Positions 1 through 39,236 of a stretch of 39,236 bases of DNA are shown here, piece after piece. Positions within the stretch are counted from its first letter, which is position 1. Every line of letters starts with the position of its first letter. The notes beneath the pieces are model-generated. The model was given only the letters and a program-made list of their open reading frames with translations. It did not search any database and was not told the origin of the DNA. The DNA is from Candidatus Woesearchaeota archaeon (GTDB lineage: Archaea > Nanobdellota > Nanobdellia > Woesearchaeales > GW2011-AR15), in the NCBI GenBank assembly GCA_016935095.1, contig JAFGRO010000063.1, forward strand, positions 1-39,236. The letters are read 5' to 3'. The position numbers and the translations under genes were made by a program.

Positions 1-177
1 GAAACACTGAAAAACCTGAAAAGGTTTTTGGTGCCCCAAAAAAGCATAGCTTTTTTTAGGGAATCTCGTAAAAACAAGTGCGACATGTGCTCTTTCGGAG
101 CTTAGTCCCACAATGCAAGGGGTGCTTGGGGAACTTTAAGATTAAATAAATTTATAAAACACAGGATACGAGAATAA
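1..177. other. Unassigned hairpin-rich stretch at the window edge
   Basis: No credible coding frame is visible. Two strong hairpins are: a 7-bp stem at 11-17/22-28 closed by a GAAA tetraloop, and an 8-bp stem at 38-45/49-56 with an ATA loop, which CCC (35-37) and GGG (59-61) can extend past a small bulge. A third, weaker one is GCTC/GGAGC near 89-101. GNRA-capped stems in a G/C-richer stretch suggest the 3' part of a structured RNA cut by the window edge. I could not match it to SRP RNA, RNase P RNA or any rRNA, so identity stays open. Confidence 0.3.
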
Positions 178-189
178 ATTTTATAAATA
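178..189 (+). promoter_or_regulatory. Box A (TATA) of the tRNA-Cys gene
   Basis: TTTTATAAAT lies about 32-43 nt upstream of the first tRNA base (221). This is the distance expected for an archaeal TBP site with a short 5' leader. A second similar element (AATTTATAAAA) lies near 149-160. Inferred from spacing and sequence only. Confidence 0.5.
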
Positions 190-229
190 GAATTTGATTT
201 TAGTTTTTAATCTTAGCTTTGCGGGGGTA

Positions 230-261
230 GTTTTTTCAGAATTTACTGATTAAAACCCTAG
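230..261 (+). other. Non-canonical tRNA-Cys intron at position 9/10 (32 nt)
   Basis: G224-G227 can pair with CCCT (256-259) as a 4-bp central helix. The 3-nt bulge T228 A229 G230 lies on the 5' side and A260 G261 G262 on the 3' side. An inner hairpin (TTTT/AAAA, CAG/CTG) lies within the intron. Cutting after the second base of each bulge, as the archaeal splicing endonuclease does, removes 230-261 and gives exactly the TAGCC junction a normal D arm needs. The outer helix is weak, so this is a relaxed BHB. Mature RNA has not been seen. Confidence 0.72.
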
Positions 262-289
262 GCCAAGCGGCTAAGGCAATCGGCTGCAA

Positions 290-343
290 TACCTTGTGTA
301 TTGAAAAGCACGGGATGATGAGCGCAAGCGATGAAATGCTGAT
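290..343 (+). other. tRNA-Cys intron at canonical position 37/38 (54 nt)
   Basis: The intron interrupts the anticodon loop between A37 (289) and C38 (344). The bulges A288 A289|T290 and A342 T343|C344 flank a central helix CTGC/GCTG that contains one U-U mismatch. Inside, ATGATGA (315-321) and CTGA (339-342) resemble C and D boxes flanked by CGGG/CCCG. This could form a kink-turn, or an alternative hairpin that competes with the anticodon stem. Confidence 0.75.
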
Positions 344-368
344 CCCGATGATTCGAGGGTTCAAGTCC

Positions 369-388
369 CTCCCCTCGCTTATTACTTT
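369..388 (+). repeat. attL-like site: 3' end of tRNA-Cys
   Basis: CTCCCCTCGCTTA (369-381) is the tRNA 3' end. It recurs exactly at 10290-10302, and its first 11 bases recur at 11076-11086. With the following bases, 18 of 20 positions agree between 369-388 and 11076-11095 if short gaps of identity are allowed. An integrase gene starts 64 bp downstream, the usual arrangement for an element integrated in a tRNA 3' end. Confidence 0.7.
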
Positions 389-431
389 TAGTTCGCTTCC
401 CTGTAATACAACATTTAAATATGTTGATTGC

Positions 432-437
432 AGGTGA
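432..437 (+). promoter_or_regulatory. Ribosome binding site that fixes the integrase start
   Basis: AGGTGA lies 7 nt before the ATG at 445. The in-frame ATG at 421 has no such motif and overlaps a TTTAAATA box, so 445 is the better start. Confidence 0.6.
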
Positions 438-444
438 AACGTAT

Positions 445-1617
445 ATGCCTAAAACAATCTATAATAACGAAGAAAAGTTCTTAAAGCTGTATAACAAGGT
501 CTTTTCAAATAACTATAAAGCCATTTCTGAGCCAAATAAAGAAGTCCTAAAAGACTTTCTTGATTTATTGAGATCAGAGGGACTCACTCATGCAAGAAGG
601 TTCAAATACCTCTATTTCTTCAAGAATCTCTATAAATGGCTCAACAAGGACATTTTAGAAGCCTCTAAAGAGGATTTGATTAAATTAGCAGGGATAATTA
701 AAGAACAAAAATATAAGCCCTCTACCATAAGAGATTATATCTCAGCTGTTAAGAAGCTCTATAAAACTATTACTGTATTGCCGAGATATGAGCATTTGGA
801 AAGCCTTTATTTTTGGCTCTATGACCGAAGAAATCAATTCTATTCAACCCGCATGGAAAAATCAAAAGAAAAAGAGCTTTGGTTTACAGAAGATGATGTT
901 ATGAGTATAATAACTAATGCTGATAGCTTTAGAAACAAGTGTTTTCTTAGTATTATAGCAACTCAGGGAACAAGACCTGAAGAAATACTGACTCTAAGAA
1001 AAAAAGATATAACTGAAATTGAAAATGGACTTCAAATGAGGATATCTGGAAAAACAGGAGTCAGGTCTTTATTCGTGTATGAACCGTTTGTTGTAGAATA
1101 TACAAGCTCATATCTCCAGACTATTCCAAAAGAACAAGAGTATCTCTTTGAATTTGGAATAAAAATGGGTAATAAAATACTGAAAGAGATATGTAAAAAG
1201 ATTGAGATCAATAAAAGAGCTTATCTATACAAGCTTAGAAAATTCGCTATAACAAGAGACAGAATTTTATGTCTCAGTAGCGGAGCAATGGAGCAAAAAC
1301 ATGGTTGGGCTAAAGGAACAAAGGTTATTGCTCACTATGATAAATCAATTTCAATAGACTATAGGAGAGAAATAGAAGAGAGATATGGTCTTGTCAAAGA
1401 TCATACTCCAAAAAGCAAGATAATCACAAAGATATGTCCTCGTTGCAGTGAAAAGAATCCTTTTGATCGAAGCTTTTGCGGAAAATGTAGCCAAAGATTA
1501 GATGTAACCAGAGAAGAGATGGCTCAGCTCAATGAAGAAGAAAGAATAATGAATGAATTAATGCAGGATGAGGAGTTTAGATCACTTGTAAAGAGAAAAT
1601 TGGTTGATAAAGTTTAG
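445..1617 (+). CDS. Tyrosine recombinase (integrase) with C-terminal zinc ribbon
   Basis: This 390-residue protein probably catalyses integration and excision at the adjacent tRNA-Cys. A SAM-like core-binding domain fills the first ~130 residues. The catalytic domain shows Arg in GTRPEE (~R177), a beta-hairpin Lys (~K203), an R in the YKLRK motif (~R265, with Tyr where His is usual), an HGW motif, and the nucleophile Tyr in AHYDK (~Y298). A Cys4 zinc ribbon follows (CPRC at 331-334, CGKC at 345-348), a feature seen in archaeal plasmid and proviral integrases. The gene starts 64 bp after the tRNA. The start at 445 is chosen for its ribosome site. It overlaps the convergent downstream gene by 4 bp. 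Confidence 0.9.
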   Translation: MPKTIYNNEEKFLKLYNKVFSNNYKAISEPNKEVLKDFLDLLRSEGLTHARRFKYLYFFKNLYKWLNKDILEASKEDLIKLAGIIKEQKYKPSTIRDYISAVKKLYKTITVLPRYEHLESLYFWLYDRRNQFYSTRMEKSKEKELWFTEDDVMSIITNADSFRNKCFLSIIATQGTRPEEILTLRKKDITEIENGLQMRISGKTGVRSLFVYEPFVVEYTSSYLQTIPKEQEYLFEFGIKMGNKILKEICKKIEINKRAYLYKLRKFAITRDRILCLSSGAMEQKHGWAKGTKVIAHYDKSISIDYRREIEERYGLVKDHTPKSKIITKICPRCSEKNPFDRSFCGKCSQRLDVTREEMAQLNEEERIMNELMQDEEFRSLVKRKLVDKV

Positions 1618-2726
1618 TTAAGGTATTCTTTGAGGTCTTCTCTCAAATAACCATTAGTATTCATAAATTCTTTATTAGCTTTATACCAGAGAAGATGTCT
1701 ATGAAGAGGATTCAAATTTGTTTTAATATAAGACTTCAGATTTGGCTTAATATGTTCGCTTGCTTCTGAATATTTTAATAAGTTAATACATAGACCCCAA
1801 ATATATCCATCCAATTCCAATATATGATGAAATATTCCAAAAAATTTATAGTAATAAGTAAAGTATCCATAATAGTTAGTTTTCTTTTCATTGTTTATTA
1901 CCTGATCATAATATTCATCTAATCCTGTTTGTTTTACATAAATATTGATTATATCTATAATCTTAATGAGACGATATATTAGAACATGAAGCTTGTTAAA
2001 TTCTTCCTTTCTCATTATTTTTCTTAGTAGTTTTGGATTATATATTTGTTCAATCTCCATTATTATCTTCTTTAAAGAGATGTTGTAATACTGATAATAA
2101 AAAACGTAAGTCCCTAATGTCTGATCTTTATCAATCTTTAATTTTAATGATTTCATTAAACGAGGAAATACTCTTAAACGATCATTAATTGGTAAAAACT
2201 CTTTATAAAATTGGAAATGAGCTTGATTTTCTCTAAAAATTTTCATATCAAGATATGTCTTGTTTTTTCTAACTGAATCATAATTTTTTTGTTCATTTTT
2301 TACAGTTATCAAATTGTTTCCTGTATGATGAGTAATAAAAATTTGGTATATATTATCAATAATATCTTTTGGAGAATTATTTATTTGAAATACACGTAAC
2401 AATGCCTCCTTAAATTCATTTGAGACCTGAGCATTGTAACTTAATTCAGAAAGCAATCCTTTTATTTTACTGATTTTTTGGATTTCTTTATCCTCTTTAA
2501 TTGAGTTGTATTCATATAAAAAAAGAATATAAGCTCCAATAAACCCAATTAATCCTATTAGAAACTCAGGGAACAAGGATTTATTGAAATTTGAGAATAT
2601 AGAATTATTTAGTGACTCTCCATAAGTTAATGTATAAATTCCGAAGGTTAGTGTTATGGATAAAAATAGTAGAAAAATAAGGACAACATAAAGTTTATTT
2701 TTAAGTATATATTTGTCAAATCTCAT
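1614..2726 (-). CDS. Membrane protein of unknown function, two N-terminal helices
   Basis: The 370-residue protein is not recognised. Two hydrophobic segments (about 12-33 and 51-72) form an N-terminal hairpin with a short outside loop. The remaining ~300 residues should be cytoplasmic; they are rich in K, I, N, Y and predicted helical from composition. There are no obvious catalytic motifs. The A/T-rich codon use matches the element genes. It stands convergent to the integrase (4-bp overlap) and divergent from the DUF5677-like gene across a 184-bp gap, so those two could form a defence or maintenance cargo, but nothing in the sequence proves it. Confidence 0.65.
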   Translation of the reverse strand: MRFDKYILKNKLYVVLIFLLFLSITLTFGIYTLTYGESLNNSIFSNFNKSLFPEFLIGLIGFIGAYILFLYEYNSIKEDKEIQKISKIKGLLSELSYNAQVSNEFKEALLRVFQINNSPKDIIDNIYQIFITHHTGNNLITVKNEQKNYDSVRKNKTYLDMKIFRENQAHFQFYKEFLPINDRLRVFPRLMKSLKLKIDKDQTLGTYVFYYQYYNISLKKIIMEIEQIYNPKLLRKIMRKEEFNKLHVLIYRLIKIIDIINIYVKQTGLDEYYDQVINNEKKTNYYGYFTYYYKFFGIFHHILELDGYIWGLCINLLKYSEASEHIKPNLKSYIKTNLNPLHRHLLWYKANKEFMNTNGYLREDLKEYLN

Positions 2727-2910
2727 TTTAATTCTCTAAGAATAAGCTCTTAGAGGCAATCACCTCTTTTAGTATTAAGAATAATGTTGAATTTTATATC
2801 TTTTTTGAAAAAGCCTATCAATTAGTTAGTTTAGCCAATCACTTTTATTAATTAATAATAATTACAATTATTCAATGAAATAATTTTTTATCTAAATATA
2901 TTAACTAAAA

Positions 2911-3834
2911 ATGGATAAAAAACAATCTATTAAGGAAATTAAAAAGATTCAGCGTAAACTTGAGAAAGAGATTTCCACTAAGACAATAAATGAGTTTTCA
3001 AAACATCTTAAATATATTGATTTACAATATGATATTCTACAAGAGATATTAAGAAACTACTATTTATATGGGAATATCAAACATGATGAACCAAACCAAT
3101 TTCTAACATGCTTTGCCCTTTTGAACAATATGATTCATAAAGAAAAAATATGTAAAAAATTAATTTTACGAGGTCACTACTCTGAATCTGCTGCACTTGT
3201 CAGACACATTATGGAAAGTGCATTTCATATTATTTATCTTGCGAAATTTCCAGATACATATAATGAATGGTGGTTACAACAAAAATATTATGATAATAGA
3301 ATTTTAAAAAAATTCAAGGTTGAAATTCATAGATTAAGTAGTAACAATTTTAATTATATGTTTAGGATTTTGAAGAATAATATTTCTCAGGAAACTAAAA
3401 AATATCTGTTGGATTCAAAAAAAACCATTTTTTGGCTTGCTGAATCAGATGATGGAGGATATATTTTTACTGAAGATGTTCCTAATCCAAATACAGAATT
3501 CTCTTCATTTTATAGAATCGCAAAAAAACTTAATCTTGAAATGTATAAAAGATTATATCAAAGAATGTGCTCTTGGGCACATCCTGGTATCGAGACAGTA
3601 AGATCCAATTTTGATCTACAACCAAATGGACTTCAAAAATATCATTTCACTCCAAGATACAATCCAAAACAGGCTGAATTCCAGTCAAACATTATTTTTG
3701 GATTTATTAATGAAGCAGTATGGCAAGGATTAGCAAATATAATAATAGTGATAGAACCTATTCCCAAGTTATTGAGTAAATATGACTCAATGCAGGAAAA
3801 AGCAAGAACAATTTTCCATAGATTTTATCTATAA
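2911..3834 (+). CDS. DUF5677-like all-helical protein
   Basis: The 307 residues have no signal peptide or membrane segment. The stretch around residues 88-115 (RGHYSESAALVRHIMES, then AFHIIYLAKFP) and the later CSWAHPGIE motif resemble the DUF5677 family, in which a conserved R..E..R..E helix and a C-terminal H motif recur. Family function is unknown; members are often found in mobile and defence islands. It lies inside the integrated element, directly upstream of and convergent with a winged-helix gene. Family assignment is from memory of the pattern and is moderate. Confidence 0.6.
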   Translation: MDKKQSIKEIKKIQRKLEKEISTKTINEFSKHLKYIDLQYDILQEILRNYYLYGNIKHDEPNQFLTCFALLNNMIHKEKICKKLILRGHYSESAALVRHIMESAFHIIYLAKFPDTYNEWWLQQKYYDNRILKKFKVEIHRLSSNNFNYMFRILKNNISQETKKYLLDSKKTIFWLAESDDGGYIFTEDVPNPNTEFSSFYRIAKKLNLEMYKRLYQRMCSWAHPGIETVRSNFDLQPNGLQKYHFTPRYNPKQAEFQSNIIFGFINEAVWQGLANIIIVIEPIPKLLSKYDSMQEKARTIFHRFYL

Positions 3835-3850
3835 GAAAACCTAAATTTAT

Positions 3851-4114
3851 TTAATTATCAAGCGTCTTTATTTCGTTAATAACATTTGCTCCTTTTTTTG
3901 AAATTTTATATAATCTATGTCTTTTCTCATTTGGACTCAAACATTCAATTAATTCCCTTTTTAATAGCTCAATAATGATATTACTGACATATCCAATATT
4001 AATGTCTAATTGTTTGGATAATTGAGTTGGGGTCTTAGGGATTGTAAGAGCCTGAAATACATTGTTTCGATTCTTAGCTCTGATTACAAAGCTAACATCA
4101 TCATAAAGAGTCAT
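3851..4114 (-). CDS. Small winged-helix transcription regulator
   Basis: The 87-residue protein is almost entirely a winged helix: LTIPKTPTQLSKQLDINIGY forms the HTH and the wing is around HRLYKISKKG. It resembles ArsR/MarR-like single-domain archaeal regulators. A longer in-frame start at 4243 exists but would overlap the divergent lipoprotein gene. The ATG at 4112-4114 has a box A (TATATAAA on the coding strand) about 25 nt upstream, which suits a leaderless transcript. It probably regulates itself and the divergent lipoprotein through the 55-bp intergenic region, which holds a direct repeat. Confidence 0.72.
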   Translation of the reverse strand: MTLYDDVSFVIRAKNRNNVFQALTIPKTPTQLSKQLDINIGYVSNIIIELLKRELIECLSPNEKRHRLYKISKKGANVINEIKTLDN

Positions 4115-4169
4115 AGATAAGCAATGTTTATATATTGTTAAATATTTACACGAGTAATATACGAGTAAA
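4115..4169. promoter_or_regulatory. Divergent promoter with ACGAGTAA direct repeat
   Basis: The 55-bp region between the winged-helix and lipoprotein genes holds A/T-rich boxes in both directions. Two copies of ACGAGTAA (4150-4157 and 4161-4168) are spaced 11 bp start to start, one helical turn apart, and end at the lipoprotein start codon. They are a plausible operator for the adjacent regulator (inference). Confidence 0.45.
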
Positions 4170-4868
4170 ATGAAAATCAGATATATTGTATTAATTTTTG
4201 TAATTCTCCTATCGAGCTGTAGTAATTTTGCTTCTAAAGTCAATGAAGATGTTTCTCTAAATCAACATATAATAAAAGAAGAATATAAGGAACAAACATC
4301 TGTAAATGAAAAGATCGAAACTCAAGAAAAAGAAGAGCCTGTTATGGATAATATAGTATGTAACACTCCTTACATTAGAATTGCTGATACTTGCTGTCTT
4401 GATAAAAACAACAACTCAATTTGTGATAATGATGAAGCACCTGTTGAAAATATACCTGAAGGGTGTATTATTAATATTAAAAAAACAGTTAAGCCAAGAG
4501 TTGAACTAATCACTCCAATAAGTCCATTACTTGATTGGGACACAGAATTCTCTAAAGAAGTAATTGAATTACTCGGAGATAAAATTGAAGTAAAAATAGT
4601 TGAAAGAAACATTGAGTCGCCGCAAGGTCTGAAAGTTAATGGAGCATATCTCTTTCCTGCTGATCTTCTGGATTGTCCAAAACTTGGGAAAAAGTATATC
4701 AATGGAGTTGATTATAATGAAATGAAAGACTCTACCAAGAAAGCAATTCTAAAAAGAATATGTATTACCTTTAAAAATGCACCAAAAGAATGCAACACAG
4801 ACTTATGCGATGATATTGCAGAGTGTATAGAAGAAAGTAGTAATAAACCGATACACTCAGTTGGATAG
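4170..4868 (+). CDS. Secreted lipoprotein with CCLD-N-N-ICD motif
   Basis: The 232-residue protein starts with a lipoprotein signal peptide (hydrophobic 5-15, lipobox LSSC at ~14-17). An acidic, glutamate-rich linker follows, then a Cys-rich segment (DTCCLDKNNNSICDNDE, residues ~70-86). I associate this motif with DPANN surface lipoproteins; its Asp/Asn pattern looks Ca2+-binding. The C-terminal region has paired cysteines, probably disulfide-bonded outside the cell. The gene is transcribed divergently from a winged-helix regulator that may control it. No enzymatic motif is visible. Confidence 0.68.
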   Translation: MKIRYIVLIFVILLSSCSNFASKVNEDVSLNQHIIKEEYKEQTSVNEKIETQEKEEPVMDNIVCNTPYIRIADTCCLDKNNNSICDNDEAPVENIPEGCIINIKKTVKPRVELITPISPLLDWDTEFSKEVIELLGDKIEVKIVERNIESPQGLKVNGAYLFPADLLDCPKLGKKYINGVDYNEMKDSTKKAILKRICITFKNAPKECNTDLCDDIAECIEESSNKPIHSVG

Positions 4869-5245
4869 AAAGACAATTAAGAAAATAGTGTTTTAATCAA
4901 TATAAAAAAATTGAAAAAATTAGTATATATGTGAAAGACAAGACTATTACCTGATCTCGCAATTTTTCTCCAGAATGGGAACCCAAATATGCGATAAATA
5001 GTCTGGAAATTGATAGACGATAAACTCAAAGGACTCATTCTCACTTCTCGTCTAAAATCTCAAAGACCTATAGGGTTTCTTAATATCTTTAGAATTTTTC
5101 ATTCAGTGATTGAATAAAGAAAGGATATGTGTCTCTTTTACTTAAATTTATAGGTATTTTATCAATATGGATTCTTAAAAAATAGAAAGATTTTGATAAA
5201 TTATTGGTAGAAATTATTTAAAAAACATATATTTTATATGGATTA
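4869..5245. other. Gene-free stretch (377 bp)
   Basis: I see no credible coding frame or RNA gene. It contains one copy of TAGACGATAAA (5014-5024), a motif repeated at 6159. It is very A/T-rich toward the 3' end. It may hold the terminators of the two convergent flanking genes. Confidence 0.4.
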
Positions 5246-5752
5246 TTATATTAATGAATTATTAACTTTTATCTCTTCCTGTTCTCTGATTTTTTTTGCC
5301 ATAATATATAAATTAGTATATCTATTATAAGTTATAAGTGGGTCTATTGAATTTCTGTAAGTATTATATTGTCCCTTTAAATATTTTGGATTTCGCTCAA
5401 TAGCAGTTAATGCTTTTACCCAATATTCTCTTTCTTTATCTGTGAGATCATCTCTAAACTTGTTAAGCTTTTTAATCTCAATTTTTTTCTCATTTATTTT
5501 AGTAATTTCTTTCATTTTTCTGCTTTCTTTTATTGTTTTTTTTACATTTTTCATTTCATTTTTTAGATATTTTAAGTATTCAGATAGGTGCATTTCATCC
5601 TGAAAAAAATCAGAAAGCTTTTCTTCAACAAATTTTGAAAGGTTATATTCAGGATTAATGTCAGCATAATCATCTGAAATCTTTTTTAGGTCTACACTAA
5701 TCCTAATACTTGTATTGGTAGACAACTTATTTTTTTTGTTATACCAGTTCAT
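5246..5752 (-). CDS. Ribbon-helix-helix-like protein with coiled coil
   Basis: The 168 residues begin with a basic stretch, then a strand-helix-helix pattern (TSIRISVDLKKISDDYADI, then YNLSKFVEEKLSDFF) that resembles a ribbon-helix-helix DNA-binding domain (residues ~13-50). A highly charged K/E helix (~55-105), likely a coiled coil, follows. The C-terminal 60 residues contain an aromatic-rich segment of unknown role. It is probably a DNA-binding protein of the integrated element, perhaps for copy control or excision. The family is not firmly recognised. Confidence 0.55.
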   Translation of the reverse strand: MNWYNKKNKLSTNTSIRISVDLKKISDDYADINPEYNLSKFVEEKLSDFFQDEMHLSEYLKYLKNEMKNVKKTIKESRKMKEITKINEKKIEIKKLNKFRDDLTDKEREYWVKALTAIERNPKYLKGQYNTYRNSIDPLITYNRYTNLYIMAKKIREQEEIKVNNSLI

Positions 5753-5800
5753 TTTTATTTTATTATTATTAATTATTATATTACATATGTATTACATAAC

Positions 5801-5947
5801 TTATCTTATTCCTATTCTTTCCTTGTGTTCTTTAATTATCAGATTCAACGCTTCTGTATAATGGCAAAGACCCTTCACCTTTTTTACTGCCTCAATATAA
5901 TTATCTAAAACCTTCTCCATCCTTATTGACTTTAGAGCCTTTGACAT
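5801..5947 (-). CDS. 48-residue small ribbon-helix-helix-like protein
   Basis: A short frame encodes MSKALKSIRMEKVLDNYIEA and onward to KERIGIR-stop. The pattern is a short strand (LKSIRM) followed by two helices, as in Arc/CopG-type repressors. On the coding strand a box A (TTTATATATTTTG) lies about 25 nt before the ATG, which suits a leaderless transcript. Codon use is normal and there are no internal stops. It lies in the otherwise gene-free interval between the 168-residue protein and the 506-residue membrane protein. No homologue is known to me. Confidence 0.55.
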   Translation of the reverse strand: MSKALKSIRMEKVLDNYIEAVKKVKGLCHYTEALNLIIKEHKERIGIR

Positions 5948-6006
5948 TTTTTGTAATACAAAATATATAAAGCCAGCAAACAGAATTAGTTAGTGGTGAC
6001 TCTAAT

Positions 6007-6099
6007 TCAGCTTTTTGGCTTTTCTTTTTTTATTTCTTCAATAATATCACGAAGTTGATCTCTCCATGATTTTACTTTTGGTTCTTTATCATTAGCCAT
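6007..6099 (-). CDS. Possible 30-residue peptide
   Basis: The frame reads MANDKEPKVKSWRDQLRDII and then EEIKKEKPKS, an amphipathic charged helix. A CTTATAAAC element lies about 33 nt before the ATG. It lies upstream of the 48-residue gene on the same strand, so the two may be co-transcribed. The length is too short for certainty; it could be spurious. Confidence 0.35.
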   Translation of the reverse strand: MANDKEPKVKSWRDQLRDIIEEIKKEKPKS

Positions 6100-6158
6100 A
6101 TAATCACAAAATAATTCTTCAAAAAACAGTTTATAAGGCTATGGGTAATCACTCTTTA

Positions 6159-6217
6159 TAGACGATAAAGGATTATTTTAGATACATATTTTTAATAAGA
6201 TTTTATTGACGATAAAA
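6159..6217. repeat. GACGATAAA short repeats
   Basis: TAGACGATAAA at 6159-6169 matches 5014-5024 exactly. TTGACGATAAAA at 6206-6217 shares the nine-base core. With the preceding TTTA, the first copy forms a small inverted repeat (TTTAT..ATAAA). These may be binding sites of an element-encoded DNA-binding protein; short A/T-rich matches can also arise by chance. Confidence 0.3.
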
Positions 6218-6317
6218 GTAGATAAATTTGATTCTATTCTTCCAGTTCCAGAGAAAAGATCCAGATTAGTGAAAAATTTAATAATCAAACCAGTTTTATA
6301 CTATAATAGAAAAGTAA

Positions 6318-7838
6318 ATGAAACAAAAATATAATATCAATATATCAAAATTGTTATTGAGTATTTTATTTATTCTGCTTTTTGTATATCCTGTTAAAAG
6401 TCTTGTATCTGAAGATTCAAGGTTAAGCTATTGTTTAGATGCTAAAAATAACTTAAAATTTGATATTCAAGTATTTCCTGAGATTGACTCTATTTATGTG
6501 GCTTTTGTCAATAAAAATCCTGCAAATTTTACTGATTTATATGTGAACTATGTTTTAGTCGACACAAATACAAGTAAAATCATTTCTCATACTGAGGTAA
6601 ATATAAATGAATTAGAACCAGGTGAAATTGTTTGTGAACTTTATAAAGGTAAAAAAATTGGATATAACAAAAATATTGATTTACTGCCTCTAAGTCTAAA
6701 ATACACTTATAATAATTCTCCTTCTTCATTTTATACTGGTTTTGCAAATTATCAATTTAGAATAGACAGATGTATTGATATTAACACATGGAATAGAGTT
6801 GAACATATTAAATACAATAAAAATAAGGAAGTAGTAGATACAATAGTCTTTAAGAAATTATGCAATGATAGTTTTTACTTTAATATTGGTTTTGAAGATT
6901 TGGAGATAGCTCAAATACCAATAAAGGAAGCGTATCTGAATTATAATAATCATAATGAGAAAATATTTGTAAGTTCTCCACCAAATCAAGATATAATCTC
7001 GCTTTTGTTATCAAATGAAATTCCTCTTGAAAATTGGATTACTCTAAAATTGGATTACTCTTTACCCTATAAAGGAAGAAATTTAGAACAGAAGTTTATG
7101 TTGTGGTTTCCTTTTTCAACATATTTTTATGATTTTCATACACATAACATAATACCTGAGAAAGCATTTCTGACTTTTGAAAATAGCAAAGTTATGCATG
7201 TTAGGGATATAACTCAATTCACAACTGAAATAAATCTACCAAAAGGATTTACACATTCAGAAAAACCACGAGAATTAGTATATGAACCTGAAATTAAGGC
7301 AGAAGTAATAAAGGATGATGATAACACAACTATTAGTGTTGTTTATCCTTCTCTCTGTTGTTTAAATATCAGTAATTTTCCAAGCGAATGCCTTAAATTT
7401 GCAGGTATGTTTACACCAAATGAAGAAGCATCGGCAAATCAAATTATTTGGTCTTCAATGATTATAAATGGCGATCCAAAAAAACTATCTTATGAAATTT
7501 ATGAGTTACCAATATACAAGATTACCTTTTGTGTTTTTTTAATTATTTCAATTATTGTCTTAATACTTATTGGTAGAAATAGAGATAGATACTATGAATT
7601 TATTTTACTAAACTTTGGAATAATTGTTATTGATAGAACAAATATTCTTCCTATTCCATCATATTTTACTCTTTTTGATTTACTTGCATTAATTAATATA
7701 CTAATTACTCTTTGTATAATGATAAGATTTAGAGATTTTTATTTCAAAAAACCTGAGAGTTATAAATGTCGAAAATGCAATAAATTCCATAACAAAGGAA
7801 AAGGTTCTTACGATACACATTATAGATTTAGAGAATAA
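6318..7838 (+). CDS. Large membrane-anchored extracellular protein, unknown function
   Basis: The 506-residue protein has a signal peptide or N-terminal anchor (hydrophobic ~12-28). About 360 residues of beta-rich extracellular sequence follow, with few cysteines and several N-x-S/T sequons. Near the C-terminus are about three membrane helices (~395-470). The cytoplasmic tail carries a CRKC motif and a final His (about 485-500) that could bind zinc. It may form an operon with the frameshifted GIY-YIG gene 7 bp downstream. The fold and function are not recognised; A/T-rich codon use matches the element. Confidence 0.7.
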   Translation: MKQKYNINISKLLLSILFILLFVYPVKSLVSEDSRLSYCLDAKNNLKFDIQVFPEIDSIYVAFVNKNPANFTDLYVNYVLVDTNTSKIISHTEVNINELEPGEIVCELYKGKKIGYNKNIDLLPLSLKYTYNNSPSSFYTGFANYQFRIDRCIDINTWNRVEHIKYNKNKEVVDTIVFKKLCNDSFYFNIGFEDLEIAQIPIKEAYLNYNNHNEKIFVSSPPNQDIISLLLSNEIPLENWITLKLDYSLPYKGRNLEQKFMLWFPFSTYFYDFHTHNIIPEKAFLTFENSKVMHVRDITQFTTEINLPKGFTHSEKPRELVYEPEIKAEVIKDDDNTTISVVYPSLCCLNISNFPSECLKFAGMFTPNEEASANQIIWSSMIINGDPKKLSYEIYELPIYKITFCVFLIISIIVLILIGRNRDRYYEFILLNFGIIVIDRTNILPIPSYFTLFDLLALINILITLCIMIRFRDFYFKKPESYKCRKCNKFHNKGKGSYDTHYRFRE

Positions 7839-7845
7839 AGGCAAA

Positions 7846-8263
7846 ATGAACAATCTTCCAACTATTATGTTTTCAAACTGGTATCATTGGTCTGATAGAA
7901 CTCTTATTAATAATTGTGATTCTGCTGGAGTTTATTTGCTGGCTAAATTTCAAGAAAAACCTTCTGGAAAAGCAAATATGTTAGATAAAAACATAATTTA
8001 TATTGGAGAAACCTGCAATAATGATCTAAAAGGAAGATGGAGACAATTCAACAGATCAGCGTTTCAAACAAAAGATGGACACAGCGGGGTGGTCTTATAA
8101 TGATACTTTTGGTGATAAAGGAGAAGACTTATATGTTTCAGCTTTTCCAATTACTGAATTGACAGAACCTTTAAGATCACTTTTTATCAGATTTGTTGAA
8201 AGAAAATTAATTCTTGAGTATGCTCTAAAGTATGAGACGCCACCAAGATTGAACAAAAAATAA
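7846..8263 (+). pseudogene. GIY-YIG nuclease-like gene with a frameshift
   Basis: The first frame (7846-8100) gives GVYLLAKF (GIY motif), IIYIGET (YIG motif) and the downstream LKGRWRQF, all typical of the GIY-YIG nuclease fold, then ends at a stop. The rest (WSYNDTFGDKGEDLYVSAFP and onward to PPRLNKK) continues in another frame. Deleting one G from the GGGG run at 8086-8089 joins them into a ~138-residue protein reading KDGHSGWSYND. Either the gene is recently inactivated or a base was miscalled in a homopolymer. It lies inside the integrated element, directly after a membrane-protein gene. Confidence 0.7.
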
Positions 8264-8317
8264 GAATTATTTTTAAGAAAATATATATATTGGATTTTCT
8301 TTCTATTTTAATATTTC

Positions 8318-8325
8318 GGGGTGAT
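8318..8325 (+). promoter_or_regulatory. Ribosome binding site deciding the 8329 start
   Basis: GGGGTGAT lies 3-10 nt before the ATG at 8329, whereas the upstream in-frame ATG at 8290 lacks such a site. Confidence 0.6.
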
Positions 8326-8328
8326 ATT

Positions 8329-8499
8329 ATGAAAGTTAGAACACAAAGAGCAATAATCGCTTATGTAGGTGGTATGTTCTTTATATTGACCTTTACAGGA
8401 GCATTTATTGCATATAATGGAAATCCTATTGGTATGATTTTCTCACCGTTATCCTTACTGCTTGCGGTTGCCTGTTTCTGGTTTGCCAATAGAAGATAG
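8329..8499 (+). CDS. Small two-helix membrane protein
   Basis: The 56 residues start with a basic segment (MKVRTQR) followed by two hydrophobic helices (about 8-27 and 33-52) and end in NRR, giving both ends inside by the positive-inside rule. A strong GGGGTGAT site marks the start. The next gene begins 1 nt after the stop, so the two are surely co-transcribed. The function is unknown; the position in the element suggests cargo or a small accessory membrane peptide. Confidence 0.65.
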   Translation: MKVRTQRAIIAYVGGMFFILTFTGAFIAYNGNPIGMIFSPLSLLLAVACFWFANRR

Positions 8500-8500
8500 A

Positions 8501-9091
8501 ATGAACAATAAAAAGAATCAACAATTTCCGAATTTTTTTGATAAAGATACTAAGAAACAAATACTAACAGATATGCCCCGAGCTCACAAAATATTGTTTG
8601 CTATTATACTATTGATTGCATTAATAATTGTTGCTCTTGCGACAAATCATTTTAGCGATAAACCTATGCTTGATGAAACAGGAAATCTTGTCATTTTTGT
8701 TTTTTCGTGTGTCATAATTATTCTTATTCTTGTTTTACTGTTTGTTATCTTAATAAAAGGAGATCCATATGAGTCAAAAAAAGAATTAATTGAAGATGAA
8801 GCTGATGTTCAAGATAAAGGTAAAATGGAAAAATGGATGTTAAAAATTGAAAATAAAATCTTAAAATCATCTGATCTAAATGTTGAAGCTCTTGATTTAG
8901 TTAAAAACTCAATGGATGAATTAAGAAGAATAAAAGGTATTGATCCAAATGATGTCCATCAATTAACAACTGAAGCATATTTAACAACAATTTTCAATCT
9001 TATTAAAGAAAAGAAAATAAAAAAAGATATTACAAGAGCAGTTAAAACAATACAGACCTTTCACTTAGGAGTTTCAAGTATAAAAAAGTAA
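8501..9091 (+). CDS. Membrane protein with C-terminal helical cytoplasmic domain
   Basis: The 196-residue protein has two membrane helices (~30-48 and ~62-86) and a charged, helical ~110-residue cytoplasmic tail with no recognised motif. It starts 1 nt after the 56-residue membrane gene. The longer in-frame start at 8462 would overlap that gene and is rejected. The pair may form a small complex in the membrane. The family is not recognised. Confidence 0.65.
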   Translation: MNNKKNQQFPNFFDKDTKKQILTDMPRAHKILFAIILLIALIIVALATNHFSDKPMLDETGNLVIFVFSCVIIILILVLLFVILIKGDPYESKKELIEDEADVQDKGKMEKWMLKIENKILKSSDLNVEALDLVKNSMDELRRIKGIDPNDVHQLTTEAYLTTIFNLIKEKKIKKDITRAVKTIQTFHLGVSSIKK

Positions 9092-9095
9092 GATT

Positions 9096-9263
9096 CTATT
9101 TTTTAATCATATACAATCTACCTTTCAAATCACTTTCTAACTCAATGTTATCTCCTTTTTTCCATTTAAGTAATCTAACAATATTTGCAGGAATTGTGAT
9201 AAAATATCTATTCTGGCTTTCTTGTAGCTTGGCAATTAGTTCACTTCTCAATATCCTCTTCAT
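9096..9263 (-). CDS. AbrB-like DNA-binding protein
   Basis: About 55 residues. The segment AKLQESQNRYFITIPANIVR followed by LLKWKKGDNIELE is a clear SpoVT-AbrB swapped-hairpin domain, found in archaeal transcription regulators and type II antitoxins. The start is not certain: several in-frame ATGs (9263, 9266, 9275) lie within the end of the upstream gene. I chose 9263, giving a 23-nt overlap with the ten-CxxC gene and suggesting translational coupling. No toxin gene is adjacent, so a regulator role is as likely as an antitoxin role. Confidence 0.7.
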   Translation of the reverse strand: MKRILRSELIAKLQESQNRYFITIPANIVRLLKWKKGDNIELESDLKGRLYMIKK

Positions 9264-10200
9264 CATAATCTTCATCATCATAAAAATCCTCTTGTGTTGC
9301 ACTTGACCAACATGAATCACACATCCCGCCATGTAAAAAATTGTTGTGTCCATCAATAGGAGTTTCGCATTTCTTACATTTCCATATCTCTGAATAATTA
9401 CTATTTCCAGATATACATTCATTACATTTTCTTGCTTTTACATCTAACATCTTCTGAAGAGTTCCATTAAAATCTGTCCAAGTTTCATGATTAGCATACA
9501 ACCAAAAACAATTCTCGCATTTTTCATCTTTCTGACCAATTTTCATTTTTACTTCAGCTTTTTTAAATTCCTTTAGAAGACACTCTTTACACACAGGATA
9601 ACCTTTATAATGATATTTCTCCTTGCATATGCTACATAATTTTTTATGTTCAATATCTTCTTTGTAAGCACATTTTTTACAGAATGTTTTTGTATCTTTC
9701 ATAGACATATATCTTTCATGGTTCTTCTTGTTTATTTCATCAGCTCTTTTTTTAATCTCTACTTTGTATTTTTGATACAGTTGTTTGAAATATTCTGATC
9801 TCTTCTTTTTTACTCCAGGATGACTTTCCCAAAATTTCTTACTTGGTTCGTCAAATTCATATCCACAATGACTACATCTCCATTTAGGAGTAATTGTTTT
9901 TCTTTCATAGAAACTAAGTAATTCACATTTTGGACAACATTCAGCTAAGAACTGATCTTTTTGAGGTTCAATTATTTCCTCAAAGTATTTTTCTTCCTTT
10001 TTTCTAAAAAGTTCATTAAAATATTCATTCATTACTATTTGAAAAACTTCTTTATGCTTTGGTGGATGCCAAGTATGTTGAACTACAAAAGGGGGAGTTT
10101 CACTTCCACATTGCTCACATTTTTGTCCAAGAATTGTCTGTCTTTTATCTCTCCATTCTTTCAACTGCCAGGGTTTTGTAGTTTTACCTTTGTCTCCCAT
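9241..10200 (-). CDS. Protein with ten CxxC zinc motifs
   Basis: The 319-residue protein has ten CxxC pairs spread along its length: CEQC, CPKC, CSHC, CKKC, CSIC, CKEC, CENC, CNEC, CKKC and CDSC, enough for about five zinc ribbons. The first, followed by VVQHTWHPPKH, recalls an HNH-like or zinc-knuckle start seen in DPANN proteins, but a full HNH catalytic set is not evident. Between the ribbons are K/E-rich helices. The C-terminus is a very acidic D/E/Y tail. It probably binds nucleic acid or acts as a scaffold. A box A (ATATATAAAT) lies about 40 nt upstream of the start. It overlaps the AbrB-like gene. Confidence 0.7.
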   Translation of the reverse strand: MGDKGKTTKPWQLKEWRDKRQTILGQKCEQCGSETPPFVVQHTWHPPKHKEVFQIVMNEYFNELFRKKEEKYFEEIIEPQKDQFLAECCPKCELLSFYERKTITPKWRCSHCGYEFDEPSKKFWESHPGVKKKRSEYFKQLYQKYKVEIKKRADEINKKNHERYMSMKDTKTFCKKCAYKEDIEHKKLCSICKEKYHYKGYPVCKECLLKEFKKAEVKMKIGQKDEKCENCFWLYANHETWTDFNGTLQKMLDVKARKCNECISGNSNYSEIWKCKKCETPIDGHNNFLHGGMCDSCWSSATQEDFYDDEDYDEEDIEK

Positions 10201-10263
10201 ACATTAACAGAAACATTAACATAATATTTATATATTCCTAATATTTATTTTATCAATATAATA

Positions 10264-10302
10264 GGGAAGTGAACTAAATCGGCGTTGCTCTCCCCTCGCT
10301 TA
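10264..10302 (+). repeat. Internal att copy A (attR-like)
   Basis: The last 13 bp, CTCCCCTCGCTTA (10290-10302), equal the tRNA-Cys 3' end. The preceding 26 bp (GGGAA.....GCGTTGCT) align without gaps with those before copy B at 11050 (37-bp unit, about 28 identities). The two downstream copies therefore share an element-type arm as well as the tRNA core. This is what two related tandem integrations, or one element plus a satellite, would leave. Confidence 0.6.
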
Positions 10303-10350
10303 ATTTCATTTTTCTCGACGACAAAATTACCAAAATTTAGAACTGTGGAT

Positions 10351-10377
10351 TCGCTCTATCATAGAAGTACGGAGCGA
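10351..10377. repeat. Inverted repeat upstream of the toxin-antitoxin operon
   Basis: TCGCTC (10351-10356) and GAGCGA (10372-10377) are perfect inverted arms separated by 15 bp. They lie ~100 bp before the antitoxin and ~35 bp before its box A. This could be an operator or simply a hairpin. Confidence 0.3.
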
Positions 10378-10411
10378 TAGCCATCAATGGTGGGTCATAC
10401 AGAACGGAAGA

Positions 10412-10471
10412 TTTATATATAATAACTATATTTATTATATGTAATTATAATATCTATAATATGTAAGGTGA
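10412..10471 (+). promoter_or_regulatory. Promoter and ribosome site of the toxin-antitoxin operon
   Basis: TTTATATATA (10412-10421) is a box A, and AAGGTGA (10465-10471) is a ribosome binding site 6 nt before the antitoxin ATG (10478). The spacing gives a leadered transcript of ~30 nt. Confidence 0.5.
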
Positions 10472-10477
10472 ATAAAT

Positions 10478-10678
10478 ATGAATACCACAATCGCAATTTC
10501 AACCAGTATTAGAGAACAGATTAAGGAGTTTGGCAATAAGGGAGAAACATATGACGAAATACTTGCGAGACTTCTGCATAGTGCTAAAGAAAGGCAATTA
10601 CAGGAATTGCTTATGGATAGCAAATATTGCATAAACATAGATGAAGCCATCGAAAGAGCAAAAAAAAGATGGCAGTAG
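10478..10678 (+). CDS. Type II antitoxin, ribbon-helix-helix-like
   Basis: The 66-residue protein starts MNTTIAISTSIREQIKEFGN, then GETYDEILARLL. This is the strand-helix-helix layout of archaeal antitoxins (VapB/RHH-like, DUF7557-type). The C-terminal half, which in this class wraps the toxin, is a charged helix ending in ERAKKRW. It overlaps the next gene by 10 bp, the classic antitoxin-toxin arrangement. The complex should repress its own promoter. The pair lies between the two downstream att copies. Confidence 0.78.
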   Translation: MNTTIAISTSIREQIKEFGNKGETYDEILARLLHSAKERQLQELLMDSKYCINIDEAIERAKKRWQ

Positions 10679-11007
10679 TAATTATTACAGCGCGCCTTGA
10701 AAAAGAGATTAATAAAAGATTCAAGGAAGAATCAATTGCAATTTTTTCCTTAATGCGTGATCTGCAAAATGAGCCAAAGAAAGGCAAAGAAATCGGTGTG
10801 ATTGGTAGGATTCTTATCAAGGAGTTAAAATATAAAGCATTTAGATTTTATTTTATTACGGATGGATATAAGATTAAGTTCTTAAAAACAGATGAATTGA
10901 AGGATTTGATCATCAAATTTGTCAGGATGTCAGACAAAAATAGTCAGCAGAAAGTTATAGATGAAATTAAAAAGGTCTTAAGAGATTTAGGAGAAGAAGG
11001 ATTTTAA
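10669..11007 (+). CDS. RelE/ParE-like toxin (probable)
   Basis: The 112-residue basic protein is the partner of the upstream antitoxin (10-bp overlap). The order of helices, then the strand pair around IKELKYKAFRFYFITDGYKI and a following FLKT strand, matches the RelE/ParE toxin fold (mRNA interferase or gyrase poison). The C-terminal helix is longer than usual. Individual catalytic residues are not certain from sequence. It would serve as an addiction module that stabilises the integrated DNA. Confidence 0.7.
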   Translation: MAVVIITARLEKEINKRFKEESIAIFSLMRDLQNEPKKGKEIGVIGRILIKELKYKAFRFYFITDGYKIKFLKTDELKDLIIKFVRMSDKNSQQKVIDEIKKVLRDLGEEGF

Positions 11008-11049
11008 TAAAGGTTATAAACGCCAAATATTTAGTCTCTATAATCTGAA

Positions 11050-11095
11050 GGGAAACAAACTTTTTGGGTGTTGCACTCCCCTCGCTCTTTACTTT
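11050..11095 (+). repeat. Outer att copy B (attR of the integrated region)
   Basis: CTCCCCTCGCT (11076-11086) matches the tRNA-Cys 3' end, and the next bases (TTTACTTT) resemble those after the tRNA. The 26 bp upstream match copy A without gaps in most positions. This marks the likely outer boundary of the ~10.7-kb insertion. The next gene (from 11096) has chromosomal character. Confidence 0.6.
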
Positions 11096-11320
11096 CTACA
11101 AAGAATTTATTTTTTCAGCCAGTTTCTTTGCTTCCAATGGCTGCAACCTTATGCTGACCAGTTCCTCTACATGAGCTGCAATCTTAGAAAGGCTCTCCTT
11201 TGAAATTTCATCCATGTCCAGATTCTCTTTTTTGCATGCTAACAAGAGTATGTTTCTTGAGATATATGCGCCAACAGAAGGAGTCATTATTGAAATTATT
11301 TTTTCAGAAAGTCTACTCAT
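11096..11320 (-). CDS. Small helical protein of unknown function
   Basis: The 74 residues are predicted all-helical (MSRLSEKIISIMTPSVGAYI, then ...LEAKKLAEKINSL). I chose the start at 11320 because the ATG six codons earlier lies within a TTTATATT promoter box. The TPSVGAYISRNILLLACKK stretch and the C-terminal L..A..L...I..L heptads suggest a small oligomeric helical bundle. I cannot name the family. It is the first gene beyond the att boundary and is convergent with the element. Confidence 0.55.
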   Translation of the reverse strand: MSRLSEKIISIMTPSVGAYISRNILLLACKKENLDMDEISKESLSKIAAHVEELVSIRLQPLEAKKLAEKINSL

Positions 11321-11530
11321 ACAGAGAATATAAATCAATAACTTATTAAAATTTTTTGTTCAGGAAAAAAATAGAATTTCCAAGCTCCTTAATATTTTAA
11401 AAAAGAATTAATTTATAAATAGAAGATATTTTCTTATAATTATCAGGAATATTATGACAAAAGTTTTTTATTATTAATTGAACATTTATCTTTTTCAACT
11501 ATTTCTGAGTGAAATTTTTGAGGTATTCAT

Positions 11531-11764
11531 ATGAAACGAGATAATAGAAATAAAAGAAGAGGCCGTGATTCAAATTCATCACGGGGAAGAGATTTTAACA
11601 GCAGTTTTGATTCTAATAAGAGATGGGCTTTTTCAGGTCCAAGAGAAATGCATAAGGCTAAATGTGCAGAATGCGGATGCGAATGTGAAGTGCCATTCAA
11701 ACCAACTGAAGGAAGACCTGTTTACTGTAAAGAATGCTACAGAAAACGAAAAACATCATGGTAA
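11531..11764 (+). CDS. CxxC...CxxC zinc-ribbon protein, RNA-binding-like N-terminus
   Basis: The 77 residues have a low-complexity R/D/S/G/N-rich N-terminus (~1-35), then MHKAKCAECGCECEVPFKPT and PVYCKECYRK, a Cys4 ribbon. This 'MHKAxCxxCGxxCEVPFxP' domain is a recurrent small zinc ribbon in DPANN archaea and candidate-phyla bacteria, of unproven function but commonly taken as nucleic-acid-binding. GAGGT (11520-11524) is the ribosome site. A 42-residue zinc ribbon and a cold-shock protein follow on the same strand, suggesting a shared role in RNA handling. Confidence 0.8.
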   Translation: MKRDNRNKRRGRDSNSSRGRDFNSSFDSNKRWAFSGPREMHKAKCAECGCECEVPFKPTEGRPVYCKECYRKRKTSW

Positions 11765-11817
11765 AATCAATTAAAAATATAACTTAAAAATACCAAGAGA
11801 ACATATAATAAAAGGAA

Positions 11818-11946
11818 ATGAGACTTTATAAAGAGTTAAGATTATGCCAATTTTGTAAAAAGCGCTTTGTTGTTGAAGAAAGCAATAAAAAAAGTTTTTC
11901 TTGTAAAGAATGTCAAAAAAAATATTCCGCTAAAAAACAAAAGTAG
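11818..11946 (+). CDS. 42-residue zinc-ribbon peptide
   Basis: The frame MRLYKELRLCQFCKKRFVVE, ESNKKSFSCKECQKKYSAKK, QK-stop has two CxxC motifs (CQFC, CKEC) 16 residues apart, forming a minimal Cys4 ribbon in a very basic chain. It lies between the 77-residue zinc ribbon and the cold-shock gene, 14 bp before the latter. The ribosome site is weak (AAGGA close to the ATG). The Cys pattern and high Lys content argue for a real nucleic-acid-binding protein. Confidence 0.65.
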   Translation: MRLYKELRLCQFCKKRFVVEESNKKSFSCKECQKKYSAKKQK

Positions 11947-11948
11947 TT

Positions 11949-11954
11949 GGAGGT
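11949..11954 (+). promoter_or_regulatory. Strong ribosome binding site of the cold-shock gene
   Basis: GGAGGT lies 6 nt before the ATG at 11961, close to a perfect anti-Shine-Dalgarno match. It implies high expression within the zinc-ribbon/cold-shock operon. Confidence 0.7.
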
Positions 11955-11960
11955 AAAAAA

Positions 11961-12167
11961 ATGAAAGGAACTGTGAAGTTTTTTAATAATATGAAAAGAT
12001 TTGGATTTATTACCGGAGAAGATGGGAATGAATATTTTTTCCATGAAACTAATCTAAAAGAAGGAGTTACTGTCGGAGAGAATGATAAAGTTTCCTTTGA
12101 AGTTGAACAAGGAGACAGAGGCCCTAAAGCAGTGAATGTAGCTTTAGATGCTGAAGAACAGGAGTAA
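11961..12167 (+). CDS. Cold-shock domain protein (CspA family)
   Basis: The 68-residue OB-fold protein binds single-stranded RNA and DNA as an RNA chaperone. MKGTVKFFNNMKRFGFI contains RNP1 (K-x-F-G-F-I, with RF in place of GF earlier) and EYFFHET is the RNP2-like motif. Length equals the bacterial family norm (~67). The tail DAEEQE is acidic. Cold-shock proteins are rare in archaea but recurrent in DPANN and haloarchaea, probably by transfer. Transcription is probably shared with the two zinc-ribbon genes upstream. Confidence 0.93.
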   Translation: MKGTVKFFNNMKRFGFITGEDGNEYFFHETNLKEGVTVGENDKVSFEVEQGDRGPKAVNVALDAEEQE

Positions 12168-12299
12168 CGCTAATTAATTAAATAGAAATGAACCAATATC
12201 TAAGGAAATAAATAAAAAAATAATTATATTACCTGTAAGCATGCATTTAAGGATAATTTCTTTCTTATTCTTTTTTATTAAAAGCTAAATTTCAAATAG

Positions 12300-13046
12300 T
12301 TATAACTCAACTTTAGAAAACAATAAGCTCCCGATTATATTCATAATGGCTGTAAGGACTAATAAAATTAAAATATTTACAGTTATATAACTTCCTGTAA
12401 TTCCCATAAGTGAATTCCGTAACCCTTCCACTCCATAATGCAAAGGATTTATCCTGACAATTATTTCAATGGGTTTAGGCAGTCCGTTTATCGGGAAAAG
12501 TGCGCCTGACAAAAAAAATAAAGGCATTATTATAAAATTCATAATCAATGGAAATGCCTGCATATCCTCAATTTTTGATGCTATTGCAATTCCAAAGCTT
12601 GTAAAAAACAAGGCTATCAGGGCAAGGAACAAAAACGCCAGAGGCAATAAAGTAACATTCGGCCTGAACCCTACTATAAGGGTTAACATCAATACAACTA
12701 TCCCCTGTATAACCGCAACAGTAGCTCCCCCTATTGTTTTACCCAGCATAATATAAATTCTCGGCACAGGCGCTACAAGTGTTTCCTTTAAAAACCCGAA
12801 TTTCCTGTCCCATATCACTTCAATCCCGGAAAACATTGCAGTAAATAATGTGGTCATAGCAATTATTCCCGGCGCGAGAAACTGTATATAATCTCCGCCT
12901 CCTGCTTTCTGGAATGTCGGCCCAAAACCAAAACCGAATGCAATTAAAAACAGGATTGGCTGGGCTAATGAACCAATCAGCCTTGGTTTTGAGCGCCAAT
13001 ACCTTTTGAGCTGCCTGAGCCACATTACATAAATTGCTTCGCTCAT
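12300..13046 (-). CDS. ABC-2 type exporter permease
   Basis: The 248-residue membrane subunit of an ABC exporter has about six hydrophobic helices. The N-terminal KRYWRSKPRLIGSLAQPILF leads into the first, and ...NPLHYGVEGLRNSLMG is the conserved ABC-2 segment before the last helix. It belongs to the DrrB/NodJ-like ABC-2 family (drug, lipid or polysaccharide export). Its start overlaps the ATPase stop by 4 bp (ATGA), so the two subunits are translationally coupled. The substrate cannot be deduced. Confidence 0.88.
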   Translation of the reverse strand: MSEAIYVMWLRQLKRYWRSKPRLIGSLAQPILFLIAFGFGFGPTFQKAGGGDYIQFLAPGIIAMTTLFTAMFSGIEVIWDRKFGFLKETLVAPVPRIYIMLGKTIGGATVAVIQGIVVLMLTLIVGFRPNVTLLPLAFLFLALIALFFTSFGIAIASKIEDMQAFPLIMNFIIMPLFFLSGALFPINGLPKPIEIIVRINPLHYGVEGLRNSLMGITGSYITVNILILLVLTAIMNIIGSLLFSKVEL

Positions 13047-13849
13047 CTTCTGAACACTCTCCTCCTCATCCTCATCCTGTCAATGGAAGTGGCATTTTCT
13101 TCTCTCAAAGACCTACCTGTAAGGTTCAAAAAAGAATCTTCTAAAGATGTCGACTTTGTATTTTTTTTAAGTTGTGCAAGTGTACCCTGAGCAATTATTT
13201 TTCCATAATCTATTATTGCAATTTTATCTGCCATTTGTTCTGCTTCAGGCATATAATGGGTAGTAAAAAATATTGTCATATTCTCCTTCTGGTTAAGTTC
13301 TTCAATGTGCTCCCATATCTTATTCCTGGTCTGGGGATCAAGACCCAAAGTCGGCTCATCAAGAAACAGAATCAATGGATGGTGTATTAGACCACGGGCA
13401 ATTTCCAGTCTTCTTTTCATACCTCCTGAAAAAGTCTTTACAAAATCATTTTTCCTTTGCGATAGTTCCACAAGATTTAAAGCAAATTTTATCCTCTGTT
13501 CCCTTAATTTTTTCGGAACATTATAGATTGCAGCATGAAAATTAAGATTTTCATAGGCTGTCAGCTCATCATCCAGGCTCTGATCCTGAAAAACAATGCC
13601 AAACCTTTTTCTTATTTCTGACTTATTTTCCAGGCAATTCACTCCGTCGATATTTATTCTGCCTGATGAGGGTTTGGTCAGAGTTGTCAGCATCTTTATT
13701 GTTGTTGATTTGCCGGCTCCGTTTGGCCCGAGAAAGGCAAAGACTGAACCTTTTTCCACCTTAAAAGAGATATTGTCAACTGCTTTAAGATTTCCAAAAT
13801 ACTTGGACAGGTTTTCCACCTCAATTATATTTTTCCTAAAAGGGCTCAT
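13043..13849 (-). CDS. ABC transporter ATPase (DrrA-like)
   Basis: The 268-residue nucleotide-binding subunit has Walker A GPNGAGKST (~41-49), the Q-loop in VFQDQSL, signature FSGGMKRRLEIARGL, Walker B LILFLDEPTLGLD and H-loop TTHYMPEAE. The long C-terminal tail is typical of DrrA-type ATPases. The ATG at 13849 is preceded by AGGAGGA; the upstream in-frame ATG at 13879 has no site. It energises the permease encoded immediately downstream. Confidence 0.92.
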   Translation of the reverse strand: MSPFRKNIIEVENLSKYFGNLKAVDNISFKVEKGSVFAFLGPNGAGKSTTIKMLTTLTKPSSGRINIDGVNCLENKSEIRKRFGIVFQDQSLDDELTAYENLNFHAAIYNVPKKLREQRIKFALNLVELSQRKNDFVKTFSGGMKRRLEIARGLIHHPLILFLDEPTLGLDPQTRNKIWEHIEELNQKENMTIFFTTHYMPEAEQMADKIAIIDYGKIIAQGTLAQLKKNTKSTSLEDSFLNLTGRSLREENATSIDRMRMRRRVFRR

Positions 13850-13852
13850 TGT

Positions 13853-13859
13853 TCCTCCT
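13853..13859 (-). promoter_or_regulatory. Ribosome binding site of the ABC ATPase
   Basis: AGGAGGA on the minus strand lies 3-4 nt before the ATG at 13849 and settles the start against the in-frame ATG 30 nt upstream. Confidence 0.7.
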
Positions 13860-13936
13860 GAATCTAAAACATAAAGCAATTGACTTAAATAGTTTTCTTA
13901 TAAAAAATAAAAAGCAGAAAAAAGATTTGATAAGCC

Positions 13937-14701
13937 TTATTCTTCCACTCTTATATGCAGCGTCTTTTTTGCAAAATCAAAATACTCTTCCCACCATTCA
14001 TACTTCGGGTCAAAATATTCAACTTTTATTGTAAAGTAATAGCTGCCCGGAACAGTAGGGTCATCAGGAGCTTTTTCCGGACCTACAGTCAAGACTAAAG
14101 GGACTATTTTATAGCCGCTGCCTTGGACAGTAATATTATCAAAAAACTCTTTTTCAATCCATGTTTTAAGAGTTTCCTCATCAAAAGAAACTTTGTTTGT
14201 CATACCTGCCTGCATGGTTTCGACTTTTTTTACTTCAACAACCGGCCTGAATGTATATGGTTCTGAGTAAAAATTATGAATCCCGAACCCGAAAACAAAT
14301 GTATCTCCCAGTGAAAGTCTTTTTGATGATGTTGAAACAAGATACCTGTCATTCATTATTTTATCAGCAGCCTTCTGATATTCTTCCTGGCTTAGCTCAT
14401 ATATATCAATTTCCTCTTCCGGTTCCGGCTCGGTCTCTTCTTCTATAACCGGTTCCTCTTCTTCAGGGATTTCTAGGGTATCTGATTCAGCAGATCCTGT
14501 GTCAGGTTCTGATTCAGAAGTTACTTCCTGAGATTTTTTTAAAGAAGGATAAACCGCAAATACCAAAATTATAAGTGATGCAATGACTAACACGCTCACA
14601 AACAACGGAATCAAATAACTTGTTTTATTCTTTTGTTTTTTAACTGTTTTGAGCTTTTTAGTTTTTTTAACTGTTTTTTTAGATTTCCTCTTTTTTTTCA
14701 T
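13937..14701 (-). CDS. Membrane-anchored extracellular beta-domain protein
   Basis: The 254-residue protein has a very basic cytoplasmic start (K/R/T repeats, residues 1-27), one membrane helix (~29-50), and an acidic E/P-rich spacer (~55-100). An extracellular domain of ~150 residues follows, with beta-strand patterns (GDTFVFGFGIHNF, SYYFTIKVEYFD) like Ig-type folds. AGGTGAG precedes the ATG. No enzyme motif is visible; it may be an envelope-anchoring protein. It lies head-to-tail with the ABC exporter operon (87-bp gap) and divergent from the 146-residue gene. Confidence 0.65.
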   Translation of the reverse strand: MKKKRKSKKTVKKTKKLKTVKKQKNKTSYLIPLFVSVLVIASLIILVFAVYPSLKKSQEVTSESEPDTGSAESDTLEIPEEEEPVIEEETEPEPEEEIDIYELSQEEYQKAADKIMNDRYLVSTSSKRLSLGDTFVFGFGIHNFYSEPYTFRPVVEVKKVETMQAGMTNKVSFDEETLKTWIEKEFFDNITVQGSGYKIVPLVLTVGPEKAPDDPTVPGSYYFTIKVEYFDPKYEWWEEYFDFAKKTLHIRVEE

Positions 14702-14809
14702 AGAACCTCACCTTGAGTTATTTAATAAAGTTAGTTTTTTTATATTTTTTGTAAAATTTTAAATAAACCACAAGTATTCCCTTAAAAAATAAATTACAAA
14801 GTGAGGCAA

Positions 14810-15250
14810 ATGATTAAAGTTGTTCACCAGGGATTAAAACTCTCTGCTGCTTTTCTGGCTGATAAAATAGGATTAAAAAACTACACGATTGATTTTTCAA
14901 GAATGCCTGTAATTGCCAAAGAACCAGTTAAACCTAAAAACAGAGAAGAGATCCCAGCAGGTTATGTTGCCGGATTAAGGGAAAAATGCCAGGTTTTTGT
15001 AAATTCACATGAAAAGATTTTACTTGAACTAGAGCTTTCTGCTGTTGCCAAAAAAAGAAATGATGTTGTGATAAACGGAAATAAGAACACAGTTGAATGT
15101 AATATACATGATGATTACAGTGATATTGTCAACGGTGATATTGCAACAAGACTTATTTTAAAAGACGCAATCTCTAAAGTAATTAAAGGCCTGCCTGGAT
15201 TAAATTCAATAGACTATGTCCCTAATCCGCATGAGCTTTTAAGCTCTTAA
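14810..15250 (+). CDS. Conserved-looking cytosolic protein, unknown
   Basis: The 146 residues have no signal or membrane segment. GTGAGG lies just before the ATG at 14810 and reads as a ribosome site; the GTG at 14801 is not taken as start. The C-terminal part (GDIATRLILKDAISKVIKGL, then LNSIDYVPNPHE) resembles a small alpha/beta enzyme or binding domain, but I do not recognise the family. A box A-like A/T stretch lies upstream, shared with the divergent gene at 14701. Confidence 0.6.
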   Translation: MIKVVHQGLKLSAAFLADKIGLKNYTIDFSRMPVIAKEPVKPKNREEIPAGYVAGLREKCQVFVNSHEKILLELELSAVAKKRNDVVINGNKNTVECNIHDDYSDIVNGDIATRLILKDAISKVIKGLPGLNSIDYVPNPHELLSS

Positions 15251-15325
15251 TTTTAATATACTTTTTTCTACAACAGTATACTTTTTTCCGAAATATTTAA
15301 ATAGATAATATTCTTATTAATTAAT

Positions 15326-15994
15326 ATGACACTATGGATTCCAAAAGGGGAGTTTCCTGCTTTAAATGAAGATTACAGGAACTTTAAGGGAGACTGGAAA
15401 GGGAATATCCTTGCTTACAGGACAGAGATGAGGCAGCAAAGGGTCATCCATCTCCAGAATTTATACAGGTATATGTACTATTATCTGACAGAAGAGGGTT
15501 GGGTCGATGTAAAGGATGATTCAAAAAATTTTGAAGTTTATTATCTTGAATCAAGAAAAGAGGACAGCTCCCGCTCAGAAATGAGGATATGGTGGAGGAT
15601 GAAGATGGGGCCCGGATTCGGCCCGGGAGGCATGGTAGGCACTCATCCTTTTTTAAGGTATTTGTTCAATGTGGATTTTCTCTGCTACAAAGTAAAAAGA
15701 ATTGAAATAGTGCATCAGGGCAGAACTATTAAACCTTATATGGGAGACATAACAATCTGGTTCACTGCAATTCTTGAGCTTGATTACTGCAAATGGTTTG
15801 AAAAAGAAGGCGGACTAATGGATATATTAAAGGAATATTTTGTAAGGAGAATCTACAAAAGGAATATAAGAGAGCATGAAATTGAGTTAAGGAGATTAGC
15901 TAACAGGTATGTTGATGATTTCAAGCATTTTATCGGTTTGCTTAGATATAAAGAAGACAGGAAACTGATACACCCTGCCCAGGGGATGTATTGA
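15326..15994 (+). CDS. Unknown cytosolic protein rich in W and Y
   Basis: The 222 residues have many aromatics in the first half (LYRYMYYYLTEEGWVDV, MRIWWRMKMGPGFGPGG) and a charged helical second half (RRIYKRNIREHEIELRRLAN) similar in style to the DPANN protein at 18914. TTTAAATA (about 15294-15301) lies ~25-32 nt before the ATG, fitting a leaderless transcript. Function is not recognised. It is convergent with the KimA-like pseudogene (1-nt gap). Confidence 0.6.
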   Translation: MTLWIPKGEFPALNEDYRNFKGDWKGNILAYRTEMRQQRVIHLQNLYRYMYYYLTEEGWVDVKDDSKNFEVYYLESRKEDSSRSEMRIWWRMKMGPGFGPGGMVGTHPFLRYLFNVDFLCYKVKRIEIVHQGRTIKPYMGDITIWFTAILELDYCKWFEKEGGLMDILKEYFVRRIYKRNIREHEIELRRLANRYVDDFKHFIGLLRYKEDRKLIHPAQGMY

Positions 15995-15995
15995 T

Positions 15996-17833
15996 TTATT
16001 TTTCTAGATGATACTGAATACTTATGAAGCTTGTCCTTTTCCTGAAATGTATATTTGTCTTTAGTGCCAGCCCTGTCTGGTTGTGCAGAAAATGGTGCCA
16101 TCCTTTTTTTGGAACAAATTCAGGTATAATTACAATGACCTGGAGGTTTGGGTCTCTTTTTTCTATTCTGTCAAGATACGCATTTAATGGGCTTATTAAT
16201 GTCCTGTAAGGAGAATCAACAATATCCAGTTTTACAGGAACATTGAATTTTTTCCAGTATTTGAGCACATTTTCCGTATCCCTGTCTGTTAATTTAAAAT
16301 GTACGGCAATTACCTTATCAGAGAATGTTTTAGCAAAATTCAAAGCTTTTATAATCCCTTTATGAAAAGATGGGACAAGCACTATCAGCAGGTGTTTTTC
16401 TTTTTTAAATCTGATTTTTTTCAGATCTGCTACAGATAGCTGCCCTGCCAGATTAGTATAATGCCCGTGTATTTTTTTAAATATGAACACAAATATCGGA
16501 ATAAGAATAATAATTATCCATGCACCTTCTGTGAATTTTGATACAGCAATTATTATTAAAACAGTAAAGGACATTATTGTTCCAAGAATATTAACCAATG
16601 CAGAAAGTCTCCAATTCCTGCTTTTAAGGGCAAAATGCCTTTTTGTCATACCTGCCTGTGAAAGTGTGAACGATGTAAATACACCAACCGCATAAAGCGG
16701 AATAAGATTGTGGACACTAGCTCCAAACAACACAAGCAATAATGACGCGGACAAACCTAAAAACATAATGCCGTTGGAAAAGACAAGCCTGTCCCCAAGC
16801 CTTTTGAACTGGTTAGGAAGATAATTGTCTTTGGCAAGGAAAAAGCATAATCTGGGAAAGTCAGCAAAACTCGTGTTGGCCGCTAAAAATAATATTAGCA
16901 TTGTACAGGCCTGAAGTACATAGAAGAACATGGTTTTCCCGAAAAGGTTCTCTGCAATAATAGAAACAACAGTCCTTTCAAGAGAAGGAACAATATTCAT
17001 TTTAATCGAGAGGAAAGTTATTCCGAAAAAAAGAACAGAAAGAAGAATTGCCATAGCAAACAGAGTTTTAACAGCATTTTTACTCTCGTCTTTTTTAAAT
17101 GCAAGAACACCATTTGAAACAGCCTCGATACCTGTAAGAGCTACACAGCCTGAGGAAAATGCCCTTAATAGGAAAAAAACTGATGCTCCTGAAACAACTG
17201 TTAACTGGTAGTCAACAACTGCAGGTGTAAGAGTTCCTGTAAAATACCTCATAAATCCAATTAAAATCATTACCAGGAAACTTATTATAAAAAAATATGT
17301 GGGAATTGAGAAGGCTATACCTGATTCCCTGGTACCTTTGAGGTTCATTAATGTTATAAAGCTTATTCCAAAAAGACCAATCAATATTTTGTAAGGTAAG
17401 AGCACAGGGAATGCCGAGCAGGGAATGCCGAGGTCACTGCAGCAACACCGGCAGCAATACTCACAGAAGCTGTGAGCACATAATCAAGGAGTAAGGCACT
17501 TGCAGCAATAAGCCCCGGTATTTCTCCTATATTCTCTTTTGCCACGATATATGCCCCGCCTCCGTTTGGATAGGCTTCAATTGTTTGTTTATATGATATT
17601 ACTAAAATCCAAAGCAGAAATAAAATCACAAGGGAGATTGGCAATGAATTAATCAATGCAGGAATTCCCGCTGTAATCAAAATTAAAAGAATCTCTTCAG
17701 TAGCGTATGCCACTGAAGACAAAGAGTCAGATGAGAAGACAGCAAGTGCTACCTTTTTAGACAGTTTCTGGTGCTTATATTCCCAGTTTGGAAGCGGCTC
17801 TCCAATGATAAGACGCTTGATTTTCCGGATCAT
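15996..17833 (-). pseudogene. kimA-like: KimA/YdaO-like potassium (APC family) transporter, broken by a 14-bp duplication
   Basis: The two frames together encode one APC-superfamily permease. The N-terminal half carries SSDSLSSVAYATEEILLIL, SYKQTIEAYPNGGGAYIVAK and DYVLTASVSIAAGVAAVTSAF, signatures of KimA-like K+ importers. The C-terminal half (from 17405 down) carries NLKGTRESG, further helices, and a cytosolic tail with a universal-stress-like fold. The frame breaks after ...AVTSAFP at a tandem CAGGGAATGCCGAG (17405-17432). Removing one copy gives an uninterrupted 607 codons, the length of B. subtilis KimA. In bacteria this protein is inhibited by c-di-AMP. Upstream, AAATATAAAT is the likely box A. 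The break may be real, phase-variable or an assembly artefact. Confidence 0.85.
17405..17432. repeat. Perfect 14-bp tandem duplication in the KimA-like gene
   Basis: CAGGGAATGCCGAG occurs twice in direct succession (17405-17418, 17419-17432). Fourteen is not a multiple of three, so the second copy shifts the frame. With one copy the reading is AVTSAFPVLLPYKILIG, a smooth APC-family sequence. Confidence 0.92.
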
Positions 17834-17919
17834 TTTAGAGAGGAGAGATATGTTAATTTATATTTTTAACTCTGATTTTAATAAATTTTTTAAAGAAAAC
17901 TTTATTTCTTAAGGAAGAC

Positions 17920-18014
17920 GCCTCCGTAGCATAGTGGCTATTGCGGCGGACTTGTAGATATTAAAAGATTTTTGAGAAATCCGCAGGTCGTGGGTTCAAG
18001 TCCCATCGGAGGCT
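17920..18014 (+). tRNA. tRNA-Thr(TGT) with a 22-nt intron
   Basis: The acceptor GCCTCCG pairs fully with CGGAGGC, with discriminator U73 as in archaeal tRNA-Thr. The D arm has A14, G18G19 and A21. The anticodon stem GCGGA/TCCGC frames loop C-T-T-G-T-A|A. The T arm is GTGGG TTCAAGT CCCAT. An intron (17957-17978) lies at the canonical 37/38 site: central helix CTTG (17951-17954) with TGAG (17973-17976, two G-U pairs), bulges TA|G and AA|A. Tyr(GTA) was considered because the motif reads ...CTTGTAG; the G1-C72 pair, U73 and the resulting loop length favour Thr. CCA is not encoded. Confidence 0.9.
17957..17978 (+). other. tRNA-Thr intron, position 37/38
   Basis: The intron is 22 nt, A/T-rich, with an inner hairpin AAA-AGAT-TTT (17963-17972). 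The flanking bulge-helix-bulge geometry is regular. Confidence 0.8.
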
Positions 18015-18020
18015 TATTCT
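18006..18020 (+). repeat. att-like copy 1: 3' end of tRNA-Thr
   Basis: TCGGAGGCTTATTCT comprises the last nine bases of the tRNA plus six downstream bases and is repeated exactly at 18127-18141. Confidence 0.7.
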
Positions 18021-18126
18021 ATTTTTTTAATGTTTTATTCGGACTACCTGAATTTTTTCCTTTAGGTGTAGTCCTTAATGTCTTTTCCCTTAAGGCTTTT
18101 TGTAAAAGGCTTAGTGAAATTCATCT
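18021..18126. other. 106-bp hairpin-rich scar between the att-like copies
   Basis: No gene is present. GGACTAC (18041-18047) pairs with GTAGTCC (18068-18074). CCTTAA (18073-18078) pairs with TTAAGG (18090-18095). CTTTT/AAAAG follows. It could be the remnant of a deleted integrated element or a natural terminator region for the tRNA. Confidence 0.4.
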
Positions 18127-18141
18127 TCGGAGGCTTATTCT
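18127..18141 (+). repeat. att-like copy 2, inside the 3' end of the L,D-transpeptidase gene
   Basis: It is an exact 15-bp copy of 18006-18020. The first eight bases lie beyond the neighbouring minus-strand stop and the last seven (18135-18141) encode its final codons and stop. Duplications of a tRNA 3' end are the usual trace of tyrosine-recombinase integration. Confidence 0.65.
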
Positions 18142-18824
18142 TCTATATAAAACTCAAATGGAATATCATCAAAATCTTGTTGTATTGTAACCAAAGTGCC
18201 TACTTCAGCCCAGTCATAGAACCATTCTGCATCATCCAGAGGAAGATTAACACAGCCATGGCTCATTGGATGACCAAAATTATTATGCCAATATGCCCCA
18301 TGGATTGCATATCCTCTTTCTTTGAAATACATAATATGAGGAACACCCTCTAAGTAGTATCCTGGTCCTGACATTGCCCTGGATTCTATTTTTTCAAAAA
18401 TTTTAAAATCACCAGTAGGAGTTGGTGTTGCTGAAAGACCTGCTGACACTAAAGTTGTATATATTACATAAACAGGTGTTCCGTCAAAGCAATTATAAGC
18501 TGCATAAATAGTCTGAGGTTCTTCTAATTCAATATATATAATCCTGCATTTTTCCAAAAGCTGAGGTGTTGGCGTTGGTGTAGATGTTGAAGTAGGTGTA
18601 AAAGTTAGGATTGGTGTAAATGTTGGAGTAACTGTAGGCAAAGGAGTTTGTGTTAGTGTGGGAGTAAAGGTTGCTGTTGGAATTTCTTTTGTAGGTCCAG
18701 AAGTCTGTGTTGGCGTATATTCCTGTGTTAAAATTACAGGAGAACAGGCAGTTAGAAACGCTAATGAACCTGCAAGCGCCATTATTCGTATTATCCTAAT
18801 TGTTTTTTCAAGTGAAGGTATCAT
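18135..18824 (-). CDS. L,D-transpeptidase (YkuD) lipoprotein
   Basis: The 229-residue protein has a lipoprotein signal (lipobox LTAC, Cys27) and a ~60-residue Thr/Pro-repeat spacer (PTPT-type, as in many Chloroflexota lipoproteins). The YkuD domain ends in HGAYWHNNFGHPMSHGCVN. The motif H..(14-17)..[ST]HGC.N supplies the catalytic His189 and Cys191. In bacteria this enzyme crosslinks peptidoglycan through L,D bonds or attaches lipoproteins. Archaea lack murein, so the substrate here is open. TTTATAATT ~25 nt upstream suits a leaderless transcript. The gene ends inside a tRNA-Thr att-like repeat, pointing to lateral gain. Confidence 0.88.
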   Translation of the reverse strand: MIPSLEKTIRIIRIMALAGSLAFLTACSPVILTQEYTPTQTSGPTKEIPTATFTPTLTQTPLPTVTPTFTPILTFTPTSTSTPTPTPQLLEKCRIIYIELEEPQTIYAAYNCFDGTPVYVIYTTLVSAGLSATPTPTGDFKIFEKIESRAMSGPGYYLEGVPHIMYFKERGYAIHGAYWHNNFGHPMSHGCVNLPLDDAEWFYDWAEVGTLVTIQQDFDDIPFEFYIEE

Positions 18825-18913
18825 TTTATTGCCTAAAATTATAAATTATCCGAAATTTTAAACCTGATTTTATATAAAAACTTTTTTATATAAATTGTTT
18901 ATTCTTGTTCTGA

Positions 18914-19375
18914 ATGGGTGAAATTATAAATCACTATAAAGAACTGGCACAGAAGTATTCTTTGCCTGATTTCCAGGAATTAAACAGGTATTTTTATATT
19001 GAAGATATTGAAAAAACAGATTTTCTGCTAAATAAGATCAGGGATAAGATTACTGAAAAGATTGATGAATACATCAAAATCATAGAGACTGTTTTACAGC
19101 CGGATACAAACTTAGCTAACCTGTATGAATACAGGTATGTTGATGAAAGGAAAAAAGACAGGATATACAGGGTTTTTAAAAAATTAATGAAGTATTACAG
19201 GTATTCCACAGAGATATCTTTAATCAATGAAGATGAGATGAATGCAGAGTTTATAAGAACCTTCTACAATGAATGGACCCAGCTAAAACAGGAAATTATA
19301 AATATCCTGAAAATACTTAGGAATTCCTGGGACATTGAATCAAATATAAAAGAAGACCTGAGTTATTTTGGATAA
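18914..19375 (+). CDS. Unknown helical protein, DPANN-style
   Basis: The 153 residues are predicted all-helical, with charged amphipathic helices (KIRDKITEKIDEYIKIIET, DRIYRVFKKLMKYYRY) and no membrane segment or Cys motif. A TTTATATAAAT box (~18886-18896) lies ~20-28 nt before the ATG, so it is likely leaderless. It is followed by three tandem hairpins and adk. Function unknown. Confidence 0.6.
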   Translation: MGEIINHYKELAQKYSLPDFQELNRYFYIEDIEKTDFLLNKIRDKITEKIDEYIKIIETVLQPDTNLANLYEYRYVDERKKDRIYRVFKKLMKYYRYSTEISLINEDEMNAEFIRTFYNEWTQLKQEIINILKILRNSWDIESNIKEDLSYFG

Positions 19376-19410
19376 TTGATTTCTTAATATATTTTAATAA
19401 ATAAAAGAAG

Positions 19411-19433
19411 ATAATAACAATTATTGTTATTAT
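19411..19433. terminator. Palindrome 1 between the 153-residue gene and adk
   Basis: ATAATAACAAT and ATTGTTATTAT are 11-bp perfect inverted arms around a single T. It lies 35 bp after a stop codon. It could end transcription or form a regulator site. Confidence 0.4.
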
Positions 19434-19445
19434 TTTCAAAACATA

Positions 19446-19464
19446 AAAAATCCAAAGGATTTTT
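19446..19464 (+). terminator. Hairpin 2 upstream of adk
   Basis: AAAAATCC-AAA-GGATTTTT is an 8-bp stem with a 3-nt loop whose 3' arm ends in T5. Confidence 0.45.
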
Positions 19465-19472
19465 GGGCTTTA

Positions 19473-19491
19473 AAAATTCTGAAAGAATTTT
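19473..19491 (+). terminator. Hairpin 3 upstream of adk
   Basis: AAAATTCT-GAA-AGAATTTT is an 8-bp stem with a 3-nt loop, 37 bp before the adk start. With hairpins 1 and 2 this makes three consecutive stems, so a 5'-UTR role for adk is as possible as termination. Confidence 0.4.
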
Positions 19492-19528
19492 CAAAACCTT
19501 TAAAAATTCTTATTAAATCTTTTAGAAA

Positions 19529-20158
19529 ATGAAGCTTATTTTTTTAGGACCTCCTGGAGCCGGAAAAGGAACGCAGGCAGAGAAGCTTAGTAAAGAATTA
19601 GCTATTCCCCATATCTCCACAGGAGATATTTTCAGAGAAAATATTAAAAACCAGACAGAGCTTGGCGTGAAAGCAAAGTCTTTTATTGACCAGGGCCTGT
19701 TAGTTCCTGATGAAGTTACAAATAACATGGTAAAAAACAGGCTTAATAAAGAAGACTGCAGTAACGGCTATATTCTCGATGGCTATCCAAGAACAGTAAA
19801 CCAGGCTGATTTTTTATCAGTTATCCAGGATATTGACAAAGTAATTAATTTCACGTTGTCTGATGAGCAAATTATTAAGAGAATCTCCGGAAGAAGGACG
19901 TGTAAAAAATGCGGTGCTATATTTCATATAATGTGGAAAAAGCCCAAAAAACAAGGAATCTGTGACAATTGCGGTTCTCAATTAGTTCAGAGAAGCGATG
20001 AGATGCCTGAAACTGTCAAGAAAAGATTAGATGTTTATAATCAACAAACATCTCCTTTAATTAATTATTATAAAAAAAAAGATTTATTAGTAAATGTAGA
20101 TGCCTCCCCTAGCATTGATGAGATTTTTAATAATGTCCTTGATTTTATAAAAAACTAG
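19529..20158 (+). CDS. adk: Adenylate kinase, bacterial type with zinc lid
   Basis: It catalyses ATP + AMP <-> 2 ADP in the cytoplasm. The 209 residues show P-loop GPPGAGKGT (7-15), AMP-binding STGDIFR, the DGYPRT motif (~84-89), and a lid with CKKC...CDNC (Zn-binding Cys4), all of the bacterial/eukaryal 'long' form. The archaeal-specific AdkA is a different family, so this gene probably came by transfer, as in many DPANN archaea. It starts after three hairpins and overlaps the truD stop by 4 bp (convergent). Confidence 0.95.
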   Translation: MKLIFLGPPGAGKGTQAEKLSKELAIPHISTGDIFRENIKNQTELGVKAKSFIDQGLLVPDEVTNNMVKNRLNKEDCSNGYILDGYPRTVNQADFLSVIQDIDKVINFTLSDEQIIKRISGRRTCKKCGAIFHIMWKKPKKQGICDNCGSQLVQRSDEMPETVKKRLDVYNQQTSPLINYYKKKDLLVNVDASPSIDEIFNNVLDFIKN

Positions 20159-21144
20159 TTAAACATTTTCTTCACAACAATTGTTGCATAGCTTCCTTTT
20201 TGCAGAGAAAATTCAACCTTAACTTTTTTATTTCCCGGATTTAATTCATCTTCTTCTGAATCATTGATTTTTAGATTTTTAACTTCAGCAATTAACTCCC
20301 TTTCAGAGCCCTGCGGTGTTAAATCAGGTATTTTTTTAATTATAAAGTCCCTTAAGGTAATATTTTCTTTTTTTAATATTTCTGAATAATTTTTCTCAAT
20401 TTCCTCACTTTTAAATTCAGTGTCAAAACTGATTAGAGGTATAGATTTATTTTCAATTTTATTTTTTAAAAAAACAAATTCTCCCAATGAATAATTTGAT
20501 TCATAATAATCGTTGAAATTATTAATTATATACTTTCCTGCAGCTTCATTCCATAAATAGCTCTGGTATGCATTAATATAAATCGTCTGGATTTTAAAGG
20601 GCAGCTTTTTAATTGCTCCGATAAAATCATTAGGATTATTTTGCAAGTGGTTTTTTACTGAATTATTGTCAATCAGTTCAGCTGCTTTTTTAAAATCATT
20701 TTTTATTATTGCCCTCCCTACATCTACATTGTTTTTAGAGAATCTCTGTTCATCAAAATAATTTTCAATAAAAGAAATTTTTTCAGGCTTTTTTTTAATA
20801 TTCCTCACAGTAATTTCAAAGTAATTGCCTTTTAAATCCCCAAGAGAGATTGGCTCATCTGAATAACCAAGTACTTTAACATTTAAATCATTTAACTCGA
20901 TATTTTTTATCCTTCCGAGAGCAGAACAAAGCTGAGTTGTTACAGCGTGCTTATCTTTGCTCCCTGCATAGCCGAATTTTTTTCTTTTTATTTTAAAATA
21001 ATTGGAGAGCGTATAGATAGCTTTTTCTGTAGTGTAGTCTGTTTTATTCAATTCAAAGAGAGTGTATTTTCCTGATTTTTTTATATTAATACCATAAATT
21101 TCTCTGACAGTGAAGTCTTCAGGGAGTTGTTTTAAAATGTACAT
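20155..21144 (-). CDS. truD: tRNA pseudouridine synthase TruD
   Basis: The 329-residue enzyme makes pseudouridine 13 in tRNA. The GYAGSKDKHAVTTQ motif carries the catalytic Asp64. INAYQSYLWNEAA and the NLKINDSEEDEL end segment are TruD-family blocks, with the large insertion domain between. Length is that of the shorter archaeal form. The 4-bp convergent overlap with adk is at its 3' end. The upstream region shared with the GNAT gene holds an 8-bp hairpin (21213-21231). Confidence 0.93.
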   Translation of the reverse strand: MYILKQLPEDFTVREIYGINIKKSGKYTLFELNKTDYTTEKAIYTLSNYFKIKRKKFGYAGSKDKHAVTTQLCSALGRIKNIELNDLNVKVLGYSDEPISLGDLKGNYFEITVRNIKKKPEKISFIENYFDEQRFSKNNVDVGRAIIKNDFKKAAELIDNNSVKNHLQNNPNDFIGAIKKLPFKIQTIYINAYQSYLWNEAAGKYIINNFNDYYESNYSLGEFVFLKNKIENKSIPLISFDTEFKSEEIEKNYSEILKKENITLRDFIIKKIPDLTPQGSERELIAEVKNLKINDSEEDELNPGNKKVKVEFSLQKGSYATIVVKKMFN

Positions 21145-21212
21145 AATAAAGTAGAAGAATTGGTTAAATTAAAATCTTTTTGGAAATCTTGAGAGTAGAT
21201 CCTCCAAAGCCC

Positions 21213-21231
21213 AGAAATTTGTAAAATTTCT
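21213..21231. other. Hairpin in the truD/GNAT divergent region
   Basis: AGAAATTT-GTA-AAATTTCT has 8-bp arms with a 3-nt loop. It lies in a divergent promoter region, so an operator is more likely than a terminator; not proven. Confidence 0.3.
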
Positions 21232-21277
21232 TATGTTTTGGAAAAAATATTAATATGAGACAATATAATCTTCTTTT

Positions 21278-21766
21278 ATGCAAATTAGAGAAGCTGAATT
21301 AAAAGATGTTCCAGCAATTGTTGAAATATGGAAAGAATTCTTGAAAGATCATGATTCAATTATCTTAGAAAATAATGAAAAGCTTAAGCCACATATAATA
21401 AGAAGGAATAATGCGCCTGAACTCTATAAAGACTTTATAACAAAACATATAAATTCAGAAGAAGGTGCGATTTTTCTGGCAGAAAAGGAGAATATTATTC
21501 TCGGATACACATTAGTCTACATTAAAGAAAATATTCCTGTGTTTGAAATTGAAAAAACAGGTTATTTTAGTGATTTATATGTAAAAAAAGAATACAGAAG
21601 ACAGGGCATCAGTACAAAATTAAAGGAAAAGGCATTAGAATGGTTTAAAAAGAAAGGCATGGAATATGCTTCAATTGCATTATATCCGGATAATCCATTA
21701 GCACATTCAATCTATAAAAAATGGGGATTTTTTGATTATCATGTTGAGATGAGAAAGAGGATTTAA
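21278..21766 (+). CDS. GNAT family N-acetyltransferase
   Basis: The 162-residue protein has the GNAT fold: MQIREAELKDVPAIVEIWKE (beta1-alpha1), then YFSDLYVKKEYRRQGISTKL, where R-R-Q-G-I-S is the acetyl-CoA pyrophosphate-binding motif A, and NPLAHSIYKKWGF motif B. The substrate is not predictable (protein N-termini, polyamines or antibiotics are possible). The stop is adjacent to the convergent rpiB stop (0-nt gap). Confidence 0.9.
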   Translation: MQIREAELKDVPAIVEIWKEFLKDHDSIILENNEKLKPHIIRRNNAPELYKDFITKHINSEEGAIFLAEKENIILGYTLVYIKENIPVFEIEKTGYFSDLYVKKEYRRQGISTKLKEKALEWFKKKGMEYASIALYPDNPLAHSIYKKWGFFDYHVEMRKRI

Positions 21767-22201
21767 TTAACAATTCTCAATCTCCATCACTTTTGCTATT
21801 CTTCTTTCATGCCTGCCTGCTTCGAATCCTGTATTTAAAAATATTTCAACAATCTTAAGTGCCATCTCTTTTTCAAGGACCCTTCCTCCCAGGCAGAGAA
21901 CATTTGCATTATTATGTTTGCGGGACATTTCTGCTGTAAACTCATTCCAGCAAAGAGCTGCCTTTATTCCTTTATACTTGTTTGCTGACATTGACATCCC
22001 TATGCCTGTGCCGCAGACAAGAATCCCCTGTCCATTATTCTTAACAACATCTTCACAAACCTTTTTTGCAATATCAGGATAATCACAGCTTTCCTCGCTG
22101 TATGTCCCTAAATCATTGTATTTTATTTTTTTCTCATCAAGGTAATTGCATATCTCCTCTTTTAATTTATAGCCGCCGTGGTCTGACCCGATAAATAACA
22201 T
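21767..22201 (-). CDS. rpiB: Ribose-5-phosphate isomerase B
   Basis: It interconverts ribose 5-phosphate and ribulose 5-phosphate. The 144 residues match RpiB (LacAB family) in full: FIGSDHGGYKLKEEI phosphate site, CGTGIGMSMSANK with the catalytic Cys63, NNANVLCLGGR, and ...FEAGRHERRI. It is the last gene of a minus-strand operon, 1 nt after the aminopeptidase stop. Archaea mostly use RpiA, so an RpiB points to lateral origin. Confidence 0.94.
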   Translation of the reverse strand: MLFIGSDHGGYKLKEEICNYLDEKKIKYNDLGTYSEESCDYPDIAKKVCEDVVKNNGQGILVCGTGIGMSMSANKYKGIKAALCWNEFTAEMSRKHNNANVLCLGGRVLEKEMALKIVEIFLNTGFEAGRHERRIAKVMEIENC

Positions 22202-22202
22202 T

Positions 22203-23141
22203 TTATATCACCAGTTTACCCTTTTTAATTATTAATTCATTATCGCAATAAATATTTGGCTCCTTGATTATACAATCAAGATGAATAGGTATATCTATTT
22301 TCCCACCATATGATTTATTATTTCCAAAAGCAATATGGCAGGTGCTATAAACTTTTTCATCTTCCAGGATATTCCCTGTAATTATTGCCCTGTCATTTGT
22401 TCCGATGCCAAGCTCTGCAATATTAAATGCATCTTTGCCGTATCTGGCAAGTGTTTTTTCTAATTCTTTTGCCAGTTCATCTCCTTCAAATTTTACTGCA
22501 TAGCCTTTTTCAACAATAACCTTTATTGGATTTTTAACTTTTCTCATTAACGCACTTCCGTCAATAATAACACTTCCCTGTGTTGTTCCTTCTGAGGGAG
22601 ACAAATCCGCTTCGCCCGCAGGAAGGTTGCCAAAATCCCCTTTTTTATTTAATATTCCGTTATCTTCATAAACTTCCCTGTTTTTTATGACCATTGACAA
22701 ATCCGTTCCAAGATCTGTTTTTATTTTAACATATGATGAATTTCTTAATTTATCTGCAATTTTTTTAGTTGTTTTCTGCATTTTTGCATAATCTACTGAC
22801 AACATCCTTTTGAAAATAGGGAGGGTTATTCCGGGCATGCTTGCAACCCTTGCTCCTTTTTCACATGCCTCTCTTCTGGCAGAGGTATGGGATAAAGACT
22901 TCAAAGTGGGCATTATTATTATATCAGCGTATTTCATTGCTTCAGCAATCAGAGAAGGAGGCTCTTCACCATTCTCTTTTCCGGGAGTAATTATTGTAAT
23001 GACAGCATCTGCATTCAAAGAGAGAGCAGCATCATAAAACATCTCTCCTATGCTTTTTAGTTCAGTGTCTGTTATAATAAGTATCTTTTCCCCTGGTTTA
23101 TAGCCCAGATTATGCCTTATTATTTTTTCAGCATCATTCAT
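22203..23141 (-). CDS. M29-like aminopeptidase (thermophilic metalloprotease family)
   Basis: The 312-residue protein begins MNDAEKIIRHNLGYKPGEKI, the usual N-terminus of the family. GDFGNLPAGEADLSPSEGTTQG holds the conserved metal-ligand Glu and acid residues; ...NIAELGIGTN and HIAFGNNKSYGG follow. It is shorter than full M29 enzymes (about 400), so substrate range is uncertain. The start at 23141 is chosen over 23174, because the latter overlaps the upstream gene; the stop-to-start gap is then 1 nt. Likely role: peptide trimming in the cytoplasm. Confidence 0.8.
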   Translation of the reverse strand: MNDAEKIIRHNLGYKPGEKILIITDTELKSIGEMFYDAALSLNADAVITIITPGKENGEEPPSLIAEAMKYADIIIMPTLKSLSHTSARREACEKGARVASMPGITLPIFKRMLSVDYAKMQKTTKKIADKLRNSSYVKIKTDLGTDLSMVIKNREVYEDNGILNKKGDFGNLPAGEADLSPSEGTTQGSVIIDGSALMRKVKNPIKVIVEKGYAVKFEGDELAKELEKTLARYGKDAFNIAELGIGTNDRAIITGNILEDEKVYSTCHIAFGNNKSYGGKIDIPIHLDCIIKEPNIYCDNELIIKKGKLVI

Positions 23142-23142
23142 T

Positions 23143-23571
23143 TTAACCTGAAAACAAAGCTCTTCTGAATTCAAAAATCACATTTCCAGTATAATTACCA
23201 TAAGAGGTTTCTTTCCCAACCTTTGCTGTAAAAGTCACTGTTTTTGATTCACCCGGCTCAAGAACAAAATTATTTTCAGAGACAGATACAAGGTCCGCCA
23301 TCTCTCCTTTGGTTTTAATGTTAACTAATACAGGAAAATCATACTCCTGCCTTATTGAAACCTGTCTCTCCGAGCTGCCGCCCGGTCTTAGCCCTCCAAA
23401 ATGAAATGCATCCGTATCTATATTAATGCCTATTTCCCTCTTAACCTCTAAATCCATATCATAGATTAATATATCCTTAAAACAGAACTTATGGATTATA
23501 TAACTAGATATAATTGAAGAGAAGATTAAAATTAACAATAGAATAATTAATGATTTTTTTTTTAATTTCAT
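23143..23571 (-). CDS. Membrane-anchored beta-sandwich protein
   Basis: The 142 residues have a basic start, a hydrophobic anchor (~6-24), and an outside domain with beta-strand rhythm and the stretch VLEPGESKTVTFTAKVGKET, common in Ig-like or DUF11-like repeats (a charged loop before a strand). It overlaps the upstream gene by 4 bp (ATGA) and is followed 1 nt later by the aminopeptidase. Probably a small partner of the 458-residue surface protein. The function is unknown. Confidence 0.65.
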   Translation of the reverse strand: MKLKKKSLIILLLILIFSSIISSYIIHKFCFKDILIYDMDLEVKREIGINIDTDAFHFGGLRPGGSSERQVSIRQEYDFPVLVNIKTKGEMADLVSVSENNFVLEPGESKTVTFTAKVGKETSYGNYTGNVIFEFRRALFSG

Positions 23572-24944
23572 TTTAATTCTTTCAGAATAGACTCTACCTG
23601 AGAAGGCGACCATCCCTTTTTGCTCAGCATTTTCTGAATTTCTTTTTTTGAATGGGTTTTAGAAAGCTCTTTCACAATTTTTATTATTTCATTAGGAAGC
23701 TGTTCTTTTTTTTTCCTGTTTTTTAATAGCAAATACCCTGCTAAAAAGAGATTAATAATTACAAGGATAATCATGAGCAGCAGTAAGGGATTTACATTGC
23801 CCATAAATCCAAGCGAGGCTTCAGCCAAGGATTTTAAAGAGAACCTGCCCGGAATCTCTTCAACAACTTCTGTTCTTGTATTATCTACAACACTTATAAT
23901 TTCCTCGGCAATAGTAGTTGAGCCTTCATAATTCAAAGTAAGTTTCATAGAATAATTGCTCACATTTAATCCTGAAGTGTCAAAATAAGCTTCAAGCTCT
24001 TTTTTTTCCCATGGAGTTAAATCTGCCTTAAATGATTTAAAGCCAGTGAATCTTTTAGTTTTTTCAAGGTCATATACTTCAATCTGTGCATAAATGTCCT
24101 TTATAGGCGTGTTCCACCGGCTCTCTACATTAATGAGCATTTTGTTTATTGCCTCTTTGTTAAACTGTTTTGTAAAGTCAAGGATTTCAATGTATTTAGT
24201 GCCGATTTTAAAATCAGATTCTACTATTGAACTATTTTCATCCCAGTGAACCTTTGCAATTGCCTTATAGTATCCGGGTGTTAACCCCTGGCTATTAAAA
24301 ACAGCTATAGCTTGCCTGCTTTCTTTTGGCTTTAAATTGAGGACCTGGTCTGTTTTTATGTTTTTTATAAACTCTTCATTCTCAGATCCTAAATTATAAA
24401 TTTCAATATCACCATAAACAAAATTAATAACAGGTTCGCCAAGATTTCTTACATTTATTGTGAAATTAACAATTTCATTTAGATTCATGCTTGGTGTTTT
24501 TAATTCTGATGTCATGTATTTATAAGGAAACAGAACAAAGTATACAAATTTAATTGCAACACTTGTCCTTGCCCTTAATCCGCCTCCTTTAGGTATTTGT
24601 CTTATTCCCAGTTTAACTTCATTAGAGCCTGCATAATCGGATTTCTCAGGGAAGGTAACCCTTATTTTAAAATCTCTTACTTCACCATGATTGACATTTT
24701 CAAAATATGGCGGTATAATCTCAAAATACTCACTGCCGCGGCCGTCAACAAATCCTTCATAATCTCCTGTCATGCCGTCATTATTTGCAAATTTGTAATC
24801 ATATTCTGTTACCTGATTTGGTTCAAACATCAGAGAATGGAGAAAAGTTGTCCCGTAAAGAGTAACAGCCAGTACTTCACAAATAATAATTACAGAAGTA
24901 ATTAACAGAGATAAAATGATTTTTTTATCTAATTTCACTGCCAT
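23568..24944 (-). CDS. Large surface protein with C-terminal anchor and cytosolic helix module
   Basis: The 458-residue protein has an N-terminal hydrophobic helix (~9-30), about 330 residues outside with several Ig-like beta modules (NLNEIVNFTINVRNLGEPV, then NLKPKESRQAIAVFNSQGL, typical of extracellular matrix folds), and N-x-S/T sequons. It has a C-terminal membrane helix (~385-410) and a ~45-residue cytosolic module (IIKIVKELSKTHSKKEIQKM, then LSKKGWSPSQVESILKEL). I see that helical module as a DPANN-style cytosolic dock. It is encoded in the surface-protein operon, 32 nt after the glycosylated anchor gene. Confidence 0.7.
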   Translation of the reverse strand: MAVKLDKKIILSLLITSVIIICEVLAVTLYGTTFLHSLMFEPNQVTEYDYKFANNDGMTGDYEGFVDGRGSEYFEIIPPYFENVNHGEVRDFKIRVTFPEKSDYAGSNEVKLGIRQIPKGGGLRARTSVAIKFVYFVLFPYKYMTSELKTPSMNLNEIVNFTINVRNLGEPVINFVYGDIEIYNLGSENEEFIKNIKTDQVLNLKPKESRQAIAVFNSQGLTPGYYKAIAKVHWDENSSIVESDFKIGTKYIEILDFTKQFNKEAINKMLINVESRWNTPIKDIYAQIEVYDLEKTKRFTGFKSFKADLTPWEKKELEAYFDTSGLNVSNYSMKLTLNYEGSTTIAEEIISVVDNTRTEVVEEIPGRFSLKSLAEASLGFMGNVNPLLLLMIILVIINLFLAGYLLLKNRKKKEQLPNEIIKIVKELSKTHSKKEIQKMLSKKGWSPSQVESILKELK

Positions 24945-24976
24945 TTTCTAAAAAAGAAAATAAAAAATATTTGTTT

Positions 24977-25639
24977 TTAAGAAGCTTGCTCAGCATTAAA
25001 AACAACATCATCTCCATATACCTGCGGTGTAAGGTTTGAAGGGAATCTTATCCAGACATCAACATCTAAACTATTCCTGGTTCCCCAGGGCAGGTCTGCA
25101 CATAAAGTTGCATTGGCATCAAAGGCATTCCATCCTGTATCTCCGGCAGTATCACAATTACTTTGTGTATCATTCAATTGCCATTTATATGTCTGGTTCT
25201 CAGGAGTTGTTCCGGCTGTCCCGAAAAAGGTTTCATTATTTACGCCGTATATTGTAATATTCACATCAAGAGTGCCGTCATTCACAACAGTCCATGTATC
25301 GCCATAATAAGGTGTCAGCAAACCAGTTGCATTGACCCAGCAATTGCCGTCATTTGTGCCAAGAGTCGTGAGGTTAACACCATCATTAAAACAGGTTCCC
25401 TGAGAGGTATTGACCCAGCCTGTACCAAAGTCAATAGCATCATCTGAAAGATAAATGCTCAGAGATGACATTATTGTAACATTAACCATTCCCCCGTCAG
25501 TAGCCCTGCCAACAAGGGGCAATGCGCCTGCACCGCTGATTCTCGCCAGCCTGTTAAGGGATATTATTGTACCACCCAATGAGATAACTATTGCTGCAAT
25601 TAGTAAAGTGGCCAAAGTTCTATTTGAAATATCTTCCAT
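24977..25639 (-). CDS. Pilin-like surface protein, heavily N-glycosylation-prone
   Basis: The 220-residue protein has a short acidic N-terminus (MEDISNRTL), one long hydrophobic helix (~9-27) and an extracellular chain with at least ten N-x-S/T sequons (for example NVT, NTS, NLT, NAT, NIT, NET, NQT, NDT). It also has Cys pairs (WVNTSQGTCF, NCWVN, CDTAGDTG, CADL). The layout resembles archaeal pilins or S-layer-type subunits, but no class III (K/R-G) prepilin cleavage motif is visible. GAGGT precedes the ATG, 11 nt after the upstream stop. Probably a major glycosylated surface subunit. Confidence 0.68.
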   Translation of the reverse strand: MEDISNRTLATLLIAAIVISLGGTIISLNRLARISGAGALPLVGRATDGGMVNVTIMSSLSIYLSDDAIDFGTGWVNTSQGTCFNDGVNLTTLGTNDGNCWVNATGLLTPYYGDTWTVVNDGTLDVNITIYGVNNETFFGTAGTTPENQTYKWQLNDTQSNCDTAGDTGWNAFDANATLCADLPWGTRNSLDVDVWIRFPSNLTPQVYGDDVVFNAEQAS

Positions 25640-25650
25640 TTTTAAACCTC

Positions 25651-25884
25651 CTAACCGTTAATAACAGTAAAAGTAACTTTACCAGTTGAACTTGATGTCG
25701 GAACCCCCGGCTCAATAATTTTAATATTTACCCTGCCTGACGCGGTTCCGTCCTGAGCTGTTACCGGTGCTGTCTGTAATTGACTAATTTCTTCAAGTAT
25801 AACCCAGGTTCCTAATATGGATACCACTACAGTCAATATCACCAGCAGGATAATAATTGATTTTGAAATATCTGTGTCTTCCAT
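25651..25884 (-). CDS. Short paralogous pilin-like anchor
   Basis: The ~77 residues have MEDTDISKSIIILLVILTVV and one hydrophobic helix, similar to the MEDISNRTLATLL start of the 220-residue neighbour, then a short extracellular stretch ending KVTFTVING. It may be a truncated duplicate or a minor pilin. The start is uncertain: ATG at 25884 gives the MED- start that matches the paralogue; ATG at 25899 has a box A (ATTTATATAG) ~30 nt upstream. It heads the six-gene minus-strand operon. Confidence 0.6.
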   Translation of the reverse strand: MEDTDISKSIIILLVILTVVVSILGTWVILEEISQLQTAPVTAQDGTASGRVNIKIIEPGVPTSSSTGKVTFTVING

Positions 25885-25990
25885 TTTCAAAGATGGCATA
25901 TTTAATTTGTTTCATTTTTAGCTATATAAATATTTCGCTTTTCATTTTGTAGTTTACAGCGAAAATAATCATGGTTTTATATCAAAATTA

Positions 25991-28015
25991 TTATTCAACG
26001 CCCCTTCTCAGATGCATAGTTGTACTTGTCTTTTTCATTTGCGATAAATCAATTCTTTTTTTCTGAATCAGTTTATTATAAATAAGGATGGTCTGTTTGA
26101 CATTATCTTCTAAGTCCATATAAAAAGACCTTACCCCCATTCTTAAAAGTCTATGAATATAATTCAAAAGACCGACTTTTCTCGAGTTCAGGATTTCAGT
26201 ATAACCCGCTGGATTAATCCTGACAGGAAAAATTTCCCTTTTTGAATCAGCCAGCTTATTTACCCTTATTTTTTGTTTAGAGCTCATCACAACAAGATTC
26301 CCGTGCACAAAAACAATAAAATTCCTGTTTTTAAAAGAATCCAGCTCCTGAAAATTAAGTTCAGGAGAGATTATTCCAGGATAGTTCCAGTAGCTCAAGT
26401 TATAATCATTGAATAAATTGAATGAATAATTCAAATGAATTTTCTGTTTCAGCCCATATTTTAACAATGCTGGATTGCCTATTAAAATCCCGGAAGGATT
26501 GTATTTTTTTATTTGTGAAAGCAAAAAAGGAATCTGCTCATCGTAAGTTATTGAAGGAATCTCAAAAAAAAGTTTTGATTTTGCAATCTCAAAAGCTTTA
26601 TTAATGTCTTTATTATATATATTATAATATATAATATCTGCGCCTGCATCTAAAGCCTGCCTCATTCCGTTTAAATCATAGACCTTGACAAAAAATTCCG
26701 GTTTTGTGGTTATTGAAACATTCTTTATTTCAGGAAGCGTGGGTTTTATTTCAGGTCTTTTAAATCTAATATTATTATGAAGAATTAAATTATCAAATAA
26801 TTTATCTCTCAGGTTGGTTAATTTGCTGAAAGGCACAAAAACATTATCATCTAAAATACATTTAAAAGAGTCTATCTGGAAAGGCGTATCCTTTATCTTG
26901 GAAAAAACAGCTTTAATATTGTCTTGGGTAAGCGGTTTTTTTTCAGCTTTCTGTACAATGAATGATGAGTTTAATTTAATCTCGTAACCCTTATGTTTTA
27001 ATTCAACTTTAATTTTTTTAGTTAACTTCAGTTCAATTGAGATATTTACATGAAGTTTTCTTTTTTTTATTTTTTTAAACACCAGATCCTGCCTTGATTC
27101 TTTAAAAGAGACGCTCCTGTTTGTGGGAATTTCCGAGGCGATTATATTTTTTTCATTATTAAAAAAACCTTTTGTAAATGTCCTGTTGAAAGAAGACATA
27201 AGCAACTCAATATCATTTTTAGTTACATTGAAATTGCCCTTATAAAAGCTGTCAATCGCTTTCCGGTAAATGCTCACAACTGTCTTCACATATTCCCTGT
27301 TTTTCATCCTGCCTTCTATCTTTATTGCAGCCACACCCATTTTAATAATCTCTGGGATAGAGTCAATCAAACAAAGATCAGCTGTGCTGAGCAGGTAAGG
27401 CTTTTTTTCAGATTTTATATTATAAGGTTTTCTGCACGGCTGGGCGCATCTTCCCCTGTTTCCTGAGCGGCCGCCTATAATGCTGCTCATTAAGCATTGG
27501 CCAGAGAATGAAAAGCATAGTGCACCATGCACAAATATCTCAACAGGTGTTTTGGTTTTTTTGATTATATTTTTTATCTGTAACTTTGTCAATTCCCTCG
27601 CAAGAATCACCCTGTCAAATTGTTTTGCAGAATCAATTGTATCTGAATTATGGATTGTTGCCTGGGTTGAGGCATGCACTTCTAACCCTGAAAAATTCTC
27701 TTTTATTATTTTTGCCAGGGCAAAATCCTGGACAATTACAGCATCAACCCCTATTGCATATAATTCATTAATGTAATCCAGTGCTTCTCTGAATTCACTG
27801 TTTTTCAAAAGCGTGTTGACTGCAACATATGCTTTTTTTTCAAATAAATGCGCATAATCTGCTCCTTTTTCTATCTCTCCCAGAGTAAAATTAGGCGCAT
27901 AAGCCCTCGCGCCGAATCTTTTCCCTGCAAAATAAACCGCATCCGCGCCATAATCTATTGCTGTTTTTAATATTTCTAAGTTCCCAGCAGGCGCTAAAAG
28001 CTCTATTTTTTTCAT
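25991..28015 (-). CDS. U32 peptidase-family protein (TrhP/RlhA-like)
   Basis: The 674-residue protein has the U32 core: IELLAPAGNLEILKTAIDYG at the N-terminus, then VHGALCFSFSGQCLMSSIIG and GRSGNRGRCAQPCRKPY, with Cys residues for an Fe-S cluster. The C-terminal ~300 residues are a second module found in long family members. Bacterial relatives are now tied to RNA hydroxylation (TrhP, RlhA) rather than proteolysis; this may act on tRNA or rRNA. The start at 28015 is favoured: it lies ~27 nt after a TTTAAATA box (leaderless), while the 28039 ATG falls too close to it. Confidence 0.85.
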   Translation of the reverse strand: MKKIELLAPAGNLEILKTAIDYGADAVYFAGKRFGARAYAPNFTLGEIEKGADYAHLFEKKAYVAVNTLLKNSEFREALDYINELYAIGVDAVIVQDFALAKIIKENFSGLEVHASTQATIHNSDTIDSAKQFDRVILARELTKLQIKNIIKKTKTPVEIFVHGALCFSFSGQCLMSSIIGGRSGNRGRCAQPCRKPYNIKSEKKPYLLSTADLCLIDSIPEIIKMGVAAIKIEGRMKNREYVKTVVSIYRKAIDSFYKGNFNVTKNDIELLMSSFNRTFTKGFFNNEKNIIASEIPTNRSVSFKESRQDLVFKKIKKRKLHVNISIELKLTKKIKVELKHKGYEIKLNSSFIVQKAEKKPLTQDNIKAVFSKIKDTPFQIDSFKCILDDNVFVPFSKLTNLRDKLFDNLILHNNIRFKRPEIKPTLPEIKNVSITTKPEFFVKVYDLNGMRQALDAGADIIYYNIYNKDINKAFEIAKSKLFFEIPSITYDEQIPFLLSQIKKYNPSGILIGNPALLKYGLKQKIHLNYSFNLFNDYNLSYWNYPGIISPELNFQELDSFKNRNFIVFVHGNLVVMSSKQKIRVNKLADSKREIFPVRINPAGYTEILNSRKVGLLNYIHRLLRMGVRSFYMDLEDNVKQTILIYNKLIQKKRIDLSQMKKTSTTMHLRRGVE

Positions 28016-28190
28016 AATGGAATGTAATAATGCAGGCATATTTAAACTTTGTTTGCACTGGACATTTTTGTTTTATAACTTAATAACTATAGTTTATTTT
28101 AATTTACGTTTTTTTTTAAAGTAAATCCTTCTCTGAAGCACTGGACATGCTCACACAAGGTATTTAAATGATTTAAAGTAAAAAAGTTCT

Positions 28191-28946
28191 ATGATTACAA
28201 AATCTTTTATTTTTTTGGAGAAAATAGGCTGGAAAAAAGAACAGAATATCCGGAAACAGGGAATAAAGGACTGGCAATCTTTTCTTAATACTGAAAAGGT
28301 CAAAGGAATTTCCGGCAAAGCCAAGGCTCATTATAACAGGAAGATAATTGAAGCCAGAAAAGCCATATCTGATAATAACAGCTGTTATTTTATGAATAAA
28401 TTGCCCTCTGTTGAAACATGGAGACTGTATGATTTTTTCAAAGAAGAGGCAGCTTTTCTGGATATTGAGGCATCAAGAGTCAATAAAGAAGGATTTATCA
28501 CTGTCTTTGGAATGTATGACGGATTCAACACAAAGCAGATGATTAAAGACATTAATCTTGATTTTAAAGCTTTAAAAAAAGAATTGGCTCATTATAAACT
28601 GATTGTTACATTTAATGGCTCTTCATTTGATATACCTTTTATTGAAAAAAGAAATCCTGGATTATTGCCTAATGTTCCACATTTTGATTTAAGGCATGCA
28701 TGCGCTAAGCTCGGATGGAAAGGCGGCTTAAAAGAAATTGAAAAACAGCTCGGAATAAAAAGGCAGAATCAGCTTGTGGAAAGATTGTATGGAGGAGACC
28801 CTTATTTGCTCTGGAGAATGTTTAAAGGCTCAGGAGATGAGCATTATCTGAAATTATTAGCAGATTACAATGAAGAGGATGTTGTTAATCTGAAAGTGAT
28901 TGCTGATAAGGTTGTTGAAAAATTAAAAGCACAACAATTTTTTTAA
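28191..28946 (+). CDS. DEDD-family 3'-5' exonuclease (YprB-like RNase H fold)
   Basis: The 251-residue protein has a basic helical N-terminus (1-60) and an RNase H-like exonuclease domain. FLDIEAS (DxE), VTFNGSSFDIPF and ADYNEEDVVNL carry the acidic catalytic residues D-E-D-D (YprB/RNase_H_2 group). It should trim DNA or RNA 3' ends in the cytoplasm. TTTAAAT boxes about 25-30 nt upstream indicate a leaderless transcript. The next gene (DUF362) starts 23 nt after its stop, so the two may be co-transcribed. Confidence 0.85.
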   Translation: MITKSFIFLEKIGWKKEQNIRKQGIKDWQSFLNTEKVKGISGKAKAHYNRKIIEARKAISDNNSCYFMNKLPSVETWRLYDFFKEEAAFLDIEASRVNKEGFITVFGMYDGFNTKQMIKDINLDFKALKKELAHYKLIVTFNGSSFDIPFIEKRNPGLLPNVPHFDLRHACAKLGWKGGLKEIEKQLGIKRQNQLVERLYGGDPYLLWRMFKGSGDEHYLKLLADYNEEDVVNLKVIADKVVEKLKAQQFF

Positions 28947-28969
28947 ACATAAATTTATTTTTACTCTTC

Positions 28970-30019
28970 ATGTCAGATGTATATTTCCTTGAAACCAGAA
29001 ATAAAGATGAGATTTTGAATGAATTGCCGGATTTATTCAACAGGGCTTTTCCAAAGAGTATCAAAGCAGATGATTTCACTGCAATTAAAGTCCATTTCGG
29101 CGAATACGGGCACAAAACCTTTTTGCATCCTGCTTTTGCAAAAAAGATAGCGGAAATTGTAAAGCAAAAAAAGGCAAAGCCCTTTGTTACGGATTCAAAT
29201 GCTCTCTACAAGGGTATGCGCTATAATTCTGTTGATCACCTTGAAAATGCATGGCTGAATGGTTTTACGCATGAATATCTTAAAGCACCAGTTATAATTG
29301 CTGATGGTTTGCATGGGCATAATTTCAATGAAGTTGAAATTGACAAAAAACATTTCAGAAAAGTAAAAATTGCTTCTGAAATTTACAGTTCTGATTCAGT
29401 TATTTTTGCAACTCATTTTAAAGGCCACATGCTGGCAGGTTTCGGCGGCTCAATTAAAAATATTGCAATGGGCTGTTCATCAAGAGCAGGAAAACAGCAA
29501 CAGCATTCTTCTGTCAAGCCAAGAATAGCTGCGGAAAAATGTATAATATGCAAAGAATGTGCAAAATGGTGTCCTGAAAATGCAATTAACTATGAAAAAG
29601 GCCATGCAGAAATTGATTATCAAAAATGTGTTGGGTGCAATGAGTGCGTTGCAAGCTGTCCGACAGGCGCTATTGGAGTAAGATGGGACACCAGCGCAAT
29701 TGAATTCCAGGAGAAGATGGCTGAATATGCTCTGGGAACAATTAAAAACAAAAGAGCCTGCTTCATAAATTTCCTAATTAATATAACACCCCATTGCGAT
29801 TGCATGAACAATCCAGGAAAACCGATTATGGAGGATATAGGTGTTCTCGCTGCTAAAGATCCTGTAGCAATTGACCAGGCAAGCCTGGATCTTGTGAACA
29901 ATAAATTAAATAAAAAAAACATTTTCCAGGAGATCCATGGATTTGACAACACAGTCCAGTTAAAATACGGAGAAGAAATTAATTTAGGGGAAAGAAAATA
30001 TAAATTAATAAAAATTTAA
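28970..30019 (+). CDS. DUF362 protein with two [4Fe-4S] clusters
   Basis: The 349 residues combine a DUF362 domain (IKVHFGEYGHKTFLHP, then FVTDSNALYKG, and a FKGHMLAGFGGSIKNIAMGC motif) with a ferredoxin insert CIICKECAKWCPENAI and CVGCNECVASCPTGAI, i.e. two CxxCxxCxxxCP clusters. The C-terminal DPVAIDQASLDLVN is the family end motif. It is a cytosolic Fe-S flavin-independent redox protein of unproven substrate. Upstream A/T box AAATTTATTTTT suits a leaderless start. Confidence 0.9.
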   Translation: MSDVYFLETRNKDEILNELPDLFNRAFPKSIKADDFTAIKVHFGEYGHKTFLHPAFAKKIAEIVKQKKAKPFVTDSNALYKGMRYNSVDHLENAWLNGFTHEYLKAPVIIADGLHGHNFNEVEIDKKHFRKVKIASEIYSSDSVIFATHFKGHMLAGFGGSIKNIAMGCSSRAGKQQQHSSVKPRIAAEKCIICKECAKWCPENAINYEKGHAEIDYQKCVGCNECVASCPTGAIGVRWDTSAIEFQEKMAEYALGTIKNKRACFINFLINITPHCDCMNNPGKPIMEDIGVLAAKDPVAIDQASLDLVNNKLNKKNIFQEIHGFDNTVQLKYGEEINLGERKYKLIKI

Positions 30020-30057
30020 AAAGAGATATTGATTTTATTATAAGAGAAGTATAAAAA

Positions 30058-30414
30058 ATGAAAAAAGAATCTAAAGAAAAAGAAGAAATTAAACTTCTCA
30101 AAGAAGTTCTGAAAAAAGAATCTAGAATAGAAAAAGAAGAAGATGACCTCAAAAAATTTGAAACTTCCCTTTTAAAAAGGATTCTGGAGAAAGAAAAGGA
30201 GATTCAGGAAGAAGAAAAAAAAATTGAAAAAGAAGAAAACAGGGTTGAAAAAATTTTAAAAAAACTGTACATGAATGTAAATGAATGGAAATTAAAGATT
30301 TGGAATAACTGCGAAGAAAAAAGAATTGTTGACCAGGGAGATGAAATCCTGTATATGTGCAATATTCTGAAAAAGACATGCACCTTCGAAGAGTGCCCGA
30401 AAAACAAAATTTGA
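30058..30414 (+). CDS. Coiled-coil protein with C-terminal Cys cluster
   Basis: In the 118-residue protein, residues 1-85 are K/E-dominated and almost surely a coiled coil. The last 35 carry NCEEKR, YMCNILKKTCTFEEC, four cysteines that could bind metal or form disulfides. No membrane helix is present. A small perfect hairpin follows. The function is unknown; composition bias makes homology searching hard. Confidence 0.55.
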   Translation: MKKESKEKEEIKLLKEVLKKESRIEKEEDDLKKFETSLLKRILEKEKEIQEEEKKIEKEENRVEKILKKLYMNVNEWKLKIWNNCEEKRIVDQGDEILYMCNILKKTCTFEECPKNKI

Positions 30415-30420
30415 AAGCAC

Positions 30421-30435
30421 AAACGCAAAGCGTTT
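30421..30435 (+). terminator. Hairpin after the coiled-coil gene
   Basis: AAACGC-AAA-GCGTTT (6-bp arms, 3-nt loop) lies 6 bp after the stop codon at 30414, consistent with a terminator. A short T run ends it. Confidence 0.4.
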
Positions 30436-30475
30436 TCAGCATGCCGTAAAGTTCTAATCCTAAGCCAAGATAAAA

Positions 30476-31090
30476 ATGCCATTGAAATTTTTTAGCATCT
30501 CAAAGATTGAGATTGAACAGTTACTTAAAGCATGGATTATAATCAGCATAGCTTTTGCAATAGTTCACAGTGGAGGAATCTCAGGAATAATTAATTTCAA
30601 TATTTTTGAGTTCACTATATTATTTGTATTGAGTGCAATTACAATCGGCCTTGGGTTCATTCTGCATGAGCTTGGGCATAAACTAGTTGCACAGAAATAT
30701 AAATGCTGGGCAGAATTCCGCTATGATATCCAGATGCTGGTTGTTGCCTTGGTATTATCTTTGTTCCAGTTTTTGTTTGTTGCGCCAGGTGCAGTCATTA
30801 TTCACGGGCATCTGACAGAATCAAAGTATGGAAAGATTTCACTAGCAGGTCCTTTGGTAAATATTGTTTTGGCTATTCTCTTTCTTATATTAAGTTTTAT
30901 CTCACCCTTACAATTAATTAGTATGGTTTTTAGATTCGGATTTGAAATAAACATATGGATCGGATTATTTAATTTACTGCCTTTTATGAATTTTGACGGT
31001 GCTAAGATATTAAGATGGAATAAAGCAGTCTATTTTTCAGTTGTGAGCATAACAGGGTTTTTAATGGTTCTAAGCTACTATTATATTTAG
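30476..31090 (+). CDS. M50 family membrane metalloprotease (site-2 protease-like)
   Basis: The 204-residue integral membrane protein has about six helices. HELGH (64-68) supplies zinc ligands and the catalytic Glu. NLLPFMNFDG (~166-175) carries the third ligand Asp. This is the minimal S2P/M50 core without a PDZ domain. It would cut membrane-embedded substrates such as signal or regulatory anchors. It lies near several single-pass membrane proteins (regulator at 33091, anchors), which might include substrates (inference). Confidence 0.88.
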   Translation: MPLKFFSISKIEIEQLLKAWIIISIAFAIVHSGGISGIINFNIFEFTILFVLSAITIGLGFILHELGHKLVAQKYKCWAEFRYDIQMLVVALVLSLFQFLFVAPGAVIIHGHLTESKYGKISLAGPLVNIVLAILFLILSFISPLQLISMVFRFGFEINIWIGLFNLLPFMNFDGAKILRWNKAVYFSVVSITGFLMVLSYYYI

Positions 31091-31093
31091 AGT

Positions 31094-31318
31094 TTACCAG
31101 TTGTCCAGGTCAATGCTTTCTATTTCAGAGTCAAGCTCCTCTATCCCAAGATCAGAATCAGTCGAATCAGCTTCAGTAATGCTCCCAGTAATTGAATCTT
31201 CAGCTGCTGTTGTAGTGCTGTCATCCTGCACTCCTGTATCTGTTGTTTGTTCTTTAGTGCAACTAATAAAAGATATTGTCAAAACCAATAGTAAAAGAAT
31301 GCATAGCCCCTTTTTCAT
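31094..31318 (-). CDS. Small acidic lipoprotein
   Basis: The 74-residue protein has a lipoprotein signal (hydrophobic 4-18, lipobox FISC at ~17-20) and then a T/S/D/E-rich acidic mature chain without structure-forming residues. No enzymatic role is apparent. It is encoded next to the secreted coiled-coil protein on the same strand and could be exported with it. Confidence 0.6.
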   Translation of the reverse strand: MKKGLCILLLLVLTISFISCTKEQTTDTGVQDDSTTTAAEDSITGSITEADSTDSDLGIEELDSEIESIDLDNW

Positions 31319-31405
31319 TGTATCTCACCTTTGAATATTAAGGTCTTATTTTTTCCTGTTTATAAAATTTACTGTAAGATATGAAGGAAAAAAATTAAAA
31401 AATTA

Positions 31406-32872
31406 TCAGCTTTGTTCTGTTTCATTGGTTCCTGTTTCTTCTGTTCCCTCTTCTTCAGCTGTTTCACCTGAAGTGTCATCCTCTGTTATTGTATTTTCTT
31501 CATCAACAACCTCATATTCATCTTCTGCAGATTCTTCTTCAAGATCAACTTCAGGATCAATTCCTTTGATTTCCTTTACTATCTCCTTTAACAGAGTGTG
31601 CGCTTCTTTGAGTAAATCATGCGCTTCCCTTACAAGCTGTTTTCCCTCTGAAACCAGTTCATCAATCTCTTCCTGGGTTGATTCATCATCTGTCAAATCG
31701 CGGGCTTCATCAAATTTCTCCTTTGCCTCGTTAAATTTATCTTTTGCCTCAGCGATTTTCTCCCCAAATTCATCTACAAGATCATCTGCACCGGAAACAT
31801 CATAACCCTGCTCTTCCAGTCTTGCCATGGTCTGTTCCAGTTTTCTTTCAAGAGCTTCAGCTCGTCCAAGGACATCACTGACTTTTGATTTGATTATTCT
31901 TGCCGCATGTAATCTTATCCTGTGTTTCATTCTTTCCCATGCATCTAAAATCACTTTTCCTGCAGCTTTAATTTCATCTTTTGTTTCTGCGGCTTCAACA
32001 TCTGCTTTTGCATCTTCAATTAATTTTATTTTTTCATCAAGGTCCGCAATAATCTCAGAAGCTTCTTCTTCTGTTAAATCATCATTCCCCTCAACATTCT
32101 CTTTTATTTTCTCCAATGCAGAGAGAATCATATCCGCAGTATTCACCAAGAATTCTTTTGCATGTTCTTTTGCAGCTTCTTCATCGCCCTGGGCAACAGC
32201 ATCATCAAATGCTTTTTTTGCTTTCTGAAATGCAGTTTGGGCCTGAACGTATTTTTGTTTTGCCTGCTGGAATTTTTTCTCTGCCTGGACTAATTTCTGT
32301 TCGGCAATTACTCTCTTTTTAAATTGCATTTCCTTGTTGATTTTTACTAATTTTAATTTTGCTAATTTTGCTGCTGCTGCAGGAGCATTCATTGCTAAAA
32401 TCCTGGCTTTTTCAGCATTTGATAAATGGATAAATTTTTCTGCTGATTCCTCATCTAATGAGCCTATAAATTCCTTTACTTTAGGTTGTGCATCTGCTAA
32501 TCTTTCTGCTGCTTTTAATCTCCATTCAGGGGCTTTTTCAGCAACTGTTTTTGCAAGCCATTGCCTTCCTGTTGTAGCTTCCTGCTGGGCATTTGCTTTT
32601 TTAAGCTGGGCAGCTTCGTGCAGAAATTCAGTACATTCATTCCTGAGCCTTGCCGGATCTGCTCCGGGAAACCTGGTTTTTGCTTTTCTGACACAATCAT
32701 CAACTGATTCAGCGTCTTTTAGCTGAGTTCGTATATGGGACCTGATTGCAGCAGGACTGGCTTCATCTGATTGGACAGCTACCGGCTGGTTTTGCTGGGA
32801 AAAAGCACCTGAAGGTATTAAACTAAATAGCATTATACTCAAAATCAATATTGTTATTTTGTTTTTTGGCAT
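31406..32872 (-). CDS. Secreted long coiled-coil protein with acidic tail
   Basis: The 488-residue protein has a signal peptide (LILSIMLFSLIPSGAFSQQN; cleavage near AFS|QQ), an A/K/E/Q-rich alpha-helical body spanning ~100-440 with heptad patterns, and a very acidic T/E tail (~440-488). Alanine content and G+C are higher than in the neighbours. There is no C-terminal anchor. It probably forms an extended structural or adhesive element in the pseudo-periplasm. AGGAGGT precedes the ATG. The reverse strand carries long open frames caused by this composition; they are not genes. Confidence 0.7.
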   Translation of the reverse strand: MPKNKITILILSIMLFSLIPSGAFSQQNQPVAVQSDEASPAAIRSHIRTQLKDAESVDDCVRKAKTRFPGADPARLRNECTEFLHEAAQLKKANAQQEATTGRQWLAKTVAEKAPEWRLKAAERLADAQPKVKEFIGSLDEESAEKFIHLSNAEKARILAMNAPAAAAKLAKLKLVKINKEMQFKKRVIAEQKLVQAEKKFQQAKQKYVQAQTAFQKAKKAFDDAVAQGDEEAAKEHAKEFLVNTADMILSALEKIKENVEGNDDLTEEEASEIIADLDEKIKLIEDAKADVEAAETKDEIKAAGKVILDAWERMKHRIRLHAARIIKSKVSDVLGRAEALERKLEQTMARLEEQGYDVSGADDLVDEFGEKIAEAKDKFNEAKEKFDEARDLTDDESTQEEIDELVSEGKQLVREAHDLLKEAHTLLKEIVKEIKGIDPEVDLEEESAEDEYEVVDEENTITEDDTSGETAEEEGTEETGTNETEQS

Positions 32873-33090
32873 TTTTTATTAACCTCCTGTTTTCATTCAA
32901 AAAAATTATTTTAAAAATTAAATCTTGAATTTTATTTATAAATATACTTTATTCCAGCTTCAAAAAAAAGCTTTATTTTCACTTTTTAAACTTTATAAAA
33001 CTTTATTTAAGGTTATTTTTTGTTTTAAAACCATAATTTCTTTTTTAATATCCTTCCGAAATATTTTAAAATGCTGTATATTTATTAATT

Positions 33091-33783
33091 ATGAAATTGA
33101 AAAAAATAATCTTATTAATTTTAATTAATATATTATTATTACAGATAAGCTATGCTGCAACAATCCACGGAACTGTTTATGATATCTCTCTTAAAAAAGT
33201 TAAAAATATTATTGTTGAAGTAAATTCTTCTCCTAATCAAAGATATTTAGCTGCAGAAGGGACTTATTCTTTTGAATTAGCAAGAGGAGATTACCAGATT
33301 ACTTCAATATATGAAAATGCTGATATAAAAATGAGCACAATTGAAAACATCACTATTTCAGATGAAGGGGATTATGTGCTTGATTTGTTCCTGTTTCCTG
33401 ATTTGGAGGAAGAAGAATCTCTTTTTGAGGATATTGATTTTGATATCTCAGCCCCGTTTGAAAAAAGATTTAATCTAAGTGTATTGATTCTGCCTTTGGC
33501 TTTACTGATGCTATTTACACTGGTATTATTATTTTTAAGATTAAAAAGAATTGTAAAAAATGAACAGGTTATTGAAGAGAAATTACTTGACAATAATATC
33601 AAGGACATTGTTGTTCTCCTGGAAAAGAATAAGGGAAGAATGACCCAGAAACAAATCAGAAAAGAGATACCTTTATCCGAGGCAAAAATCAGTTTGATGA
33701 TTGCTGAACTTGAATCTCTCGGAAAGATCAGGAAGATTAAGAAAGGGAGAGGGAATATAATTATACTGGAGAAAAAACAGTAA
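33091..33783 (+). CDS. Transmembrane one-component regulator (outside beta domain, inside winged helix)
   Basis: The 230-residue protein has a signal peptide (cleavage near SYA|ATI), a carboxypeptidase-regulatory-like beta domain (TIHGTVYDISLKKVKNIIVE, residues ~23-95), an acidic stalk, one membrane helix (~130-150), and a cytosolic winged helix (KNKGRMTQKQIRKEIPLSEA, then KISLMIAELESLGKIRKIKK). It thus links an outside sensor domain to a DNA-binding domain in one chain. This layout is known in archaea but is rare in bacteria outside ToxR-type proteins. Possible targets: the neighbouring HNH-repeat gene or itself. Confidence 0.78.
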   Translation: MKLKKIILLILINILLLQISYAATIHGTVYDISLKKVKNIIVEVNSSPNQRYLAAEGTYSFELARGDYQITSIYENADIKMSTIENITISDEGDYVLDLFLFPDLEEEESLFEDIDFDISAPFEKRFNLSVLILPLALLMLFTLVLLFLRLKRIVKNEQVIEEKLLDNNIKDIVVLLEKNKGRMTQKQIRKEIPLSEAKISLMIAELESLGKIRKIKKGRGNIIILEKKQ

Positions 33784-33823
33784 TACAAAAATTTAAATAA
33801 TTAATTGTTATAACTTCTTCTTT

Positions 33824-34231
33824 ATGAGAAGATACACAAAAGAGCAGCTCATACATTTCTTAAAAAAACTCAGTAAAGAATTAAAAAAAACACCTACTGC
33901 TGACGACATAAATAAAAAGAAAAAATATCCCTGCAGCTCTACTTATGTTAACAGGTTCGGCTCATGGAATAATGCTTTAAAACAGGCAGGCCTGAAATTA
34001 AATATTTTTTTTCATTATAATAAAAAAGAGCTTATCGATAATCTGAAACAGATTTACAAGGAATTAGGCCGGGTTCCTAAATCAAAAGACATTAAGGGCA
34101 AAAAATGGATGGCTTCTTATTCCACATATAAAAAATATTTCGGCTCATGGAATAATGCCCTGAACAAAGCAGGGATTAAAAAAACAAGCGAGTATAATTC
34201 TTTGAGAGAGTTCATTAAAAAAAAGAAGTAA
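33824..34231 (+). CDS. Protein of two homing-endonuclease-associated repeats
   Basis: The 135 residues are two similar ~53-residue units, ending RFGSWNNALKQAG and YFGSWNNALNKAG. They match the HNH-associated repeat (HNH_repeat type) found beside HNH nucleases as a DNA-binding helix bundle. No HNH catalytic motif is present. It probably binds DNA on its own. A TTTAAATAATT box lies ~30 nt upstream of the start, suggesting a leaderless transcript. Confidence 0.8.
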   Translation: MRRYTKEQLIHFLKKLSKELKKTPTADDINKKKKYPCSSTYVNRFGSWNNALKQAGLKLNIFFHYNKKELIDNLKQIYKELGRVPKSKDIKGKKWMASYSTYKKYFGSWNNALNKAGIKKTSEYNSLREFIKKKK

Positions 34232-34235
34232 TAAA

Positions 34236-34508
34236 TTATTTTTCTATGTGATTTTCTCTTTTATTTATATCCTTCTTATAAGAAAAAAAACTTATACTTC
34301 CATAAATAAACATCAACGCACCTATAAATATTGAAATTACTGCAATTATTCTTGAAGCCCAAGAATCTATAAATTTAATCAGGATCAAACCGACACCAAC
34401 AAAAGCCAACGCTGTCCTCCAGAATGCAAGGAGTGTTCTTTCATTGGCAAGATGTGTCCTCTGGAATGCCAATTTGTCACGGGTTGCGTCTTTGATATTA
34501 TTTTTCAC
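34236..34508 (-). CDS. DUF202 membrane protein (YidH-like)
   Basis: The 90-residue protein has two membrane helices after a RTHLANERTLLAFWRTALAF segment, the DUF202 hallmark (LAxERTxLAxxRTxLA). Both ends should be inside. The cellular role is unknown; it is widely shared across bacteria and archaea. The stop is 4 bp from the convergent HNH-repeat stop. Confidence 0.88.
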   Translation of the reverse strand: MKNNIKDATRDKLAFQRTHLANERTLLAFWRTALAFVGVGLILIKFIDSWASRIIAVISIFIGALMFIYGSISFFSYKKDINKRENHIEK

Positions 34509-34561
34509 TATACTAATATTATTAAACTTATTATTTATATAGTTTTTTATAATGTATTAAA

Positions 34562-35560
34562 ATGGCTAAGAAAAGTTTAGAAGGCTTACTGGAAAAACTT
34601 GACCTGGAAAAATTACCTGAATCAATTGAACCCGAGAGCCTAGATGTGAAAGTCCTAATACAACTGGCACATACAAGACCTTATGAATATAAAGAATATC
34701 CAAAAAATCTATCAAAAGAGGCTTTTGATGAATTATATAGAAAATTTCCCAGTAAATCAAAATTAAATGGTTTAGATAGTTCTGATCTTTTACATATAGC
34801 ACAAATAGATCCTTATTTACCTTATCTTGGACAAAAATTACCTCTTAAAAATAAAAAGTTCCTTCCAATAAGAGCATTTGATATTTTTTATGAAAGATAT
34901 GCAAGCGAAAGCATTGATTTGCAAATGTTTGGTGATTCTGACCTGCTCTGGATTGCAAAAGCTGATGCAAAGAGATATAATTTACAGGAAAAACCAGATA
35001 TTCCGGGAGATGCTTTTGGAAAATTATTTGAAAGATATGTTGAACTTATTTATTCATATATTTACCGGAGGGTCGGAAACCAGGAGGATACAAAGGATTT
35101 AGTTTCAAAAACATTTTACAGAGCTTTAAAATCTCTTCCCGGATATAATGACAGAGGCGCTCCTTACAGCGCTTTTCTATATAGAATCGCCCATAATCTG
35201 GTTGCAAATTTTCACAGGGACAGAGCAAGAAGACCTTTATTGATGTCAATTGACCCTGCTGATGACAGTGATGAAAATGAATTTCCTTTAATAAAAAGCC
35301 TGCAATCAGAGGATTTAGGACCTGAAGAGGTAGTTGAAAGAATAGGAGAGAATTTACCTCTCATGGAAGCTCTCAGCAAATTATCTCCTGACAGACAGGA
35401 ATTATTAAAATTAAAATTTGAAGATGGATTGAGCAATGCTGAGATTGCCTCAATCATCGGAAAAAGTGAAGGCGCAGTAAAGTCTTTATATCACAGGACA
35501 CTTGAAGAATTAAGGAAGATATATCAGGCTAATGATCTTCCTAATTTAAGTTTTCAGTAA
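34562..35560 (+). CDS. Sigma-70/ECF-like protein with repeated N-terminal domain
   Basis: The 332-residue protein. Residues ~151-225 match sigma region 2: FGKLFERYVELIYSYIYRRV, DTKDLVSKTFYRALKSLPGY, then FLYRIAHNLVANFHRDRARR (promoter -10 recognition and core binding). Residues ~263-321 match region 4: LSKLSPDRQELLKLKFEDGL, SNAEIASIIGKSEGAVKSLY (HTH). No region 3 is present, as in ECF sigmas. Residues ~28-63, 72-114 and 125-159 repeat a ~40-residue pattern (DLL.IA..dp..y..., lp..AFd.lyeRy), and the third unit runs into region 2. Bacterial RNA polymerase is absent from archaea, so the partner is unknown. A TM protein follows at 31 nt. Function is inference. Confidence 0.88.
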   Translation: MAKKSLEGLLEKLDLEKLPESIEPESLDVKVLIQLAHTRPYEYKEYPKNLSKEAFDELYRKFPSKSKLNGLDSSDLLHIAQIDPYLPYLGQKLPLKNKKFLPIRAFDIFYERYASESIDLQMFGDSDLLWIAKADAKRYNLQEKPDIPGDAFGKLFERYVELIYSYIYRRVGNQEDTKDLVSKTFYRALKSLPGYNDRGAPYSAFLYRIAHNLVANFHRDRARRPLLMSIDPADDSDENEFPLIKSLQSEDLGPEEVVERIGENLPLMEALSKLSPDRQELLKLKFEDGLSNAEIASIIGKSEGAVKSLYHRTLEELRKIYQANDLPNLSFQ

Positions 35561-35590
35561 AAAAATTTTTAATGTAAACAATATTTTGGT

Positions 35591-36097
35591 ATGATTATGA
35601 ATAGGAAAAAAAAGAAAAGAATAAAATTTTTATTTATTCTAATAGCGGTGAATATTCTGTTAGTTTCTGTGTTTGTATATGTTTATCTTAATAAAACAAA
35701 TAAAAAAATCTTTACTGGAGATACAGACAAACTCAGGATTGTTGATTATTCTGTAAGGACAAGATGGCTTGACCAGGAAGAATATGTTTATGCAGACGGA
35801 TTTATTAATAATTACCCAAGAAATTCAGATGAAGTAAGCTATATTGTAAACGGCAGCATAGAAAATATTGCAGGAAAAGATATTGAAAGATTTAAGTTTT
35901 CCATTAATTTCCGATATAATGAAAACCCAGGAGAATATACTTCTTTAAGTACGATTATAAATGATTTGGCTGATAAAGAGACAAAAGAGTTTACAGGAAC
36001 ACTTAACAGGGAAGATTCCCCTGTTTTTAACAAAATCTATTTTGTGACATTTGACACAAGCATTTCTGACTTGAACATATTTCCAGAAGAAGAGTAG
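35591..36097 (+). CDS. Membrane-anchored extracytoplasmic protein next to the sigma gene
   Basis: The 168-residue protein has a basic start (NRKKKKRIK), one membrane helix (~13-33) and an outside beta-rich domain with YADGFINNYPRNSDEV and related strands (FxxLN/DUF-type). Its cytoplasmic part is too short (~12 residues) for a normal anti-sigma domain. Its start may be 35591 or the in-frame ATG at 35597. It lies 31 nt after the sigma-like gene, so both may be in one operon. It could be a sensor partner or a target gene. Confidence 0.6.
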   Translation: MIMNRKKKKRIKFLFILIAVNILLVSVFVYVYLNKTNKKIFTGDTDKLRIVDYSVRTRWLDQEEYVYADGFINNYPRNSDEVSYIVNGSIENIAGKDIERFKFSINFRYNENPGEYTSLSTIINDLADKETKEFTGTLNREDSPVFNKIYFVTFDTSISDLNIFPEEE

Positions 36098-36098
36098 C

Positions 36099-37802
36099 TC
36101 ATGTCCTTTTAAACATTTTTTCTAATTCCCTGAATGTAAATTTAATTAATATGGGCCTGCCGTGGGGGCATGTATATGAGATCTCTTTTTTGTCAAGGCT
36201 TTGCAAATAATCCCTTATCTGGTGCATTGTCAGTTCCTCCCCTGCTTTCACTGCTGATCTGCATGCCATCCTGGCAATCCTTTCATTTTTTAATTCATCA
36301 ATTGTTTTTGTTTTCTCAGCAGAGTCTAATTCTGAAATTATGTCCAGAATCATTTCTTTATTAACCTGTTTTCCAAGCACGCTCGGCAGTGTACTGATAA
36401 TAAATTCATTTTTTCCAAATGGTTCGAGTTCAAAACCAATTTCTTTTAAAAATTCCAGGTTAGATTCTAAAATAAGATGTTTCTTTGGGTCCAATTCAAT
36501 GAGCAAAGGGTTTAATAATTTCTGGACCTGGATTTTTTTGTTATAAAACTGCTCCATGAATTTTTCATAAAGGATCCTTTCAGCGGCAGCGTGCTGGTCG
36601 ATGATAATCAGCTCGTCTTTTGTCTCTCCCAGTATATATGTTTTATTGACAATGCCGTGAATCACCATCTCAGGCAGTTTTTTTAAGGATATATCACTTG
36701 TTTCTGATAATGTTTTCTGCTTATGTTTTTGCAAAGCATATGCTGATGAAGGCTCTTTGACCTTTAATTTAGGATATTCAGCAGGAGTTCTAAGTCTCAT
36801 ATCAGGAATCAGATCATTTTCCAGGAGAGTCTGCCTTACAGCTTCAAATACAACATCATATATCTCTTTTTCCCTTTCGAGCTTGACTTCAGATTTGGCA
36901 GGGTGCACATTTACATCAATTTTAGAAGGGTCAATGCTGATGTTTAGAACCGCAACAGGATACCTGTTAATGAACATTAAAGTATGGTATGCATTGTTCA
37001 ATGCATCTGATATTGTCTTGTTTTTTATATATCTCCTGTTTATGTATATTGACTGGTCTGACTTTGTTGATTTATTTAAGTTCGGCTTAGATATAAATCC
37101 CATTATTTCAATTAAACCAGAGGAGAAATTGACTGGAAGCATGTCTTTGGCAATATTCCTCCCGTAGATATAGCTGAGATTTGCCTGGGTGTTTGATGTA
37201 GAGGGCGAATTCAATAATTCCTTGTTATTGTGAACAAGTTTAAAATGGATTTCAGGATGGATTAATGCGTATCTCTGCACTATGTCTATTATATGGTTAA
37301 GCTCTATCTGCATAGGTCTCATGTATTTTTTTCTTGCAGGCGTGTTATAAAAAAGATTATTTATCTCAACTGTTGTGCCTTTTGGGCAGCCTGTTTTTTC
37401 TTCTGAGATTAATCTGCCTGCTTTGTATGTTAATTTAATTCCATGAGGATTGTTCTGTTGCTTGGTTGTTAATATCAGTTCAGAAACAGCAGCCATGCTT
37501 GCTAAAGCCTCTCCCCTGAAACCTAAAGTTGAGATATTAAACAGGTCATCTGTCTTTGAGATTTTGCTTGTAGAGTGCCTTAAACAGGCTTTTTTTGCGT
37601 TGTTTTCATTCATTCCAAAACCATTATCCTGGACTTTAATATATGACTTGCCGCCTTCTTTAATCTCAATAAAGATATTGTCAGCTCCAGCATCAATAGA
37701 ATTCTCTATCAGTTCCTTGACAATGCTTTTAGGCCTTTCAATAACTTCTCCGGCTGCTATCTTGTTTATCAGCGATTCATCAAGAATAATTATATCATTC
37801 AT
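36099..37802 (-). CDS. mutL: DNA mismatch repair protein MutL, endonuclease type
   Basis: The 567-residue protein has a GHKL ATPase domain: KIAAGEVIERPKSIVKELIE, NSIDAGAD, VQDNGFGM and STLGFRGEALASM. A linker follows, then a C-terminal dimerisation/endonuclease domain with DQHAAAERILYE (DQHA(X)2E(X)4E, ~residues 400-411) and the ACRSAVKAGE and CPHGRP motifs. It nicks DNA after MutS detects a mismatch. No mutS is in the window. Archaeal MutL homologues are unusual and probably acquired from bacteria. The convergent neighbour stops 1 nt before its stop. Confidence 0.95.
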   Translation of the reverse strand: MNDIIILDESLINKIAAGEVIERPKSIVKELIENSIDAGADNIFIEIKEGGKSYIKVQDNGFGMNENNAKKACLRHSTSKISKTDDLFNISTLGFRGEALASMAAVSELILTTKQQNNPHGIKLTYKAGRLISEEKTGCPKGTTVEINNLFYNTPARKKYMRPMQIELNHIIDIVQRYALIHPEIHFKLVHNNKELLNSPSTSNTQANLSYIYGRNIAKDMLPVNFSSGLIEIMGFISKPNLNKSTKSDQSIYINRRYIKNKTISDALNNAYHTLMFINRYPVAVLNISIDPSKIDVNVHPAKSEVKLEREKEIYDVVFEAVRQTLLENDLIPDMRLRTPAEYPKLKVKEPSSAYALQKHKQKTLSETSDISLKKLPEMVIHGIVNKTYILGETKDELIIIDQHAAAERILYEKFMEQFYNKKIQVQKLLNPLLIELDPKKHLILESNLEFLKEIGFELEPFGKNEFIISTLPSVLGKQVNKEMILDIISELDSAEKTKTIDELKNERIARMACRSAVKAGEELTMHQIRDYLQSLDKKEISYTCPHGRPILIKFTFRELEKMFKRT

Positions 37803-37998
37803 TAATGCCCCCTATTAAACAGATATAAAGAAAATTTAAAAAGTTAACTAAAGAGGAGATAAGTACTGAATGGGAGAGATAGTGGAAACAAAGAGGTAAA
37901 TGGGAGTTATTAAATAGAGTAGTCATATTTTTGATGATTAGATAAACAGGCACTATTTAATCAAAAAACATAATAATATGTTTACACTTCTTTAATTT

Positions 37999-38658
37999 AT
38001 GTTTAGCTTTGATTCTATACTAACTGGATTTTATGGTATATTACCAGAAAATATGAAGACAAGTTATATTTATATTCATTTGATATGCTTTATAATTTCT
38101 GGTTACCTTATTTTTAAATATGTAAGATCTAAAAAAACAATCAAAGGAGAGAATAGTCTTGATGAGCTAATGTATTCAATTTTTTTTGCATCTATTAATA
38201 TTTTAATTGTTGCAATTACATACTTTATTTCCATTATTATTGCAGATCCAGCATTGAGCATATATTATTTAATTATTAACGATTATAAGCCTTTAGGTGT
38301 TATATGGGCGACAATCCTTCATAGATATATAATTTTCATCTTTTACTTTATTTTTCCCTTCTATTTAGGAAGAAGCACATTTTTCAAAATTATAAGTGAG
38401 ATTTATAAATTACTTTATCCAAAGGCAAGAAAGATAATATATTTATTCTTATTTAGTCTTGCTGTTGTGTTTACAGCGGCTACAATAATCCTTGGATGTG
38501 CTCAACTTTATTATATAATAAAAATGATTGTAATAAAAGATTTGTATGGTATTAAGGTTTACATCTTTCAACTTTTTCAAACAGGTATTATTTCTACGCT
38601 CCTATTTTTCTTTTGGAGAAATCGTTTTAGAAAAAAGAGAATATTCCCTAAGTTATAA
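37999..38658 (+). CDS. Multi-pass membrane protein, unknown
   Basis: The 219-residue protein has about five or six hydrophobic helices (roughly 25-42, 62-82, 100-125, 145-167, 190-205) and K/R-rich loops. It is A/T-rich in codon use like the mobile-element genes. The upstream 196 bp has no gene and no strong box A; an ATG-proximal A/T stretch is present. No family is recognised. Confidence 0.6.
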   Translation: MFSFDSILTGFYGILPENMKTSYIYIHLICFIISGYLIFKYVRSKKTIKGENSLDELMYSIFFASINILIVAITYFISIIIADPALSIYYLIINDYKPLGVIWATILHRYIIFIFYFIFPFYLGRSTFFKIISEIYKLLYPKARKIIYLFLFSLAVVFTAATIILGCAQLYYIIKMIVIKDLYGIKVYIFQLFQTGIISTLLFFFWRNRFRKKRIFPKL

Positions 38659-38853
38659 TTTTGTACCTCTTCAAAATTTTATACTGCTACGCAGAAATTA
38701 TTAATGTGGCTCTTTTTATAAGATTGATTGTATATTTCAATCGGGGCATTTAACACCAATCCCTCTCTCTAACCGTAACATCTAAATAACAGTTGTTATT
38801 TTTATAATACAAAGAGAAGATAAATTTTCACATTATATTATCAGTGATTTGTG

Positions 38854-39156
38854 ATGGGTTATATATACGAAAAAAAGATTAGACAGCAATTAAAAAAATA
38901 TACCCCTGAAGATAAGGTCTATTTAAAAAAAGATTATAAATATTCTGTTCTGGATAAGCACAACATTAGTGATGAAGAAGTTAATCTTTTATTTAATCCG
39001 AAAAAGATAGTTAGAATATATCAAAATGTGGCCTTTCCAGAAGAGAGATATAATGCTGTTCTTGATTGCGGAAAGGACAAACAGATAACAGTAATTTTTA
39101 TGTTTAAACCCAGTTTAAAAGGAACTATTTTAAAAGACAATGTAGGGATAGGCTAA
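38854..39156 (+). CDS. Small toxin-like protein (DUF4258/RelE-like pattern)
   Basis: The 100-residue basic protein with YEKKIRQQLKKYTPEDKVYL, then HNISDEEVNLLFNPKKIVRI and ERYNAVLDCGKDKQITVIFM, followed by KGTILKDNVGIG, resembles small archaeal RNase-toxin families (DUF4258-like) in order and length. No antitoxin is visible upstream or in the remaining 80 bp. The ATG at 38854 is favoured over GTG 38851. The assignment is weak. Confidence 0.5.
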   Translation: MGYIYEKKIRQQLKKYTPEDKVYLKKDYKYSVLDKHNISDEEVNLLFNPKKIVRIYQNVAFPEERYNAVLDCGKDKQITVIFMFKPSLKGTILKDNVGIG

Positions 39157-39236
39157 TATGAAACCCTAAGAGGTTTAGAAAAATATAAGAAGCAGTTTCT
39201 CGTCTATAAATTTTGTTCTAAAAAGAATTTATCGAC

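Follow-up and report, generated by a model that had tools for sequence, protein, structure and literature searches.

An Anaerolineae-type ECF sigma factor with an enlarged N-terminus in a Woesearchaeota archaeon

Introduction

The first archaeal sigma factors are attributed to Rinke et al. in the statement of PMC6126073 that cites them. Castelle et al. 2021 (PMC8204110) subsequently reported that sigma-70 genes are particularly prevalent in Woesearchaeota, excluded mis-binning as their origin, found no anti-sigma factor and left the mechanism open. A 2025 paper (PMC12316311) still describes archaea as being without sigma factors.

In the order to which the present host belongs, sigma region 2 was detected in 140 of 353 genomes (40%), 136 of these above the cut-off. 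The order includes RpoD-like proteins with textbook region 2 sequences as well as more than 20 divergent extracytoplasmic function (ECF) sigma factors. Many of its genomes (L009–L038, L063–L077) encode RpoD-like sigmas with intact region 2 segments and a C-terminal region 4, and some of these genes lie on very large contigs (e.g. G194:C2, 1.47 Mb). Two loci, L073 (G185:C56) and L074 (G186:C28), carry three region-2 matches in tandem, every match in a frame of ~480–495 residues. Judged by their sequences, the RpoD-like proteins are far more canonical than the ECF protein described here. The uniqueness implied by the initial annotation of this DNA, which had singled out a sigma-like factor in an archaeal chromosome, thus does not hold, given the earlier reports and the frequency of region 2 in the order.

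We analysed a stretch of 39,236 nucleotides (hereafter the window), contig JAFGRO010000063.1 of the Candidatus Woesearchaeota assembly GCA_016935095.1. Its sigma gene differs from those above in that donor, donor promoter and subsequent remodelling can be proposed from comparison with bacterial relatives.

An ECF sigma-70 gene in an archaeal genome

The following features define the gene:

34562..35560, + strand: ECF sigma-70 protein, 332 aa, matched by Pfam, NCBIfam and PDB; the single sigma gene found in the genome
35024..35233, + strand: sigma region 2 (Pfam PF04542 on the DNA)
35360..35512, + strand: sigma region 4, helix-turn-helix (Pfam PF08281, residues 267–317)

The open reading frame extends exactly from the ATG at 34562 to the stop at 35560, and the chance of a 332-codon open frame in DNA of 33% GC is ~8e-12. 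Consistent with the proposal that regions 2 and 4 of an ECF sigma factor are present, both Pfam domains scored above their cut-offs (Sigma70_r2 at residues 155–224, E 1.2e-15; Sigma70_r4_2 at residues 267–317, E 2.5e-14), the NCBIfam sigma70-ECF model matched with 101 bits against a cut-off of 43, and 22 of 22 PDB sequence matches were sigma factors, headed by BldN (6dxo, 2e-24). The two are the only Pfam domains of the protein, regions 1.1 and 3 being absent, and they are separated by a linker of 42 residues. In the predicted structure both sigma2 and sigma4 are modelled with a pLDDT of about 65–90, and the top PDB fold matches of the model are ECF sigmas. The frame encodes a genuine ECF sigma-70 protein. 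In bacteria, region 2 recognises the -10 element and binds the polymerase clamp, while region 4 recognises the -35 element. The host genome (1.77 Mb in 82 contigs, 95% complete) contains one region-2 match, that of the window gene.

The surroundings of the gene are archaeal, as had been claimed on stylistic grounds:

33091..33783, + strand: DUF7343 winged-helix membrane protein, an archaeal flank shared across the family
33824..34231, + strand: HNH_repeat protein, an archaeal flank kept close to DUF7343 within the genus
34236..34508, - strand: DUF202 small membrane protein, divergent to the sigma gene
36099..37802, - strand: MutL, archaeal flank, 59–65% identity in congeners
17920..18014, + strand: sole tRNA that Rfam detects in the window; with introns allowed, ARAGORN assigns it to tRNA-Ser and proposes a 22-nt intron

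The DUF7343, HNH-repeat and MutL genes are 54–65% identical to single genes in both congeneric archaea, and DUF7343 and MutL are present across the archaeal family. The sigma gene is absent from both congeners. In one of them (G002) DUF7343 and HNH are adjacent and the sigma slot is taken by an unrelated gene; in the other (G001) both are present with one ORF between them and another unrelated gene next. Neither congener provides a clean empty site, the DUF7343-HNH pair and MutL being on separate contigs. The host genome encodes TFB, which a search of 14 control genomes matched in archaea only, and the same stretch carries genes that by eye resemble those for aIF5A, glycyl-tRNA synthetase and an archaeal release factor. 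The "tRNA introns" cited as archaeal traits reduce to the one proposed intron, since the plural rests on a single tRNA. The sigma gene itself lies at the 66th percentile of host genes in codon score, and its GC3 is 0.23, as against 0.67–0.81 in three Anaerolineae homologues.

Other features of the contig were noted in passing. A tyrosine-integrase-like protein (421–1617, + strand; PHROG integrase) at the left end may mark an integrated element; the first 11 kb, in which this element would lie, have a lower GC content (mostly 24–32%). An amino-acid permease/KUP-like transporter (15996–17833, - strand) is split into overlapping frames (15996–17405 and 17381–17833) by either a frameshift or a sequencing error.

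Affiliation with Anaerolineae

Exact-pattern searches of genome contigs recovered no relative of the whole sigma protein, nor did a similarly pattern-limited search of viral contigs; the family was reached only by alignment search. An alignment-guided scan of genome contigs placed two Anaerolineae proteins first (48–49% identity), ahead of Streptomyces BldN (36–38%). Of 298 Anaerolineae genomes, 255 contained the family at E<=1e-35, almost always as a single match, with identities of up to 60%. In a maximum-likelihood tree that also took in Actinomycetota, other Chloroflexota ECFs and 22 other archaeal ECFs, the window protein grouped with 32 sampled Anaerolineae proteins (support 100/96, the bootstrap not having fully settled), apart from all the others; the 32 proteins formed a clade (97/88) beside it. 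One Anaerolineae match (G528:C150:4220-4891) aligns from query residue 97, and its low overall identity suggests a chance extension.

These relationships place the window gene in an Anaerolineae-derived ECF subfamily. Members of this Chloroflexota family (CP059258.1, JAFGRA010000096.1, L213–L242) are up to 60% identical to the archaeal copy in regions 2 and 4 and share with it the motifs HNLVAN.HRD and SEGA.KSLYHRTL. At E<=1e-12 the subfamily occurs in just one of the 371 genomes sampled from the archaeal phylum, that of the window, which makes bacterium to archaeon the simple direction of transfer. On the plain reading of this distribution, from which the direction is inferred, the gene would have come from Anaerolineae or from an unsampled sister line.

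The same contig also encodes an L,D-transpeptidase (YkuD), a lipoprotein whose linker is rich in Thr and Pro (18135–18824, - strand) and which is codon-adapted to the host. Close homologues occur in 126 of 150 Anaerolineae genomes, and it is a peptidoglycan-type enzyme of bacterial ancestry.

Promoters and membrane partners

Anaerolineae sigma genes are preceded by a strict bipartite element, CGCAAC-N14-GGTGTT, which looks like an autoregulated ECF promoter. It is present at 10 or more of 12 matching positions in ~28 of 32 genes, always with a 14-base spacer and mostly 16–85 bases upstream of the first coding stretch; its core pairs occur in 16 of 29 sequences, as against at most 4 in shuffles. 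At the archaeal locus the element is absent, the best local site scoring 5.3 of 24.1 and not lying upstream of the gene. Instead, the gene is preceded by an archaeal element:

34534..34541, + strand: TATA box TTTATATA, 28 bp upstream of the ATG, a leaderless-type position

TATA-like words peak at the same position upstream of other genes in the host genome. When 1.09 Mb (62%) of that genome was scanned with a matrix of the donor promoter, 129 sites reached a score of at least 8, compared with 94–120 in Markov copies, with no outlier site and no enrichment; a regulon of donor-type promoters is rejected for this 62%. The donor motif also failed to reveal the promoter pair that the initial annotation had suggested looking for upstream of the gene at 35591.

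This downstream gene follows the sigma gene after a gap of 30 bp:

35591..36097, + strand: probable operon partner of 168 aa; a single membrane helix at the N-terminus precedes an external FxLYD-like domain

The FxLYD-like match (E 0.016) is below the cut-off. Read from the sequence, the product has only ~11 residues on the cytoplasmic side, too few to accommodate an anti-sigma domain, and it is rejected as an anti-sigma factor on this topology. In Anaerolineae, by comparison, the gene behind many of the sigma genes, frequently overlapping them by 4 bases, encodes a ~120-aa protein consisting of a cytoplasmic part and one membrane helix, which is probably an anti-sigma factor. The archaeal neighbour is unrelated to this protein and has the opposite layout, and the suggestion that it is the sensor of the sigma factor is accordingly weak. 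No anti-sigma factor was found adjacent to the archaeal sigma gene; such adjacency is common among ECFs but not universal.

An enlarged N-terminal region

Residues 1–145, on which the initial annotation is silent, are the most unusual part of the protein, and a search for them in 353 genomes of the order yielded no convincing homologue (best other E 0.01). They contain two degenerate hairpin copies, ahead of the native hairpin that runs on into region 2:

34640..34748, + strand: N-terminal repeat 1, ~residues 27–62, a degenerate hairpin copy (LDVKVLIQLAH..AFDELYRKF)
34772..34904, + strand: N-terminal repeat 2, ~residues 71–114 (SSDLLHIAQIDPY..AFDIFYERY)
34931..35041, + strand: native ECF N-terminal hairpin, ~residues 124–160, with a loop insertion of ~13 residues (KRYNLQEKPDIPG)

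The repeats follow the hairpin pattern D.LL.IA..DP...AF..LYERY. None of 2000 shuffles matched repeat 2 to the native hairpin as well as the real sequence, and 3 of 2000 did so for repeat 1 against repeat 2. A low-confidence model places helices at residues 29–37 and 52–60 in repeat 1 and at 73–82 and 103–115 in repeat 2, the pLDDT of the N-terminal part being mostly <50. The 32 Anaerolineae frames of the family that were read comprise ~180–260 residues and lack the N-terminal repeats, and in alignment the insertion KRYNLQEKPDIPG is absent from all 32. At the position of the insertion in the native hairpin, both extra copies likewise have a long loop, which suggests that insertion came first and duplication second. 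A start at Met122, which would yield a protein of bacterial length, is less likely, since the upstream 121 codons are open (chance ~9e-5), built of repeats and placed behind a correctly spaced TATA box.

Conserved surfaces and proposed function

Relative to the Anaerolineae consensus, the segments that contact DNA are well preserved. Region 2.4 is identical at 17 of 19 positions and keeps 15 of 16 conserved positions, and region 4.2 keeps 19 of 23. Region 2.2, through which bacterial sigmas bind the polymerase clamp, retains 8 of 13, the lowest of the segments. The better retention of DNA contacts than of region 2.2 is only suggestive (Fisher p 0.053).

We posit, with confidence slightly better than even, that the gene is an acquired Anaerolineae ECF sigma domesticated as a DNA-binding regulator within the archaeal system. 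A domesticated regulator with few targets is favoured because the DNA contacts are kept and donor promoters are not in excess in the host. Phylogeny and sequence identity show the tie to Anaerolineae, from which an ancestor of the archaeon would long ago have acquired the gene before domesticating it: its codon usage is that of the host, an archaeal TATA box stands where the donors have their promoter-like element, the downstream membrane partner of the donors is missing, and a front end has been added in which the N-terminal hairpin is lengthened and copied twice. The gene would now be transcribed by the TBP/TFB-dependent polymerase, and its product, binding DNA through the retained surfaces of regions 2.4 and 4.2, may regulate a few archaeal promoters in a sequence-specific manner. 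Region 2 could dock at a site shared with TFE, the clamp coiled-coil of the archaeal polymerase. Anti-sigmas can cover a part of sigma region 2 that the N-terminal hairpins resemble, and these hairpins may stand in for the anti-sigma that was lost, either as an internal switch or as a partner-binding module. The missing cognate promoters are awkward for this proposal if DNA specificity is retained, and imply either very few targets or contacts kept only for folding. Among the three options first offered for the protein (a repurposed DNA-binding regulator, a decoy, or a partner of a viral or bacterial polymerase), the first fits best; a bacterial polymerase inside the cell is unsupported, because the beta-subunit-specific domain PF10385 was not found in the host genome.

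A more far-reaching reading, which we regard as unlikely while giving it real weight, is that the protein is a true alternative initiation factor: bound to the archaeal polymerase, it would initiate transcription from -35/-10 promoters of its own, independently of TBP/TFB, and the hairpins would adapt it to the archaeal clamp. Duplicated hairpins and a changed clamp-binding segment would then reflect an ECF re-fitted to the archaeal polymerase as an initiation or co-initiation factor, a hybrid of two systems. The nearly unchanged regions 2.4 and 4.2 and the new front end agree with this, as does region 2.2 being the most changed conserved segment, which would be expected if the polymerase contact had been re-fitted (p 0.053). 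However, donor-type promoters are not in excess in the 62% of the genome scanned and none is found at the gene's own locus, and archaeal polymerases are not known to offer region 4 the flap-tip contact that it has in bacteria.

That the acquisition is decaying or functionally neutral seems distinctly unlikely. Its occurrence in only one of the sampled genomes, its absence from both congeners and the loss of partner and promoter are what a passing acquisition might leave behind, but the codons are fully ameliorated over an intact 332-codon frame, and in the time that this takes, the frame of a neutral gene should have been disrupted. The sigma core is moreover still 50–60% identical to the donors, and the TATA box is well placed.

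Still less probable, to a degree that leaves it little credence, is export of the protein to act on the bacterial polymerase of another cell, for instance an Anaerolineae partner of a small symbiotic archaeon. This would account for donor DNA contacts being kept although the host genome lacks cognate promoters, and the L,D-transpeptidase lipoprotein, as a second Anaerolineae-like gene on the contig, suggests contact with such bacteria; a signal peptide or export signal is, however, not evident in the sequence, and there is no known delivery route.

Least probable of all is contamination or a chimeric contig, for although the assembly is in 82 contigs and the gene is of bacterial ancestry, the archaeal flanks on both sides together with host-like codon usage and GC3 make a recent contaminant or chimera very unlikely, the promoter is archaeal, and the Anaerolineae homologues checked have a GC content of 55–64%.

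Sigma genes have been known in archaea since the first single-cell genomes, and this probably domesticated Anaerolineae sigma offers a concrete test of their role: the donor can be traced, its promoter and partner are defined and the changes after transfer are on record, which makes the role of a sigma factor in an archaeon directly testable. The case suggests a route by which a bacterial initiation factor may be fitted into a TBP/TFB system, and it bears on how separate the bacterial and archaeal initiation machineries really are.

Comparison with known systems

The nearest described counterpart among archaea, likened here by description, is the DPANN family fam00359 (PMC8204110), which likewise comprises sigma-70 proteins encoded in archaeal chromosomes with TBP/TFB and with no anti-sigma found. 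Most sigmas of the host's order are RpoD-like proteins of 400–700 aa or other ECFs, whereas the window protein belongs to an Anaerolineae-derived ECF subfamily. Among characterised bacterial families, BldN (TIGR02952; 6dxo, the RsbN-BldN structure) provides both the best NCBIfam match (141.3 bits) and the best PDB sequence match, but the score falls below the TIGR02952 cut-off of 206.45 bits and so leaves the window protein outside that family; identity to BldN is 36–40%, and its Actinomycetota members fall into a clade of their own. Archaeal sigma genes as such had been reported before, and what is new here is the donor, the donor promoter and the remodelled architecture.
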